Assembly (NCBI RefSeq): GCF_004335085.1
Contig: NZ_RQRS01000014.1
Location: 1 to 64,000, forward strand
DNA length: 64,000 nucleotides
From: Pedobacter nototheniae
Lineage (GTDB): Bacteria > Bacteroidota > Bacteroidia > Sphingobacteriales > Sphingobacteriaceae
Reading direction: 5' to 3'
The stretch's first letter is position 1. Every line of letters begins with the position of its first letter. The translations under genes and the position numbers were made by a program. Of the stretch, positions 1 to 64,000 are shown piece by piece. The notes under the pieces are model-generated. The model worked only from the letters and a program-made list of their open reading frames with translations. It was not told the DNA's origin and did no database searches.

Positions 1-180
1 TAAGATTAAACACCAAAAAGTGGGAAATACCAAGGTCAATTATAACTATTTAATTCTGTAATAACACACAAAACCAATAATTATATTGCGCAGCCAGTAT
101 TTAAAAAACTACATCTTTCATTTTCAACCTTACAAAGGTCTTGTATATTAAAAAACTGTTTAAATTTCAGTAAGCGTTTT

Positions 181-300
181 ACTCCGTCACCCTGAATTTT
201 TCAGTAGCAGTTATTGTTGCTTTTGTCTTCAAGAGGACTACGTCGTTTAGTTCAGGGTCTTTCAAGATAGATTCTGAAACAAGTTCAGAAGGACAATCAT
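181..300. repeat. REP-like intergenic inverted repeat
   Basis: ACCCTGAA at 189-196 is matched by its reverse complement TTCAGGGT at 251-258. A second small hairpin, TTCTGAA/TTCAGAA, lies at 272-290. The CCTGAA...TTCAGG wording resembles palindromic repeats I know as dispersed in Bacteroidota intergenic DNA. Only one copy is in this window, so the dispersed status is recalled and not shown here. Confidence 0.5.
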
Positions 301-411
301 TTTTGACAAAATTTAAACCGTTTCTAAAAAGTATTTATAACCTGAGTTAGTATTTTGTATAAAAAATACTTTTGGGCTTTAGAACAACCACCCAATCCTT
401 TGAAGGCATGA

Positions 412-433
412 AGCCTGCCTGACGGAGACAGGC
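412..433. repeat. Short GC-rich inverted repeat
   Basis: A GCCTG...CAGGC hairpin (read on the minus strand as GCCTG, TCTCCGT loop, CAGGC) stands out from AT-rich flanks. It resembles small palindromic repeats scattered between Bacteroidota genes. It has no T-tract, so it is not an obvious terminator. Confidence 0.4.
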
Positions 434-591
434 AATCTTTATCGCTAGTAGACATGGCAAGACAATTCTTTTTCAGCTGCAGCGGGGCTTCTTTCTTTTT
501 GGCATCAAAAGTGCCAGCTCGCAATTTTTCTTTTTAAGGCAATCGGGTGGAGACCACCAAACTAACAGTTCTGGCTGATAAAATCTGAATA

Positions 592-618
592 AACTAGAAG
601 CCTAATCAACCTCTAGTT
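592..618 (-). terminator. Possible terminator of the CarboxypepD_reg-like gene
   Basis: AACTAGAAG at 592-600 pairs imperfectly with CTCTAGTT at 611-618. Read on the minus strand, the stem overlaps the stop codon at 613-615 of the upstream gene and is followed by a short T-rich run. It is weaker than the other terminators in the window. Confidence 0.4.
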
Positions 619-1254
619 ATCCGTATTTCTTTTCTTATCGCCGTCGAAGATTTGTTGCATCAATTTACCCCATGCAAAAGGGTTTAACAAAGGATTAGTT
701 TGAACCATGTTCTTATTAATCATTCTGTCGAAATTGTAGCGGTAGTTTTGGCTACCAATTTCCTGCCCATCACGAGGCAGGGTTTGAATTAAACCATCAA
801 TAGATGACCTTGAAAGGTTCTTTTTGGCAATAGCCATATCATCATCCGCGAGTTTCATTGTTAAAAACTCACGGGTAAACTCTTCTGTAGTTGCCCAAGG
901 AAAAACCCTTACCGAAGGTAAATTAATTACTTCAGCCTTTAGTTTTACCATGATCGTATACTTACTATCAGGCTGACTTTGCGGGATTACTGTAGAAAAT
1001 TTTTTGTAACCAATTGCGGTAAATAAAATGGTATCACCTGGGTTTACAATAAAAGTAAAATAGCCACGATAATCTGCAGCAACTCTTTTACTTTTAGCCG
1101 AAAGGTTGGTAATGGTTACGTAAGGAATTACGTTTGTACTATCAATATCCGTAATAATACCCGAAAACTGGATAAGTTTATCCTGAACTGGCTTTTGTTG
1201 TGCAAAAGCAGTTACCGAAAAAATAAGCAAAAGAAGGGTAATACAATATCTCAT
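613..1254 (-). CDS. Secreted CarboxypepD_reg-like domain protein
   Basis: This 213-residue protein begins with a signal peptide (residues 1-18, cut after AFA before QQKP). Residues about 29-110 look like the beta-sandwich 'carboxypeptidase regulatory-like' fold, with the usual pattern of a GIITD strand, then P-Y-V, a G-Y-F-T-F strand and GYK. In Bacteroidota this fold often caps outer-membrane receptors, but no plug or barrel follows here, so it is a stand-alone exported protein. The C-terminal half has no recognised domain; it is rich in Arg, Asn and Phe and ends in a basic tail. It lies 52 bases after the NifU gene on the same strand with no evident functional link. The function is unknown. 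Confidence 0.75.
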   Translation of the reverse strand: MRYCITLLLLIFSVTAFAQQKPVQDKLIQFSGIITDIDSTNVIPYVTITNLSAKSKRVAADYRGYFTFIVNPGDTILFTAIGYKKFSTVIPQSQPDSKYTIMVKLKAEVINLPSVRVFPWATTEEFTREFLTMKLADDDMAIAKKNLSRSSIDGLIQTLPRDGQEIGSQNYRYNFDRMINKNMVQTNPLLNPFAWGKLMQQIFDGDKKRNTDN

Positions 1255-1306
1255 TAATACAAAAGTAATTTTATTACTTAAAACTGCCTGTTAAATATTG
1301 TTAAAG

Positions 1307-1552
1307 CTAATCTTGTTCAGCCATGTTGACAGCTACAACCGAGGTAATTTCAGGAACAGCTTTCATAATAGCCTGTTCAATACCTGATTTCATGGTCATA
1401 AAGCTCATTTTGCAAGAACCGCAATTACCCAAAAGTTTTAGTTTTACTACATTATCTGATGTAATTTCCTCAACAGAAACATCCCCACCATCAGCAATTA
1501 AATATGGTCTTATGGTTTCTAATGCCTGTTCTACCTGCTCTGTTAAATTCAT
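1307..1552 (-). CDS. NifU C-terminal-type Fe-S scaffold protein
   Basis: The 81-residue protein matches the NifU C-terminal (Nfu) domain. It has an N-terminal helix, an ADGGDV turn at residues 20-25, and the C-x-x-C motif at Cys44 and Cys47 (GNCGSCKMS) that bridges a [4Fe-4S] cluster between two subunits. It is a minimal Nfu without an A-type domain, the usual form in this phylum. It would carry clusters to apoproteins in the cytoplasm. The gene lies 34 bases downstream of the Mrp-type ATPase on the same strand, and the pairing of two Fe-S carrier genes supports a joint role in cluster delivery. Confidence 0.92.
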   Translation of the reverse strand: MNLTEQVEQALETIRPYLIADGGDVSVEEITSDNVVKLKLLGNCGSCKMSFMTMKSGIEQAIMKAVPEITSVVAVNMAEQD

Positions 1553-1586
1553 TATATGTTTTTTAAAGTATAAAAATAGTAATTTT

Positions 1587-2663
1587 TTAGCAATTAGCCG
1601 GCAGTGCGTTGTTTATAGATATCTGCTGTGCTATTTTGCCTGCAATATCTCCAAATACAGCATCCAGCAAAGGATTTTGATTCAAAGCCACTGGTTTACC
1701 GCTATCGCCTGCTTCTGCAATGCTTTGTATAATCGGAATTTCACCTAAAAAAGGAACATCAAAATACTCGGCAAGTTTCCTTCCGCCACCGTTTCCAAAG
1801 ATGTAATATTTATTATCCGGCAATTCTGCTGGGGTAAAATAAGACATATTTTCTATTACGCCCAAAACCGGAATGTTTATTCCTGGCATTTTAAACATCG
1901 CCAATCCTTTTTTCGTATCAGCCAAAGCCACTTGTTGTGGCGTAGTAACTACCACTGCGCCAGCAATTGGAAAACTTTGGGTAATGGTAATGTGAATATC
2001 GCCCGTTCCCGGTGGAAGATCAACAATTAGATAATCTAATTCTCCCCAGTTGGTATCATTAAATAATTGTTTAATCGCATTTGATGCCATTGGCCCACGC
2101 CATGGCACAGGTTGATCTGGATCTGCAAAGAAACCTAATGACAATAACTTTATACCGTATTTTTCAATAGGCAAAATCTTGGTTTTACCATCAGCCGTTT
2201 CAACAGCGCCCGGTTTTGCGTTAACCAAATCGAACATAGTTGGTACGGATGGACCATAAATATCTGCATCAATTAAGCCAACTTTAGCACCATCTTTTGC
2301 CAAAACAACAGCCAAATTACTCGCTACAGTTGATTTACCTACGCCACCCTTGCCAGATGAAACTAAAATAATATTCTTTATGTTATCCAAAGAAGAAGAA
2401 CTGATAGATTGAGTAACCCTCGAAGTAACCTTAATTGAAACTTCAGCATCTGCCAAAACAAAATGCTTAATGGCATTGGTGCAGGCATTCGTCAACATAT
2501 CCTTCATTGGGCATGCTGGCGTGGTTAATTCAAGTGTAAAACTAATCTGTTTATCAACGATATGTAAATCCTTAATCATGTTTAAGGTAACCAAATCTTT
2601 TTTCAGATCAGGATCTTCAACATTTTTAAGGGCATCTAAAACTTGCTGTGAGCTAATTTGCAT
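1587..2663 (-). CDS. Mrp/ApbC-family Fe-S carrier ATPase
   Basis: The protein has 358 residues. Residues 1-80 form a MIP18/DUF59 domain (VEDPDL; TTPACPMKD with Cys51). Residues 95-340 are a deviant-Walker P-loop ATPase with SSGKGGVGKST, the P-loop proper at 104-112, then a DADIYGPS motif and a DLPPGTGD motif. Mrp/ApbC proteins bind and transfer [4Fe-4S] clusters. The C-x-x-C pair that normally follows ENMS is absent: the sequence there reads ENMSYFTPAELPDNKYYIFG. The only C-terminal cysteine is the last residue. It is probably co-transcribed with the downstream Nfu gene. Confidence 0.92.
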   Translation of the reverse strand: MQISSQQVLDALKNVEDPDLKKDLVTLNMIKDLHIVDKQISFTLELTTPACPMKDMLTNACTNAIKHFVLADAEVSIKVTSRVTQSISSSSLDNIKNIILVSSGKGGVGKSTVASNLAVVLAKDGAKVGLIDADIYGPSVPTMFDLVNAKPGAVETADGKTKILPIEKYGIKLLSLGFFADPDQPVPWRGPMASNAIKQLFNDTNWGELDYLIVDLPPGTGDIHITITQSFPIAGAVVVTTPQQVALADTKKGLAMFKMPGINIPVLGVIENMSYFTPAELPDNKYYIFGNGGGRKLAEYFDVPFLGEIPIIQSIAEAGDSGKPVALNQNPLLDAVFGDIAGKIAQQISINNALPANC

Positions 2664-2794
2664 TGTATAAATTTAAATTCAAAATTAACAAAACATAGCC
2701 ATATATACTTTTATTTAGGGTTTTTAACTGTAATTTTAACACGAAATAAACATTTAATTGTTACGTTTAAGCAATTAACCATTTTTACGACTAT

Positions 2795-4948
2795 ATGCGG
2801 ATACCAAAAATTAACATTCCTAAAAAATATTTAAAAATCGGGGCCTGGGTTTTGGGTGTTTTTTTAATTGTTTGCATGGCTTTAGGGGCGGTTGCTTATA
2901 GTAAAAGAGAGGCGTTACTAAAAAAAATGATGGCGAAAGCCATTGCAAAGGCTGATAAAGATTATGGCCTGGATATTAAAATCGGTTCTGCTGGCTTCAC
3001 GGGGTTAAGTACCGTAAAAATGACTCAAATAACAGTTGTTCCGAAGGATCGTGATACACTATCTCACATTAGTGAACTGAGCGTTGGCGTTAAATTATTC
3101 CCACTTATTTTTGGCAATGTTAAACTATCCGAAGTAAAATTAAATGATGGTTTTGTAAGCATTGTACTTAAAGACTCCACAACCAATATAGATTTTCTAC
3201 TCAAAAGAAAAAAGAAAGACAATACTGAAAACAAAGGAAAAGCAGATTTATCTGAAATTGCCAGCAACATATTAAACCAGGTTTTATACAAAATTCCTGA
3301 CGATATGGATATGAAAAACATGGTTTTTAGGGTTAATGATAATGATACTGCTAAACTTTCTTTTGCTACTACCGCAACAATTGATGGCGGCGATTTAAAA
3401 TCAAGCATCAACGTTAACAATGGCGAAGCAACCTGGCATGTAGATGGACTGGTAAAACCGGGCAAAAAGAAATTGAGCTTTAGGGCTTATGCTGACGGCA
3501 AAAAATTAGAATTGCCTTATTTAAATAATAAACTGCATGCTAAATTAAGCTTTGATACACTGCAAACCGAATTAAAAGATGCAGGTTATAGTGGTGATGA
3601 TTTTAAAATTTCTGGTTCATGGTCTGTTAAAAATATGCTGATTAACCAGCCCAGAATTGCCAGCAATGATATTATTGTACAAAGCGCTAAACTTGATGCA
3701 GATGTATTAGTTGGTAAAAATTATGTGGCTTTGGATAGCACTTCGACTGCCTTTTTAAAAAATGCATCCATCCATCCTTATGTAAAATATACGCTAAGCC
3801 CTAATAAAATTTATGAACTGAAATTAAAGGCAGAGGAGCAAGATGCGCAATCTGTTTTTGATGCTTTTCCGCAAGGTTTATTCGAATCTTTGGACGGTTT
3901 AAAAGTTAAGGGCAAAATTAAATATAACTTAAACTTTTATTTAGATAGCAAAACGCCAGATAGTGTTCGCTTTAATTCTACATTAACACCGGTGGATTTC
4001 AAAATTTTGCAGTGGGGTAAAACAAATCTGCAAAAAATTAACAACACATTTGTATACACACCTTATGAGTATGGCAAACCTATGCGTGATATCACCATTG
4101 GCCCGCCAAATCCTAACTTTACACCACTTACCTCTATTTCTTCAAACTTTAAAAATGCGGTATTAACGGCCGAAGATCCTTCCTTTTTTACACACAATGG
4201 TTTTGTTGAAGAATCTATCCGAAAATCAATTGCGGTTAATTATAAAGAGAAAAAATTTAAGCGTGGCGGAAGTACTATTAGCATGCAATTGGTTAAAAAC
4301 GTCTATTTAAGTCGTCAAAAAACACTTGCCCGTAAAGCGGAAGAGATTTTAATTGTTTGGCTAATAGAACACAATCACTTGGTAAGTAAACAGAGAATGC
4401 TTGAGGTTTACTTCAACATTATGGAACTTGGTCAAAATATTTATGGTATTGGCGAGGCTTCAAGATATTATTTTGGTAAACAGCCTGCGGATTTAACCAT
4501 TGGCGAAGGAATATTTTTGGCTAACATTGTACCTAAACCAAAGGCTGCCATGTACAAATTTGGTGGCGATGGGGGATTAAAGCCATACTTATTTAACTAT
4601 TTCAGGTACATGGGTAATATTATGGCCAGAAGAGGTTTAACTCCTGCAGATACTTCTGGTTATGGTTTTTACAATGTTAGATTGCGTGAGGGATTGCGCA
4701 AATATTTAACACCTGATACCGTTGCTATTGATACCAATGCCTTTGATGAGGATGGCGATACACCACCGGTAATTATGCAGGATCATAACAAAAATCTTTT
4801 TGATCGTATTTTTGGTGGTGGCTCTAAAAAGGATACTGTGACTAAACAAATCAATAATCCGGCAGATACCACCAAAACTAAAAAACAATTAAGACAGGAG
4901 CGGAGAGAGCAACGAAGGAGAGAGCGTGAACAACAAAATGGTGGTTAG
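2795..4948 (+). CDS. AsmA-like/GT51 peptidoglycan glycosyltransferase
   Basis: This is a 717-residue protein. A single N-terminal membrane anchor (residues about 15-37) is followed by about 400 residues of beta-rich sequence that recall AsmA/TamB-like envelope proteins. Residues about 440-610 are a GT51 transglycosylase: the first catalytic Glu is E460 in AEDPSFF, and the RGGSTIS motif lies at 490-496, followed by KTLARKAEE. GT51 enzymes polymerise lipid II into glycan strands outside the inner membrane. No penicillin-binding transpeptidase domain follows, so it is monofunctional, but much longer than the roughly 240-residue MtgA type. The C-terminus is a Lys/Arg/Glu/Gln-rich tail. It lies 41 bases before hpt. 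Confidence 0.87.
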   Translation: MRIPKINIPKKYLKIGAWVLGVFLIVCMALGAVAYSKREALLKKMMAKAIAKADKDYGLDIKIGSAGFTGLSTVKMTQITVVPKDRDTLSHISELSVGVKLFPLIFGNVKLSEVKLNDGFVSIVLKDSTTNIDFLLKRKKKDNTENKGKADLSEIASNILNQVLYKIPDDMDMKNMVFRVNDNDTAKLSFATTATIDGGDLKSSINVNNGEATWHVDGLVKPGKKKLSFRAYADGKKLELPYLNNKLHAKLSFDTLQTELKDAGYSGDDFKISGSWSVKNMLINQPRIASNDIIVQSAKLDADVLVGKNYVALDSTSTAFLKNASIHPYVKYTLSPNKIYELKLKAEEQDAQSVFDAFPQGLFESLDGLKVKGKIKYNLNFYLDSKTPDSVRFNSTLTPVDFKILQWGKTNLQKINNTFVYTPYEYGKPMRDITIGPPNPNFTPLTSISSNFKNAVLTAEDPSFFTHNGFVEESIRKSIAVNYKEKKFKRGGSTISMQLVKNVYLSRQKTLARKAEEILIVWLIEHNHLVSKQRMLEVYFNIMELGQNIYGIGEASRYYFGKQPADLTIGEGIFLANIVPKPKAAMYKFGGDGGLKPYLFNYFRYMGNIMARRGLTPADTSGYGFYNVRLREGLRKYLTPDTVAIDTNAFDEDGDTPPVIMQDHNKNLFDRIFGGGSKKDTVTKQINNPADTTKTKKQLRQERREQRRREREQQNGG

Positions 4949-4989
4949 TTTACTCGCCTTTTATAAATTATTAAACATTTAAACAAACC

Positions 4990-5529
4990 ATGCATAAGAT
5001 TCAGGTAGAGGATAAAGAATTTGAGATATTTTTAGAAAATGATAATCTGAATAAGCGTATCAGGTTGCTGGGCATTCAGATGAATGTAGATTATGAAGGC
5101 AAATGTCCTTTATTTATTGGCGTTTTAAACGGAAGCTTTCTGTTTATGGCCGATTTAATTAAAGAAATTAGTGGCGCTTGTGAAATCGCCTTTATGCGTG
5201 TAGCTTCTTATGAGGGAACGGAAAGTAGTGGAACTGTAAAAGAGCTGATCGGCTTACCAAATGATATTGAAGGCCGAGATATTGTAATTGTAGAAGATAT
5301 TGTAGATACTGGGCTTACTTTAACCCATATTTTAAAAACCATTAAGGCTAAAAATCCTGCATCTGTAAAAGTATGCTCGCTTTTGCTAAAACCAGCTTCA
5401 TTAAAACATAAAATAGAAGAACTTGAATACATCGGTTTCGAAATTCCGAATGAATTTGTGGTAGGTTATGGCTTGGATTATAATGGACTTGGCAGAAATT
5501 TAACTGACATTTACAGAGCCACGTCTTAA
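4990..5529 (+). CDS. hpt: Hypoxanthine phosphoribosyltransferase
   Basis: The 179-residue protein has the purine phosphoribosyltransferase fold. The PRPP-binding loop is at residues 98-110 (IVIVEDIVDTGLT, with E102, D103 and D106). The flexible loop carries MRVASYEGTESSG at about 69-81, and the start region has the GVLNGSF motif. It salvages hypoxanthine (and usually guanine) to the nucleotide with PRPP. The length is typical. Its stop codon shares the four bases TTAA with the stop of the convergent receptor gene, so the two genes overlap by four bases. Confidence 0.94.
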   Translation: MHKIQVEDKEFEIFLENDNLNKRIRLLGIQMNVDYEGKCPLFIGVLNGSFLFMADLIKEISGACEIAFMRVASYEGTESSGTVKELIGLPNDIEGRDIVIVEDIVDTGLTLTHILKTIKAKNPASVKVCSLLLKPASLKHKIEELEYIGFEIPNEFVVGYGLDYNGLGRNLTDIYRATS

Positions 5530-8096
5530 AAATTAAAAATATAATTTATCTGAAAAAAGCGCCCCAATAGCTGATAGCTTGAATTTGCCTCAGTATATGC
5601 TGATAGATAATTTGTGCGATAAGATTTTATATTAGCCAGGTTAATTGCTGAGAACGTTAGCTCTTGCCTGGCTTTTGCAAACTTCCAATTTAAATTGGCA
5701 TCCAAAAATAAATAGTTCGAAGCATTGCTGCTTGTACTTTTATAAAATTGATGCTCAACATTCACTTTAAAAATTACGGGTTTTACAGGCAATAAAACCA
5801 ATTCCATTTTCTGATTTATAAATGTGTTCATCTGCGCTACTAAATCAAGTGGCGTTGTTTTAGATCTTGTAGGAACATAAGATGCTCCGTATTTAATGTA
5901 AAACCAATTATTAAACTTGGTATCTGTGCCTAAACCATAAGTATATACCGTTGTTTTGTATGGTAAAAGTTGCGCATTAAGCACCTGATTACTATAAAAT
6001 TGCTGCAAAGCAAAATTTGCTTTTAGCGTTGTTTTTAGCTCGAAAATGTATTTATTAGAGTTTCCAATTAACAATAAATTCCTATTGTAATTAATTAACG
6101 GAAGCTGCAGTGTTGTTTGATTGAAATTATTAAAATTGATTTGACTTATAGCGTTATTTTCTTTTATACTATACAAACCAAAAACATTAAAAGAGAAAAG
6201 ACTTATGCTTTTGCTAAAGTTGTAACCTATAGAAAAATTGTGGGTATTGGTTTGAGATAGAAAATTAGCACTGTAAGCATTAAGGGTTCTGTAATTTGAT
6301 AATATATAGCCCTGATACTGCGTATTGGCATCTCCAAAATCTTTTTTATACTGATATTGGGCTGTCACTCTGTTTTCTCTTCCCTGATTAATTTTAAGGG
6401 CTATTTTAGGCTCAAAAGCAAACTTATTATAATCGTGATTACTTTCGTACAAATTATCATTAAAAATAAAATCATTATAATTAACAGGTAGCGCCAGTGA
6501 TATTTTTACTTTTTCATTTACATAACTAAACGAAGGATTAAATTGAAGCTTATTATATTTCCACTTTAAATTATTCCCCAACTGATTTGAAGAAATATTA
6601 TTTATGTCCGAATTAATTTCCTTTTCATCATAAGTATGAGAAACTTTATACTCTTGAAAAATTTTGCCACTTGATACTTTTATAGATAGGCTATTATTTA
6701 TAAATAATTGAGGCGTTTTAATGTGCTGTAATTCATATCCGTTAAAAACAGAAGGAGTTAAATTTAAATTTTGATCATTATTTGATTTACTAATGAAAGA
6801 GAAAAATTCTAATGCCTTATCATTTTGAATGGGTTTAATATATTTTGCCTCATTGTAAAACTCGTATGGCTTTATGTTTAAAGCTTGATTTATTGGGTTA
6901 GCATTTATCGAAACAAAAGCATTGGTATTTGAGGTTTCATTTTTAAAAACCAAGGTATTACTAAAATAGTACTCCTTTTTATTAATGGTTAAATCGCCTC
7001 TAAGCTCAAACCTTTGCGGATTATTGTTTTGGTTCTGATCTTCATAATAGCGAATTGTATCATTCAGAATAATTTGTTGCGTTAATCTGGAGAAAGCACT
7101 TTTCTGCATATCTCTAAAATAATGACCAGAAAGTTTTAACTGAACATCATTATTAAGCTTAAACAATTGATTGCTTGTGGCAAGAAACGCCTTGTTAAAT
7201 AAATATTTGTTTGAGTTTAAATTGGGTGAAGTAATTGTATTTAAATCAATTGTTGGATAGTTTGTATTTCGACCTAAATCTGCATTTTTTTCGGTAAAAT
7301 TTTGTGCAGTAATTTCTTTGGATAGATCGTAACCATCACTATTGTATTTAATTAAATTTAGAGTTTTATAGCCTTTTTTTAAACTCATTAAATTTGTTTC
7401 TTCCTTAAAATGCTCATTTGATCCCAGTCCTAAATTAGCCAAACCTGTAATTTTAATTCTTGCTTTTGGATTTAAAACGAGGTTTAAAGAAACATTATCG
7501 CTTGGCGAAATTTTATTAAGCGCTTTTATAGGTTGATGGTTTTCGAAAACTTGCAGTGTATCTACTATCCCTGAAGGAATTGTCTTAGTGCCTAAAGTGT
7601 ATTTATCATCTAATAGATTATCGCCATCAATAAAAAAACTGGTAATTGATTTACCGTTGTAGCTTATTTTTCCTGCTTCTGTAATTTCAATTCCTGGGAT
7701 TTTTTTTAAAACGTCTTCCACAACCCGATCTTGAGGAACTTTGTAAAAGGAAAGATCAAAATTGGTTGTATCGCCACGTTTTTGAATAGGAGCTGGCTTA
7801 CTTTTAACTAAAACTTCGTTTAAAATAAAACTGGAAGCTTTTAGTATAACATTGTACGTTTTTTGTGCTGCCGTTATTATTATTACTTTTTTCTCAAAAC
7901 CTACAGATGTAAATTGCAGCTGTAAACCCACCACATTGCTGTTTTCTTGCTGTTTAAAGGTGTATTGCCCTTCTTTATTACTTTGAGTATATTTTACAAT
8001 TACACCATTATTAAGCAGCGCAACATTGGCAAAAGCTATGGGTTTGCTTAATGAATCTGTAACCATTCCATGATATAATCTTGACAAAAGCCCCAT
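5526..8096 (-). CDS. TonB-receptor-like outer-membrane barrel, 5' end out of frame
   Basis: The frame encodes 856 residues. Residues about 8-90 are a CarboxypepD_reg-like sandwich (GMVTDSLSKPIAFANV). About 105-205 resembles a TonB-receptor plug (VVEDVLKKIPGIEI, FFIDGDNL), and the rest is a long beta-barrel ending in Phe (YIFNF), as outer-membrane proteins do. This frame starts with MGLLSRLYHG and lacks a signal peptide. A very good signal peptide lies just upstream in another frame, starting at 8149 and overlapping the stop of the GLPGLI gene as TAATG. A one-base frameshift near 8068-8085 therefore probably separates the two parts. It is either a sequence error or a real mutation. The ligand is unknown; the coupled GLPGLI gene suggests a two-gene envelope unit. 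Confidence 0.85.
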   Translation of the reverse strand: MGLLSRLYHGMVTDSLSKPIAFANVALLNNGVIVKYTQSNKEGQYTFKQQENSNVVGLQLQFTSVGFEKKVIIITAAQKTYNVILKASSFILNEVLVKSKPAPIQKRGDTTNFDLSFYKVPQDRVVEDVLKKIPGIEITEAGKISYNGKSITSFFIDGDNLLDDKYTLGTKTIPSGIVDTLQVFENHQPIKALNKISPSDNVSLNLVLNPKARIKITGLANLGLGSNEHFKEETNLMSLKKGYKTLNLIKYNSDGYDLSKEITAQNFTEKNADLGRNTNYPTIDLNTITSPNLNSNKYLFNKAFLATSNQLFKLNNDVQLKLSGHYFRDMQKSAFSRLTQQIILNDTIRYYEDQNQNNNPQRFELRGDLTINKKEYYFSNTLVFKNETSNTNAFVSINANPINQALNIKPYEFYNEAKYIKPIQNDKALEFFSFISKSNNDQNLNLTPSVFNGYELQHIKTPQLFINNSLSIKVSSGKIFQEYKVSHTYDEKEINSDINNISSNQLGNNLKWKYNKLQFNPSFSYVNEKVKISLALPVNYNDFIFNDNLYESNHDYNKFAFEPKIALKINQGRENRVTAQYQYKKDFGDANTQYQGYILSNYRTLNAYSANFLSQTNTHNFSIGYNFSKSISLFSFNVFGLYSIKENNAISQINFNNFNQTTLQLPLINYNRNLLLIGNSNKYIFELKTTLKANFALQQFYSNQVLNAQLLPYKTTVYTYGLGTDTKFNNWFYIKYGASYVPTRSKTTPLDLVAQMNTFINQKMELVLLPVKPVIFKVNVEHQFYKSTSSNASNYLFLDANLNWKFAKARQELTFSAINLANIKSYRTNYLSAYTEANSSYQLLGRFFQINYIFNF

Positions 8097-8149
8097 GAAA
8101 TATTAAACAAACTAAATAATAAAAAGAAAAGACTCTTTTTTTGGCGCAT
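8068..8149 (-). other. Displaced start and signal peptide of the receptor-like gene
   Basis: From the ATG at 8149 the minus strand reads MRQKKSLFFLLFSLF, then NISWGFCQDY, a textbook Bacteroidota export signal ending in a cleavage-like FCQ. The next in-frame residues (IMEW) do not fit the carboxypeptidase-like strand, while the neighbouring frame gives HGMVTD at the same place. Adding one base in the stretch 8068-8085 would join the two parts. The ATG overlaps the upstream TAA stop by one base, so translational coupling is likely. Confidence 0.75.
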
Positions 8150-8955
8150 TAAGGCTTTAACTCAATAGGGTTATTTTCCGTTTTCTTTGCGTTCTTAAAT
8201 AAATCGGGGTTATTTGGTGAAAGCCTTACCCCATTAACTTCATTTTGAGCGAAAAAAGCATTAGGATCATTTCTCAACAAATCAATTAATCTGCTATAAT
8301 CTGCTTGCGTGGCAACTATCGCAGCGGCTGGAATAGTTATAGTTTCAATGGTTTTCGCTTGTTTTAATCCATCAAACATAAACTCTACTTCATGTTTATC
8401 ATCATACGCTTGTAGAATTAAGCCTGGCAACCCACACAATTTCCAAGGCCCAGTGTTATAAGGTAAATCTGGAGCAAACCAGGCTGTATAGTTTCTGCCT
8501 TTAAAAACAGCCTCTGCCTTTTGGCATTTAATTCCTGATAAAGTAAGTGTATCAGTTTTAATTTTCCATTCTATATTAGGATAAGCTTCATTAATGGCAT
8601 AGGTTTTAATAAGCTTTTCTAAAACAACTATTTTTTTATCGGCAGCATAATTAAAAATCTGTGTACCTATGGTTTTTTTGCGGTTGGCTGTATTGATTAC
8701 GTAACCGCCTTTGCCATCATCCTGCACAGATGTATTTTTTATAGAATCATTTACTATCTTATCATAACTTTTATAAACAGAAATATTTTTGCCTGCCCAT
8801 AAAACCATTCTTTCTTTGTATAAATTCGATTTATCCAATGTATCCTTTAAATGGTTAAACTTATAAAAAACAGTTATTAAAGCCTGCTCTCCCTTTTGCG
8901 CTTTTACATGGAAAAAAAGAAAACCAGCGATTACAACAAAAAAATATCTTTTCAT
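8149..8955 (-). CDS. GLPGLI family secreted protein
   Basis: The 268-residue protein carries a signal peptide (residues 1-19, cut after VKA before QKGE) and the family's name motif GLPGLI at residues 175-180, within WKLCGLPGLILQAYD. Other hallmarks are the NYTAWFAPDLPYNTGPW stretch just before it and an FEV/EFMFD strand after it. The family is exported, is found in Bacteroidota and has no established function. Its genes often sit beside TonB-receptor-like genes with a CarboxypepD_reg domain, as here. The stop codon overlaps the displaced receptor start by one base, which supports an operon of this gene followed by the receptor. Confidence 0.9.
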   Translation of the reverse strand: MKRYFFVVIAGFLFFHVKAQKGEQALITVFYKFNHLKDTLDKSNLYKERMVLWAGKNISVYKSYDKIVNDSIKNTSVQDDGKGGYVINTANRKKTIGTQIFNYAADKKIVVLEKLIKTYAINEAYPNIEWKIKTDTLTLSGIKCQKAEAVFKGRNYTAWFAPDLPYNTGPWKLCGLPGLILQAYDDKHEVEFMFDGLKQAKTIETITIPAAAIVATQADYSRLIDLLRNDPNAFFAQNEVNGVRLSPNNPDLFKNAKKTENNPIELKP

Positions 8956-9057
8956 TACAAGATGAGTATTTACTTATTAATTATTAATAAAGTTATAGCT
9001 TTTAAACCTAACCCTTATAAATTAGGTAATTAAACCTTATAAGCAATTGTTAGTTAA

Positions 9058-9333
9058 TTAACCGCAAATGGCATTATCATACATATCACTTAGCACTTCA
9101 AATGCTTCTTGTCTTTCTTTGGGTGTTCCCCCTTCACTACACATTGTTTCAAAAAACGTTCCGCAACTGGCATTAATTTGCACAGGGTAGCAATCCATTC
9201 TTTTCTTTACCGTTGTCTTTTTAATGGTTTTGACCTTTTTATATTTAATAGAATTTTTTGTGGTTTTACTTTCTTTACTAAAACCTGCAAAAGATATGGC
9301 GATGAGAGCCATTAAGATTAGTAGTTTTTTCAT
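9058..9333 (-). CDS. Small secreted cysteine-containing protein
   Basis: The 91-residue protein has a signal peptide (residues 1-17 or so, MKKLLILMALIAISFAGFS), a very basic Lys/Thr-rich linker at about 20-45, and a C-terminal segment with four cysteines (DCYP, ASCG, TMCS, AICG). The spacing suggests two disulfides after export. I do not recognise a family. A TAAGTTTG -7 element lies upstream at 9374-9381, which supports a real, separately transcribed gene. A rival frame on the other strand (9109-9315) has no such signals. Confidence 0.65.
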   Translation of the reverse strand: MKKLLILMALIAISFAGFSKESKTTKNSIKYKKVKTIKKTTVKKRMDCYPVQINASCGTFFETMCSEGGTPKERQEAFEVLSDMYDNAICG

Positions 9334-9373
9334 AATTGAGTTTTTAGGATTTTGGTTGCTTATAAGGTCTACT

Positions 9374-9381
9374 CAAACTTA
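9374..9381 (-). promoter_or_regulatory. Candidate -7 promoter element (TAAGTTTG)
   Basis: TAAGTTTG on the minus strand matches the Bacteroidota housekeeping -7 consensus TAnnTTTG, 41 bases before the start of the small secreted protein gene. No clear -33 TTG is visible at the right distance. Confidence 0.45.
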
Positions 9382-9525
9382 CATAAAGTAAGGCTTATCT
9401 CATAATTTTTAATGGGATATTCAGTAAGGTAATTAAAAATTAGAGAGAATAATAAAAACCTTTGTTAAGCTTAATATACAGTTTAATTTATTTTTCGCAC
9501 CTTTGCTCAACAATCAAATAACACA

Positions 9526-10185
9526 ATGACTATACACAAAGAAGGTTATACAACTATAGCTTTAAGCATATTATTTATTTTTATCATTAACGCATTTGTT
9601 GATTACAAATATTATGATGTAACGTGGTTACGCTGGTTTGTTTATATTTTTTCAGCAGCATTGTTCATAATTGTTTTACAGTTTTTCCGTAATCCGAACA
9701 GGAGTTTTTCTTCTGGCGAAAACTTGGTAATTTGCCCCGCGGATGGGAAAGTAGTTGTAATAGAGGAAACTGAAGAAGGTGAATATTTTAAAGATAAACG
9801 TTTACAAGTTTCAATTTTCATGTCGCCAGTAAATGTTCACATTAACCGTAATCCAATTTCTGGAGTGGTTAAATTTTTCAAATATCACCCAGGTAAATAT
9901 TTAGCAGCCTGGAATCCTAAATCTTCTACAGAGAATGAACGTACAACAACCGTGGTAGAGCACAAAAACGGAACTCCTGTATTATTCCGTCAAATTGCTG
10001 GTGCTTTGGCCCGTCGTATTGTATGGTATGTAAAAGAAGGCGATCAGGTGGTACAAACAGAACAATTCGGTTTTATTAAATTTGGATCAAGAGTTGATGT
10101 TTTCCTTCCCATTGGAACTAAAGTAAATGTTGCGCTTAACGATGTAGTTAAAGGTGGGATAACCACTTTAGCAGAATTAAGCTAA
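9526..10185 (+). CDS. psd: Phosphatidylserine decarboxylase family protein
   Basis: The 219-residue protein is the short, class II-like form. Two N-terminal membrane segments lie at about 9-27 and 34-54. The catalytic region has the FRNPNRS and ADGKVV motifs and FMSPVNVHINRNP. The self-cleavage site is Gly187-Ser188 in FIKFGSRVDVF, where the serine becomes the pyruvoyl group. It converts phosphatidylserine to phosphatidylethanolamine, the main phospholipid, at the inner membrane. Short proteins of this type have GSR in place of the LGST motif of the E. coli enzyme. The gene is transcribed alone and ends at a strong terminator. Confidence 0.93.
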   Translation: MTIHKEGYTTIALSILFIFIINAFVDYKYYDVTWLRWFVYIFSAALFIIVLQFFRNPNRSFSSGENLVICPADGKVVVIEETEEGEYFKDKRLQVSIFMSPVNVHINRNPISGVVKFFKYHPGKYLAAWNPKSSTENERTTTVVEHKNGTPVLFRQIAGALARRIVWYVKEGDQVVQTEQFGFIKFGSRVDVFLPIGTKVNVALNDVVKGGITTLAELS

Positions 10186-10204
10186 CAACGGCATATAATT
10201 AAAT

Positions 10205-10239
10205 AAAAAAGCGATTTGGACTATCCAAATCGCTTTTTT
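10205..10239. terminator. Strong bidirectional terminator between psd and mscS
   Basis: A perfect 16-base stem (10205-10220 with 10224-10239), AAAAAAGCGATTTGGA and its complement, closes a three-base loop. A-tract and T-tract flank it, so it can stop transcription from both convergent genes. Confidence 0.92.
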
Positions 10240-10262
10240 TATGCCTAATTAATGTCTATTTA

Positions 10263-11435
10263 TTAATCTGTAGCATCATTTCCAGGTGCCTTATCAGCTA
10301 CAGGAGCAGATTTATCACTGATTAATCTTTGCGTTGGGTAAGCAAAATCAGATTTATTGGTCATTACAATTTCCATAATCTTAAAATTGATCTCCTGTTT
10401 TATTGCCAGATAATCATTATAAGCTGTAATTGAAACAAAGTAAATCACTTCAATATTTAACGATGAATCACCAAAACCCTCAAAATAAGCATTACCATCG
10501 TCGCTTGTATCTGGATGTTGCCTAATGTAAGTTTTTATTTCATCCACAATTCTCTTAATGGTTGGTGCATCTGTTTCATAAGTAATGCCGAAAGAAAACT
10601 TAACCCTTCTAAAGTTTCTTAAACTCATATTCTCCAAAACGCCATCAATCATTCCTTTATTAGGGATAGTTGCCATTGTTTTCTCTGTAGTACGAATTAA
10701 AGTGCTTCTAAACCCAACTTTTTCTACTGTACCTTCTACACCATCAACTTTTACTAAATCGCCTACGGTAAAAGGTTTATCTAAAAAGATAGTAAATGAA
10801 CCAATTAAATTTTCAAGGCTTTCTTTGGCTGCAAGTGCAATAGCGATACCGCCAATTCCTAAACCGGTAATTAGCGTAAGCACGTTTACCTCAAAAACAA
10901 ATCCTAAAAGGGTAAAAAAGCCTATAAATACAACAATTGTTTTAAACAGTTCTTTTAAAAAAGGAACCAATTGGTCATCAGCTTTGCTTTCTGTTAAGGA
11001 TGCTCTATATAAAAGAACGTGCGATATAAAGTCTATAATCCTCAGGATAATCCAGAAAATGGATAAGATAATCAGAAATAGAAAAATCCGATCAATACAA
11101 TCTCCTAATGAAACTGGAATTTGCTCTTTTACTTTTCCAACAAGCTTGCTGTAATGAAATACCGTTACTTCAAGCGGGTGCCTAAGTTGGTTTATAGAAA
11201 GGTAAAGGGTAGAAAACAGGATAAAAACCTCAATAGGCTTTAACAATAACGAAACGAAAGTATCATCATGTCCTTGCTGAGAAAAGCTTTTAAAAAGCTT
11301 AAAAAGGAGCTTACTTAAAAGTTTAGAAACTATTCTTCTAAATATAAGTCCGAGCAGCAATATAGTGCCAAAAAGAAAATACGCCCTAATACTATTCCCC
11401 CAAAAAACCTGGTTGAAAAATTCAGAATTCATCAT
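10263..11435 (-). CDS. MscS-family mechanosensitive ion channel
   Basis: This 390-residue protein has several hydrophobic helices (about 18-36, 70-90, 110-150 and 165-195). The last is the glycine/alanine-rich pore helix, seen as LITGLGIGGIAIALAAKES. The MscS beta domain follows (GSFTIFLDKPFTVGDLVKVDGVEGTVEKVGFRST read in two parts), then the alpha/beta domain. Channels of this family open under membrane tension and release solutes on hypo-osmotic shock. The protein has extra N-terminal helices compared with E. coli MscS (286 residues). It lies next to the ribosomal cluster but is separated from it by a terminator. Confidence 0.92.
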   Translation of the reverse strand: MMNSEFFNQVFWGNSIRAYFLFGTILLLGLIFRRIVSKLLSKLLFKLFKSFSQQGHDDTFVSLLLKPIEVFILFSTLYLSINQLRHPLEVTVFHYSKLVGKVKEQIPVSLGDCIDRIFLFLIILSIFWIILRIIDFISHVLLYRASLTESKADDQLVPFLKELFKTIVVFIGFFTLLGFVFEVNVLTLITGLGIGGIAIALAAKESLENLIGSFTIFLDKPFTVGDLVKVDGVEGTVEKVGFRSTLIRTTEKTMATIPNKGMIDGVLENMSLRNFRRVKFSFGITYETDAPTIKRIVDEIKTYIRQHPDTSDDGNAYFEGFGDSSLNIEVIYFVSITAYNDYLAIKQEINFKIMEIVMTNKSDFAYPTQRLISDKSAPVADKAPGNDATD

Positions 11436-11455
11436 GGCGACAAATATATAAACAA

Positions 11456-11488
11456 AAAAACCTCCACGAGTAATCGTGAAGGTTATAT
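11456..11488 (-). terminator. Terminator after rplS
   Basis: On the minus strand an ACCTTCACGA stem pairs with TCGTGGAGGT, with one G-T wobble, followed by a run of seven T. It lies just after the rplS stop and would end the rpsP-rimM-trmD-rplS transcript. Confidence 0.88.
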
Positions 11489-11504
11489 CTTTTTATAAAG
11501 AATA

Positions 11505-11852
11505 TTATTTTCTTAAAGATTTGATACGAGCTGCTTTACCAGTTAATGCACGTAAGTAGAATAATTTCGCTCTACGAACTTTACCATAACTGTTAACTTC
11601 TACTTTCTCGATGTTAGGAGAACTGAAAGGGAAGATACGCTCTACTCCAATACCGTTACTCATTTTACGAACCGTAAAAGTTTCGTTAGCACCTGCGCTG
11701 TTACGTTGTATAACAACACCCTGGTAAATTTGAACACGTTCTTTATTACCTTCGCGAATTTTATAGTGTACGCTCACTGTATCGCCAGACTTGAACGCAG
11801 GAAAATCTTTTTTCGCGATGGCCTGCTCTTCAACAAATTTTACTAAATCCAT
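11505..11852 (-). CDS. rplS: Ribosomal protein bL19
   Basis: The 115-residue protein is full length for L19. The hallmarks are the [16 protein letters not shown] strand at about 20-35, the [18 protein letters not shown] region, GVERIFP and the basic C-terminus ([22 protein letters not shown], read in two parts). It sits at the interface of the two ribosomal subunits. It is the last gene of the conserved rpsP-rimM-trmD-rplS order and is followed by a terminator. Confidence 0.97.
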
Positions 11853-11990
11853 GATTTTAAGCTATTAAACCGATATTCTTTACCTTGAAAATCGGATTGC
11901 AATATTAGGGAAAATTTTTGATATAAAAAAGTCTAATTTAATTTTTTCCACAATCTTTATGAATTCCACATTCGATTATGTTAATTGCTT

Positions 11991-12665
11991 CTATTTCAAA
12001 AGGTCAGGACGACGTTTCTGAGTGCGCTCCAGAGCCTGTTCGTGGCGCCACTCGTTCACTTTTGCTTCGTGACCGCTTAATAAAATATCGGGCACTTTAT
12101 GTCCTCGCCAATCTGCAGGTCTTGTATAAACCGGAGCATCTAGCAAATCGCCTTGAAAACTATCTGATAGGGCTGAGGTTTCGTCATTTAAAACACCAGG
12201 GATTAAACGCACCACAGCATCAACCACAATTGCAGCAGGCAGTTCTCCTCCACTTAAAACATAATCGCCAACAGATATTTCGCGGGTAACAAAAATATCG
12301 CGTATGCGCTGATCTATGCCCTTATAGTGCCCACACAAAATAATGATGTTCTTTTTAATGGATAGCTCGTTAGCGGTGCTTTGGTTAAGCGTAACGCCAT
12401 CAGGACTCATGAATATAATCTCATCATAAGTACGTTCTGCCTGCAATTTTTCAATACAGGCTGCAAATGGCTCAATGCTCATTACCATACCACTACCGCC
12501 ACCGTATTGATAATCATCTACACTTTTTTGTTTATTTGTTGCATAATCTCGGAGGTTGTGAACAACAATTTCGGCAATACCCTTTGTTTGTGCTCTTTGT
12601 AAAATAGAGTGGGCAAAAGGACTATCAAGCAAAGCGGGTAAAACCGTTATAATATCGAAACGCAT
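11991..12665 (-). CDS. trmD: tRNA (guanine-N1)-methyltransferase TrmD
   Basis: The 224-residue protein has the SPOUT trefoil-knot fold, with [10 protein letters not shown] at about 53-62 and the knot region [20 protein letters not shown]. Asp in VDAVVRL and the GDYVLSGGE loop bind S-adenosylmethionine. It methylates G37 at N1 in tRNAs with G at position 36, preventing +1 frameshifts. The C-terminal tRNA-binding part ([24 protein letters not shown], read in pieces) is complete. The gene lies between rimM and rplS as in most bacteria. Confidence 0.97.
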
Positions 12666-12700
12666 AAAGTTAAAATTTTGAAATAAGAGAATAAATGGGC

Positions 12701-13228
12701 TTATTTTTCAAGATATATATCAAGCAGACCTTCGGGTAAATCAAGCGTTAATATTTTTTCTTCGTCATCAATTTCTACAATAAAATCTTCATTAAGCGGA
12801 AAAAGGATTTCGGTTTCCTTATATAAAACGGTTGCTACAAACTGTTGTGGGTATTCGTTTACCTCTATAATTTCTCCAAGCTCACCTAATGTTTCATCTG
12901 TAGCTAAAAAACCTTTCAAATCTGTGTAGAAAAACTCGTCTTCATCACGCTCTGGCATTTGCGCTAAAGGCAAATAAAGTTTCTTTTTTAAAAGCGGTTG
13001 CACTTTATCGATATGATCTGCGTCATCAAAATTAAAATATCCTGTTTTATTTGCTTGCAGTTTTGCCGATGCAACAAAATAAGGAACAAGTTTACCATTC
13101 ATATCTGCATAAATAATATCAAATTCCAGCTGCTCGTACTCATCAAATTCAAAAAATACCTGAACTTCTCCCTTTAAACCTCTGGTTTTTGTAACGTAAC
13201 CTATGTAAAATGCTTCTTCGTGTTTCAT
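12701..13228 (-). CDS. rimM: Ribosome maturation factor RimM
   Basis: The 175-residue protein has the RimM N-terminal barrel ([20 protein letters not shown]) and a C-terminal PRC barrel ([20 protein letters not shown] and [14 protein letters not shown]). RimM binds the 30S head near S19 and helps mature 16S rRNA. Its place between rpsP and trmD is the conserved one. The gap to rpsP (183 bases) is unusually wide and contains a repeat and a hairpin, so the two genes may not be expressed one-to-one. Confidence 0.95.
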
Positions 13229-13229
13229 A

Positions 13230-13335
13230 CATCACTGCCTTATGTTCCTCATTACGAATATGATTTTTAACTGATGTCGCAATCTGTTTGTTTGAACAAA
13301 TTAGATTGCTTTGTGCTTCGTAATAACGGTACTGA
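13230..13335. repeat. Degenerate palindromic intergenic repeat
   Basis: The segment AGATTGCTTTGTGCTTCG at about 13303-13321 is echoed in reverse by CTCATTACGAA and CGCAATCT upstream. The wording resembles the dispersed repeat I know from many genomes as GTCATTGCGAGG...GAAGCAATCT. It is present once, in decayed form, between rpsP and rimM. Confidence 0.45.
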
Positions 13336-13356
13336 ATAAAATTTTCTTTTAAATAG

Positions 13357-13388
13357 AAATAGCGTTCCGAAAAGTCGGAACGCTATTT
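13357..13388. terminator. Hairpin between rpsP and rimM
   Basis: AAATAGCGTTCCGA (13357-13370) and its perfect complement (13375-13388) enclose a four-base loop. On the minus strand it follows the rpsP stop by 23 bases. It lacks an unbroken T-tract, so it may be a partial terminator or an mRNA-processing or stabilising element inside the operon. Confidence 0.6.
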
Positions 13389-13411
13389 TCTGTGCAACAA
13401 AATAATTTAAA

Positions 13412-13984
13412 TTATTCTGCGCCTTCTTCTTTAGTAGCTTCTGCTGCAGGAGCTTCTTCAGTAGCCTCAGCCTCAACAGCTGGTGCTTCTTCAGTAGCTT
13501 CTTCTTCAACAACTTCTTCTGCAACTGGTGCATTTTTAGCTGCGATTGCTGCTGCTCTATCTTCTTTTTTCTTAGCTTCTGCTGCTAATGCTGCTTTACG
13601 AGTTTCAGCTTTTGAGCTTGCTAAACCTTCTGTTTTACCAGAGATTTTACCAGCTTTAGCGTCTAACCACTCCGCAAATTTAGCATCTGCTTGTTCTTGA
13701 GTTAAAGCTCCTTTTTTAACACCACCTTCTAAGTGTTTTTTGTATAAAACACCTTTGTAAGAAAGGATAGCACGAGCGGTATCAGTTGGCTCAGCACCAC
13801 TGTTAACCCAAGCTAAAGTTTTTTCGAAATTAATTTCGATGGTTGCAGGATTGGTGTTTGGGTTGTATGAACCTAAACGCTCAATAAATTTACCATCACG
13901 TGGAGAGCGAGAATCTGCTACCACAACGTGGAAAAAAGGTTTCCCTTTTTTACCGAATCTTTGCAATCTGATTTTAGTTGCCAT
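13412..13984 (-). CDS. rpsP: Ribosomal protein bS16 with long acidic tail
   Basis: Residues 1-85 or so are S16: [40 protein letters not shown], and [13 protein letters not shown]. The total of 190 residues is about twice the E. coli protein (82). The extra part is a lysine-containing linker followed by an Ala/Glu-rich tail of repeated EATEEAPA-like units. Extended S16 proteins are common in Bacteroidota. S16 is a primary 30S assembly protein. A TATCTTTG promoter element and a hairpin precede it. Confidence 0.96.
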
Positions 13985-14016
13985 TTTTCAATTGTATTTA
14001 TGTATTCAACATAGTT

Positions 14017-14037
14017 CCCGGAGCTTCGTGCTGCGGG
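14017..14037 (-). promoter_or_regulatory. Hairpin at the 5' end of the rpsP leader
   Basis: CCCGCAGC and GCTCCGGG (minus strand) form a GC-rich stem with one mismatch, within an AT-rich leader. It would lie at or near the 5' end of the transcript if the -7 element at 14041-14048 is used. It could affect mRNA stability or be a site for ribosomal-protein feedback; neither is shown. Confidence 0.4.
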
Positions 14038-14040
14038 CTG

Positions 14041-14048
14041 CAAAGATA
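14041..14048 (-). promoter_or_regulatory. -7 promoter element of the rpsP operon (TATCTTTG)
   Basis: TATCTTTG on the minus strand fits the Bacteroidota consensus TAnnTTTG. It lies 57 bases before the rpsP start and would give a leader of about 50 bases. A -33 TTG is not obvious. Confidence 0.6.
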
Positions 14049-14128
14049 ACTAAAATACTGTAAATTAAAAACATAGTTTAATTTCTTTGTTTTAGAGATA
14101 TTTACGCTAAAATATTTGCTGATACAAT

Positions 14129-14650
14129 ATGAAAAGAATTGCCATTGATATGGATGAGGTGATAGCTGACGTTATCCCAAAATTTATTAAACTTTATAAC
14201 CGCGATTACGGTGTTCCATTAGATTTGGTTATTGAGCCTGGAAATGAAATATATAAACATGTGCCCGAAGATGTAAATCGAAAATGGTTCGACTATATTA
14301 ATGAACCAGGCTTTTTTAGAGATTTAGAGGTTATTCCAGATAGCCAGCGTGTAATTAAAGCGCTGCAAGAAAAATATGATGTTTACATCGTTTCAGCAGC
14401 CATGGAATTTAGAAACTCATTAACTGATAAGTACGATTGGTTAGCCGAGCACTTTCCTTTTATAGATTGGCAACACATTATGTTTTGTGGCAATAAAATT
14501 ATTGAGGCTGATTTCTTGATTGACGATCGCATTAAGAATTTTACCAATTTTAAAGGCCGTCCGCTTTTATATACTTCTCCGCACAACCTTCTCATTACCG
14601 ATTACGAAAGAGTAAGCAGCTGGGTAGAAATTGAAGAAAAATTGTTGTAA
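14129..14650 (+). CDS. 5'(3')-deoxyribonucleotidase, HAD superfamily
   Basis: The 173-residue protein starts with the HAD motif I block IAIDMDEVIADVIP, with the nucleophile Asp7 and the acid/base Asp9. Motif IV is seen in ADFLIDDRIKNF. The pattern fits the NT5C family of 5'-nucleotidases that dephosphorylate deoxyribonucleoside monophosphates in the cytoplasm. The substrate preference cannot be read from the sequence. It is a single gene, followed by a terminator shared with the convergent VIT gene. Confidence 0.87.
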   Translation: MKRIAIDMDEVIADVIPKFIKLYNRDYGVPLDLVIEPGNEIYKHVPEDVNRKWFDYINEPGFFRDLEVIPDSQRVIKALQEKYDVYIVSAAMEFRNSLTDKYDWLAEHFPFIDWQHIMFCGNKIIEADFLIDDRIKNFTNFKGRPLLYTSPHNLLITDYERVSSWVEIEEKLL

Positions 14651-14659
14651 CCAATAGAT

Positions 14660-14735
14660 TTGAAAGCGTAGGCTCCGCAGCTTTTACATTCTGCAGTCGG
14701 GCTTTTCGCTAAATTCCCGCTTAACAACAAAGTAA
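14660..14735. repeat. GC-richer intergenic segment with small inverted repeats
   Basis: CTGCAG-type and CGGG...CCCG stems (CGGGCTTTTCGCTAAATTCCCG broken by a loop) lie in a stretch more GC-rich than its flanks. It has no coding signal. The form suggests a dispersed intergenic repeat; other copies are not present in this window. Confidence 0.35.
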
Positions 14736-14773
14736 GTTTAAAACACATGAGCTTGCTCCTTTATAAAAGCTAA

Positions 14774-14815
14774 AAACAATGAAAGCGCATTACATTTAAT
14801 CCGCTTTCATTGTTT
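14774..14815. terminator. Bidirectional terminator between nucleotidase and VIT genes
   Basis: AAACAATGAAAGCG at 14774-14787 and its perfect complement at 14802-14815 enclose a 14-base loop. A-rich and T-rich ends suit termination from both sides. Confidence 0.8.
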
Positions 14816-14850
14816 AATAATTAAATTAACGTGGTTGTTGGGTATAAAAC

Positions 14851-17800
14851 TTAATTAAAATTAAATTCTCCAATTAAGTTGCCGTTTTTGTTGCTTGCAT
14901 CCATCGGCAAAACAATTACTTTTCTTTCTTGCTTCCCTGTTGAATATCGTGTATAAATTTCGGCAGTAACCGTGGTAGGGCCACTAATGTTAATTTGCCT
15001 ATCGCCGTAATAGTTTACTTCAATTTTATATTTACCCTTTATGGCTTTTTTAATCATAAATTGCTCAGGACCATAACCAGAGGTAAAATCGTTACTAATT
15101 CGTCCTCCAATTTTGGTTTTTGGATTGCTATAATATCCTTTTTCACCAGTAGGATCGGTAAGCCATAAATCTATATCGGTATCATTTTTATTCCAGTTTA
15201 ACACTACTCTAACATCAACTGGCAAAGGAAAAATCATTCTTTTATCAATTCCTCTTACATTCAATTTATCACCGTGGTTGGTAATTAAATTATTAATTTC
15301 CGAAATGATAATTTCTTCAATTCCCTGATCTCGATCAGCCGTTTGCGAATTATAACTTTGTGTTAAAACTTTATACAAATAATCGAGCGCTTTTTGATAT
15401 TGTCCTGCGTCGGCCAATGCCAAAGCGTAGTCTCGGTAACTTTGTGATTCCATTGGGCGCCATTGTAAAACTTTGCCTGCAACAAAAATCTCTTCTGCAT
15501 AATTGCCTGTTTGCTTAAGCTTATAGGCAAGTGTTTTGTATAAATCAGCATTTTCCAAATCCAAATCGGCAATGTTACTTAAAATGGTTAATGCTCTTGC
15601 ATCATCTTTTTGTTGATAAAACCAGTTTGCTACATCAAAATAAAACATTGGCGTACTGATGTAATTTGGCCTCATTGAAAGATATTTTTGGTAAGCACTA
15701 TCGGGTGTTCCGCTCAAATTTTTCATGTAATCTTTATCACTTTTAAATTCGGGAATAACAATAGTTGGCTGCTGAATGGTTTCACCCATTCTAGTCCTTA
15801 TTTTATCATTTGTTATTTGTAAACCTGCAACCTTTCCTTGTAAACTAACTGAAGCGGCACTCATGTTTCTTTTTTGAACTGCTTGAGAAGATGCTACTAC
15901 AACTACTTCTTGTAGGGCTTTACTTTCAGATTCTCTTCTACTCGTTTGATTCGCCGCAGCTACAGGCGCAGGCATTCTTATCGCATCAACTTGTGGTGGC
16001 GATCCCTGAGGTCTTTCGCTTCTCGATTCACTTACTATAACTCTATCTGCTAAAGGTTCACCATCAACCGTTGGGTATTTCTCTTTTCCTTTAATCTCTT
16101 TAACATATTTAAAGTCTGTGTTCCACCAGGTTTTTAATTCCTTAGTCATAACAACCGCAGCATTTATTAAATCATTTTTGCGTTCCAAAATATCTGCACG
16201 GCGTTGTTTTATTACGGCATCATAATCTTGTTTTAATTCGGCTGGCGGTATAATGTCATAACGTAGATAATCATCCAGATTTTCCAAAACAATTAAACTG
16301 GTATTTCTTGTTACAATACCAAATTGCTTGCTTAAAGCACTAATATCTTCTTTATTGGTGTCATATTGAATATCCATCTCAGCAATCTTTTTTTGCGCCC
16401 AAACCCGTCTTACATCAACACTTGTTAAAGTATGTTCTGTGGCATTTAAGCGAATTGGGATTTCTAAAACCACGTTATTTCCAAAACCAAACTGTAGTAT
16501 AAATGAAGTGTTGAAACCATTTAAAATTCCAGCGAGAGAAAGTTGTCCATCTACATTAACATGCATTGATGGGTAAACTTCTCTTATATCCGCATTATTT
16601 TTGATGCCCAAAAACTGCAAATTTTCTTGATTAAGTTGTTTAAAAGCGGTTTCAACCGTGGCGGCATTTAAGTTTATAAATTGTCCTCCGGTTTTTAAAC
16701 TAATATATTTTAAAGTGCTATAATCAGCCTTTAAAGAAGTATTTACAGTGTGAACAGGTTTTTTTAGACTTACGCTATTTTTACCAAAAGTGGATAAACC
16801 GTCGGAAAAGAATAGATACTCATCTGCCTGAAAGGCTTTTTCATTTATGGCACTAAAATTAGTCCCGCCATCGTAAACGATTGTCTCCAGTTTCCTTTTC
16901 AATAAATCCCAATTGCCGTTTTTAATTATAAATGTTCCTGCATTTTTAAAATTGTTATTTAAAAGCCCTAATTGGATCGTCAGGTTTTGTTTCTGTTTTA
17001 CAATTAAATTTAAAAGCTCTATTTCTTTTTTTACATCGCGTTGCAATCCACTTAAAGAGCAATCCCAGACCAAACCTAATTGGTTTGCCCACTGCCTTGG
17101 TCTACTTTGTGTTTTAGGAAAAACATTAACCATGAAATAATAGCCTGTTGATGCCTTTTGCATTTGTACCTCTGGCAAATCACTACGTTTTGGTAAACTA
17201 ATTGTTAATCCATTTTTAGGCTCGTAATTGGTTTTTTTAATTTCACCTACATAGGTATTACCATTGGCTTTAAAATTAAATGTTCCATCAGGTTGCTCCA
17301 CGAGTTCGGGTTTTATTACGCTTTCAAAAACTGTCGTTTTCAAGGTAAAATCTTCTATAGCTTGGCTGTACCCTAAAGGCAAATGATATTGGAGTGCATT
17401 ACCATTATTAAAATTAAGTTGTTGCTCATAACCAACAATTATGGTTCTGCTACCCTTAGCTGGTAGTGGGTAAACACGGGTACGGAAATTATTTCCTTCC
17501 ACCTTTTCAAGCAAACCTGGATCTACCCGACGGCGTTCTATACTTTCAAAAACTTCTGTGGCTTTTGCTTTTTCTACGGGAACAGCCTCACGCATTTTTC
17601 CATTAATATCAAGAGCATATCGACTAACGGTTACACCATCGGGCATAGGAAAGGTTAATTCGCCTTCTAAAACCCTATTGCTATTATTATAAAAAGTCAT
17701 CGTCATAATTGTTGTAGCAACATTTCCGGTAATCTGCACATCAATATTTAACTTTTTTAAGCTAACTGCTTGTTTTTGCGCTTCATTTTCTGCTTGTTGA

Positions 17801-17883
17801 ACTTTAAGTACCGGCATTTGTGCCTGTAAAGTGGTTGCCAGTATTAAAAGGGGCAATAGGAGTATGGCTTTAAACTTTTTCAT
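14851..17883 (-). CDS. VIT-domain protein with receptor-like insert, TPR and DUF2135
   Basis: This 1010-residue exported protein starts with a signal peptide (residues 1-21, cut near LQA). Residues about 25-150 are a VIT (inter-alpha-trypsin) domain, including MTFYNNSNRVLEGELTFPMP. A von Willebrand A-like segment follows at about 265-430 (LVWDCSLSGLQRD; YLFFSDGLSTFG). Its metal site is degenerate: the family's DxSxS reads DCSLS. At about 655-695 the sequence LQEVVVVASSQAVQKRN...LQGKVAGLQI recalls the start of TonB-receptor plugs. TPR-like helices occupy about 735-850. A DUF2135 sandwich (NWNKNDTDIDLWLTDPTGE) ends it. It is probably a periplasmic or surface protein of unknown function. Confidence 0.85.
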   Translation of the reverse strand: MKKFKAILLLPLLILATTLQAQMPVLKVQQAENEAQKQAVSLKKLNIDVQITGNVATTIMTMTFYNNSNRVLEGELTFPMPDGVTVSRYALDINGKMREAVPVEKAKATEVFESIERRRVDPGLLEKVEGNNFRTRVYPLPAKGSRTIIVGYEQQLNFNNGNALQYHLPLGYSQAIEDFTLKTTVFESVIKPELVEQPDGTFNFKANGNTYVGEIKKTNYEPKNGLTISLPKRSDLPEVQMQKASTGYYFMVNVFPKTQSRPRQWANQLGLVWDCSLSGLQRDVKKEIELLNLIVKQKQNLTIQLGLLNNNFKNAGTFIIKNGNWDLLKRKLETIVYDGGTNFSAINEKAFQADEYLFFSDGLSTFGKNSVSLKKPVHTVNTSLKADYSTLKYISLKTGGQFINLNAATVETAFKQLNQENLQFLGIKNNADIREVYPSMHVNVDGQLSLAGILNGFNTSFILQFGFGNNVVLEIPIRLNATEHTLTSVDVRRVWAQKKIAEMDIQYDTNKEDISALSKQFGIVTRNTSLIVLENLDDYLRYDIIPPAELKQDYDAVIKQRRADILERKNDLINAAVVMTKELKTWWNTDFKYVKEIKGKEKYPTVDGEPLADRVIVSESRSERPQGSPPQVDAIRMPAPVAAANQTSRRESESKALQEVVVVASSQAVQKRNMSAASVSLQGKVAGLQITNDKIRTRMGETIQQPTIVIPEFKSDKDYMKNLSGTPDSAYQKYLSMRPNYISTPMFYFDVANWFYQQKDDARALTILSNIADLDLENADLYKTLAYKLKQTGNYAEEIFVAGKVLQWRPMESQSYRDYALALADAGQYQKALDYLYKVLTQSYNSQTADRDQGIEEIIISEINNLITNHGDKLNVRGIDKRMIFPLPVDVRVVLNWNKNDTDIDLWLTDPTGEKGYYSNPKTKIGGRISNDFTSGYGPEQFMIKKAIKGKYKIEVNYYGDRQINISGPTTVTAEIYTRYSTGKQERKVIVLPMDASNKNGNLIGEFNFN

Positions 17884-18108
17884 AACGATGTTTTTTTAAT
17901 AGGGATGCAGAATTTATACGGATTACATAAATTATTTTTTGTCTTCTGGTTTTAGACTAAACTTTCAGCCTTAAAAAACAAAAAAATTATTGCATAAGAT
18001 ATTACATAAACAACAGCAGTACAGGCGTTACCAAATAAAAACAACAATCAATTTTATAATATTATGTAACTTTTTATATATCTTACGGTCTAATAGAAAA
18101 AGAATGCT

Positions 18109-18435
18109 ATGCTGGTAACGACGACGCCATCTGTAGAGGGTAAAAAAATAGTGAAGTACATTGGCTTGGTAACAGGCGAAACCATTATAGGTGCAAATAT
18201 TTTTAGAGATCTTTTTGCAGGAATCCGCGATATTGTTGGCGGAAGATCTGGTTCTTATGAGCAAGTTTTAAGAGAAGGAAAAGATACAGCAGTAAACGAA
18301 ATGCAACAATATGCGGCAGCACTTGGTGCAAATGCAATTGTTGGTGTAGATTTAGATTATGAAACAGTTGGTAGTGGCGGTAGCATGCTTATGGTTACTG
18401 CAAGCGGCACAGCTGTTGTTATTGAAGATATTTAA
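18109..18435 (+). CDS. YbjQ-family protein
   Basis: The 108-residue protein matches the YbjQ (UPF0145, 'heavy-metal-binding domain') family: [22 protein letters not shown], then [24 protein letters not shown], a conserved [14 protein letters not shown] and GTAVVI at the end. The family forms a pentameric small fold with no proven function. The length is standard. It is a single gene followed by a strong terminator. Confidence 0.92.
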
Positions 18436-18509
18436 TATTTTCTCATTAGATGAATTAAAATTCTTCTGATGGGCTTTTATTGCTTATAGCGAAAACTAAG
18501 CAAAATAAG

Positions 18510-18537
18510 AAAGTCCTTCCGGTGCGGGAAGGACTTT
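18510..18537. terminator. Bidirectional terminator between ybjQ-like gene and pfkA
   Basis: AAAGTCCTTCC (18510-18520) and GGAAGGACTTT (18527-18537) form a perfect stem with T-rich and A-rich ends. It serves the convergent pair. Confidence 0.9.
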
Positions 18538-18559
18538 TCTTTTTATGATTTTTTCTGAA

Positions 18560-19543
18560 TTAGAAAGAAAGGATATCGATTAACTTTATCCAGGTAGAAC
18601 TTACCTTTTCCGCATCAATATGTTTTATGGCATGATCGAATGGCGTAAAAACCATTTCACGGTTAATTTGTCCGGCCATAACACCATTTTCGCCTTTAAG
18701 CAATCCCTCAACTGCTACAACACCTAATCTGCTTGCTAAAACTCTATCCATACAAGTTGGCTTACCACCACGTTGAATGTGCCCTAGTACAGAAACTTTT
18801 GTATCATAATGAGGGTATTTCTTTTCCAAAATTTCACCAACATTGAACGCACCTCCAGCATCATCACCTTCGGCAACAATAATAATTTTTGATGATTTAT
18901 CTTTACGGCTGTGTTCCAGTTTATGCAAAACATCTTCTACTCCCATATTCGCTTCAGGAATTAGAATTGCTTCTGCACCCACACCAATTCCACTTCGTAA
19001 TGCAATAAGGCCAGAATCGCGACCCATAACTTCAACGATAAATAATCTATCGTGTGATTCGGCAGTATCTCTGATTCTATCAACGGCATCAATAACGGTA
19101 TTAATTGCAGAGTCATAACCAATTGTAAAATCAGTTCCAGCTAAATCATTATCAATTGTGCCCGGTAAGCCAATAATTGGGAAGTCAAATTCTTTAGCAA
19201 AAACATTAGCTCCTGTAAAAGTTCCATCTCCACCAATCACAATTAGAGCATCAACACCAAGTTTTTTTAAATTCTCATGTGCAGTTTTTCTGCCTTCTAC
19301 CGTTCTAAAAGCTTCGCTACGAGCCGTTTTTAAAATTGTACCACCACGTTGAATAATATTAGCTACAGATTTACGGTCCATAGCAATATAATCGTTATTG
19401 ATTAACCCTTCGTATCCGCGAAGAAAACCTGTTACCTCAACATCATAATAAATTGCTGCTCTTACTACAGCTCTAATTGCGGCATTCATGCCTGGCGAAT
19501 CTCCGCCAGAGGTTAAAACACCAATGTTTTTTATCTTGCTCAT
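18560..19543 (-). CDS. pfkA: ATP-dependent 6-phosphofructokinase
   Basis: The enzyme phosphorylates fructose 6-phosphate in glycolysis. It has the N-terminal IGVLTSGGDSPGMNAAIRAV, the ATP loop VIGGDGTFTGANVF, the catalytic LPGTIDNDLAGTDFTIGYD block and the MGRDSGLIAL substrate motif. I choose the start at 19543 (MSKIKNIGV), giving 327 residues. It lies one base after the DsbD stop and gives the family's usual N-terminus. An upstream ATG at 19561 would add six residues and overlap the DsbD gene by 17 bases. It is the last gene in a run that starts with birA. Confidence 0.95.
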   Translation of the reverse strand: MSKIKNIGVLTSGGDSPGMNAAIRAVVRAAIYYDVEVTGFLRGYEGLINNDYIAMDRKSVANIIQRGGTILKTARSEAFRTVEGRKTAHENLKKLGVDALIVIGGDGTFTGANVFAKEFDFPIIGLPGTIDNDLAGTDFTIGYDSAINTVIDAVDRIRDTAESHDRLFIVEVMGRDSGLIALRSGIGVGAEAILIPEANMGVEDVLHKLEHSRKDKSSKIIIVAEGDDAGGAFNVGEILEKKYPHYDTKVSVLGHIQRGGKPTCMDRVLASRLGVVAVEGLLKGENGVMAGQINREMVFTPFDHAIKHIDAEKVSSTWIKLIDILSF

Positions 19544-19544
19544 T

Positions 19545-21227
19545 CTATTTTTTCTTAGCAAACTCTGATAATCCTTTATCCAGATATTGCAAATATTTTT
19601 CTATGTTAAACTCTACTCCAATCGGAGGAGAAACTAACTCCTTTTCATCCGTGCCCAAAAGTACATAATAAGGTTGCGAAATGGTATTAAATCTTTCAGC
19701 TTGTAAATGCTTAAATTTTTTACCTACTGTATTTACCCTGGTTTCTATTGCCTTAGAATCAAATTGCTCTGATTCTGGTAAAGCGGTTTTATCATCGGTA
19801 TATAAGGAAACAACGATATAATCTTCCTTTAATTTTTTTAGCACACGAGGATCTGACCAAACACGGGCTTCCATTTCACGGCAGTTTACACATCCATGAC
19901 CTGTAAAATCTAAAAACAATGGTTTTTTTACTTCTTTGGCATAAGCTAATGCTTCTTCATAATCGAAAAACCCATCAATATTATGTGGAATATGCAAAAA
20001 TTCGGCATATTTTCTTTTAGAGTGTGATGTGGTTTTAGATTGAGCTCCACTACCACTATCTTGCCCGATTACAAAATCTTGTGTAGAAAGAGGAGGAACC
20101 AAGGCGCTAACCGCTTTAAGAGGCGCTCCCCATAAACCAGGAATTAAATAAAATGCGAAAACAAAGGCTGCTCCGCCCAAAAACAATCTTGGAGTAGAAA
20201 CATAAGGGACATCACTATCGTGCGAGAATTTTATTTTGCCAAGCAAGTAGAATCCTAAAATAAAAGCAATTACTATCCAAATAGATATAAATACTTCACG
20301 ATCTAAAATTCCCCAGTGATATGCAAGATCCGCTGTTGATAAGAATTTGAGTGCCAGAGCAATTTCAATAAGTCCTAAAACAACTTTAACAGAGTTTAAC
20401 CAACCGCCAGATTTTGGCAAAGAAGTCATCCAGCTAGGGAAAATTGCAAAAACAACGAAAATTAAAGCTAAGGCTAATGAAAAACCAAACATTCCCATAA
20501 TTGGAGCAAGGAAACCTCCGCTTTGGCCAACAGTTACTAATAATGTTCCGATTAGGGGCCCTGTACAAGAAAAAGATACAACCGCCAATGTAGCGGCCAT
20601 GAAAAAGATTCCCGTTAAGCCCTTTGAATCCGATTTGGAATCCATTTTATTTACGAAAGAACTTGGTAGTGTAATTTCAAATGCTCCTAAGAAAGATATT
20701 CCAAAAACTAATAGAATTAAGAAAATAAATACGTTGAAAAAGCCATCAGTTGCTAACTCATTTAATGCACTTGCACCAAAAATGATTGTAATTAATAGCC
20801 CTAATACTACATAAATTACAATAATGGAAACGCCATAAATTATAGCTCCTTGTATCCCTTTTCCTTTTGTTTCGGCTCTTTTTGTAAAGTAGCTAACGGT
20901 TAAAGGTACCATTGGAAAAATACAAGGAAGAAGAAATGCAATTAAGCCAGCGATAAAACCAGCTGCAAAAATTGAAAGAAGTGTTTTAGACTGTCCTGTT
21001 TCGGTTTTTGCAGAATCAACTTTAGCTGTAGAAACTGAATCTTTCTTTACCGAATCCTTAACAATATTATTTGCTGCGCTATCTTTTGCTGAACCTATTT
21101 CAGTAAATTCAAGATCATTGGGTGGGGCGGTAGCAGTGGTATCCTGTACCACTACTGCGAAACTTTTAACGGCTGGCAATGCTATAAACATTGACGCCAT
21201 TAGTAACAATAATAAAACCTTTTTCAT
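19545..21227 (-). CDS. DsbD-type transmembrane thiol-disulfide reductase, core and thioredoxin domain
   Basis: The 560-residue protein has a signal peptide (1-25) and a low-complexity Asp/Lys/Ser linker (about 26-78). The DsbD membrane core carries the redox cysteines in FLLPCIFPMVPLTVSYF and VSFSCTGPLIG. A C-terminal thioredoxin-like domain has the active site GHGCVNCREME. It moves electrons from cytoplasmic thioredoxin to the periplasm. The N-terminal periplasmic domain of E. coli DsbD is absent but is encoded by the next gene upstream, so the system is split over two genes. Confidence 0.9.
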   Translation of the reverse strand: MKKVLLLLLMASMFIALPAVKSFAVVVQDTTATAPPNDLEFTEIGSAKDSAANNIVKDSVKKDSVSTAKVDSAKTETGQSKTLLSIFAAGFIAGLIAFLLPCIFPMVPLTVSYFTKRAETKGKGIQGAIIYGVSIIVIYVVLGLLITIIFGASALNELATDGFFNVFIFLILLVFGISFLGAFEITLPSSFVNKMDSKSDSKGLTGIFFMAATLAVVSFSCTGPLIGTLLVTVGQSGGFLAPIMGMFGFSLALALIFVVFAIFPSWMTSLPKSGGWLNSVKVVLGLIEIALALKFLSTADLAYHWGILDREVFISIWIVIAFILGFYLLGKIKFSHDSDVPYVSTPRLFLGGAAFVFAFYLIPGLWGAPLKAVSALVPPLSTQDFVIGQDSGSGAQSKTTSHSKRKYAEFLHIPHNIDGFFDYEEALAYAKEVKKPLFLDFTGHGCVNCREMEARVWSDPRVLKKLKEDYIVVSLYTDDKTALPESEQFDSKAIETRVNTVGKKFKHLQAERFNTISQPYYVLLGTDEKELVSPPIGVEFNIEKYLQYLDKGLSEFAKKK

Positions 21228-21372
21228 TTGTGTGTTTTGTGTGTGTTTGAAAGTGTGAAATTAAGCATAATTTTATAAAGGATTAATTTTTAAACCCCTA
21301 CAAGGCTTAGATTTTACTTTAAACAGAAACAGCCACCCATAAGAGCAGCTGTTTTATAAAGTTTTTTCAATT

Positions 21373-21822
21373 TTATTTTACGGGAATGCTGAACTCAACT
21401 TCTTCCGGTGGAAGACATTGTTTATCGTTACATACCATAAACTCAACTTTACCTTTAATGGTTGTAGTAGCTTTATTTAACTTAACTTTTTGTTGGAAGA
21501 TCACCTGCTTTTCGAAATAACTAACATTCATTTTGAAAGTAGATTCGTATTTTACGATTGCTTTTGGTTCAATTGTTTTACCAACTAAACTAAAATCTTT
21601 AGACGGAGTAAAAGTAAATGTTGTTTTTACAGGGCCACCATCCTTAACATTTTGAGAATAGATATGCCATCTATCATCAATTGTTGCTTTTAAATATAGA
21701 ATGGCTTCAGTTTTACTTACTTTTTTGGCTACGTAAGCCCATGTTACTGGTTTTTCAATTTGTGCGAAAGCACCCACAATTGTAAAGAGCACAAGGGATA
21801 GTGCTAATGTGATTTTTTTCAT
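21373..21822 (-). CDS. Secreted DsbD N-terminal-like domain protein
   Basis: The 149-residue protein has a signal peptide (residues 1-20, cut after AFA before QIEK) and an immunoglobulin-like fold that resembles the DsbD alpha domain. Signs are the DDRWHIYSQNVKDGGP block and the C-terminal FMVCNDKQCLPPEEVEF with Cys133 and Cys138 or close to those positions. In the DsbD alpha domain a cysteine pair in this region passes electrons on. It lies 145 bases before the DsbD core gene, so it is probably its partner. Confidence 0.83.
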   Translation of the reverse strand: MKKITLALSLVLFTIVGAFAQIEKPVTWAYVAKKVSKTEAILYLKATIDDRWHIYSQNVKDGGPVKTTFTFTPSKDFSLVGKTIEPKAIVKYESTFKMNVSYFEKQVIFQQKVKLNKATTTIKGKVEFMVCNDKQCLPPEEVEFSIPVK

Positions 21823-21831
21823 TCTGTGTGT

Positions 21832-22608
21832 TTATTTTGTGTGTATAAATTCAATCTCTTTAAAATTGAAAATAGTGATGCCCTTTTCCGTTTCCATAAT
21901 TAAGCGCCCATTATCTTCAACTCCTTTTATAATCCCTTCAAAAACCTCTCCATTTTGCTTGTAAATGGCAGGTATATTAAAGTTATATAACCTTGTAAGG
22001 TAATTGCTTTGTAAAAAATCATATTTACCTTCTCTCAAATTTAAATAGTATTTCTCTATATATACGAATATTTTCTCTAATATGATTTCTAAAGGAGTTT
22101 CCTTTTTAATAATTTGAAGCAGTGAAACCGCCCTTCGAGTGATTTCAGAGCTAAAATATTGCTGATTAATATTTAAACCAATGCCAATAACGGATGATTT
22201 TATAAATGCACCTGTCAGTGTATTTTCAATTAGAATACCACCCATTTTTCTTCCCAAATAATAAATATCATTTGGCCACTTAACCTCAATTGGCTCATCA
22301 ATAAATTGAGATAAAGCATTGCTAACGGCTAAGCTAACAGCGATATTTAAATAAAACTGTTTATTTATTGGCAAAAAAGAAGGCCTTAAATATATACTGG
22401 TACTAATGTTTTTACCAGGTTCCGTTTGCCAAACACTTTCTTGCTGGCCTCTACCTGCAAACTGATTATCTGCCATAATTACAGTTCCTTCAGGTAATGG
22501 CTCGGAATTTGAAGCCAAATTCTTTAAATAGTTATTGGTAGAATCAACTTCTTTTAATTTGATTAAATTTTGACCAACAAATAGTGTCGAAAAAGTGTTA
22601 TTTTGCAA
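21832..22608 (-). CDS. birA: Biotin-[acetyl-CoA-carboxylase] ligase
   Basis: The 258-residue protein is the catalytic domain with a small C-terminal SH3-like part and no N-terminal DNA-binding domain, so it is a monofunctional BirA (group I). The motifs are VDSTNNYLK, the biotin loop FAGRGQQESVWQTEPGKNI (G-R-G-x-x), KWPNDIYY and GGILIEN. It makes biotinyl-AMP and transfers biotin to the carboxyl carrier protein. The next gene, the DsbD N-domain, starts nine bases after its stop. It diverges from rsfS across 45 bases. Confidence 0.93.
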   Translation of the reverse strand: MQNNTFSTLFVGQNLIKLKEVDSTNNYLKNLASNSEPLPEGTVIMADNQFAGRGQQESVWQTEPGKNISTSIYLRPSFLPINKQFYLNIAVSLAVSNALSQFIDEPIEVKWPNDIYYLGRKMGGILIENTLTGAFIKSSVIGIGLNINQQYFSSEITRRAVSLLQIIKKETPLEIILEKIFVYIEKYYLNLREGKYDFLQSNYLTRLYNFNIPAIYKQNGEVFEGIIKGVEDNGRLIMETEKGITIFNFKEIEFIHTK

Positions 22609-22653
22609 GTGTTGAATTTATATTTATTGTAATCTCAAAATTAAAGCATTTTA

Positions 22654-23028
22654 ATGGTAAAAAAGAAAATAGTAGCCCTTTCTACATACCTTTCCGAATT
22701 AGCCGTACATGGCATACAGGAAAAAAAAGGAGAAGATATAGTGCGGTTGGACCTTAGAAATATTCATTCTTCAGTAGCAGATTTCTTTATTATTTGTAGC
22801 GCCAACTCTGGCACACAAGTAAAAGCTATTGCAGATAGCGTAGAAAAAGAAATTTATAAAAACACTCAGTCCGATCCAAGACACAAAGAAGGTTTTGAAA
22901 GCGCCGATTGGATAATACTCGATTATTTTGATGTGGTTGTGCACATCTTTAAAACAGAAAAACGCCATTTTTATGGCATAGAAGAACTATGGGGAGATGC
23001 TGAAAGCACAAACTTTCAAAGCGCTTAA
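22654..23028 (+). CDS. rsfS: Ribosome silencing factor RsfS
   Basis: The 124-residue protein is the Iojap/RsfS family: VRLDLRNIHSSVADFFIICSANSGTQVKAIADSV, in two parts, and DWIILDYFDVVVHIF. RsfS binds L14 on the 50S subunit and blocks subunit joining when nutrients are short. The length is normal. It lies 31 bases before ftsH on the same strand and probably shares a transcript with it. Confidence 0.95.
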   Translation: MVKKKIVALSTYLSELAVHGIQEKKGEDIVRLDLRNIHSSVADFFIICSANSGTQVKAIADSVEKEIYKNTQSDPRHKEGFESADWIILDYFDVVVHIFKTEKRHFYGIEELWGDAESTNFQSA

Positions 23029-23059
23029 CCTGTAAAATCATACCTTTTGAACGAGACAA

Positions 23060-25165
<2,106 letters not shown>

Positions 25166-25184
25166 AAACACATTATGCGATAAA

Positions 25185-25215
25185 TTGCATATAAACACAA
25201 TTATATATAAGTTTG
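25185..25215 (+). promoter_or_regulatory. Promoter of the LUD gene (TTG-N20-TAAGTTTG)
   Basis: TTG at 25185-25187 is followed, after 20 bases, by TAAGTTTG at 25208-25215. This fits the Bacteroidota housekeeping consensus in both elements and spacing. Transcription would start near 25221, inside the ftsH terminator stem. Confidence 0.65.
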
Positions 25216-25253
25216 AAACCTTGGACGTAAAAAATTCAAGGTTTCATTTTTTT
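25214..25253 (+). terminator. ftsH terminator overlapping the LUD leader
   Basis: TGAAACCTTG(G)A at 25214-25224 pairs with TTCAAGGTTTCA at 25235-25246 and is followed by seven T. The LUD start codon is three bases further on. Confidence 0.82.
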
Positions 25254-25255
25254 AG

Positions 25256-25903
25256 ATGATGAAGGATAATACGACAGCGAAAGAACAGATACTAAAAAAG
25301 ATAAGAAAAGCGCTTTTAGAGAAACGCGAAAGCCCTTATCCAAATTTAGAAGAAAGCCCATTGTATAAGCAAAATACAGAAGCGCTGGAAATATTATTTG
25401 CAGAACAATTAACGGCAATATCAGGCAATTTTATTTTTTGCGAGGACGGCATCGACTTTATCGAAAATATGCTCCAGCTAGCTGATAAGTTTAAATGGCG
25501 CAAAATTTATTGCTGGGAACCTGAATTACAGGAGTTTTTAGCTAAATATGAATTTCCTTTTTATCAAACAGATAAAGATTTTGATCAGGCTGAAGTTGGC
25601 ATTACTCTGTGTGAGGCGTTAGTTGCCAGAAATGGCAGCGTAATGGTTACCAATGAAGGCGGCGCAGGCAGAAGATTAAGTATATTTCCGCATCACCATA
25701 TTGTAATTGCCCGTACCAGTCAACTTGTATTAGATTTAAAAGACGCTTTTCAGCTTCTAAAAAATAAGTATGGCAATCAGATTCCATCAATGATTAGCAA
25801 TATTACCGGACCGAGTAGAACTGCTGATATTGAAAAAACTTTGGTTCTTGGTGCCCACGGGCCTAAAGAACTTTTTGTTTTCTTAATTGATGATTTTAGT
25901 TAA
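25256..25903 (+). CDS. LUD-domain (LutC-like) protein
   Basis: The 215-residue protein matches the LUD family, which includes LutC of lactate oxidation. It has GITLCEALVARNGSVMVTNE and GGAGRRLSIFPHHHIVIA, then ISNITGPSRTADIEKTLVLGAHGPKEL, the typical end block (each given in part). The partner genes lutA and lutB are not next to it, so the lactate role is not supported by context. The start could be either of two adjacent ATGs (25256 or 25259). It has its own promoter. Confidence 0.87.
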   Translation: MMKDNTTAKEQILKKIRKALLEKRESPYPNLEESPLYKQNTEALEILFAEQLTAISGNFIFCEDGIDFIENMLQLADKFKWRKIYCWEPELQEFLAKYEFPFYQTDKDFDQAEVGITLCEALVARNGSVMVTNEGGAGRRLSIFPHHHIVIARTSQLVLDLKDAFQLLKNKYGNQIPSMISNITGPSRTADIEKTLVLGAHGPKELFVFLIDDFS

Positions 25904-26085
25904 TTGTCTTTCATTAAGACTCAAAAAAGCCCTAAAACATTATAATTTTGGAATTAAATCAATAAATCTTCGCCAATTTTTTAACCATAGGTTGATGACA
26001 ATTGCTAAAAAAACAATTTTAACTTCGTAGCTTTTTTTAAACGATTATTTTTAATTTCGATTAAATTATAATATTTTTATACCCA

Positions 26086-26100
26086 ATACCGTTTTGGTAT
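26086..26100. repeat. Short inverted repeat before the KAS III gene
   Basis: ATACC-N5-GGTAT forms a small symmetric element 25 bases before the start of the KAS III gene. It could be an operator, but it is short and may be chance in AT-rich DNA. Confidence 0.25.
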
Positions 26101-26124
26101 GCAGTATTAGTTGATTCGGATAAC

Positions 26125-27192
26125 ATGATAAATACCATAATTACAGGCACGGGTAGCTATATTCCTGAGAACATTATTTCAGGCAATGAGTTTATGGAGT
26201 CTACATTTTTTGAAAACGGTAATCGTTTGGAAAAAGAAAATACTGAGATTATTCATAAATTCTCAGAAATTACAGAAATCGTAGAAAGGCGCTATGTTTG
26301 CCCAGATCAATTAAGCAACCATATTGGTGCAAAAGCGGCGGAAAAGGCGATTGAAAATGCAGGGATTGACAAAGAAACTTTAGATTATATTATCTTCTGC
26401 CACAATTTTGGCGATATTCCGTTAAATAGTAATCGTACAGATGTTTTGCCTTCACTGGCAGCAAAAGTAAAGCAGCAATTGGGTATTGTTAATCCCGACT
26501 GCGTTGCGTATGATTTAATCTTTGGATGCCCGGGCTGGGTTCAAGGTTCTATACAAGCAGATTATTATATTAAAAGTGGCGATGCAAAACGCGTAATGGT
26601 GATTGGAGCAGAAACACTTTCAAGAATTATAGATCCGCATGATCGTGACAGCATGATTTTCTCTGATGGGGCTGGTGCTGTAATTTATGAAGCTGCTGAA
26701 CAAGATGATAAAATTGGTATCCTTGCTCATAAAACAGAAACTTACGCGGTAAATTATGGCAATTTACTTACCATGGGCAAAGGTTCACACCCTGATGAAA
26801 CTAGTGGTAATTACTACCTTAAAATGAACGGACGTAAACTTTACGAGTTTGCAGTTGTTCAGGTACCACAAGTGATTAAAAAATCGCTAGATAAAGCTGG
26901 TTTAAGCGTAGAAGATGTGAACATTGTATTTGTGCACCAAGCAAATGGTAAAATGGATACCGCCATTATGAAACGTTTATTTAAACTTTATAACATAGAT
27001 ACTGTTCCTGATAACTTAGTGCCCATGACGATTTCTTGGCTCGGAAACAGCTCTGTAGCTACTGTACCAACCTTGCTAGATTTGGTTCTGAAAGAACAGG
27101 TTAAAGGTTACAAAGTTAAAAAAGGTGATATAGCAGTATTTGCATCGGTAGGGGCAGGTATGCACATTAATGCCTTTGTTTATCGTTTTTAA
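26125..27192 (+). CDS. 3-oxoacyl-ACP synthase III family protein
   Basis: The 355-residue protein has the thiolase-fold KAS III triad: Cys135 in IFGCPGW, His271 in VHQANG, and Asn308 in WLGNSSVATVP. The family condenses an acyl-CoA with malonyl-ACP. The sequence is longer than E. coli FabH (317) and has an extended N-terminal part, so it may be a relative of FabH with another acyl substrate. No fatty-acid synthesis genes adjoin it. It ends three bases before the convergent TPR gene. Confidence 0.88.
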   Translation: MINTIITGTGSYIPENIISGNEFMESTFFENGNRLEKENTEIIHKFSEITEIVERRYVCPDQLSNHIGAKAAEKAIENAGIDKETLDYIIFCHNFGDIPLNSNRTDVLPSLAAKVKQQLGIVNPDCVAYDLIFGCPGWVQGSIQADYYIKSGDAKRVMVIGAETLSRIIDPHDRDSMIFSDGAGAVIYEAAEQDDKIGILAHKTETYAVNYGNLLTMGKGSHPDETSGNYYLKMNGRKLYEFAVVQVPQVIKKSLDKAGLSVEDVNIVFVHQANGKMDTAIMKRLFKLYNIDTVPDNLVPMTISWLGNSSVATVPTLLDLVLKEQVKGYKVKKGDIAVFASVGAGMHINAFVYRF

Positions 27193-27195
27193 ACT

Positions 27196-28677
27196 TTAAA
27201 TTCTTTTTAATCCAGCCTTAGCCTGACTTTCGATGCTGCTTTCATATTCATGATTTTTCATTGAAATAGCGGTATTATAAGCTTCTTTAGCTTTGGCTGG
27301 ATTTTTCTTTTTCTCATAAATTTTGCCCATTTGCAAAGCCGCATTTGCTGCAAAATAATACTTCAAATTTTTACCTTGATTTACCGCTGCCTGATAAGCC
27401 AATAACGCTTGATCGTCTTTTCCTAAATCATCATATACACGGCCCAAACGATAATTATATTCAGTTTTATCCTTATCAGAATCATAATCTGCAGCTTTAG
27501 AAGATTCTAAAATTTGCTGAGATTTAGTTAAGTATCCACCATCAAATAAAAGACGAGCCTTTAAAAGATCTGTGTTTGGCACTGGCGCCGCTGCTTCATT
27601 TAAAGCCTGTTTATCCTTTTCATTGTATGTGTAGCCGCTTTTGGCTGCTTTGGAGGCATAAGTTGTATAACCTGTTTTATCCCCTTTTAATAAAGCAATC
27701 CAAGCCAAATGCAGGTTTGCATCTTTAATGTAATTTACACCCTTATTGGTTTGTAAAAACTTATTGAAATATGCCGATGCAGTTAAATCTAATTTATTTA
27801 AGTGTGCAACCCCTTCCAAATATTCTAGATAAGGGAATGGTTGATAAACACCACCTTCAGGGCGAGATTTTAAAATGTTTATCGCCTCATCATTATGTCC
27901 GTTTTTAATGCACACATAACTTTGAAGGTAAGATTTTAGTAGGCTCGTATCGGCAATTCTTTCCGTGTACTTCATCGTTTTAGCATAAGCAGAAGGGCTG
28001 TGCGCAACATCTGTTAAAACATATGCGTAGTAAAAAACTACTTCTTCATAAAAAGGTTCATATGATGATTTCGGCAAATTATCCGCTAGTTTTTCGAACA
28101 TGGAAAGCCCGCTTTGTAAATTACCTCTGATGCCAAAAGTAGATAATGTACTTTTCAAAGCGCCATCTGGTAAATTACCCAAAACCGCATTTATTAATCC
28201 AAGACCTTTTAAGTTTAGATGAAAATCGGGGAATTTCTTTGCGTTCTCCTGCAGTAAATTATTAGCCCGTTTAATTTCCATTGCTGCGTTGAAATATTCT
28301 CCGTAGCGCCCTCTAATTAACGCCCATTGCAAATTAATTTCTGCCTGTGCATATAAATAATAGGGAGATTGCTTATCATCATCGCTAATTTTATCCAACC
28401 TGGCCGATTTATTTCCTTCTAACCGATCAAAATCAGCTTTATTTTCTGAAGTTAATAGCGTAAAATAATCTACATAATTCTCCAATAAAGGGATGATAGC
28501 ATTGTTTGGCCTAAGTTTTTTTTCAGTAGAGATATAAGCTTTTGCGTTGCCGAGTTTCAGCTCAAAAATACTTTTATAGGCGTTTAAGCAGTTGGCATTA
28601 AAATCGAAATTGGCAAATAATGAAAGTGGTGAAACCAGAAGAAAGAGCGCTGAAAAAAAACGTAGTCTTTTAACCAT
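27196..28677 (-). CDS. Secreted tetratricopeptide-repeat protein
   Basis: The 493-residue protein has a signal peptide (residues 1-22, ending LFA) and is helical throughout. Clear TPR units lie near the C-terminus: YNYRLGRVYDDLGKDDQALL, AANAALQMGKIYEKKKNPAKAKEAYNTAI (in part). The first 300 residues are more diverged helical repeats. TPR proteins scaffold complexes; no enzyme domain is present. It probably acts in the periplasm. The partner is unknown. Confidence 0.85.
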   Translation of the reverse strand: MVKRLRFFSALFLLVSPLSLFANFDFNANCLNAYKSIFELKLGNAKAYISTEKKLRPNNAIIPLLENYVDYFTLLTSENKADFDRLEGNKSARLDKISDDDKQSPYYLYAQAEINLQWALIRGRYGEYFNAAMEIKRANNLLQENAKKFPDFHLNLKGLGLINAVLGNLPDGALKSTLSTFGIRGNLQSGLSMFEKLADNLPKSSYEPFYEEVVFYYAYVLTDVAHSPSAYAKTMKYTERIADTSLLKSYLQSYVCIKNGHNDEAINILKSRPEGGVYQPFPYLEYLEGVAHLNKLDLTASAYFNKFLQTNKGVNYIKDANLHLAWIALLKGDKTGYTTYASKAAKSGYTYNEKDKQALNEAAAPVPNTDLLKARLLFDGGYLTKSQQILESSKAADYDSDKDKTEYNYRLGRVYDDLGKDDQALLAYQAAVNQGKNLKYYFAANAALQMGKIYEKKKNPAKAKEAYNTAISMKNHEYESSIESQAKAGLKRI

Positions 28678-28779
28678 TGAGTTGAATTCTAAATTTTGCC
28701 TGGAGATTAGCGAGGCAGCAACAAATTAATAAATATCTAACCTTAACGCAAAATATTAGTTCTTGTTTTACCTTAAACA

Positions 28780-28811
28780 AAAAACGTCTCGGTTTTGACC
28801 GAGACGTTTTT
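28780..28811. terminator. Terminator after the zinc-ribbon gene
   Basis: AAAAACGTCTCGG (28780-28792) and its perfect complement (28799-28811) enclose a six-base loop. It follows the end of the zinc-ribbon gene on the minus strand and lies 100 bases before the TPR gene's start. Confidence 0.88.
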
Positions 28812-28829
28812 AAAAAATTTAAGATTTGA

Positions 28830-29573
28830 TTATCCTTCAGCTACTTCATGAGTAAGAGCTTCATCAACCAAAATACGACCACAGTGTTCGCAAACGATAA
28901 TTTTTTTACGTTGACGAATATCTAACTGGCGTTGAGGTGGAATTTGGTTAAAACAACCCGAGCAAGAATCACGGTCGATAGTTACTACGGCTAAACCATT
29001 TACAGCATTTTTGCGTAAACGTTTGTAAGCAACCAATAAACGCTCTTCGATAAGTGGCTCAGATTTATCAGCTTTTTTCTGTAAATCTTGCTCTTCTTTT
29101 TCAGTTTCTGCAGTAATTACATCTAATTCAGCTTTTTTAACATCTAAGTCTTTTTTTCTACCTTCTAGTTCTGCTTTAGCAGCTTCGTAGATTTCAGTTT
29201 TAGAAGTGATTTCAAAACCGTGTTCTTTAATTTTTTTCTCAGAAACCTGAATATCTAATCCCTGAATCTCAATTTCTTTAGTTAAAGCATCGTATTCACG
29301 GTTGTTTTTAACTTCTTTTAATTGAGTATCGTATCTTTTGATTGCTGCCTGGGCATCTTTAATCGTGTTTTTACGGGTTACGATAGAATCTTCCAGATCA
29401 TCAAGTTCACCTTTAATTTTCTGAATTCTCGTTTCTAATCCTAAAACATCATCCTCAAGATCAGCTACTTCCATTGGTAATTCGCCTCTTACCTGACGGA
29501 TTTTATCAATTTTAGTGTGGATGTTTTGTAATTCGTATAAAGCTTTTAGCTTTTGTTCTACGGTTTGTTCCAT
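28830..29573 (-). CDS. Coiled-coil C4 zinc-ribbon protein
   Basis: The 247-residue protein is a long charged coiled coil (residues about 15-180) with a C-terminal zinc ribbon: two Cys pairs in DSCSGCFNQIPPQ and VCEHCGRIL. It matches the CT398/HP0958-like family (zf-RING_7), whose H. pylori member binds RpoN and flagellin mRNA; that role cannot be assumed here. The start codon overlaps the stop of the Nif3-family gene by one base (TAATG), so the two are translationally coupled. The same pair of genes is adjacent in many bacteria. Confidence 0.9.
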   Translation of the reverse strand: MEQTVEQKLKALYELQNIHTKIDKIRQVRGELPMEVADLEDDVLGLETRIQKIKGELDDLEDSIVTRKNTIKDAQAAIKRYDTQLKEVKNNREYDALTKEIEIQGLDIQVSEKKIKEHGFEITSKTEIYEAAKAELEGRKKDLDVKKAELDVITAETEKEEQDLQKKADKSEPLIEERLLVAYKRLRKNAVNGLAVVTIDRDSCSGCFNQIPPQRQLDIRQRKKIIVCEHCGRILVDEALTHEVAEG

Positions 29574-30670
29574 TAAAACAAGTAATTTATGGGGTTTGTA
29601 TTTTGCTCCGTTAAACGGATTGCAAAGTTAGCAAATTTTTTCTGAATAATTTCAACCAATAAATTTGAGGTAAATTGTTCAGTTTCAAAGTGTCCGATGT
29701 CGGCAATGATCAATTTTTCTTCAGCATCAAAAAACTCATGATATTTGAAATCGGCAGTAATAAAGGCGTCGGCGCCAGCTGCAATTGCTTCCTTTAAAAG
29801 AAAACTTCCTGAGCCACCACAAACGGCCACTTTTTTAATCCTTTTTGGTAAAACTTCGGTGTGCCTTATCACTTTAGCTTGCATTCTATCTTTAACCAAA
29901 TGCAAAAAATCATAGGCATCCATGTCGTATTCTAACCAACCTAACATGCCCGAACCAACCAAGTCGTTTTTATTTTCCAGTTTATAAATATCGTATGCAA
30001 CCTCTTCGTATGGATGGTTTTCGAATAAAGCGACCAATATTTTCCTTTCAGATTGAGCTGGATAAACGGTTTCTATTCTAACTTCAGCTTCATGATGCCT
30101 TCTTCCTCTTTCCCCAACAAACGGATTTGAATCTTCATTTCCTTTAAAAGTACCAAAACCTTCGGCATTGAAACTGGTTTCGCTATAATTACCAATATTA
30201 CCTGCTCCTGCGTAAAAAAGTGCTGATCGCAATTGTTCTGCCTGTGCGTGCGGACAGTAGGTAACCAATTTTTTTAACAAACCAGTTTTAGGTAAAAGAA
30301 CCTTAGTTCCTGTTAAGCCCAAGCGCTCACAAATTCGAGCATTTACGCCGGTATGCACACTATCCAAATTGGTATGAATGGCGTAAAGTGCAATATTATT
30401 TTTTATAGCTTTAAGCACCACACGTTCCACGTAATTTTTGCCATTAAATTTCTTTAAGCCTTTAAAAACAATGGGGTGATGGGTAATAATTAAATTGCAA
30501 CTGGTACGAATGGCTTCATCAACTATTTTCTCTATACAATCCAAAGCAACCAAAGCACCATGAATTTCCATATTTGGATCGCCAACAATTAAACCCGAAT
30601 TATCGTAATCTTCCTGATAATTAAGCGGAGCTATGCTTTCTAAATAATTGGTAATCTCTGATAATTTCAT
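29573..30670 (-). CDS. Nif3-like dinuclear metal centre protein
   Basis: The 365-residue protein matches the Nif3/YbgI family with an inserted PII-like domain (residues about 130-235), as in the longer SA1388-like members. Metal ligands are in IITHHPIVF near the N-terminus and in DIGHFETE near the end. The family forms hexameric rings with two metals per active site. GTP cyclohydrolase- and nuclease-like roles have been proposed, without a settled one. It is coupled to the zinc-ribbon gene by a one-base overlap. Confidence 0.93.
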   Translation of the reverse strand: MKLSEITNYLESIAPLNYQEDYDNSGLIVGDPNMEIHGALVALDCIEKIVDEAIRTSCNLIITHHPIVFKGLKKFNGKNYVERVVLKAIKNNIALYAIHTNLDSVHTGVNARICERLGLTGTKVLLPKTGLLKKLVTYCPHAQAEQLRSALFYAGAGNIGNYSETSFNAEGFGTFKGNEDSNPFVGERGRRHHEAEVRIETVYPAQSERKILVALFENHPYEEVAYDIYKLENKNDLVGSGMLGWLEYDMDAYDFLHLVKDRMQAKVIRHTEVLPKRIKKVAVCGGSGSFLLKEAIAAGADAFITADFKYHEFFDAEEKLIIADIGHFETEQFTSNLLVEIIQKKFANFAIRLTEQNTNPINYLF

Positions 30671-30756
30671 TTTATAAAGATAGAAATTTTGATGTTTTGT
30701 AAGTAGCAGAAATAATTAATGTATTTAATGCTCATTAAGAATAGGCTTATAAAACG

Positions 30757-30797
30757 ACAAGCCCGCTAACACGATTTTTCATCGGTTGCGGGCTTGT
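30757..30797 (-). terminator. Hairpin after the TM2 gene
   Basis: ACAAGCCCGC (30757-30766) and GCGGGCTTGT (30788-30797) form a perfect ten-base GC-rich stem downstream of the TM2 gene, followed on the minus strand by a weak T-rich run. Confidence 0.65.
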
Positions 30798-30863
30798 AGA
30801 TTATGGAGGAACTGCGTTGTAATTGCTTTCCTAAAAAATATGTTGTTATTAAAAAGAAGAAAC

Positions 30864-31232
30864 TTATTGGAATCCGCCCATTCTAACCATTTGCAAACTT
30901 TCGAAAACCATTTTCTGATTGTATTCAAAAGCCAGGTTTTTATGGTTTACAACATCAACAATTGATCCGATGAAACATAATCCTATGGTTAAAAGATATA
31001 ATATGCCCATTCCAACCTGACCAACAATAAACCTTTGCAAACCTGGCACCACAAATAAGCCGATTAAACAGAAGATCAACATATCTGATGCGCTTTTTCT
31101 TTTACTGCTGTAAACCATCAGGAAATTTCTTAATTGTTGCTCGCTTAAACCTGCGGTTGCTTGTTGTAAATATGAGTATTCCTCTGGAGTTATACCTGGT
31201 AACGACATTAGAGGTGATTGAAAGATATCCAT
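30864..31232 (-). CDS. TM2-domain membrane protein
   Basis: The 122-residue protein has an amphipathic N-terminus (PEEYSYLQQATAGLSEQQL) and two hydrophobic helices at about 50-65 and 72-90 that match the TM2 pattern (IGLFVVPGLQRFIVGQ, then MGILYLLTIGLCFIGSIVDV). TM2 proteins have no established bacterial function. It starts four bases after the DUF2752 gene ends, and the two are often neighbours. Confidence 0.87.
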   Translation of the reverse strand: MDIFQSPLMSLPGITPEEYSYLQQATAGLSEQQLRNFLMVYSSKRKSASDMLIFCLIGLFVVPGLQRFIVGQVGMGILYLLTIGLCFIGSIVDVVNHKNLAFEYNQKMVFESLQMVRMGGFQ

Positions 31233-31236
31233 GACT

Positions 31237-31539
31237 TTATGTATTAAGTGGTGAAATTTTAAATTGTTTTTTATTTTTTATCAATGTGTAAATTCTATAA
31301 AATATAATCAGCAAAGCTGGAAAACCGAACCAGTGTTGTTTAAAACTCTGACTAAATTCGCCATGAAATATTTGGCTTATCGACCTGCCTAAGCCACAAC
31401 CAGGACACCATTGCTCAAAACCCAAATTTGCTAAAGGGCACAGCGTAAAATGATGTTCATGACTGTTAGCGGTTGCCAATAACACTAAAGCAATTATCCA
31501 GAAAGAAAGTTCTAGCGGAAAGCTTTTAATGTATTTCAT
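31237..31539 (-). CDS. DUF2752 membrane protein
   Basis: The 100-residue protein has the DUF2752 hallmark CPGCGLGRS at about residue 45-53, with a second Cys in LCPLANLG upstream. Hydrophobic segments lie at about 8-25 and 68-87. The function is unknown; the paired cysteines could bind metal or form a disulfide. It is in an operon with the TM2 gene. Confidence 0.88.
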   Translation of the reverse strand: MKYIKSFPLELSFWIIALVLLATANSHEHHFTLCPLANLGFEQWCPGCGLGRSISQIFHGEFSQSFKQHWFGFPALLIIFYRIYTLIKNKKQFKISPLNT

Positions 31540-31759
31540 GTTTCAGTTTTTATATATTTTAGAGGTTATCAAAAAAGCTTTGTTACAATAATATGGGTTT
31601 ATTCGACGAATAGGAGCAAATATCCGACAAATTACCGTATTCCACCGAAGAAAAATAGCACAGCTAGAATTATAACAATCAAAAAAACCTTTATCACAAT
31701 TTAAGGTTAATTTAATACCAAGATTACAATTCAAAAAAAATCAATTCAGAAATAAACAT

Positions 31760-31767
31760 TAAATTTG
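31760..31767 (+). promoter_or_regulatory. Candidate -7 element before mfd (TAAATTTG)
   Basis: TAAATTTG fits TAnnTTTG but lies only five bases before the TTG start codon of mfd, so use of it would give a nearly leaderless message. No -33 element is visible. The match may be chance. Confidence 0.3.
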
Positions 31768-31771
31768 TGCC

Positions 31772-34700
31772 TTGAACATTCGCGATTTAATAAACAGATA
31801 TAAAACAGACGATAGAGTAGCCGCATTTAACAAGGTGCTCAACAGTTCTAAAAACCCTAAAGTACAATTAAAGGGGTTAGTAGGTTCTGCTGATGCTGTT
31901 GTTGCCCTATCATCATACTTTTTACTTCATAAACCATTGCTTTTTGTTTTTCCCGATCGGGAAGAGGCTGCTTATTTTCAGTCGGATTTAGAAAGCATTT
32001 TAGATAAACAAGTATTACTTTTTCCTTCCTCTTACCGTAAATCTTTTGATTTTACACAAGTTGATACAGCCAATGTTTTAGCTCGTGCCGAAGTTTTAAA
32101 TGAACTTAATCACGATTCTGAATACGGAAAAATTGTGGTTTCTTATCCTGAAGCCATTGCAGAAAAGGTTATTGATCGTTCTGCCCTTGAAAAAAACACT
32201 TTAGAAATTAGTATTGGCGCTAAACTTGGAATCGATTTTATTAATGAATTTTTAATTGATTATGATTTCGATCGCCGAGACTTTGTTTATGAACCAGGCC
32301 AATTTTCTATCCGTGGTGGTATTGTAGATATTTTTTCGTTCTCATCTGATTTACCATACCGAATTGAGTTTTTTGGCGATGAGGTAGAAAGTATCCGTAG
32401 TTTTGAAATCGAAAGTCAACTTTCTGTTAATGATGTAAAATCACTAACAATTGTGCCTAACGTTCAAGCCAAATTTTTAACAGAAAGCAATATTAGTATT
32501 CTCGATTACATCGATCAGGATACCCAGCTTTGGTTTAAAGATGTAGAGTTTACGCTAGATATTATAAAAGCTGGCTACAAAAAAGCGGTAGAACTTTGGA
32601 AAGCTTTGCCCGCAGCTGATAAAAGCCAAAACCCTGAATGGATTGATCCTAAGTTTGCCTTTACTGATGAGAAATTACTTGGCGATCATTTACAAGATTT
32701 TCCATTAATCGAGTTTGGTAAACAATTTTTCTACCAAACAGATAATCGCTTTGAGTTTGAAACTAAACCGCAGCCATCATTTAATAAAGATTTTAACTTA
32801 CTGATTCATAATTTAAAAGAGAATGAAAAGGCGGGTATTGTAAATTTCATTTTCACGGATTCGGTTAAACAGATTGAGCGTTTATATGCCATTTTGGATG
32901 ATATTGATAAAACGGCGAAGTTTACTCCAATTAACAGCATGCTGCGTGAGGGTTTTGTAGATCCTCAAATTCAAACGGCATTTTATACCGATCATCAAAT
33001 TTTTGATCGTTACTATAAATACAAGCTTAAAAAGGGCTATCAAAAAAGCCAGGCCATTACCTTAAAAGATCTTCGCGAACTAAAATCTGGAGATTATGTT
33101 ACCCACATTGATCACGGTATTGGAAAATATGCCGGTTTAGAAAAAGTAGAGGTAAATGGCAAAACCCAGGAAATGATTCGTTTAGTTTATGCGGATAACG
33201 ATTTGCTCTATGTAAACATTAACTCCTTAAATCGCATTGCGAAATATAGCGGCAAAGAAAGTGGTGTGCCTAAAATGAATAAATTGGGTACTGATGCCTG
33301 GGACAAGCTAAAAAAAACAACTAAAAAAAAAGTTAAAGATATTGCCCGCGACCTGATTAAGCTTTATGCTTTACGTAAAACACAGGCCGGAACAGCTTTT
33401 TCTCCCGATGGTTATTTACAAACAGAATTAGAGGCTTCATTTATTTATGAAGATACTCCCGATCAGTTAAAGGCCACTCAGGATGTAAAAAAAGATATGG
33501 AAGCGCCACATCCAATGGATCGTTTGGTTTGTGGTGATGTAGGTTTTGGTAAAACAGAAATTGCCGTTCGTGCAGCTTTTAAAGCTGTTGCCGAAGGTAA
33601 ACAAGCCGCCATATTGGTACCTACAACCATTTTAGCGCTCCAACATTTTAAAACCTTTTCTTCGCGATTAAAAGATTTCCCGGTGACGGTAGATTACATT
33701 AACCGATTTAAAACAAATAAGCAAATTAAAGATACACTTGCCGAAGCTGCAGCAGGAAAAGTTGATATATTAATTGGTACACATCGCCTATTAAGTAAAG
33801 ATGTGAAGTTTAAAGATCTCGGCATCATGATTATTGATGAAGAACAGAAATTTGGTGTAACGGCAAAAGAAAGGCTTAAAGCTGTAAGGGTAAATGTTGA
33901 TACCTTAACTTTAACGGCAACGCCTATTCCAAGAACTTTACACTTTTCATTAATGGGTGCCCGAGATTTATCCATTATTAGTACGCCACCACCAAATAGG
34001 CAGCCTGTTAGTACTGAATTACATGTTTTTAATGATAAATTAATTAAGGAAGCGATACAATTTGAACTGGATAGAGGTGGTCAGGTATTTTTTATTCATA
34101 ACCGCGTTAACGATTTAATGCAATTGGGTGGTATGATCCAAAAGCTGGTTCCTAAAGCACGCATTGGTATTGCCCACGGACAGTTGGACGGTGACGCATT
34201 GGAAGATGTAATGCTTGACTTTATCAATGGCGAAAAGGATGTTTTGGTTGCAACTACGATTATAGAGGCTGGTTTGGATATCCCAAATGCCAATACCATT
34301 ATTATTAACCATGCGCATATGTTTGGGTTGAGCGATTTGCACCAAATGCGTGGCAGGGTTGGCCGAAGCAACAAAAAAGCCTTTTGTTATTTGCTTTCTC
34401 CACCATTATCAACCCTAACTTCTGAAGCAAGAAAACGTTTAAGTGCTATTGAAGAGTTTTCTGATTTGGGAAGTGGCTTTAATGTAGCCATGCGAGATTT
34501 GGATATTCGTGGTAGCGGAAATTTATTAGGTGCTGAGCAAAGTGGTTTTATTGCTGAAATTGGTTTTGAAATGTACCATAAAATTTTAGATGAAGCCATA
34601 CAGGAATTAAAAGATGCTGAATTTAAAGGCTTGTTTGAAAATGAACCACAGCGCCCATTTGTTGGGTTTACTCAAGTTGATACAGATTTAGAACTCTACA

Positions 34701-35110
34701 TTCCTGATGCCTATATTACCAACATAACCGAGCGTTACAATCTTTATACAGAGTTATCAAAGTTAGAAAACGAGGAAGAACTGGAGCGTTTTGAGAAACA
34801 CCTTGCCGACCGTTTTGGTCCTGTTCCTCCGCAAGTAAAAACCATGTTAAGCGTGGTGCGTTTACAATGGCTAGGAAAGAAATTGGGCTTTGAAAAAATA
34901 AGTTTCAAAAAGAATAGTTTGCGGGGTTACTTTTTAAGCGATAAGCAATCGGCTTATTTTGATTCGAATACGTTTACCAAAATTTTAACTTTTGCTCAGA
35001 ACCATCCGCGGATGTGTAATTTAAAAGAGGTTAAAAATACTTTAAGAATTGCTTTTGATAACGTTAGCACAGTAGAAGAGGCTATAGAAACTTTAGAATT
35101 AATTGACTAA
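31772..35110 (+). CDS. mfd: Transcription-repair coupling factor Mfd
   Basis: The 1112-residue protein has UvrB-like N-terminal modules, an RNA-polymerase-interacting CarD-like domain (LKSGDYVTHIDHGIGKYAGL) and RecG-like helicase motors. Walker A is GDVGFGKT at 588-595, then the DEEQ box (IIDEEQKFG), TATPIPRTL and a TRCF C-terminal domain. It removes stalled RNA polymerase and recruits UvrA. The start codon is TTG, chosen because MNIRDLINRY aligns with the expected start and no in-frame ATG lies near. It is followed 11 bases later by a DUF3820 gene. Confidence 0.96.
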   Translation: MNIRDLINRYKTDDRVAAFNKVLNSSKNPKVQLKGLVGSADAVVALSSYFLLHKPLLFVFPDREEAAYFQSDLESILDKQVLLFPSSYRKSFDFTQVDTANVLARAEVLNELNHDSEYGKIVVSYPEAIAEKVIDRSALEKNTLEISIGAKLGIDFINEFLIDYDFDRRDFVYEPGQFSIRGGIVDIFSFSSDLPYRIEFFGDEVESIRSFEIESQLSVNDVKSLTIVPNVQAKFLTESNISILDYIDQDTQLWFKDVEFTLDIIKAGYKKAVELWKALPAADKSQNPEWIDPKFAFTDEKLLGDHLQDFPLIEFGKQFFYQTDNRFEFETKPQPSFNKDFNLLIHNLKENEKAGIVNFIFTDSVKQIERLYAILDDIDKTAKFTPINSMLREGFVDPQIQTAFYTDHQIFDRYYKYKLKKGYQKSQAITLKDLRELKSGDYVTHIDHGIGKYAGLEKVEVNGKTQEMIRLVYADNDLLYVNINSLNRIAKYSGKESGVPKMNKLGTDAWDKLKKTTKKKVKDIARDLIKLYALRKTQAGTAFSPDGYLQTELEASFIYEDTPDQLKATQDVKKDMEAPHPMDRLVCGDVGFGKTEIAVRAAFKAVAEGKQAAILVPTTILALQHFKTFSSRLKDFPVTVDYINRFKTNKQIKDTLAEAAAGKVDILIGTHRLLSKDVKFKDLGIMIIDEEQKFGVTAKERLKAVRVNVDTLTLTATPIPRTLHFSLMGARDLSIISTPPPNRQPVSTELHVFNDKLIKEAIQFELDRGGQVFFIHNRVNDLMQLGGMIQKLVPKARIGIAHGQLDGDALEDVMLDFINGEKDVLVATTIIEAGLDIPNANTIIINHAHMFGLSDLHQMRGRVGRSNKKAFCYLLSPPLSTLTSEARKRLSAIEEFSDLGSGFNVAMRDLDIRGSGNLLGAEQSGFIAEIGFEMYHKILDEAIQELKDAEFKGLFENEPQRPFVGFTQVDTDLELYIPDAYITNITERYNLYTELSKLENEEELERFEKHLADRFGPVPPQVKTMLSVVRLQWLGKKLGFEKISFKKNSLRGYFLSDKQSAYFDSNTFTKILTFAQNHPRMCNLKEVKNTLRIAFDNVSTVEEAIETLELID

Positions 35111-35121
35111 TTGCTGAACTA

Positions 35122-35340
35122 TTGGACCCAACCTTATTGCTCGATCTTGTAAAAATGCAAATGCCCTACGGAAAGTATAAAGGCTATTTAATTTGCAATA
35201 TTCCTGAAAGTTATTTGCTTTGGTATAAAGATAAGGGCTTTCCGAAAGGTAAATTAGGCGATTTAATGGCTACCATGTTTGAAATACGGGTAAATGGCCT
35301 CGAATATTTATTAACGCCGTTGAAAAATCAACAGCGTTAA
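35122..35340 (+). CDS. DUF3820 protein
   Basis: The 72-residue protein has the DUF3820 pattern: MPYGKYKGYLICNIPESYLLWY and a short helical end. The family is short, soluble and lacks a known function. The start is TTG at 35122 (DPTLLLDLVKMQMPYGKYKG follows); the alternative is the ATG 11 codons later. It lies 11 bases after mfd and is probably co-transcribed. Confidence 0.8.
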   Translation: MDPTLLLDLVKMQMPYGKYKGYLICNIPESYLLWYKDKGFPKGKLGDLMATMFEIRVNGLEYLLTPLKNQQR

Positions 35341-35349
35341 TAAATCAGT

Positions 35350-36066
35350 CTATATTTCGCAGCCATTTTCATCACAAATGGCATCATCATTCTTATTTAA
35401 TGATTTCAATGATGTTTTTGGTTGTGTTTCTTTCCACTCTTTAAAACTTTGGGTTAACGCTTGTTCAAAAGCTTGAACAGGTTGTGCGCCAGAAACCGCA
35501 TACTTGCGATCTAATACAAAATAAGGAACTCCTCTAATGCCCAGGTTTTGGCTTTCATAAATGTCATAACGTACGGCTTCTGCAAATTGTTCGCTATTTA
35601 AAACCTCTTCGGCTTCAGTTTTATCAAGACCTATTTCGGTTGCTATTTCTGCTAGTATATTTAAATTATCAATATCTCTACCCTGAATAAAATGTGCTTC
35701 AAAAAGTTTTTCTTCGGCTAAATCCTGAAGATTATGTTTCGCCGCCAAGTGAATTAAACGATGCGCATTAAAAGTATTAGCCGGAATATTTTTTCCGAAA
35801 TTAATGGTTAATCCTGCATTTGCAGCCATATCTACAACTTGTTGCGTCATTTGTTTGGCTTGTTCAACAGGCATTCCTTTACTTCTCGATAAATAATCGA
35901 AAACGGTTTCATTATTGGTGTTATGATACTCAGGATTTAGTTGGTAACTTTTCCATTCCACCTCAATTTCATCCTTAAAGGGCAAGGTTTCTATAGCTTG
36001 TTCGAAATGTCTTTTACCAATATAGCAAAACGGACACATTACATCCGACCAGATTTCTACTTTCAT
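35350..36066 (-). CDS. DsbA-family oxidoreductase, FrnE type
   Basis: The 238-residue protein starts MKVEIWSDVMCPFCYIGKRH, with the redox Cys-Pro-Phe-Cys at 11-14 and the cis-Pro loop GVPYFVLD. It matches the FrnE/HCCA-isomerase branch of the thioredoxin fold. It has no signal peptide, so it acts in the cytoplasm, unlike DsbA. The C-terminus carries two cysteines (DAICDENGCEI). Members are disulfide oxidoreductases of uncertain substrate. Confidence 0.92.
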   Translation of the reverse strand: MKVEIWSDVMCPFCYIGKRHFEQAIETLPFKDEIEVEWKSYQLNPEYHNTNNETVFDYLSRSKGMPVEQAKQMTQQVVDMAANAGLTINFGKNIPANTFNAHRLIHLAAKHNLQDLAEEKLFEAHFIQGRDIDNLNILAEIATEIGLDKTEAEEVLNSEQFAEAVRYDIYESQNLGIRGVPYFVLDRKYAVSGAQPVQAFEQALTQSFKEWKETQPKTSLKSLNKNDDAICDENGCEI

Positions 36067-36117
36067 AATACAAAATTAAAGCTATTAAAATGAAGCCGAG
36101 TAAGCTAAAAGTAAAAA

Positions 36118-36141
36118 GCCGCTATCGTTAAGGATAGCGGC
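36118..36141. terminator. Terminator after the M14 peptidase gene
   Basis: GCCGCTATC (36118-36126) and GATAGCGGC (36133-36141) form a perfect stem, flanked by an A-run on the left (a T-run when read on the minus strand) and a T-run on the right. It ends the M14 transcript on the minus strand. Confidence 0.85.
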
Positions 36142-36151
36142 ACATTTTTTC

Positions 36152-38848
36152 TTATTTATACAATTGATTAAAAATCAGTTTAAATGTTCCATGTGTTTGC
36201 GCTCTAAAAGCAACTTCAGGCCCAAAGGCAAACAATTTTCCTTTACCTACATTAGCCTGGAAAGCCGTAACGCCATCTTGTAAATAGGCCTGGCCCCAAG
36301 CCCAACCGCTACGCAAAGGTTTCGCAGAATCAAACCACATCAACGGCTTAATTTTTCCTGTTGCTATGGCGTCTCCTGTTAGCTTAAAAACGGGGCTGTT
36401 ATCAAAGTAAATATCTGCTTCTTTTTCCATACCCCATGTTGCAGGTACAGACAAATCTACACCAACATTTAAAACACTGCCTGGTACATAATATTTCTCA
36501 TCTGGCAATTTTTTCTCGTTCCCATTTACAATTTCTACCATCGCATTGCGAACCGGAAGATTTAATTGATAAGCCAGATTTGTACTACTTCCTATGGTTA
36601 CAATATTTCCACCTTCCTCTAAAAACTTTTTAAGTTGTGGGACAGATTTTTCTGTCGAAATTCTACCTAAACGACTTTTATATTCGTCTGGAGTATCTTC
36701 TGGTTTTGGCCCAAACGATCTTCCATTAAAACCACCTGTTTGCATGGATGGGATAGCACCACCAACAAAAACTATAACATCATATTTCGATTTTAAATTT
36801 CCAGCATCTATATCTGCCGGGTAAATAACCGTTGCGTTATAATGATACTGTTCCATCATCCATCTTACCCAACCAGAAGCCATAGAGCCACCATAAGTAT
36901 CCCAAAGGGCAATTCTTGCTGGTGCAATTTTAACTTTTGCTTTAGGTGCCAAAGCTGATTTTAACTTAACATTTGCCTTCTCTAAAATGGCTTTTGCTTT
37001 GCTAGAAGCCGAAACATAAAAATCTCCATTTTCCGTATTGCGATAAACCTGTTCGTTTTGTTTTAAGAGATCATTTACTGCCGTATAAGAATCGTTCTGT
37101 GCTGCGCTTAACAAATATTCGGATCCTGATACAACTTTGTTCTGTGGCGTTAATAATTGACCATAAGGATTTCTTTCAAAAGGTCCAGAAAAATCATCTT
37201 GAATACGATCAAATTTTACATCCATTAAATACGCTAAGGTCCAGCCAGCTGCGTCGTACGGCGGAATAGGCGCTCCACCTTCTGATTTAAAATCATTCGG
37301 GTGATCCTGTGGTTCAAACATATCCAAAACATGTGGTCTGAAAGCCTGATCGGTTTTTACAACATAACTTCCCGGTGGATAATTTTTGCCTGCAACCGTA
37401 AAAGCAGCTGTTGCTTTTTGTACTACAATGCCAGTTCTAATTAAAGCGTTTAAAAATTTTATTGCAGTATTAAAATCAGGTTGGTCAGCAGATAAAATAT
37501 AGCCCCTCGGATCGCGATTTGCCGGTGCTTTCATTACCGTATCAAAATACTTAATATTCATTTGCCTAGAACTAAATTCTGAATCTGCGCTCGTTGTTGT
37601 TACTCTATCTTTTTTAGCTGCGCTATTAATGGCTTCTATCTTTTTAGGCGAGAAAGACCAAGTATCTTTCTTTCCTCTTTCAATAGAGTTTCTTCCCATT
37701 TGGTAAATATTGTACAATAACTCATCACGATATCGTTGTGCATAGCCCAAAACAGCATAATTTAAGGAAACCGAATAATCTATAGAGTTTTTGAAATACC
37801 ATTTTCGTGGTGTAACCGGATTTGGAGAATCACTGTTGGGCAATAATCTTGATGGCACTAAAGGAATATCTGATGGCGTAGGACTGCCTACAATTTCGGT
37901 AAGTAAACCAATCATATTATGGAAATAGGTTGTGGTACGCAAACCTCCATTATACCAGGTAGAAAAAACCGAACCACCTCTTTGGGTATAACCAGGCTTA
38001 CCCTCCACATTCATTCTGTTGTGCATGGCTGCGCCAACAGCATCCAAACTGGTTAAAAGTGTTGCATCAAACACATAGTTAAAAGGATCGCGGTATGGCG
38101 GACCAGCTACAACGGTACCAGCCGGCCCAGCTTGATGATGGTTGTACATAATCTGCGGAATCCACTCTACAAAAAGCTGACACCCGATATTTTGAGTTTC
38201 CTTTAAATTAAGCATAAAAAAATCGCGGTTATTATCGTGTCCAGCATATTTTTCATACAATCTTGGAATATTGGATAGAGATCTCTTCTTTGGATCTTTT
38301 TCTCTCATATACCAATTGCTTACCAACTCTTGCCCATCAGGATTTGCATGAGTAAACAAAATAATTACGTTATCTAATATTCTTAAAGTTTCAGCATCTG
38401 TTTTTGAAGCAAATTCATAAGCCGTTTCAATCAGTTGGTGTGCACCTACAGTTTCGTTGGCGTGCAAGCCTCCATCAATCCAAACCACAGCTTTTCCTTC
38501 TTGTGCGAGTTCTTTTGCCTGCTCTGGTGTAATTTCTGCATGTGCTAGTTGTTGCGAAATTTCTTTATACCGATCTAGCTTTTTCAAATTTTCTGGCGAA
38601 GAAACAATAAGCATATACTGCGTTCTGCCTTCTTCGGTTTTACCAATATCAACCAGTTTAACCCGTTTAGAGGTTTCAGCAAGTTTTTTAAAATAAGCTT
38701 CTGTTTGCGTATAAGTAGCGAGTTGGTAATCATCACCAATATTAAATCCGAAATGTGATTTTGGACTTGGTACATCTTGAGCATAAGCGATGGTGCTGCC
38801 AAGAACTAAAAAGGCGAGAAAAAGCTTTTTAGCGTAAATTTTTATCAT
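36152..38848 (-). CDS. Secreted M14-family zinc metallocarboxypeptidase
   Basis: I choose the start at 38848 (MIKIYAKKLFLAFLVLGS), which gives a signal peptide cut after AYA, before QDVP; an ATG 29 codons upstream would put a long non-signal leader in front. The protein is then 898 residues. The M14 domain has the zinc motif H129-x-x-E132 in GGLHANETVG and the NNRDFFMLN stretch. The rest resembles a glutamine amidotransferase-like and beta-rich C-terminal half. It is longer than pancreatic carboxypeptidases. It faces metE across the riboswitch region. Confidence 0.87.
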   Translation of the reverse strand: MIKIYAKKLFLAFLVLGSTIAYAQDVPSPKSHFGFNIGDDYQLATYTQTEAYFKKLAETSKRVKLVDIGKTEEGRTQYMLIVSSPENLKKLDRYKEISQQLAHAEITPEQAKELAQEGKAVVWIDGGLHANETVGAHQLIETAYEFASKTDAETLRILDNVIILFTHANPDGQELVSNWYMREKDPKKRSLSNIPRLYEKYAGHDNNRDFFMLNLKETQNIGCQLFVEWIPQIMYNHHQAGPAGTVVAGPPYRDPFNYVFDATLLTSLDAVGAAMHNRMNVEGKPGYTQRGGSVFSTWYNGGLRTTTYFHNMIGLLTEIVGSPTPSDIPLVPSRLLPNSDSPNPVTPRKWYFKNSIDYSVSLNYAVLGYAQRYRDELLYNIYQMGRNSIERGKKDTWSFSPKKIEAINSAAKKDRVTTTSADSEFSSRQMNIKYFDTVMKAPANRDPRGYILSADQPDFNTAIKFLNALIRTGIVVQKATAAFTVAGKNYPPGSYVVKTDQAFRPHVLDMFEPQDHPNDFKSEGGAPIPPYDAAGWTLAYLMDVKFDRIQDDFSGPFERNPYGQLLTPQNKVVSGSEYLLSAAQNDSYTAVNDLLKQNEQVYRNTENGDFYVSASSKAKAILEKANVKLKSALAPKAKVKIAPARIALWDTYGGSMASGWVRWMMEQYHYNATVIYPADIDAGNLKSKYDVIVFVGGAIPSMQTGGFNGRSFGPKPEDTPDEYKSRLGRISTEKSVPQLKKFLEEGGNIVTIGSSTNLAYQLNLPVRNAMVEIVNGNEKKLPDEKYYVPGSVLNVGVDLSVPATWGMEKEADIYFDNSPVFKLTGDAIATGKIKPLMWFDSAKPLRSGWAWGQAYLQDGVTAFQANVGKGKLFAFGPEVAFRAQTHGTFKLIFNQLYK

Positions 38849-38874
38849 AATATGAATAGTTTGTAGGGTTAATT

Positions 38875-38902
38875 CAAATATAAAATAGAAAAAGATTTCA
38901 AA
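38875..38902 (-). promoter_or_regulatory. Promoter of the M14 gene (TTTG-N16-TATATTTG)
   Basis: TATATTTG (minus strand, 38882-38875) fits TAnnTTTG, and TTTG lies 16 bases upstream at 38902-38899. The -7 element sits 26 bases before the chosen start and would lie inside the coding region of the longer frame, which supports the shorter start. Confidence 0.55.
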
Positions 38903-38937
38903 TGTGCTTGCTGTAAATTTGTTACAGTCAATCATCC

Positions 38938-38969
38938 TTTCATTTCCTCGTGCTTATTAACTACATTTG
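38938..38969 (+). promoter_or_regulatory. Promoter of the metE transcript (TACATTTG)
   Basis: TACATTTG at 38962-38969 is an exact TAnnTTTG -7 element, with TTTC 20 bases upstream. Transcription would start near 38975, just before the riboswitch. Confidence 0.6.
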
Positions 38970-39004
38970 CTGCCGATGTAAGTTCTTAACTTTATTTTTC
39001 ATCA

Positions 39005-39192
39005 ACCGATAGTGGTCTCCGGTGTAATATCGGAGTTAATAGGGAATCGTGTGAAAATCACGAGCTGTCGCGCAACTGTAAGTTCTGCTTTTAAAATGAA
39101 GCAACAATTTTATCATTTATGCCACTGTTCCATTTGGAATGGGAAGGCGATAAAATTGGGAATAAGTCAGGAGACCTGCCAATATTGAATTG
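39005..39192 (+). ncRNA. Cobalamin riboswitch upstream of metE
   Basis: The B12-aptamer landmarks are in order: GGTCTCC (39014-39020), which can pair with GGAGACC at 39170-39176, the TAGGGAATC and GTGTGAAAATCAC segments, and the B12 box AGCTGTCGCGCAACTGTA. The aptamer ends in AGTCAGGAGACCTGCC. The downstream gene is the cobalamin-independent methionine synthase, the classic target: when B12 is abundant, metE is turned off. Confidence 0.95.
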
Positions 39193-39229
39193 ACGATGCT
39201 TTCGCGTAATAAAGCAATTGGTCAGGTCT
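39172..39229 (+). promoter_or_regulatory. Riboswitch expression platform, alternative helix
   Basis: AGACCTGCCAAT (39172-39183) at the aptamer's 3' edge is complementary, with one bulge, to ATTGGTCAGGTCT (39217-39229). This helix would compete with the aptamer's closing helix. A small GCTTT...AAAGC stem lies inside it. No clear T-tract follows, so a translational or other mode is possible. Confidence 0.6.
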
Positions 39230-39402
39230 GATTTGTACAACAATAAAATGAACCGTTTTATTAAAATTTGCTTTAAGCCGTTTTGGCCGGGAAATTAATT
39301 GTTTGCGCCCATACCTTTCCTTTTATTTATTCTTAAAAAGCATTGTAAAATATAGTATAAAGAGCTTTTAAACGATTTATTTACATTAATCTTTAAAAGA
39401 AA
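39230..39402. other. Long leader between riboswitch and metE
   Basis: The stretch between the platform and metE holds a 16-codon frame at 39248-39298 and T-rich DNA. I see no convincing terminator or ribosome site. Confidence 0.4.
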
Positions 39403-41703
39403 ATGCTAACGCAAAATTTGGGCTACCCGCGAATTGGTAGTCACCGCGAATTAAAAAAAATCTGCGAAAACTATTGGGCAGGTAAAACTGGGTACAAAAA
39501 CGTACTTCAGGTAGGAAAAAACATCCGTAACGAAAACTGGTTAATGCAAAAGGAAGCTGGAATTGATATTATTCCATCAAACGACTTTTCGTTTTACGAT
39601 CAGGTGCTCGATCACTCTTTAACTTTTGGAGCCATTCCAAAACGATACAATGAGGTAATCCTTAAAAAAGGAAATACCGAGCTGGATCTTTATTTTGCTA
39701 TGGCTCGTGGCTATCAAAAAGAAGGTTTGGATGTTGTAGCCATGGAAATGACCAAGTGGTTTGATACCAATTACCATTATATTGTACCTGAGTTTTATAA
39801 GGATCAGCCATTTAAATTATTTTCAACCAAAATTATAGATGAGTTTTACGAAGCCAAACAGCTCGGCATTATAACTAAACCTGTATTAATTGGTCCGGTT
39901 TCTTACCTTTTATTAGGAAAAGAAAAGGAGGCTGGCTTTGAAAAAATCGATTTAATCAAAAATCTTTTACCCGTTTATCTGGATATTTTAACACGGTTAG
40001 ATGCTTTAAACGTAGAATATGTTCAGTTTGATGAACCGTTTTTAGCATTGGATTTAACAGAAAAGGAGCAAAAAGCTTTTGAATATGTTTATAAGGAAAT
40101 TAGAAAAGCATTTCCCCGCTTAAAAATCATATTGGCTACTTATTTCGAAGGGCTAGGTAATAATTTATCCTTGGCAACATCCTTACCTGCAACCGTTTTA
40201 CATGTTGATTTGGTTCGTGCTCCAAAGCAAATTGATGAAGTAATTGATGCTTTAAATGCCAAAACTATTTTGTCTTTAGGTATCGTTGATGGACGCAACA
40301 TTTTGAAAAATGATTTCGAAAATTCACTCTCCATTATAAAAGATGCTGAAAATAAACTGGGTACAAACCGAGTTTGGATTGCACCATCTTGCTCGTTAAT
40401 TCACACACCTGTTGATTTGGATAATGAAACCAATGAACAAAACTTATCGGCTGAAGTTAAGCAATGGCTAGCTTTTGCAAAACAAAAAGTTGCAGAAGTT
40501 GTAACCCTTAAACAGTTAGCATTAAGCGAAAATGCTGCAATTGCCGAACGAAAATTTGCAGAAAATAAAATTGCCCAGCAGAATAGAAAAACTTCCGTAT
40601 TAATTCATAATAACGCAGTAAAAGATCGTGTTAAGGCAATTGAGGATAAGGATGCCGAACGTTTAAGTAATTATTCATCAAGAAAGGTTAAGCAAAAAAA
40701 ATTAAATCTACCCGCTTTTGCAACCACCACAATTGGTTCTTTTCCACAAACGGCTGAAGTTAGAAGCTGGAGAGCGAAATTTAAAAATGGAACTTTCACC
40801 GCCGAAGAATATGATACTTTAATTGCCGAAGAAACCCTAAAAGCGGTAAAATGGCAAGAAGAAATTGATCTCGATGTTTTAGTTCATGGCGAGTTTGAAC
40901 GTAACGATATGGTTGAATATTTTGGTGAACAACTTGATGGTTTTGCCTTTTCTAAAAACGGGTGGGTACAAAGTTATGGATCTCGTTGTGTAAAACCTCC
41001 AATCATTTTTGGCGATGTATCTCGTCCAAACGCCATGACCGTAAAATGGACTGCCTTTGCGCAATCGCTTACCTCAAAATACATGAAAGGCATGTTAACG
41101 GGCCCAGTAACGATATTACAGTGGTCTTTTGTGCGTAATGACCAGCCAAGATCTGAAACTTGCGCACAAATTGCTTTGGCAATTAGAGATGAAGTTAACG
41201 ACCTTGAAAAAGCAGGAATTAAAATTATTCAAATTGATGAACCTGCCATTAGAGAGGGCTTACCGCTACGCAAAGCAGATTGGCAAAACTACCTGAATTG
41301 GGCTGTTAAAGCTTTCCGGATTTCTGCAAGTGGGGTGCAGGATGAAACTCAAATCCATACGCACATGTGTTATTCGGAGTTTAATGATATTATTCAAAAC
41401 ATTGCCGATATGGACGCCGATGTAATTACAATTGAAACCTCAAGATCGCAGATGGAGCTATTGGATGTATTTGCTGATTTTAAATATCCGAACGAAATAG
41501 GGCCCGGGGTTTATGATATTCACTCACCTCGTGTACCAAAAAGGGAGGAAATGATTCAGCTACTTAAAAAAGCAAAAGCGGTAATCCCTGCTGAGCAACT
41601 TTGGGTAAACCCAGATTGTGGATTGAAAACCAGAGGATGGGACGAAACCAAAAAAGCTTTAATTGAAATGGTTGAAGCCGCAAAAGAAATGCGTAAAAAC
41701 TAA
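39403..41703 (+). CDS. metE: Cobalamin-independent methionine synthase MetE
   Basis: The 766-residue protein is full length. The two barrels are complete: N-terminal LGYPRIGSHRELKK and the C-terminal barrel with TTIGSFPQTAEVR. The zinc ligands are His654 and Cys656 in HTHMCYSEF and Cys739 in NPDCGLKTRGW. It transfers the methyl group from methyltetrahydrofolate triglutamate to homocysteine, without B12. A cobalamin riboswitch precedes it and a terminator follows. Confidence 0.98.
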   Translation: MLTQNLGYPRIGSHRELKKICENYWAGKTGYKNVLQVGKNIRNENWLMQKEAGIDIIPSNDFSFYDQVLDHSLTFGAIPKRYNEVILKKGNTELDLYFAMARGYQKEGLDVVAMEMTKWFDTNYHYIVPEFYKDQPFKLFSTKIIDEFYEAKQLGIITKPVLIGPVSYLLLGKEKEAGFEKIDLIKNLLPVYLDILTRLDALNVEYVQFDEPFLALDLTEKEQKAFEYVYKEIRKAFPRLKIILATYFEGLGNNLSLATSLPATVLHVDLVRAPKQIDEVIDALNAKTILSLGIVDGRNILKNDFENSLSIIKDAENKLGTNRVWIAPSCSLIHTPVDLDNETNEQNLSAEVKQWLAFAKQKVAEVVTLKQLALSENAAIAERKFAENKIAQQNRKTSVLIHNNAVKDRVKAIEDKDAERLSNYSSRKVKQKKLNLPAFATTTIGSFPQTAEVRSWRAKFKNGTFTAEEYDTLIAEETLKAVKWQEEIDLDVLVHGEFERNDMVEYFGEQLDGFAFSKNGWVQSYGSRCVKPPIIFGDVSRPNAMTVKWTAFAQSLTSKYMKGMLTGPVTILQWSFVRNDQPRSETCAQIALAIRDEVNDLEKAGIKIIQIDEPAIREGLPLRKADWQNYLNWAVKAFRISASGVQDETQIHTHMCYSEFNDIIQNIADMDADVITIETSRSQMELLDVFADFKYPNEIGPGVYDIHSPRVPKREEMIQLLKKAKAVIPAEQLWVNPDCGLKTRGWDETKKALIEMVEAAKEMRKN

Positions 41704-41730
41704 AGCTTAACTTTGTACAAAGTAATTTTG

Positions 41731-41788
41731 CCACGGAAAAACAAATACATCGAATTTTATTCTTTTAACTCTGTTTTCCGTGGTTTAT
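41731..41788 (+). terminator. Terminator after metE
   Basis: CCACGGAAAA at 41731-41740 pairs with TTTTCCGTGG at 41774-41783, followed by a T-rich run. The loop is long (about 30 bases). Confidence 0.7.
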
Positions 41789-41810
41789 TTTACCAGAAAA
41801 TATTTATAAA

Positions 41811-42197
41811 ATGACATTAGAAGAAAGAATTGCAACATCAAAAACAAGCATTTTTAAAGCTGTTTTCCCAAACACAACTAATCATTACGATACTCTTTTC
41901 GGAGGCACAGCCATGCACATGATGGATGAAGTGGCTTTTATTACCGCCACACGTTTCAGTCGTCAAATTATGGTTACAGTTAGCAGCGATAGAATTGATT
42001 TTAAGAAATCGATACCAGCAGGAACCATTGTTGAGCTAATTGGCCAGGTAACAAAAGTTGGTAATACCAGTTTAAAAGTTAATGTTGAGATTTATATTGA
42101 GCAAATGTATGCCGAGGGAAGAGAACTAGCTGTGCACGGAGATTTCACTTTTGTTGCTATTGACGAAAATAAAAAACCTGTACAGGTGATTAAGTAA
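41811..42197 (+). CDS. Acyl-CoA thioesterase (hotdog fold)
   Basis: The 128-residue protein matches the YciA/BACH-like hotdog thioesterases: FPNTTNHYDTLFGGTAMHMM, with Asn and Asp/Glu of the active site, then DEVAFITATRFSR and VSSDRIDFKKSIPAG. It hydrolyses acyl-CoA thioesters in the cytoplasm. The acyl preference is not predictable. It is a single-domain protein of normal length. Confidence 0.92.
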   Translation: MTLEERIATSKTSIFKAVFPNTTNHYDTLFGGTAMHMMDEVAFITATRFSRQIMVTVSSDRIDFKKSIPAGTIVELIGQVTKVGNTSLKVNVEIYIEQMYAEGRELAVHGDFTFVAIDENKKPVQVIK

Positions 42198-42267
42198 ACT
42201 TGAAAATATCGTAAATTTTTTATGAAATGATGTAAAGCATTCCGCTCATTAATTAATAATTTGCAAG

Positions 42268-42939
42268 ATGGAAAATCAACATTCAGAAAATGATCTAAAA
42301 GAGGTAGCCTCACAATTAGGCTGCCCACAAGGCGAAAAGGGCTTAAAAACTGCCGCCATGATGAATGTAAGCAATAAAGGCATGACAAAAAGTGCTATTT
42401 CCGCAATGGCACTTCAGGATGGAAATCAGATTTTAGAAATAGGTCCGGGCAATGCTAATCACTTGGAATATCTGCTTCAGCAAGCCAACCATTTGGTATA
42501 TACTGGTGCAGATATTTCTCCTTTAATGGTAGCAGAGGCCTCTAAAATTAATGTTTCATTTATTAAAAATAATCAGGCAAAATTTACACTAACTGATCCT
42601 GATTTACTTCCTTTTAGTGAGGCTGCTTTTGATCACATATTTACTGTAAATACCATTTATTTCTGGAAAAATCCTGAACAGTTTTTAAATGAAATAAATC
42701 GCGTTTTAAAGCCTGGGGGAGCATTCACTTTATGTTTTGCCGATAAAAGCTTTATGGAAACGTTACCTTTCACGCCTTATGGTTTTCAACTATATAATGA
42801 TGATACTACTATAGAATTACTTGTAAAATCAAACTTTGATATTAAGCAAACAGACTCCTTTACCGAGAATATTTCCAACAATATTGGCCATTCTGTTATC
42901 AGAAAGTACTACGTAATAAAGGCAATAAAAAACGATTAA
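42268..42939 (+). CDS. SAM-dependent methyltransferase (type 11)
   Basis: The 223-residue protein has the class I Rossmann methyltransferase pattern: ILEIGPGNANHLEYLL (motif I), GADISPLMVAEA (acidic end of strand 2), HIFTVNTIYFWKNPEQFL (motif IV/post I) and VLKPGGAFTLCFADK. The substrate is unknown. The N-terminal LGCPQGEKG is unusual. The gene ends on the shared TTAA with the convergent cdsA. Confidence 0.87.
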   Translation: MENQHSENDLKEVASQLGCPQGEKGLKTAAMMNVSNKGMTKSAISAMALQDGNQILEIGPGNANHLEYLLQQANHLVYTGADISPLMVAEASKINVSFIKNNQAKFTLTDPDLLPFSEAAFDHIFTVNTIYFWKNPEQFLNEINRVLKPGGAFTLCFADKSFMETLPFTPYGFQLYNDDTTIELLVKSNFDIKQTDSFTENISNNIGHSVIRKYYVIKAIKND

Positions 42940-43745
42940 TAAAAAATTAGATACAAATAAGCGTATACAACTGGGGCAGCAAGCAATAATCCATCAAAAC
43001 GATCAAGTAAACCGCCGTGCCCTGGCAATAAACCACCGCTATCTTTCGTATCTAAACTTCTTTTAAGCATAGATTCTACCAAATCTCCAAGTGTGCCAAA
43101 ACATGAAATTAGTACAGCCATACCGGCCCATACCCAAGCCTGGCTTTCAGTAAAAATAAAGGATAAACCTATAGCGACTAAAACAGAAGTAAACATTCCT
43201 CCGAAAAAACCTTCCCAACTTTTTTTAGGCGAATGGCGTTCGAACAACTTACTCTTACCATATTTTACGCCAAAAAGATAAGCACCAGTATCATTTGCCC
43301 ATAACATTAATAAAAAAGCCAATGGTAAATGGAAATTATAGGTGTTCCAATCCTTTAAAAAGCCTAATGCATGAAAAAAACAAAACGGAATGGTTACATA
43401 AACAAACCCCACAAACGTATAAGAAATGTTTGCAAATGGAATTTTGTTCTTTTTATATAATTCCGTTATAAAAACCGAAAAGATTAAGGGTATACAAAGC
43501 AAAAGATATTTTACATCGTACTTTAAATAATGTAAACCTGCTGCCATTAAAAAAATTAAGGCGCCAGCAACTAAACCAATATTACGGTGTGGTCTTATTC
43601 CTGAATTTTTAATAAGCTTATAAAACTCAAAAAGTGATAAAACACTCAGAATAAGATAAAATATAGAGAAAGTATAGGATCCTAAAAATATGGAGCCCAA
43701 CATTACGATGGTAAAAAAGAATGCGGTTATTGCACGGGTTTTCAT
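42936..43745 (-). CDS. cdsA: Phosphatidate cytidylyltransferase
   Basis: The 269-residue protein has about eight hydrophobic helices and the CdsA signature near the C-terminus: LGDLVESMLKRSLDTKDSGG followed by LLPGHGGLLDRFDGL. It forms CDP-diacylglycerol from phosphatidate and CTP, the branch point for phosphatidylserine and phosphatidylglycerol, in the inner membrane. It lies near a DUF2007 gene on the same strand, 38 bases downstream. Confidence 0.95.
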   Translation of the reverse strand: MKTRAITAFFFTIVMLGSIFLGSYTFSIFYLILSVLSLFEFYKLIKNSGIRPHRNIGLVAGALIFLMAAGLHYLKYDVKYLLLCIPLIFSVFITELYKKNKIPFANISYTFVGFVYVTIPFCFFHALGFLKDWNTYNFHLPLAFLLMLWANDTGAYLFGVKYGKSKLFERHSPKKSWEGFFGGMFTSVLVAIGLSFIFTESQAWVWAGMAVLISCFGTLGDLVESMLKRSLDTKDSGGLLPGHGGLLDRFDGLLLAAPVVYAYLYLIFY

Positions 43746-43783
43746 TTCGAAAAAGCTAAAATTGAAATTTAAAGAGGTTCGCG

Positions 43784-43990
43784 TTATTCTATTTCGTTTT
43801 GAACGATGTATTCAATCGCCTTATCAAAATCTTGCTGACTCACCATAACATTTACCTCACCAAAATTATAGGCTGCCAATTGTTTACTAATGGTTACCGC
43901 TGGTATTCCAGCTTCAGTTAGGCCTTGCTTTAACACTTCTGCCGCAAAGGCATCGCCTGTTGTATATACTTTAACCCAGTTTTCGCTCAC
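43784..43990 (-). CDS. DUF2007 protein
   Basis: The 68-residue protein has the DUF2007 pattern: WVKVYTTGDAFAAEVLKQGL and GIPAVTISKQ. It resembles a small PII-like signalling fold; the function is unknown. The start is GTG at 43990, overlapping the end of the CPBP gene by 20 bases, so the two are probably coupled. cdsA follows 38 bases later. Confidence 0.83.
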   Translation of the reverse strand: MSENWVKVYTTGDAFAAEVLKQGLTEAGIPAVTISKQLAAYNFGEVNVMVSQQDFDKAIEYIVQNEIE

Positions 43991-44897
43991 GTTGTGCTAT
44001 ATCTTTAAAAAATTTAAACAAAGCTATGGTAATTATTGCACTAATTACATATCCATACCACGGAAAACCAATAGGTTCATCGGCTTTATTTAATGGCATA
44101 TTGTGTTTTTGCATGTAAAAAGCTGCACAAACGGCGTAGGCATTGTTTATAAAATGAGCTGTAATGGCGTACCAAATGTTGCCGCTGTAATAATATAAAT
44201 AACCAAAACCCGCTCCTAAAAGCATTCTGGGTATAAAACCATAAAACTGAACGTGAATTGCACTAAATATAATTGCCGAAATCCAAATGGCTGCGTGCGG
44301 GTTATTAAACATCTTATTCATCGATCGTTGCAAGCCACCCCTAAACATTAATTCTTCTCCAATTGCTGGCAAAACAGCAATCATTATCAGATTAACGATA
44401 AAATCGAAGTTATTTCTGGCAGTAATCAATTGAATTGTCATTTGCATTGCTGCATCTTCCTTTTCCTTCATCCAACGCTCAATGCCTTTCAAAAATTCTG
44501 GTAAAACCATCTTTTGGTTACTCACAGCAATCCATTCCATAAAAGGCATACTCACTATCATAATCCCTAAAACAATAATCAGCAGTAAGAATTTTGGTGT
44601 TATAAAACCATAAAATGACGATAGCTTCTTCTTCACAGTCAGCGCAAGTATTACTGGCGGTAAAATAAATGTACCTATTGAACTTAAAATCTGAATAACC
44701 TTTAATCCATCAACATATTTAGGATCGGCAGACATTAACAGGTTTATCTTATCAACAGAATATATTCCGTGCATGACACAGGCAATTACTAAACCTATAA
44801 CCGAAAAGATAAGCGCACCAGCAATCGCGTAAGCTAAAAGTAAAAGAATTTGAAAGAAAGGGTTGATTTCCTCCTGTTTAGGTGTTACAAAATTCAT
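43971..44897 (-). CDS. CPBP family intramembrane metalloprotease
   Basis: The 308-residue membrane protein carries the CPBP (Rce1/Abi-like) motif EELMFRGGLQRSMNK at about residue 187-201, with the second motif as AAIWISAIIFSAIHVQFYG and the third with HFINNAYAV. These supply the Glu and His of the intramembrane metal site. About eight hydrophobic helices are seen. Members cleave membrane-bound substrates or act in bacteriocin immunity; the substrate is unknown. It diverges from dusB across 44 bases. Confidence 0.92.
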   Translation of the reverse strand: MNFVTPKQEEINPFFQILLLLAYAIAGALIFSVIGLVIACVMHGIYSVDKINLLMSADPKYVDGLKVIQILSSIGTFILPPVILALTVKKKLSSFYGFITPKFLLLIIVLGIMIVSMPFMEWIAVSNQKMVLPEFLKGIERWMKEKEDAAMQMTIQLITARNNFDFIVNLIMIAVLPAIGEELMFRGGLQRSMNKMFNNPHAAIWISAIIFSAIHVQFYGFIPRMLLGAGFGYLYYYSGNIWYAITAHFINNAYAVCAAFYMQKHNMPLNKADEPIGFPWYGYVISAIITIALFKFFKDIAQRERKLG

Positions 44898-44903
44898 TAT
44901 TTG

Positions 44904-44911
44904 TACCTTTG
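44904..44911 (+). promoter_or_regulatory. -7 promoter element before dusB (TACCTTTG)
   Basis: TACCTTTG is an exact TAnnTTTG match 30 bases before dusB, in the short space between dusB and the divergent CPBP gene. The -33 position holds only a weak TTTA. Confidence 0.5.
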
Positions 44912-44941
44912 TATGTTTTATTAAAAGTTTGAAGATAGAAA

Positions 44942-45949
44942 ATGTCTGTTAAGATAGGAAATATAGATTTAGGAGAGTTCCCATTATTACTGGCTCCAAT
45001 GGAGGATGTGAGCGATCCGCCTTTCCGTTTTGTATGTAAACAAAATGGTGCTGATATGATGTATACTGAGTTTATTTCTTCTGAAGGGCTAATTCGTGAT
45101 GCAGCTAAAAGCCGTCAGAAACTGGATATTTTTGAATACGAACGTCCAATAGGTATCCAAATTTTTGGTGGCGATATCGAGCATATGCGTGAGGCGTCGG
45201 AAATTGCTTCTCAAGCAGGGCCTGATCTTGTAGATATTAACTACGGTTGCCCAGTAAAAAATGTGGTTTGTAAAGGCGCCGGATCAAGCTTATTGCAAGA
45301 TATTGATAAAATGGTTAAAATGACCGAAGCCGTTGTTAAGGCTAGTCATTTGCCTGTTACCGTTAAAACCCGTTTAGGCTGGGATGATAATACTAAAAAT
45401 GTTTACGAAGTTGCTGAAAGGCTTCAAGATGTTGGTATACAAGCATTAACAATTCACGGGCGTACACGTGCGCAACTTTATAAAGGTAGTGCTGATTGGT
45501 CTTTAATCAGGGAAATTAAACGTAACCCACGTATTAAAATTCCAATTTTTGGAAACGGTGATGTAGACAGCCCCGAAAAAGCCGCTAACTGGCGTATGGA
45601 ATATGAAGTGGATGGAATTATGATTGGTCGTGCTGCTATTGGATATCCATGGATTTTCCGTGAGATAAAACACTTTTTCAAAACGGGTGAGCATTTAGCT
45701 GGACCAACCATTGAGGAAAGAATTTCAGTTTGCCGTACGCACTTGGATAAATCTTTGGAATGGAAAGGACCTAAAACTGGCATTTTTGAAATGCGCCGCC
45801 ATTATGCAAACTATTTTAAAGGTTTGCCAGATTTTAAACCGTTCAGAATGCGTTTGGTTGCAGAACCAGACGTAAATAATATTTACAGTATTTTAGACGA
45901 AGTGGCAGAAAAATTTGCCAACTACGACCCAACAAATGTACTGGCTTGA
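44942..45949 (+). CDS. dusB: tRNA-dihydrouridine synthase DusB
   Basis: The 335-residue protein has the Dus TIM barrel with FMN: LLLAPMEDVSDPPFR at the start, the DINYGCPVKNVVCKGAGSSL block with the expected catalytic Cys103, VTVKTRLGWD, ALTIHGRTRAQLYKG and FGNGDVDSPE. It reduces specific uridines in the tRNA D-loop. The closest type by pattern is DusB. apaG follows 37 bases later. Confidence 0.95.
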   Translation: MSVKIGNIDLGEFPLLLAPMEDVSDPPFRFVCKQNGADMMYTEFISSEGLIRDAAKSRQKLDIFEYERPIGIQIFGGDIEHMREASEIASQAGPDLVDINYGCPVKNVVCKGAGSSLLQDIDKMVKMTEAVVKASHLPVTVKTRLGWDDNTKNVYEVAERLQDVGIQALTIHGRTRAQLYKGSADWSLIREIKRNPRIKIPIFGNGDVDSPEKAANWRMEYEVDGIMIGRAAIGYPWIFREIKHFFKTGEHLAGPTIEERISVCRTHLDKSLEWKGPKTGIFEMRRHYANYFKGLPDFKPFRMRLVAEPDVNNIYSILDEVAEKFANYDPTNVLA

Positions 45950-45986
45950 TTTTTGAAAAGCTTTTTGTAGATTCGTATAAATCACC

Positions 45987-46373
45987 ATGGTTACAGCAAT
46001 TACAGATGGAGTAAAAGTTTCAGTAGAAACCATTTACCAGCCAGAATATTCAAATCCGGCTAACGAGCATTTTATGTTCGCTTATCGCATAGAAATTTCT
46101 AATCTTTCAGATTATGCTGTACAGCTTATGCGCCGCCAATGGTTTATTTTTGATTCAAACAGCAGCCGTCGCGAAGTGGAAGGAGAGGGCGTTGTAGGCA
46201 TTCAGCCGGTGATAAACCCTGGCGAAACACATGTTTATGTATCTGGCTGTAATTTAAAAACAGATATGGGCAGCATGCAAGGAAAATACCTAATGAAACG
46301 CTTAATGGACGAAGCTGAATTTGAAGTAGATATCCCTGAATTTACTTTAATTGCTCCTTACAAACTGAATTAA
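45987..46373 (+). CDS. apaG: ApaG domain protein
   Basis: The 128-residue protein matches ApaG: VSVETIYQPEYSNPANEHFMFAYRIEISN (in two parts), LMRRQWFIFDS, VVGIQPVINPGETHVYVSGC and LIAPYKLN. The fold is an FN3-like sandwich. Disruption in Salmonella alters cobalt/magnesium efflux (CorD); the molecular role is unclear. The length is typical. It probably shares a transcript with dusB. Confidence 0.95.
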   Translation: MVTAITDGVKVSVETIYQPEYSNPANEHFMFAYRIEISNLSDYAVQLMRRQWFIFDSNSSRREVEGEGVVGIQPVINPGETHVYVSGCNLKTDMGSMQGKYLMKRLMDEAEFEVDIPEFTLIAPYKLN

Positions 46374-46477
46374 CCCTGCCATTTTTATTCAAATACTTTT
46401 AAATCATTATATTTTGTTAAAATTTTAGCACTCAGATAATGAAAAAAATGTGCACACAAACTAACTGGTTTTAAATA

Positions 46478-46516
46478 AACAAAGCGGTCAGAACTAAATC
46501 TAAACCGCTTTTTATT
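46478..46516. terminator. Terminator between apaG and the zinc peptidase
   Basis: AAAGCGGT at about 46480-46488 pairs with ACCGCTTT at about 46502-46510, followed by a short T-run. It serves the convergent pair; the loop is long. Confidence 0.7.
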
Positions 46517-46535
46517 TTCTATAGATAGATATTTA

Positions 46536-47231
46536 TTAATCTCTGCTTCGTCCAAAAAGCATTGATGCATAGTAAAGTAAATTGGCTAAAGCACCAACAG
46601 CAGCAACCACATAAGTCATAGCAGCCCACCACAAGGCATCTTTTGCCTGTACATTTTCTTCTTGTGTTTGCATTACGCCACTATTATTTTTTAACCAAAT
46701 TAAAGCCCTGTTACTAGCATCAAACTCTACAGGTAGGGTAATTATACTAAAAACTGTAACTAAAAATAAGCCCACAACGCCAATTGCCAAAACAATTGGG
46801 GTTACAGAGAATACCAAAAGCATTACACCAATTAATAAAACCCACTGCAATAAATTGGAGGATATGCTAACTATTGGCACCATATTGCTTCTTAAATTAA
46901 GCCAGCTATATGATTTTGCATGTTGTACAGCATGGCCACACTCATGCGCAGCTACTGCAGCTGCCGCTACACTTCGGCTATAATACACATCTGTACTTAA
47001 ATTTACGGTTCTATCTGACGGATTGTAATGATCTGTTAGTTGTCCTTCTGTACTCATCACTTTCACATCGTATATTCCGTTGTCGTGCAGCATTCGCTCT
47101 GCCACTTCCTTGCCCGATAACCCAGAGCTTAGTTGCATTTCTGCGTACTTAGAGAATTTATTCCTAAAGCGCCATTGTACAAACATGCTCAGCAATAATA
47201 CCGGGATTATTAAAATTAAATAAAATCCCAT
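46536..47231 (-). CDS. YugP-type membrane zinc metallopeptidase
   Basis: I choose the start at 47231 (MGFYLILIIPVLLL), which gives a clean N-terminal membrane helix and 231 residues; an ATG 20 codons upstream adds a basic leader of doubtful reality. The zinc motif is HECGHAVQHA. The SRSVAAAAVAAHECGH arrangement and two later hydrophobic segments fit Peptidase_M (Zn_peptidase_2, YugP). The active site faces one side of the inner membrane; the substrate is unknown. Confidence 0.92.
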   Translation of the reverse strand: MGFYLILIIPVLLLSMFVQWRFRNKFSKYAEMQLSSGLSGKEVAERMLHDNGIYDVKVMSTEGQLTDHYNPSDRTVNLSTDVYYSRSVAAAAVAAHECGHAVQHAKSYSWLNLRSNMVPIVSISSNLLQWVLLIGVMLLVFSVTPIVLAIGVVGLFLVTVFSIITLPVEFDASNRALIWLKNNSGVMQTQEENVQAKDALWWAAMTYVVAAVGALANLLYYASMLFGRSRD

Positions 47232-47314
47232 TTTCTTATGTATGTTTTTCAAGATGACATATATCAAAAAGCGTTCCCTTATTAATTTCATTTTAAATTA
47301 TATTACTTTTAAGT

Positions 47315-48451
47315 ATGAATATGGAACAATCTTATTGGGAAAAATCATCATTCTTTAATTTTGATTTCATTATTATAGGCAGCGGAATTGTTGGTTTAAA
47401 TGCAGCTATCCATCTTAAAAAAGACAAGCCAAATGCTCGTATTTGTATTTTAGAAAGGGGCTTTTTACCGACAGGAGCTAGTACAAAAAACGCTGGTTTT
47501 GCATGCTTTGGAAGTATTTCTGAACTGATAGACCAGGAAAGTATTTGTGGAACGGATAAACTCTATTCTCTAATTGAAAGAAGATGGAAAGGCCTACTAA
47601 AATTAAGAGGTTTATTAGGTGATAAAAGGATTGACTATCAGTGCTTAGGTGGCTATGAATTATTTAAAAAAAATGAAGAAAACCTGACGAATAATAGTGT
47701 ATCTAAAATTGAACATTATAACACCTTAATTAAAAATATAATTGGAAATAATGCTTTTAGCCTACAAAATAAAAAGATACAAGATTTTGGCTTTAAGAAT
47801 ATTCAAAATTTAATAGCTAACCAATACGAAGCTCAAATAGATACGGGAAAAATGATGTTCGCATTAGTGCAATGTGCACAAGAAATTGGTGTATTTATAT
47901 TTAATAACTGCGCTGTTAATTCCCTAGAAAATGAAAATAACGGTATAAGCTTACAAACAGATAATGGAGTATTTAAATGTAAAAAAGTAATTGTCGCTAC
48001 AAATGCTTTTACTGAAACGCTTTTACCAAACTTAAACATAACACCTGGTCGTGGACAGGTTTTAATTACGAAACAAATTAAAAACCTTAAGGTAAAAGGT
48101 AGTTTTCATTATGATAGAGGTTATTATTATTTCAGGAACATCAACGATCGCATTTTGCTGGGAGGGGGTAGAAATTTGGATTTTGATACGGAAACGACAA
48201 CCCAATTTGGCCAAACAGATTTGGTTCAGCATGCTTTAGAATCTTTATTATCTAATGTAATTTTACCAAACACTGATTTCGAAATTGACATGCGATGGAG
48301 TGGTATTATGGCATTTGCGAAACAGTTGGAACCCATTCTTATAGAAGCTAAACCAAATATTTATTGTGCTGCCCGTTGTAACGGAATGGGCATAGCAATG
48401 GGAGCTCAAACAGGAGAAGATATTGCTCAATTACTAATAAATAGCCCTTAA
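47315..48451 (+). CDS. FAD-dependent oxidoreductase, DAO family
   Basis: The 378-residue protein has the Rossmann FAD motif FIIIGSGIVGLNAAIHL at about 18-34 and the DAO-family end block CNGMGIAMGAQTGEDIAQL. Amine or amino-acid oxidation is expected for the fold, but no substrate can be named. There is no signal peptide. It ends two bases before the convergent purU. Confidence 0.88.
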   Translation: MNMEQSYWEKSSFFNFDFIIIGSGIVGLNAAIHLKKDKPNARICILERGFLPTGASTKNAGFACFGSISELIDQESICGTDKLYSLIERRWKGLLKLRGLLGDKRIDYQCLGGYELFKKNEENLTNNSVSKIEHYNTLIKNIIGNNAFSLQNKKIQDFGFKNIQNLIANQYEAQIDTGKMMFALVQCAQEIGVFIFNNCAVNSLENENNGISLQTDNGVFKCKKVIVATNAFTETLLPNLNITPGRGQVLITKQIKNLKVKGSFHYDRGYYYFRNINDRILLGGGRNLDFDTETTTQFGQTDLVQHALESLLSNVILPNTDFEIDMRWSGIMAFAKQLEPILIEAKPNIYCAARCNGMGIAMGAQTGEDIAQLLINSP

Positions 48452-48453
48452 GT

Positions 48454-49296
48454 TTATCTAAATACAATTGTTTTATTTCCGCTTATAAACACACGATCTT
48501 CAAAAATGAGATGAAGTGCCTCTAAAAGCACGGCTTTTTCTATTTCTTTACCAGATCTTACCATTTCTCTTACTCCAAAAGTATGATCCACATGTGTTGT
48601 ATGCTGTGTTACAATCGGTCCTTCATCCAAATTATTGGTTACAAAATGTGCTGTTGCTCCAATAATTTTTACGCCACGTTCAAAAGCTTGCTTGTAAGGA
48701 TTTGCACCAATAAATGCTGGTAAAAACGAATGGTGGATATTGATAATTTTTGTTTCATAATCTTTTACAAAATCTGCTGATAATATCCGCATAAATTTAG
48801 CCAGCACAATATAATCTACATTAAACTGGTTTATAATGGATTTAATTTCGGTTTCAAATTGCGCTTTATCTTTTCCTTCATGAGAGATGTGGTAGTAGGG
48901 AATCCCTAGCTTTTCTGTAAAATCTCTAAGCGATTCGTAATTTCCAATTACACATTTTACATTCGCTCCTAACGTTTTAAACTGGTTTTTAATAAGTATT
49001 TCTGCCAAACAATGATACTCTTTAGTCACCAAAACAGCGATATCCTTTTCTTGTTGACCGATCAAATTTACTTGAGCCGCATTTGGTAAATTTTCTAATA
49101 ATTTTATCTTCAGTCCATCAGGTTCGGCTAATTTTCCGGTACAGGCAATTCGCGTAAAAAATGTTTTGTTTTCTTCATCAACAAATTCCCGCATTGCAAT
49201 AATATTAAGTTCGTGTGCCGCCAAAACCCTTGTAATATTGGTTACCAAACCCACTTGATCGGGGCATTGTATAAGAATCGTCAATTCGTTCATCAT
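48454..49296 (-). CDS. purU: Formyltetrahydrofolate deformylase
   Basis: The 280-residue protein has an N-terminal ACT domain (LTILIQCPDQVGLVTNITRVLA) and a formyl-transferase-like domain with IINIHHSFLPAFIGANPY, then GATAHFVTNNLDEGPI. These hold the Asn/His/Asp active-site set. It releases formate from 10-formyltetrahydrofolate and balances one-carbon pools; the ACT domain in E. coli responds to glycine and methionine. The length matches PurU. Confidence 0.96.
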   Translation of the reverse strand: MMNELTILIQCPDQVGLVTNITRVLAAHELNIIAMREFVDEENKTFFTRIACTGKLAEPDGLKIKLLENLPNAAQVNLIGQQEKDIAVLVTKEYHCLAEILIKNQFKTLGANVKCVIGNYESLRDFTEKLGIPYYHISHEGKDKAQFETEIKSIINQFNVDYIVLAKFMRILSADFVKDYETKIINIHHSFLPAFIGANPYKQAFERGVKIIGATAHFVTNNLDEGPIVTQHTTHVDHTFGVREMVRSGKEIEKAVLLEALHLIFEDRVFISGNKTIVFR

Positions 49297-49408
49297 TAAA
49301 TACTAAAGTTCAATTATAAATAATTTTTGATCAAACATAGTATATCCTGACTAAAATTTTTTGGTATATCTGTTTTAAATCTTCATTTTTGCTAAAATTT
49401 TTATCATT

Positions 49409-50782
49409 ATGGAAATCGCTGCTATCGCTTTACTAATTATAATTTTAATCGTTTTAATATTTCTCTTGCTTAAAAAGCCACAAACAAATTCGGATATAAT
49501 CTCTTTGGTCGATCTTGAAAAGTTAAAAGTAGAACACCAACAATTGAAGATTTCTTTAGCCAAAGCCGAGGAACGTGTGCATGGATTATCAGTAGAAAAA
49601 GAGAACATTACAGCACTTTTAAAAGAAGAACAGCAACGCTTAATTGATGAATTACAGGCAGAACGCGACCGTTTAGCAGACGCTAACCGAGAGTTGGAAA
49701 GTACCCGATCTTTTTATTTGGCTGAAAAGGAAAAATTAGTTGAGCAAAAAAATAATATGCAACAGTCTCAAGAGAAATTGAATAAAGATTTTGAATTGAT
49801 TGCAAATAAGATATTGGAAGAAAAATCAACCAGATTTATTGAGCAAAATAGAACAAATCTCGACCTTATTTTAAATCCACTTAAAGAAAATATTAAAGCT
49901 TTTGAAGAAAAAGTAGAGAAGGTTTATAAAGCAGAATCCGACGAACGAAACATTTTAAAAGGCGTAATTTCTGAGTTACAGATTCAGAGTAAACTTATAC
50001 AGGAAGATGCTAATAACTTAACCAAAGCTCTTAAAGGTGATAATAAAAAGCAAGGAAATTGGGGCGAAATAATTTTAGAAAAGGTTTTAGAACGCTCTGG
50101 TCTTGTCAAGGACCAAGAATATCGCATACAAGCTAGTTTAACTTCTGCAGAAGGCGGCCGTTTGCAGCCCGATGTGGTGATAGATTTACCAGATGACAAA
50201 CACATTGTAGTAGACGCTAAGGTTTCTTTAGTGGCTTATGAACGCTTTATATCCGCCGAAGCAGATGAAGAGCGTGAAAGCTATATAAAGCAGCATTTAG
50301 CCTCAATTAAAAACCACATACAAGAATTATCTTCCAAAAATTATCATGATTTGTATCAGATTAATTCTCCAGATTTTGTTTTACTCTTTGTTCCTATTGA
50401 ATCTTCATTTAGTATTGCCGTTCAAAAAGATGCAGAACTATTTAATTTTGCCTGGGATAGAAAAGTTGTAATTGTAAGTCCTTCTACTTTACTGGCTACT
50501 TTAAGAACCATTGCGAGCATGTGGAAACAGGAACGTCAAAACCGAAATGTAATGGAAATTGCCCGTTTAAGCGGTAGTATGTATGATAAGTTTGTTGGGT
50601 TTATTGCTGATATGGAAAATATAGGCCGTTATGTAAAACAAAGTCAAGATGCTTATGATAAAGCACTTAACAAGCTTTCAGTTGGCTCTGGAAATTTAAC
50701 CAACACTTCAGAAAAGATTAAAAAATTAGGAGCAAAAGCCACTAAACAAATTGATACAAAATATTTAGATGGAGAAGTTTAA
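49409..50782 (+). CDS. rmuC: RmuC-family DNA recombination protein
   Basis: The 457-residue protein has an N-terminal membrane helix (about 3-22), a coiled coil (30-190) and the RmuC domain: KKQGNWGEIILEKVLERSGL, LQPDVVIDLPDDKHIVVDAK and FVLLFVPIESSFSIA. The PD-(D/E)xK-like residues are in DVVIDL and VVDAK. RmuC limits inversion and other rearrangements at repeats. Its stop shares TTAA with the convergent GNAT gene. Confidence 0.95.
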   Translation: MEIAAIALLIIILIVLIFLLLKKPQTNSDIISLVDLEKLKVEHQQLKISLAKAEERVHGLSVEKENITALLKEEQQRLIDELQAERDRLADANRELESTRSFYLAEKEKLVEQKNNMQQSQEKLNKDFELIANKILEEKSTRFIEQNRTNLDLILNPLKENIKAFEEKVEKVYKAESDERNILKGVISELQIQSKLIQEDANNLTKALKGDNKKQGNWGEIILEKVLERSGLVKDQEYRIQASLTSAEGGRLQPDVVIDLPDDKHIVVDAKVSLVAYERFISAEADEERESYIKQHLASIKNHIQELSSKNYHDLYQINSPDFVLLFVPIESSFSIAVQKDAELFNFAWDRKVVIVSPSTLLATLRTIASMWKQERQNRNVMEIARLSGSMYDKFVGFIADMENIGRYVKQSQDAYDKALNKLSVGSGNLTNTSEKIKKLGAKATKQIDTKYLDGEV

Positions 50783-51465
50783 TTCTCCATCTTCAATAAA
50801 TTCCAAAAACTCATCTTTCTACGGGTTGCAAAACCTATTTTTTCATACAATTTTATTGCTCCAATATTAGTTTCAGCAACGTGTAGGTAAGGGATTTTTC
50901 CCTCCGCAAAAATTTTATTTGCTGTATAAGCAACCAGTTGTTTAGCTAATCCTTTTCCAGTAAACTCAGGGTGAGTAACTACGGCACTTATTTCGGTGAA
51001 AGCATTCATTTTCATCCTTTCACCCGTAACTGCTATCAGTTTATGGTCTTTATAAATGCCATAGTAACTTCCTAATAAAGGTGTTTTATCTTTGAAATAA
51101 CCAGGTTGTACTAAATTAACCAGTTCTATTAAATCAGCTTTTTTATCGGTATTAAGTTGAATAATTTCTTCAGATATTTCTATTTGAATCTTATCTACTA
51201 ACACCATTTGATTGCATACCAATTCCTTATTCAATTTCAAATTTTTATTGAAATCTGGTTTTTCACCAACAACATAAAAATTTGCTGTTTCATTTGCATA
51301 ATTTTCTATACCGACTGCAATATTTTCTTGATTTATAAAACCTCCAAAAGGGCAATAGTCAGGATGATAGAATTTTATATTTCCGTATTCTAGGGCAAAT
51401 TTTTGGTGCACTTCATTTAATGAAAACCAAACAGGATTATCTAATTTTTCTTCGTCTTTAATCAT
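50779..51465 (-). CDS. GNAT-family N-acetyltransferase
   Basis: The 228-residue protein has a C-terminal GNAT fold. The acetyl-CoA loop is EFTGKGLAKQLV, followed by YLHVAETNIGAIKLYEKIGF. The N-terminal 100 residues have no clear match, so the protein may belong to the FR47-like branch. The acceptor is unknown. Its stop overlaps the rmuC stop by four bases. Confidence 0.87.
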   Translation of the reverse strand: MIKDEEKLDNPVWFSLNEVHQKFALEYGNIKFYHPDYCPFGGFINQENIAVGIENYANETANFYVVGEKPDFNKNLKLNKELVCNQMVLVDKIQIEISEEIIQLNTDKKADLIELVNLVQPGYFKDKTPLLGSYYGIYKDHKLIAVTGERMKMNAFTEISAVVTHPEFTGKGLAKQLVAYTANKIFAEGKIPYLHVAETNIGAIKLYEKIGFATRRKMSFWNLLKMEN

Positions 51466-51501
51466 CGGCTTATAACGTTTAGTAATTGTTTTTCACAAAA
51501 A

Positions 51502-51537
51502 AGATCTGTAAAAAAGTACTTCCTTTCCTACAGATCT
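51502..51537. terminator. Hairpin between thiL and the GNAT gene
   Basis: AGATCTGTA (51502-51510) and TACAGATCT (51529-51537) form a perfect stem with A-rich and T-rich ends. It follows thiL on the minus strand and precedes the GNAT gene. Confidence 0.72.
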
Positions 51538-51562
51538 CTTTAAATTCAGAATAGATTCTTAA

Positions 51563-52603
51563 TTATTTTTTAAAGGCATTCCATCCTTGCGCTTTTAATT
51601 CGTGTACATTATTAGATTTTGAAACCATTTTACACCCAGAATTTTTATCAGTAACGTGTCCAATAACTGTAATATCTACGTCGTGTTTCAATTTTTTGTA
51701 ATCTTCCTGACTAATCGTAAATAACAATTCATAATCTTCACCTCCGCTCAATGCGCAAACTGTTGGATCAATTCCAAGTTCACGTGCAGTTTCATAAGTC
51801 ATTGGATCTAAAGGAATTTTCTCCTCGTATATCGTAATTCCTTTATCACTTTCGGTAGCCAAATGCAAAATTTCTGAAGCCAAACCATCCGAAACGTCAA
51901 TCATTGAGGTTGGTTTAATCCCTAAATCTTCTAATAAAGCAACAATATCCATCCTGGCTTCAGGTTTCAATTGTCTTTCAATAATATAATCTTTTCCTTC
52001 TAAATCCGGCTGAATTTGAGGATTTTCCAGGTAAATTAATTTCTCTCTTTCTAATATTTGAAGGCCAACGTAAGCACCACCCAAATCTCCAGAAACACAA
52101 AGCAAATCGTTTTCTTGAGCACCATTTCTGTAAACCACTTTATCAGCATCAGCGTAGCCAATACTTGTAATGCTAATTACCAAGCCTTGTTTGCTTGAAG
52201 AAGTATCACCGCCAATTAAATCAATATTAAACTTATTGCAAGCCAGCTCAATCCCTTTATAAATTTCTTCAACAGCTTCTAAAGGAAATTTACTTGATAA
52301 ACCTATCGAAACCGTAATTTGACTTGCTGTACCATTCATCGCATAAATATCACTCAAATTTACTTGTACAGCCTTGTAACCCAAGTGCATTAAAGGCACA
52401 TAAGCCAAATCAAAATGGATGCCTTCCAGCAGTAAATCTGTAGAAATTAAAGTTTGTTTTCCTTTAGAATCCAAAACTGCAGCATCATCGCCAATTCCTT
52501 TTACGGAGTAATCATTTCTAATTTTAAAATTAGTTGTCAGGTGTTTAATTAACCCAAATTCTCCTAATTCATTTATATCTGTGCGTTCTTTATTTTCAAA
52601 CAT
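51563..52603 (-). CDS. thiL: Thiamine-monophosphate kinase
   Basis: The 346-residue protein has the AIR-synthase fold of ThiL: GIGDDAAVLDSKGKQTLIST (metal site), GFLIGGDTS-like IDLIGGDTSSSKQG, CVSGDLGGAYVGL, MIDVSDGLASE and LSGGEDYELLFTI. It converts thiamine phosphate to thiamine pyrophosphate. No other thi gene adjoins it. Confidence 0.95.
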   Translation of the reverse strand: MFENKERTDINELGEFGLIKHLTTNFKIRNDYSVKGIGDDAAVLDSKGKQTLISTDLLLEGIHFDLAYVPLMHLGYKAVQVNLSDIYAMNGTASQITVSIGLSSKFPLEAVEEIYKGIELACNKFNIDLIGGDTSSSKQGLVISITSIGYADADKVVYRNGAQENDLLCVSGDLGGAYVGLQILEREKLIYLENPQIQPDLEGKDYIIERQLKPEARMDIVALLEDLGIKPTSMIDVSDGLASEILHLATESDKGITIYEEKIPLDPMTYETARELGIDPTVCALSGGEDYELLFTISQEDYKKLKHDVDITVIGHVTDKNSGCKMVSKSNNVHELKAQGWNAFKK

Positions 52604-52707
52604 AATCTATTTGTAATGTAGGGGCGAAGCCCCGATTTTTATTTTTTAATCCTTTTGAGCCTAATTTAATTAGAACATTTGCTTAAACGAATTAAGTGTA
52701 ATATTTT

Positions 52708-53937
52708 TTATAATTTACTTTCCATCCAATTTTTACCCTCTGTAAATCTGGCAATTAACATGGCAGCAACGTTATCTCCGGTAGCGTTTAAAAGAGTTGC
52801 CATAGGATCAACCAATGTACCAATTATCATCGCTGGTGGTAAAGCTTCTGGCGGTAATTGATAAGCAGAAATCATTAATAGTTCTCCTATATAACCACCA
52901 TTTGGAATGCCACCCTCAACAATACTCACCAAAACAGTAATTCCTAAAGCGATTAAAATTGTATCAATATGTACTAAATCCTTGCCAAAAATCGCAAAAA
53001 CTACGGCAATTTTTATAATCGAACTTATACTGGATCCATCTTTATGCAAAGTTGATCCCAATGGAATCGTCACATTTGCAATATATGCAGGAACACCCAT
53101 TTTTGCTGCTCCATCTAAATTAGCGGGTATAGTAGCAATGCTGCTGCAAGTACCAACAGAGGTTAATGAAGGCACAATATTATTTTTCCAAAATATTTTA
53201 ATGGCTTTAAAACCTCCTGATATAAAGGCATATAAAGTAAAAAATACGACAAAGTAAAATGCTCCAACTCCGTAATACAAGCCCAATGCTTTGGCATAAG
53301 TACCAAATAATTGTGGTCCAAAAACTCCTACCTGATACGCAAAATATGCACCTAAACCAACTGGTCCTAATTTCATAATCAGGATAATTAGTTTTTTCAT
53401 TACCTCATTTCCGGATAGTAAAAACTTTTTAAAAGGTTCACCTTCTGATTCTGCATAGAGTGTAGAAAAACCAACTAAAACAGAAAAAATAATTAATGCC
53501 AGCATATTCTTCCGGCTTCCGATTTCAAAAAATTCTCCAACGGTTAAAAGTTGTGTCATTTGTTCGCCTACAGATTGAATTTTTTCAGTTTCGGTAGGTA
53601 ATGAGGCAGAAGATAATTGTTGATGAATAGGGAAAATCCAGGTGGCTACAATCGTTAAAAATGCTGATATTAAGATGGTTGATAAGAAAACCATCACCAT
53701 AATCATCATTAATTTTCCTAATTTCTTTGATCGGTCAATATTGGCAATAGCTGAAGAAACCGCAAAAAATACCAGAGGAATAACGGCTGTAAACAACAGA
53801 TTTAAAAATATATCGCCTAATGGCTTTATACTTTCAATCTTTTTTCCAAAAATTAAACCAGCAATACTCCCGGCGATTATTCCTGCCAAAAGCCATAATA
53901 AGCCAGAATAATTTTTTAGAATATTGTTTTTTTCCAT
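52708..53937 (-). CDS. Dicarboxylate/amino acid:cation symporter
   Basis: The 409-residue protein has about eight membrane helices and the DAACS (GltP/GltT) pattern: LNLLFTAVIPLVFFAVSSAI, VPSLTSVGTCSSIATIPANL (helical hairpin 1) and PNGGYIGELLMISAYQLPPE (hairpin 2). The NMDGT motif of typical members is replaced by HKDGS in TIPLGSTLHKDGSSISS. The substrate, probably an acidic amino acid or dicarboxylate, is uncertain because of this change. Confidence 0.88.
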   Translation of the reverse strand: MEKNNILKNYSGLLWLLAGIIAGSIAGLIFGKKIESIKPLGDIFLNLLFTAVIPLVFFAVSSAIANIDRSKKLGKLMMIMVMVFLSTILISAFLTIVATWIFPIHQQLSSASLPTETEKIQSVGEQMTQLLTVGEFFEIGSRKNMLALIIFSVLVGFSTLYAESEGEPFKKFLLSGNEVMKKLIILIMKLGPVGLGAYFAYQVGVFGPQLFGTYAKALGLYYGVGAFYFVVFFTLYAFISGGFKAIKIFWKNNIVPSLTSVGTCSSIATIPANLDGAAKMGVPAYIANVTIPLGSTLHKDGSSISSIIKIAVVFAIFGKDLVHIDTILIALGITVLVSIVEGGIPNGGYIGELLMISAYQLPPEALPPAMIIGTLVDPMATLLNATGDNVAAMLIARFTEGKNWMESKL

Positions 53938-54009
53938 TTTTAACCTAATTCTTTTAAAAAAATGTCACGCCCAAATAATTCAACAATATGATCGCTTTAT
54001 TTTAAATTC

Positions 54010-55008
54010 CTATAATCCCAAGTCTGCAGAAATATCTAACATTCTTTGAATCGGTTTCCGTGCCTGTTCTATAATATGTTCTGGTACAGTTACTTCTGGT
54101 GATCCATTTTTTATACATAAATACAATTTTTCAAGCGTATTTCTCTTCATGTACGGACAATCGTTACATGCACAGCTGTTGTTTGGCGGCGCAGGAATAA
54201 AAGTTTTTGTTGGATTTGCTTTCTCCATTTGGTGAATAATTCCGCTCTCAGTAGCAACAATAAACTCTGTAGCCGAATCATTAATCGTGTATTTTAGCAA
54301 ACCGGTTGTAGAACCTACATAGTCGGCCATTTTTAAAACCACTTCTTCACACTCTGGGTGCGCAATAAATTTGGCTTTTGGATGGCGTTCTTTAAGCTTG
54401 GTAATTTTCTCCTGAGAAAAAATTTCATGTACCATACACGCACCATTCCACAATACTAAATCACGACCAGTTTTTTTTGCAACATAAGCACCTAAATTTC
54501 TATCCGGACCAAAAATAATTTTCTGGTCTTTCGGTAAACTTTCTACAATTTGAACAGCGTTGGTACTTGTACAAACAATATCACTTAAAGCTTTCAATTC
54601 TGCCGTACAGTTTACGTAGGTAATCACCAGGTGATCTGGATATTTTTCTTTAAATTTCTTAAATAAGTGCGGAGGACAGCTGTCGGCAAGCGAGCAACCA
54701 GCCTTTACATCTGGCAATAACACCTTTTTTGCAGGCGATAAAATTTTTGCTGTTTCTGCCATAAAGTGCACACCAGCAAATACAATCACATCTGCATCCG
54801 TTTTAGCGGCCTCTTGTGATAATCCTAAACTATCTCCAATATAATCGGCAATATCCTGTATATCAGGTTCTTGATAATAATGAGCTAGTATAATTGCATT
54901 TTTTTCTTTTTTCAGTTTTTCAATTTCCGCAAAAAGATCTAGTGTTGGATCAATTTCTTCTTCTACAAATCCCTTGATATTTATTTCTGCTAAGGTATCC
55001 ATGTTCAT
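54010..55008 (-). CDS. nadA: Quinolinate synthase NadA
   Basis: The 332-residue protein has the three cysteines of the [4Fe-4S] site: [21 protein letters not shown] and [11 protein letters not shown], with the [19 protein letters not shown] and [14 protein letters not shown] blocks. It condenses iminoaspartate with dihydroxyacetone phosphate to quinolinate. It diverges from nadB, which supplies iminoaspartate, across 447 bases. Confidence 0.97.
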
Positions 55009-55045
55009 TTTAAAAATATTTCTTCTATTGATTTTGAAGCTGGCT

Positions 55046-55053
55046 CAAAGATA
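55046..55053 (-). promoter_or_regulatory. -7 promoter element of nadA (TATCTTTG)
   Basis: TATCTTTG on the minus strand fits TAnnTTTG and lies 37 bases before nadA. A TTG is 15 bases upstream, slightly closer than usual. Confidence 0.6.
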
Positions 55054-55165
55054 GGAGTTTCCACAGCTCAATAATTAATAAGTATTTTAATTAAATAAAT
55101 CTTTAATGTTTATTAGTGTGTTAGTTTTGTTGGCAAGTTTCAAAAAAAAGTTCTTTTAAATAAGT

Positions 55166-55277
55166 TGTTAATTGTTTACTAACATTCGGATGATATTTAT
55201 TTAATATTATAAATCTGATTTACAGCTATATTGAAAAACCGCATAAAAATTGTCAATACTCGAATGTTAATTGTTTA
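55166..55277. repeat. Paired repeats TGTTAATTGTTTA in the nadA-nadB gap
   Basis: TGTTAATTGTTTA occurs at 55166-55178 and again at 55265-55277, 99 bases apart, a spacing near nine or ten helical turns. An inverted pair TAACATTCG/CGAATGTTA lies at 55180-55188 and 55261-55269, partly overlapping the second copy. Confidence 0.6.
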
Positions 55278-55414
55278 TAACCTACCAAAAAGTTAATTAC
55301 TTCAACAAAAGTGCTTATAAATTGGTGAAAAGATTGTGGCAAATTGTCTTTTTAGCTTAGCTTTAAACATTCAAATTTAGTTGTTAGAATAATTTAGACA
55401 TAAAGTTAACATTA

Positions 55415-55430
55415 TTAACACAGTTGTTAA
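55415..55430. promoter_or_regulatory. Operator-like inverted repeat before nadB
   Basis: TTAACA-N4-TGTTAA is a symmetric element 25 bases before nadB, next to a GTTAAC palindrome at 55405-55410. It could bind a dimeric regulator of NAD synthesis. No regulator gene is nearby. Confidence 0.45.
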
Positions 55431-55455
55431 CATCGTGTATAATTAAAGGTTTTTA

Positions 55456-57045
55456 TTGATGAGAAAAGTAGATTTCCTGGTAATTGGTTCAGGTATAGCA
55501 GGTTTAAGTTTTGCACTTAAGGCTGCAAAGTTTGGTAAGGTTTTAATCGTTACTAAATCAAATGAGGATGAATCTAATACAAAATATGCCCAGGGTGGCG
55601 TGGCTGTTGTTGTGGATAAAGATGATTCTTTTGAAAAACATATAGAAGATACTTTGATTGCGGGCGATGGTTTGTGCGACGAAAAAATTGTAGAAATAGT
55701 TGTAAAAGAGGGACCTAAGCGTATCCAGGAGATCATTGATTACGGTATAAACTTCGATAAGGATAATGCTGGTTTTTATGATTTAGCCAAGGAAGGAGGC
55801 CATTCTGAGCACCGTGTTTTGCACTATAAGGACATCACAGGATATGAAATTGAACGGGTGTTACTAAAGGAAATTCATGAAAATCCGAACATAGAGATAT
55901 TAACACATTACTTTGCACTGGAGTTAATTACCCAGCATCACCTAGGTAAGTTTGTGGATAAACGTACCGAAGATATTAACTGTTATGGTATATATGCCTT
56001 TAACACAGAGCTTAACGATGTGGAAAAGATATTAGCAAATGTGACTATCATGGCTTCAGGTGGTGCCGGACATGTGTATTCTGCCACAACAAATCCTGTA
56101 ATTGCAACAGGTGATGGTATGGCAATGGTTTATCGCGCTAAAGGAAAAGTTAGAAATATGGAGTTTATTCAGTTCCATCCAACCGCTTTACATCATCCTG
56201 GTGAGTATCCTTCTTTTTTAATATCTGAAGCTGTTCGTGGTTTTGGTGGCGTATTAAGACGTAGAAATGGTGAAGAATTTATGCAGGAATATGATGAACG
56301 TAAATCTTTAGCACCAAGAGATATTGTTGCAAGAGCTGTAGATGCTGAAATGAAAAAATCTGGTGATGATTTTGTGTATTTAGATATTACAATGCGAAGC
56401 AAAGCTGATATATTAAAGCATTTTCCCAATATATATGCTAAATGCTTATCTATAGGTATAGATATGACTAAAGATTTTATTCCAGTTACGCCAGCTTCTC
56501 ATTATATGTGTGGTGGCGTACTGGTTGATGAATATGGTCGTTCTTCTATTAAAAATTTATATGCTTGTGGCGAATGTTCTTCTACAGGTTTGCATGGTGC
56601 TAATAGATTGGCTTCTAACTCTTTATTGGAGGCAACAGTATTTGCTCATCGTATTTTTCAGGATGCTATAGAGAATTTTAAAAATAATGTAATACCTGAT
56701 AATATCCCAGAATGGAATACACATGGTGTTACACAAAGTAATGAAGATATTTTAGTAACCCATAATTTACGTGAAACTCAAAAGATAATGAGCGATTATG
56801 TGGGGATTGTGCGTTCTGATTTTAGATTGGAAAGAGCTCACAGACGTTTATTTTTACTTTACCAAGAAACTGAAGAGTTTTATAAAATGAATAAGGTTTC
56901 AGTAAAGCTTTGCGAACTTAGAAATGTAATACAGGTAGCTTATTTAGTTATTAAATCGGCTATACAGCGTAAAGAAAGTAGGGGTTTGCATTATACTACT
57001 GATTATCCAAAACACGCGGATGAATTGGTAGATACTGTATTTTAA
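55456..57045 (+). CDS. nadB: L-aspartate oxidase NadB
   Basis: The 529-residue protein has the FAD motif VIGSGIAGLSFALKAA, the SNTKYAQGGVAVVVDKDDS block, substrate-site HSEHRVLHYKDITG and EFIQFHPTALHHPG, and ACGECSSTGLHGANRLASNSLLEA. It oxidises aspartate to iminoaspartate, the substrate of NadA. It is longer than E. coli NadB by few residues only. It is followed 55 bases later by a carbonic anhydrase-like gene. Confidence 0.97.
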   Translation: MMRKVDFLVIGSGIAGLSFALKAAKFGKVLIVTKSNEDESNTKYAQGGVAVVVDKDDSFEKHIEDTLIAGDGLCDEKIVEIVVKEGPKRIQEIIDYGINFDKDNAGFYDLAKEGGHSEHRVLHYKDITGYEIERVLLKEIHENPNIEILTHYFALELITQHHLGKFVDKRTEDINCYGIYAFNTELNDVEKILANVTIMASGGAGHVYSATTNPVIATGDGMAMVYRAKGKVRNMEFIQFHPTALHHPGEYPSFLISEAVRGFGGVLRRRNGEEFMQEYDERKSLAPRDIVARAVDAEMKKSGDDFVYLDITMRSKADILKHFPNIYAKCLSIGIDMTKDFIPVTPASHYMCGGVLVDEYGRSSIKNLYACGECSSTGLHGANRLASNSLLEATVFAHRIFQDAIENFKNNVIPDNIPEWNTHGVTQSNEDILVTHNLRETQKIMSDYVGIVRSDFRLERAHRRLFLLYQETEEFYKMNKVSVKLCELRNVIQVAYLVIKSAIQRKESRGLHYTTDYPKHADELVDTVF

Positions 57046-57100
57046 ATAAATTGTAATAACAAACATGCTGAAATAAATTCAGCTTAACTAAATTTTAATT

Positions 57101-57610
57101 ATGCCTTTGATACTTCCAGTAAAAGGAAAAAGTCCAGAAATAGGAAAAGATAATTTTATTGCTGAAAATGCAACTATAGTTGGTGATGTTGTGATTGGAA
57201 ACAACTGTTCGGTTTGGTTTAATGCAGTAATTAGAGGCGATGTAAACGCTATTACCATTGGAAATGAATCAAACATACAAGATGGTGCAGTAATTCATGC
57301 TACGTACTTAAAAGCATCAACTCATATTGGTAATCGAGTTTCAGTTGGGCATAATGCAATTGTACATGGTTGTACAGTAGAGGATAATGTTTTAATTGGT
57401 ATGGGCGCTATTGTAATGGATCATGCTATTATAGAACAATATTGCATTATTGCTGCTGGCTCTGTTGTGCTCGAAAATACAATTTGCGAAACAGGTTATT
57501 TATATGCTGGAACCCCAGCAAAAAAAGTAAAGCCCATTACTGAAGAGCAAAGGGCTTTATTAAATAAATTACCAGATAATTATATTATGTATTCAAGTTG
57601 GTTTAGCTAA
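57101..57610 (+). CDS. Gamma carbonic anhydrase family protein
   Basis: The 169-residue protein is a left-handed beta-helix of hexapeptide repeats (IGNNCSVWFNAVIRGDVNAI). The zinc histidines are expected in VIHATYL, GHNAIVHGC. The pattern fits the YrdA/PaaY branch; such proteins are trimers and may be carbonic anhydrases or thioesterase-like enzymes, often with weak activity. It lies downstream of nadB on the same strand, with no known link to NAD synthesis. Confidence 0.92.
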   Translation: MPLILPVKGKSPEIGKDNFIAENATIVGDVVIGNNCSVWFNAVIRGDVNAITIGNESNIQDGAVIHATYLKASTHIGNRVSVGHNAIVHGCTVEDNVLIGMGAIVMDHAIIEQYCIIAAGSVVLENTICETGYLYAGTPAKKVKPITEEQRALLNKLPDNYIMYSSWFS

Positions 57611-57720
57611 TAGAACATAATTACTAATGCTAAACTTCGTTAAAGTGGAATTACCATTTATAGCGATTAGAAATTATAAAAAGGACTTTTGTTTGAAGTC
57701 TTAAATAATCTAATAGTTTT

Positions 57721-59367
57721 TTAAGGAGAAGTAGGTGCTACGGGTATAACCAATTTCTCCTCCCTTTCCCAGTTTGCCCTTAAAGACATTTCTGTAGGCG
57801 AATACCATATTTTTTCTGGTTGAAAACCTTGTTTTAAATTTCCAGTATCCCAAATTCCATTTTTATTATCATCATAAACTACCCGTATCATATATTTTGC
57901 AGCCGGATAATTGGCAAAAATAATAGTCGAATTTTTATGGATCACCGTTGATTTAATCGGTACTTTCTTCTCATTTATAAATTCAACAATATAACTTTTA
58001 GTGGTATCAGGAACTTCTACCTTCAAAGATAGTGTACCATAACTATCTGCTGTTTCCAATTTGAAGTTTTTCTTAAACTCTTTATTTTTTGCATTAAAAA
58101 TACCTGTGAATGCCCCAGCTCCAAATGTAAGTTCATAGCTTCTTTTTTGCTTCCATGGATATTTTATATGGTACTTTAAAAAATCGGTGCTATCCTTAAT
58201 TAACTCAAAATTAGTTCTTTTAACAGAATCCTCAAGTAATACGACTTTGCTTGCATCAGCAGCCGTAATAGGGAGGCCAAATGTTAAAGTATAAGATTGA
58301 AAAGGATTTAGTTTATTGTTTGTTAAGTTATCCGATGCAATCACATCTCTTGTATAAGTATCTCTTTTAGCCCTTGTAAAATTGATCGTTTGTAAAACTT
58401 TACCTTGATCTTGGATGGCTACTTTAACCGAATCAAAACTTAAATCGTTGAGCCATACCTTGGCTGTGTCGTTGGTTTTATTGAAGAAAACCTTCTTATC
58501 TGAATCAATAGTCGGCGGGTCGGTTACAACTATTTTAGGGCTCTTTAATTGCTGATTAAATGTTAATGTAATGCTACCATCGTTATTTAGTTTTCGATCA
58601 AGCACTCTAAATTCAGGAGCTAATTCTTTAAAAGTTTCTAAATTTATGTTATCCAGGTTTTTATCTAAAACCAATGGCTCTTTATGGAAACCTATTTCAT
58701 CAGATATTTGCTGATATATTTTATCTCCGCCACCACTTGCTTCTTTAAGCGCATAAATTTTATATTTCCCTTTTCTTAAGTTATTCAATTTATAATTTCC
58801 AGAACTATCTGTTAAGGTGTAAATAGAAGGGCGCTTTTTTCCGAATAAAGTATCTCGTTCAATCGGTAAAATAAATACAGTTACATCTTTTTCTGCTTCT
58901 GCAGTTAAAGCACTGGTTACTTTTCCGCTAATGCTTAAAGAGTCAATTGTTGGGCCAGTAGAAAATACGTAACTCAAATTTTTAACCACATTATTTTCAT
59001 TAACGTCTGCAATGGCTTTACCAAAATTTAGAGTATAGGTTGTATTTTTTTCTAAAGAATCCTGCAAAGTAATTTCTAATCTTTTCTGACGCTTTTTTAA
59101 AAGTGGCGCTCTTTCCTGATCTGGAGAAATTGAAAATTCTTTAAATTCATCTTTGATATTAAAATACTCATCAAATTCAATTACAATTTTTTTCTCCTTA
59201 AAATTCAAAGTCTGATTTTTTGGAGTCATGCTTAAAATTTTAGGAGGCGTTGTATCTTTCGGTCCACCTTGAGGTGTTTGGATACTTGCACAAGCAGAAA
59301 GTAGGAGCAGGGTTAGTACAACCACAAAATTAACAGGGCTAAAATACTGGTGTCTTAAATTTGGCAT
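57721..59367 (-). CDS. Big_5 Ig-like lipoprotein
   Basis: The 548-residue protein has a lipoprotein signal with the lipobox LLSAC (Cys26). The next region, TPQGGPKDTTPPKIL, then VIEFDEYFNIKD, matches the Bacterial Ig-like Big_5 fold common at the start of a conserved Bacteroidota lipoprotein. A CarboxypepD/CNA-B-like segment follows at about 145-215 (SGKVTSALTAEAEKDVTVF; GNYKLNNLRKGKY). The end carries DDNKNGIWDTGNLKQGFQPE. The protein is a predicted outer-membrane lipoprotein; the function is unknown. Confidence 0.88.
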   Translation of the reverse strand: MPNLRHQYFSPVNFVVVLTLLLLSACASIQTPQGGPKDTTPPKILSMTPKNQTLNFKEKKIVIEFDEYFNIKDEFKEFSISPDQERAPLLKKRQKRLEITLQDSLEKNTTYTLNFGKAIADVNENNVVKNLSYVFSTGPTIDSLSISGKVTSALTAEAEKDVTVFILPIERDTLFGKKRPSIYTLTDSSGNYKLNNLRKGKYKIYALKEASGGGDKIYQQISDEIGFHKEPLVLDKNLDNINLETFKELAPEFRVLDRKLNNDGSITLTFNQQLKSPKIVVTDPPTIDSDKKVFFNKTNDTAKVWLNDLSFDSVKVAIQDQGKVLQTINFTRAKRDTYTRDVIASDNLTNNKLNPFQSYTLTFGLPITAADASKVVLLEDSVKRTNFELIKDSTDFLKYHIKYPWKQKRSYELTFGAGAFTGIFNAKNKEFKKNFKLETADSYGTLSLKVEVPDTTKSYIVEFINEKKVPIKSTVIHKNSTIIFANYPAAKYMIRVVYDDNKNGIWDTGNLKQGFQPEKIWYSPTEMSLRANWEREEKLVIPVAPTSP

Positions 59368-59488
59368 CTTTTAAACGTTCTGCTTAATTTTTATTGTTTT
59401 TTGAATATTATGATTAAAGAATGTTTTTATGTTCTTAAATCGCTTTATTTAAAGTCAATATAAAAACATATAAGTTATTGATAATCAA

Positions 59489-61351
59489 TTACTTATTAAT
59501 ATATACCATTAAAACCGATATATCTGAAGGAGAAACACCAGAAATTCTAGAAGCTTGACCTAAAGTACGAGGTTTTATTTTAAATAATTTTTCTCTGGCT
59601 TCTTTTGAGATGGAAACAATTTTATTATAATCAAAATCTGGATTGATTTCTTTGTCTTCCATTTTCATCATTTTCTCTACAATATCGTTTTCTTTTTCAA
59701 AATAGCTTTCGTATTTAATTTTGATCTCTGCTTGCTCAATTGTTTCTTTGTCTAACGATGAAGTTTTATCAGCCAGCGGTTTACTCACTTTTATTAAATC
59801 TAAAAGACCAACTTGCGGACGACTCACCAAACTATGTAGTTTTACATTTTGATTTAAAGCGCTTGATCCTAAACTTTCAAGCATTGGATTTGCATCAGCC
59901 ATTTCAATTCCTTGAGTTCTGGTAAATTTTACCAATGCATCGGCATTGGCTATTTTTTGATTTACTTTTTCTAAGCGCTCATCACTAATTAAACCTAACT
60001 GATGACCAATAGGGGAAAGGCGAATATCTGCATTATCTTGCCTTAATAATAATCTATGCTCGGCTCTTGATGTAAACATACGATAAGGTTCTTCCGTACC
60101 CTTAGTTACTAAATCATCAATTAATACACCAATATAACTTTCTGATCTTTTCATAATCAGTTCGTGTTTATCGGTTATTTTTTGATGTGCATTTATTCCT
60201 GCCATAAATCCTTGGCAAGCTGCTTCTTCATAACCAGTTGTTCCATTAATTTGCCCAGCTAAAAATAAATTAGAAATTAATTTAGTTTCCAATGTTAAAG
60301 ACAATTGGGTAGGTGGAAAGAAATCGTATTCTATCGCGTAACCTGGTCTAAACATTTTTGCTTGCTCAAATCCTGGAATTTGTCTTAAAGCTTTAAATTG
60401 TACATCTTCTGGTAGAGATGTAGAAAAACCATTAACATAAATTTCGCAAGTGTCCCATCCTTCAGGTTCAACAAAAATTTGATGTCTATCGCGTTCAGCA
60501 AAGCGGTTAATTTTATCTTCAATAGATGGGCAATATCTTGGTCCTAATCCTTTAATACGTCCAGTAAACATAGGAGACTTTTCGAAGCCTTCTTTTAAAG
60601 TTTCATGTACTTCACTGTTGGTATAAGTGATCCAGCAACAACGTTGGTCCGTTGGTAATTTAGTATCTGTGAAAGAGAACTTGCCACGATCCTGATCGCC
60701 CCATTGCTCTTCCATTTTAGTATAATCTAAACTTCTTCCATCAACACGGGGTGGGGTGCCGGTTTTCATTCTGCCAGCTTCCATACCCAATTCTACTAAC
60801 TGTTCTGTAATACCAGTGGATGATCTTTCTGCGGTACGACCGCCACCAAATTTCTTTTCTCCAATATGAATTACGCCATTTAAAAAGGTACCATTAGTTA
60901 GTACTACAGCTTTACTTTCTATCTCTATACCAAGAGAGGTTTTAACTCCATATACGGTATTATCTTTAACAAGTAAACCTACAACACTATCTTGCCATAG
61001 GTCTAAGTTTGGGGTTCTTTCTAAAGCTAAACGCCATTCTTCGGCAAAGCGCATTCTATCAATCTGTGCTCTTGGACTCCACATTGCAGGGCCTTTAGAT
61101 TGATTAAGCATTCTGAATTGAATAGTTGTTTTATCTGAGATAATACCCGAGTATCCACCCAGGGCATCAACCTCACGCACAATCTGTCCTTTGGCTACGC
61201 CACCCATAGCAGGGTTACAACTCATTTGGGCGATGGTGCCCATATTCATTGTTATAAGCAAAACAGAAGAGCCTAGGTTAGCAGCAGCAGCGGCAGCTTC
61301 ACATCCTGCGTGCCCTGCACCAACTACAATTAAATCGTATTTTGAAAACAT
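59489..61351 (-). CDS. mnmG: tRNA uridine-5-carboxymethylaminomethyl enzyme MnmG
   Basis: The 620-residue protein has the FAD motif [19 protein letters not shown], then [41 protein letters not shown] and [14 protein letters not shown] (given in parts). The [20 protein letters not shown] block and the helical C-terminus are complete. With MnmE it modifies wobble uridine 34 in several tRNAs. mnmE is not in this window. Two parS-like sites lie just upstream. Confidence 0.97.
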
Positions 61352-61371
61352 TTTTATCTTATTTCCTTAAT

Positions 61372-61387
61372 TGTTCCACGTGGAACA
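61372..61387. promoter_or_regulatory. parS-like site 1 (TGTTCCACGTGGAACA)
   Basis: This is a perfect 16-base palindrome, 21 bases upstream of mnmG. It matches the ParB-binding consensus TGTTTCACGTGAAACA except for one symmetric pair of bases. In many bacteria parS clusters near the origin, and mnmG (gidA) is an origin-side gene. Confidence 0.85.
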
Positions 61388-61424
61388 ATTTGTTTTTTTA
61401 CTCTAATTTTCTTTTAAATTCTAA

Positions 61425-61440
61425 TGTTCCACGTGAAACA
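61425..61440. promoter_or_regulatory. parS-like site 2 (TGTTCCACGTGAAACA)
   Basis: This 16-base element differs from the canonical parS by one base. It lies 37 bases from site 1, in the short gap between the ABC-F gene and mnmG. Confidence 0.87.
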
Positions 61441-61474
61441 TAAACGCAGAAACGACTTTAGAATTGTTTTAGTT

Positions 61475-63334
61475 TTATTCTGAAAGTTCTAACCAACGCA
61501 AAGTATATTCATCAAGCGCTACCTTTAAAGAATCTATTTCGTTTGTAACTTCTTGGATTTTGATATAATCTGTTGCGTCTATTTTTAATAAACTTTCTGT
61601 TAATGCGGCAATCTTTTCTTCCGTTAAAGACATTGCCTTTTCGCTATCTTCTAATTCTTTTTGCTCTTTAAAACTTAATTTTTTTACAGTTTTAGTCGGA
61701 GCTTCTGGAGTAGGGGTAGAGGCTTTTTTTGTTTCAACTTTAACCTTTGGTTGGTCTAAACTTATTCTATATTCAGAATAATTTCCATTGTAGATTTTAA
61801 CAACACCTTCGCCTTCCATAATGAAAAGTTGATCGCTCATTTTATCAAGAAGATATCTATCGTGAGAAACCAACATCAGAATACCAGGGAAGTTTTCTAA
61901 AAATTCTTCCAGTACGTTTAAAGTATCAATATCTAAATCGTTGGTTGGCTCATCTAAAATTAAGAAGTTTGGGTTCTGCATTAAAACCTTCATTAGGTTT
62001 AAACGTTTCTTTTCACCACCACTTAATTTTTCTACCATGCCATGTTGCTTCTTTGGTGGAAATAGAAAAAGTGTTAAAAGTGCAGACGCAGTAATAATAG
62101 AACCATCTGCCATTTTGATATATTCGGCATCAGATTTTACAATATCAATTACTCTTTCTTTTGGATCAAAAGTTAAACCGCCTTGTTTGTAATAACCAAA
62201 AACAGTAGTTTCTCCTGTGTCAACTTTACCAGCATCTGGAGTTAACTGACTTGTAATAATATTTAGAAGTGTAGATTTTCCCGTTCCATTTTTACCAGCC
62301 AAGCCAATTCTATCTCCTTTTTTAAAGGTATAACTAAAATCATTGATAATAGGGCGGCCATCAAACGCTTTAGCAACATGTTCAATCTCAATAATCTTAC
62401 CGCCTTGCCTCGCCATCTTCATATTAAGGGTAACACTCTGATTATCAGACTTTTTCTTTGTTTTTTCCTCTAAATCGTAAAAAGCATTGATTCTTGCATT
62501 AGATTTTGTGCCTCGCGCCTGTGGCATCCTCCTCATCCACTCCAATTCTTTCTTTAATAGCTGTTGGTTCTTATGTAAAACCGTTGCATCTAAGGCTTCC
62601 CTTTCGCTTTTCTTTTCTAGGAAGTAAGCATAATTTCCGTTGTAATTAAAAATTCTGCCACGATCTAACTCTACAATGGTATTGCAAACGTTATCTAAAA
62701 AGTAACGATCGTGTGTAACCAATAGAATGGTTTTTTGTCCAGTAGTTAATAGTTTTTCTAACCATTCAATGGTGTCAATATCCAAGTGATTGGTTGGTTC
62801 ATCTAAAACTAAAATTTCAGGATCTTCAATTAAAAGTTTAGCCAAGGCCAAACGTTTCTTTTGCCCTCCAGAAAGCGTAGATATTTTTTGTTGCAAATGG
62901 GTTATGCCCATTCTGTTCAAAATGGTCTTAATCTCATGCTCATATTCCCATGCATTATGCTCGCTTAATTCTTCATACAAACGATTAAGAGTGCGTTCAT
63001 CAGGATTAGGGTTTTCGATTAGTTCCTCATATTCTTTTATCAACTGTTGTTGCTTATTTTCTAAAGAGAAAATAAAATCACTTATAGAATCACCTTCATT
63101 AAACTGAGGGTCCTGATCTAAAAAGCCAATTTTAACAGCTTTATTTTTTACAATTTTACCTTCGAGGGGAGGAAATCTTTCGGCAAGTAATTTCAATAAT
63201 GTACTCTTACCTGCACCATTAATACCTACAAGCGCTACGCGTTGACCGGAATTAATACCCAGGGTTAAATTTTTAAATAGCCATTCGTCATGGTAACCAT
63301 GACCTAAGCCTTCTGCCGCAATTAAAGTGCTCAA
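61475..63334 (-). CDS. ABC-F family ATPase, Uup-like
   Basis: The 619-residue protein has two ABC domains and no membrane segment. Walker A is GINGAGKSTLLKLL in the first and GKNGTGKSTLLNII in the second; signatures are LSGGQKKRLALAKLL and LSGGEKKRLNLMKVL. The linker is charged. A C-terminal coiled coil (about 545-619) matches Uup rather than YbiT. ABC-F proteins act on ribosomes or, for Uup, on nucleic acid branches; resistance is possible but not supported here. Confidence 0.93.
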   Translation of the reverse strand: MSTLIAAEGLGHGYHDEWLFKNLTLGINSGQRVALVGINGAGKSTLLKLLAERFPPLEGKIVKNKAVKIGFLDQDPQFNEGDSISDFIFSLENKQQQLIKEYEELIENPNPDERTLNRLYEELSEHNAWEYEHEIKTILNRMGITHLQQKISTLSGGQKKRLALAKLLIEDPEILVLDEPTNHLDIDTIEWLEKLLTTGQKTILLVTHDRYFLDNVCNTIVELDRGRIFNYNGNYAYFLEKKSEREALDATVLHKNQQLLKKELEWMRRMPQARGTKSNARINAFYDLEEKTKKKSDNQSVTLNMKMARQGGKIIEIEHVAKAFDGRPIINDFSYTFKKGDRIGLAGKNGTGKSTLLNIITSQLTPDAGKVDTGETTVFGYYKQGGLTFDPKERVIDIVKSDAEYIKMADGSIITASALLTLFLFPPKKQHGMVEKLSGGEKKRLNLMKVLMQNPNFLILDEPTNDLDIDTLNVLEEFLENFPGILMLVSHDRYLLDKMSDQLFIMEGEGVVKIYNGNYSEYRISLDQPKVKVETKKASTPTPEAPTKTVKKLSFKEQKELEDSEKAMSLTEEKIAALTESLLKIDATDYIKIQEVTNEIDSLKVALDEYTLRWLELSE

Positions 63335-63487
63335 AGTTTTTTGTGTTTCGGATTTTTATAAAAGAAAATTACAGCAAAAGTAAGTATAAAATATTTGGAT
63401 ATAGAAACCTGGAAAACGCTTATTACAAATCAACTACTTATAATTAAGTAATTAGAGCATTATGAAGGATAGAAATGGCCTTAAAAA

Positions 63488-63522
63488 ACAAAAACAGCTA
63501 GAGGAATCGCTCCTCCGCTGTT
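63488..63522 (-). terminator. Terminator after the DUF2807 gene
   Basis: On the minus strand AAACAGCGGAGGA pairs with TCCTCTAGCTGTTT through a stem with one mismatch, followed by TTTTGTTTTTT. It lies about 40 bases after the DUF2807 stop. Confidence 0.8.
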
Positions 63523-63563
63523 TGATCATTAACTAAAACTAAACTTTATCTTTATTTGATGGA

Positions 63564-64000
63564 TTAGAATAATGTTTCTAATAAATCAACTTTTAAATCA
63601 TCGTAACGGGATGCATTGTATGTATTTACTGGAGTAGTACTTACGTTGGTATCTCCGGCTGAGAAATTATTCATGTTTACTTTTGCAATTGTGCCTAAAA
63701 CCGCTGTATAGCTTTCTGTAGATCCACTTAACTTTAAAGATGCGCCATTGTTAACTACTGTATTTAAATTTACCGTATTTGTATTGATATCTGCAGTTGC
63801 TAAATCGTTTAAGGAAACTTTAAGATTTAATAAATTAAAGGTTCCGCTGGTGCTTACACTTGAGTTATTTGAAGCTTCTATTGAAGATATATTGTTTACG
63901 TGTGCAATAACCGTTAGTGTTTCTTTGTTGAAGGAACTGATACGTAGTTCACCATTTTGTTGTTGAACTAAAGCATTTTTGGTATAGTAACTATCGTAAA
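63564..64000 (-). CDS. DUF2807 (head GIN) protein, C-terminal part
   Basis: The frame is open from the right edge to a stop at 63564-63566, giving the last 144 residues. They form short, repeated beta strands (VNNISSIEASNNSSVSTSG, LNLKVSLNDLATADINTN, SLKLSGSTESYTAVLGTIAK), the pattern of the DUF2807 beta-helix, in which ladder-like strands of Ser, Asn, Val and Leu stack. The C-terminus ends LKVDLLETLF. Members are usually exported and anchored at the N-terminus, which is outside the window. The function is unknown. Confidence 0.75.
   Translation of the reverse strand, partial: YDSYYTKNALVQQQNGELRISSFNKETLTVIAHVNNISSIEASNNSSVSTSGTFNLLNLKVSLNDLATADINTNTVNLNTVVNNGASLKLSGSTESYTAVLGTIAKVNMNNFSAGDTNVSTTPVNTYNASRYDDLKVDLLETLF

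Follow-up and report, generated by a model that had tools for sequence, protein, structure and literature searches.

How should a gene be read when the signal peptide that opens it and the body that follows stand in different reading frames? This question is raised by a locus on the minus strand of a contig of Pedobacter nototheniae, here studied in a window of 64,000 nucleotides (the whole stretch of DNA analysed). A reading made from the sequence alone had proposed that the start at ATG 8149, coupled as TAATG to the preceding gene for a GLPGLI protein, gives a signal peptide whose receptor-like body lies in another frame, and had offered three options, namely, an assembly error, a recent pseudogene, or a phase-variable gene. 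The comparison with related loci described below favors the second: the locus is probably an ordinary recent pseudogene that arose by the real loss of one base.

Results

The frame break and its position

The ATG at 8149-8147 lies inside TAATG, overlapping the stop of the GLPGLI gene, and opens a signal peptide; the peptide read from it, MRQKKSLFFLLFSLFNISWGFCQDYIMEWLQIH, ends at the stop codon 8050-8048. The barrel open reading frame (5526..8096, 856 codons) begins MGLLSRLYHGMVTDS and is, as had been proposed, in another frame, the -1 frame relative to the signal peptide. Body-frame stops at 8105 and 8114 lie upstream of this frame, so that no upstream start gives in-frame access to the barrel body; together with the one at 8050, these stops leave only the stretch from about 8105 to 8050 for a shift of frame that would connect signal peptide and body. 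The break thus removes an essential part of the gene, its export signal, since the signal-peptide frame ends at 8050 and the body frame is closed upstream. Internal ATGs at 8096 and 8066 could start a body that lacks the signal peptide. The bases at the break do not form a homopolymer. The features of the locus are as follows:

5526..8096, minus strand: gene body with CarboxypepD_reg domain, plug-like region and predicted outer-membrane beta-barrel; 856 codons, stop-free
5529..5588, minus strand: last ~20 barrel codons, of which a remnant still follows hpt in G062, the nearest relative found
8051..8149, minus strand: signal-peptide frame, 33 codons, TAATG overlap with the GLPGLI stop; stop codon 8050-8048
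8068..8085, minus strand: frame-break site, one base fewer than in the Pedobacter gandavensis orthologue, at ~8072/8073
8149..8955, minus strand: GLPGLI family protein (TIGR01200 / Porph_ging), intact, with its own signal peptide
9058..9333, minus strand: small exported 91-residue protein, third gene of the block, conserved in both orthologous loci

Orthologues and family copies

Among 145 genomes of the same genus, two close orthologues of the barrel gene were found, in G030 (locus L012, 73% identical), whose contig matches P. gandavensis LMG 31462, and in G021 (locus L013, 67% identical). Both are read as one continuous 878-codon frame through the same TAATG start, with the signal peptide followed directly by the CarboxypepD_reg domain. 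Against the P. gandavensis locus the window is short by one base (TATA-TCATGG versus TATATTCATGG, at window position ~8072/8073). This falls inside the range of about 8068-8085 in which the sequence-only reading had placed a single restoring base, and P. gandavensis provides the predicted homologue with one extra base and a continuous frame. The two orthologues and the window copy share gene order and domains, and the TAATG overlap is present in both orthologues, but only in the window is the signal peptide out of frame with the body.

The wider family gives the same picture: 35 of the 36 other copies read (duplicate loci entered once) carry a signal-peptide-like leader in frame, and none starts at the MGLLS position without a signal peptide, the type of homologue that had been named as evidence against a break. 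The sole exception, L172 (G005:C7:129800-134000), is another frame-broken, GLPGLI-linked copy, in which the signal peptide runs ~30 residues into the domain before a stop and the body lies in the other frame; its break position differs from that of the window, and the core gene mfd is intact in its genome. One-base frame breaks also occur mid-gene, at different sites, in a paralogous GLPGLI-linked barrel gene at L170 (G087) and L171 (G121); mfd is intact in G121 and broken in G087, which is probably an error-prone assembly. Paralogues of the GLPGLI-linked barrel gene in the same genome were recorded on C95 and C10, where an initial scan of the genome contigs with one protein as query had given no match.

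Identity of the barrel protein and its partners

The GLPGLI partner scores 157.2 bits against TIGR01200 (cut-off 50). In the papers that a literature search found, GLPGLI proteins appear only among the genes of expression studies. The 91-residue protein, for which no Pfam or NCBIfam family was matched, has conserved cysteines and is the neighbor of the GLPGLI and barrel genes at each of the three orthologous loci.

The body had been described as CarboxypepD_reg, plug and barrel. The first of these is the only domain called by Pfam on the window protein; plug and barrel received no Pfam or NCBIfam call (Pfam Plug was not significant), and a PDB sequence search with a three-orthologue profile gave no match, so that their support comes from the predicted fold. 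The predicted structure (17 sequences; mean pLDDT 80.5, pTM 0.73) contains a CarboxypepD_reg-like domain, a plug-like region and a large barrel, and its structural matches are mostly outer-membrane receptors, e.g., FhuA, BtuB and FoxA. The protein is thus predicted to be a TonB-dependent receptor-like barrel, with a plug and a large outer-membrane beta-barrel. It resembles receptors of the FhuA and BtuB type in fold (VIA-align Z ~15, Foldseek E ~1e-15) but differs from them in sequence, with 8-12% identity.

Age of the break and constraint on the gene

Across its 856 codons the window barrel gene contains 0 stops and no second frame break. Over 844 aligned columns, 63 residues are unique to the window and 67 to P. 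gandavensis, and the NG86 estimates are dN 0.17 versus dS 2.9, the latter near saturation. The similar numbers of lineage-specific residues and the open body indicate that the frame was broken very recently, or that the break is an error. Judged from these substitutions, the gene has been under ordinary constraint nearly until the present, a pattern that fits an intact gene carrying a one-base sequencing error equally well.

Fate of the locus in relatives

The nearest relative found, G062 (by Mfd, 99% identical), lacks the three-gene block, and hpt adjoins psd. Directly after its hpt, 60 nt align with the final ~20 codons of the barrel gene (QLLERFCKVNYIFNL versus QLLGRFFQINYIFNF), with an alignment score of 70 versus 25 for the best of 500 random segments. 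In locus L192 of this genome, positions 923-984 after reverse complementing hold this remnant of the C-terminal barrel strand directly after hpt, where it was left by loss of the block. Such a loss, with a remnant in place, implies that this lineage can do without the locus.

In G021 the block occupies the same hpt-psd site; in P. gandavensis it lies elsewhere, with hpt and psd on another contig. In G064, G131, G136 and G129, hpt and psd are nearly adjacent and no block is present. At locus L196 (G009:C12:344500-346600), hpt and psd are separated by an unrelated open reading frame and a 113-nt partial repeat of the hpt 3' end; insertions seem to be tolerated in the hpt-psd interval. The three-gene block is accessory, and its loss or breakage has recurred around this lineage.

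Discussion

Real mutation or assembly error

The alternative that the cell has the extra base, and that the gene encodes a normal exported barrel, is an unlikely one that still deserves to be taken seriously. It would explain why the gene is otherwise perfect and constrained; moreover, the genome is a draft (106 contigs, 99.97% complete), and breaks occur even in the core gene mfd of other assemblies of the genus (G087, G002 and G096), where they are most simply such errors. However, the site is not a run of one base and lies 8 kb inside its contig, and mfd is intact here; error-prone assemblies of the genus can be recognized by mfd, and this genome is not among them. In a frame survey of 864 kb of this genome against 540 kb of G021 and 400 kb of G062, no within-gene frame break was found in 163-175 genes (versus G021) and 158 genes (versus G062), together covering ~277 kb of this genome; the survey is blind to breaks that leave merely a short end out of frame, and the barrel gene itself was unflagged. 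The clean ~277 kb and the non-homopolymer site make a real mutation likelier than an assembly error. One N-terminal break flagged in a C106 gene of this genome was rejected, as the flagged sequence appears to lie upstream of the true start and a conserved MSAVEINKDT start follows the break; two N-terminal breaks flagged in G062 were set aside in the same way, as they look, from the protein starts, like noncoding sequence upstream of the true start.

Phase variation and use of the present frame

Could the frame be switched, or used as it is? A slipping tract that alternately connects and disconnects the frames of signal peptide and body is extremely improbable. An A7 tract does lie in signal-peptide codons 3-5, and another early frame break occurs in the family (L172), but a change in its length could not join the frames, as the body-frame stops at 8114 and 8105 intervene. 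A7 tracts are common in the window, yet rarer than in shuffles (74 versus 193), the broken copies of other species break elsewhere, and the break site itself has no simple-sequence tract or other simple repeat that could set the frame by slipped-strand mispairing, nor an invertible segment; a weak inverted repeat at 8150-8228, within the GLPGLI gene, was rejected as one. A working protein made from the present frame, whether by programmed -1 frameshifting or by internal initiation, is very unlikely too. The body is in the -1 frame and one canonical heptamer, A AAA AAG, is found at 8141, but it precedes the body-frame stops and was rejected as a frameshift site for this reason; no canonical X XXY YYZ heptamer occurs within 8105-8050, the usable frame overlap, and the intact orthologues need no frameshift. 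The ATGs at 8096 and 8066 could initiate the body, but the product would be without the signal peptide that is present in intact copies. Of the three options first offered, the recent pseudogene is therefore the best supported, the assembly error keeps the modest probability given above, and phase variation is left without support.

A probable recent pseudogene in an accessory block

With the one-base loss taken as real, the locus would be a Pedobacter accessory block of a small exported protein, a GLPGLI protein and an exported outer-membrane barrel, whose barrel gene was hit by a single-base deletion in the codons just past the signal peptide. Ribosomes starting at the coupled TAATG would make a 33-residue peptide and then stop, and a barrel made from an internal ATG, without its signal peptide, would remain in the cytoplasm. 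We infer that the living cell lacks the base and that export is lost; the barrel gene almost certainly no longer yields a functional surface protein. The break would be recent, as the gene is otherwise undamaged and its evolution has been under the same constraint as that of the intact orthologue. In its one-base break, its otherwise intact and constrained gene and the loss of the locus in a near relative, the case resembles the single-indel pseudogenes of bacteria, and no difference from them was seen in this assembly.

A reading in which the early breaks in the GLPGLI-linked barrel genes of this genome and of G005 were repeatedly favored by selection against a surface protein, e.g., by phages or toxins, and did not arise by chance decay, is highly improbable. 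The other broken copies were rejected as proof of biological recurrence, since mfd is also broken in G087 and G002, which makes these assemblies suspect.

The case matters mainly for annotation, as automatic gene calling would report a barrel that starts at MGLLS and has no leader, which would be misleading. The locus also offers a small, clear case of the loss of an accessory surface operon: two relatives keep it whole, one missing base breaks it here, and in G062 only the last ~20 codons of its barrel gene remain.
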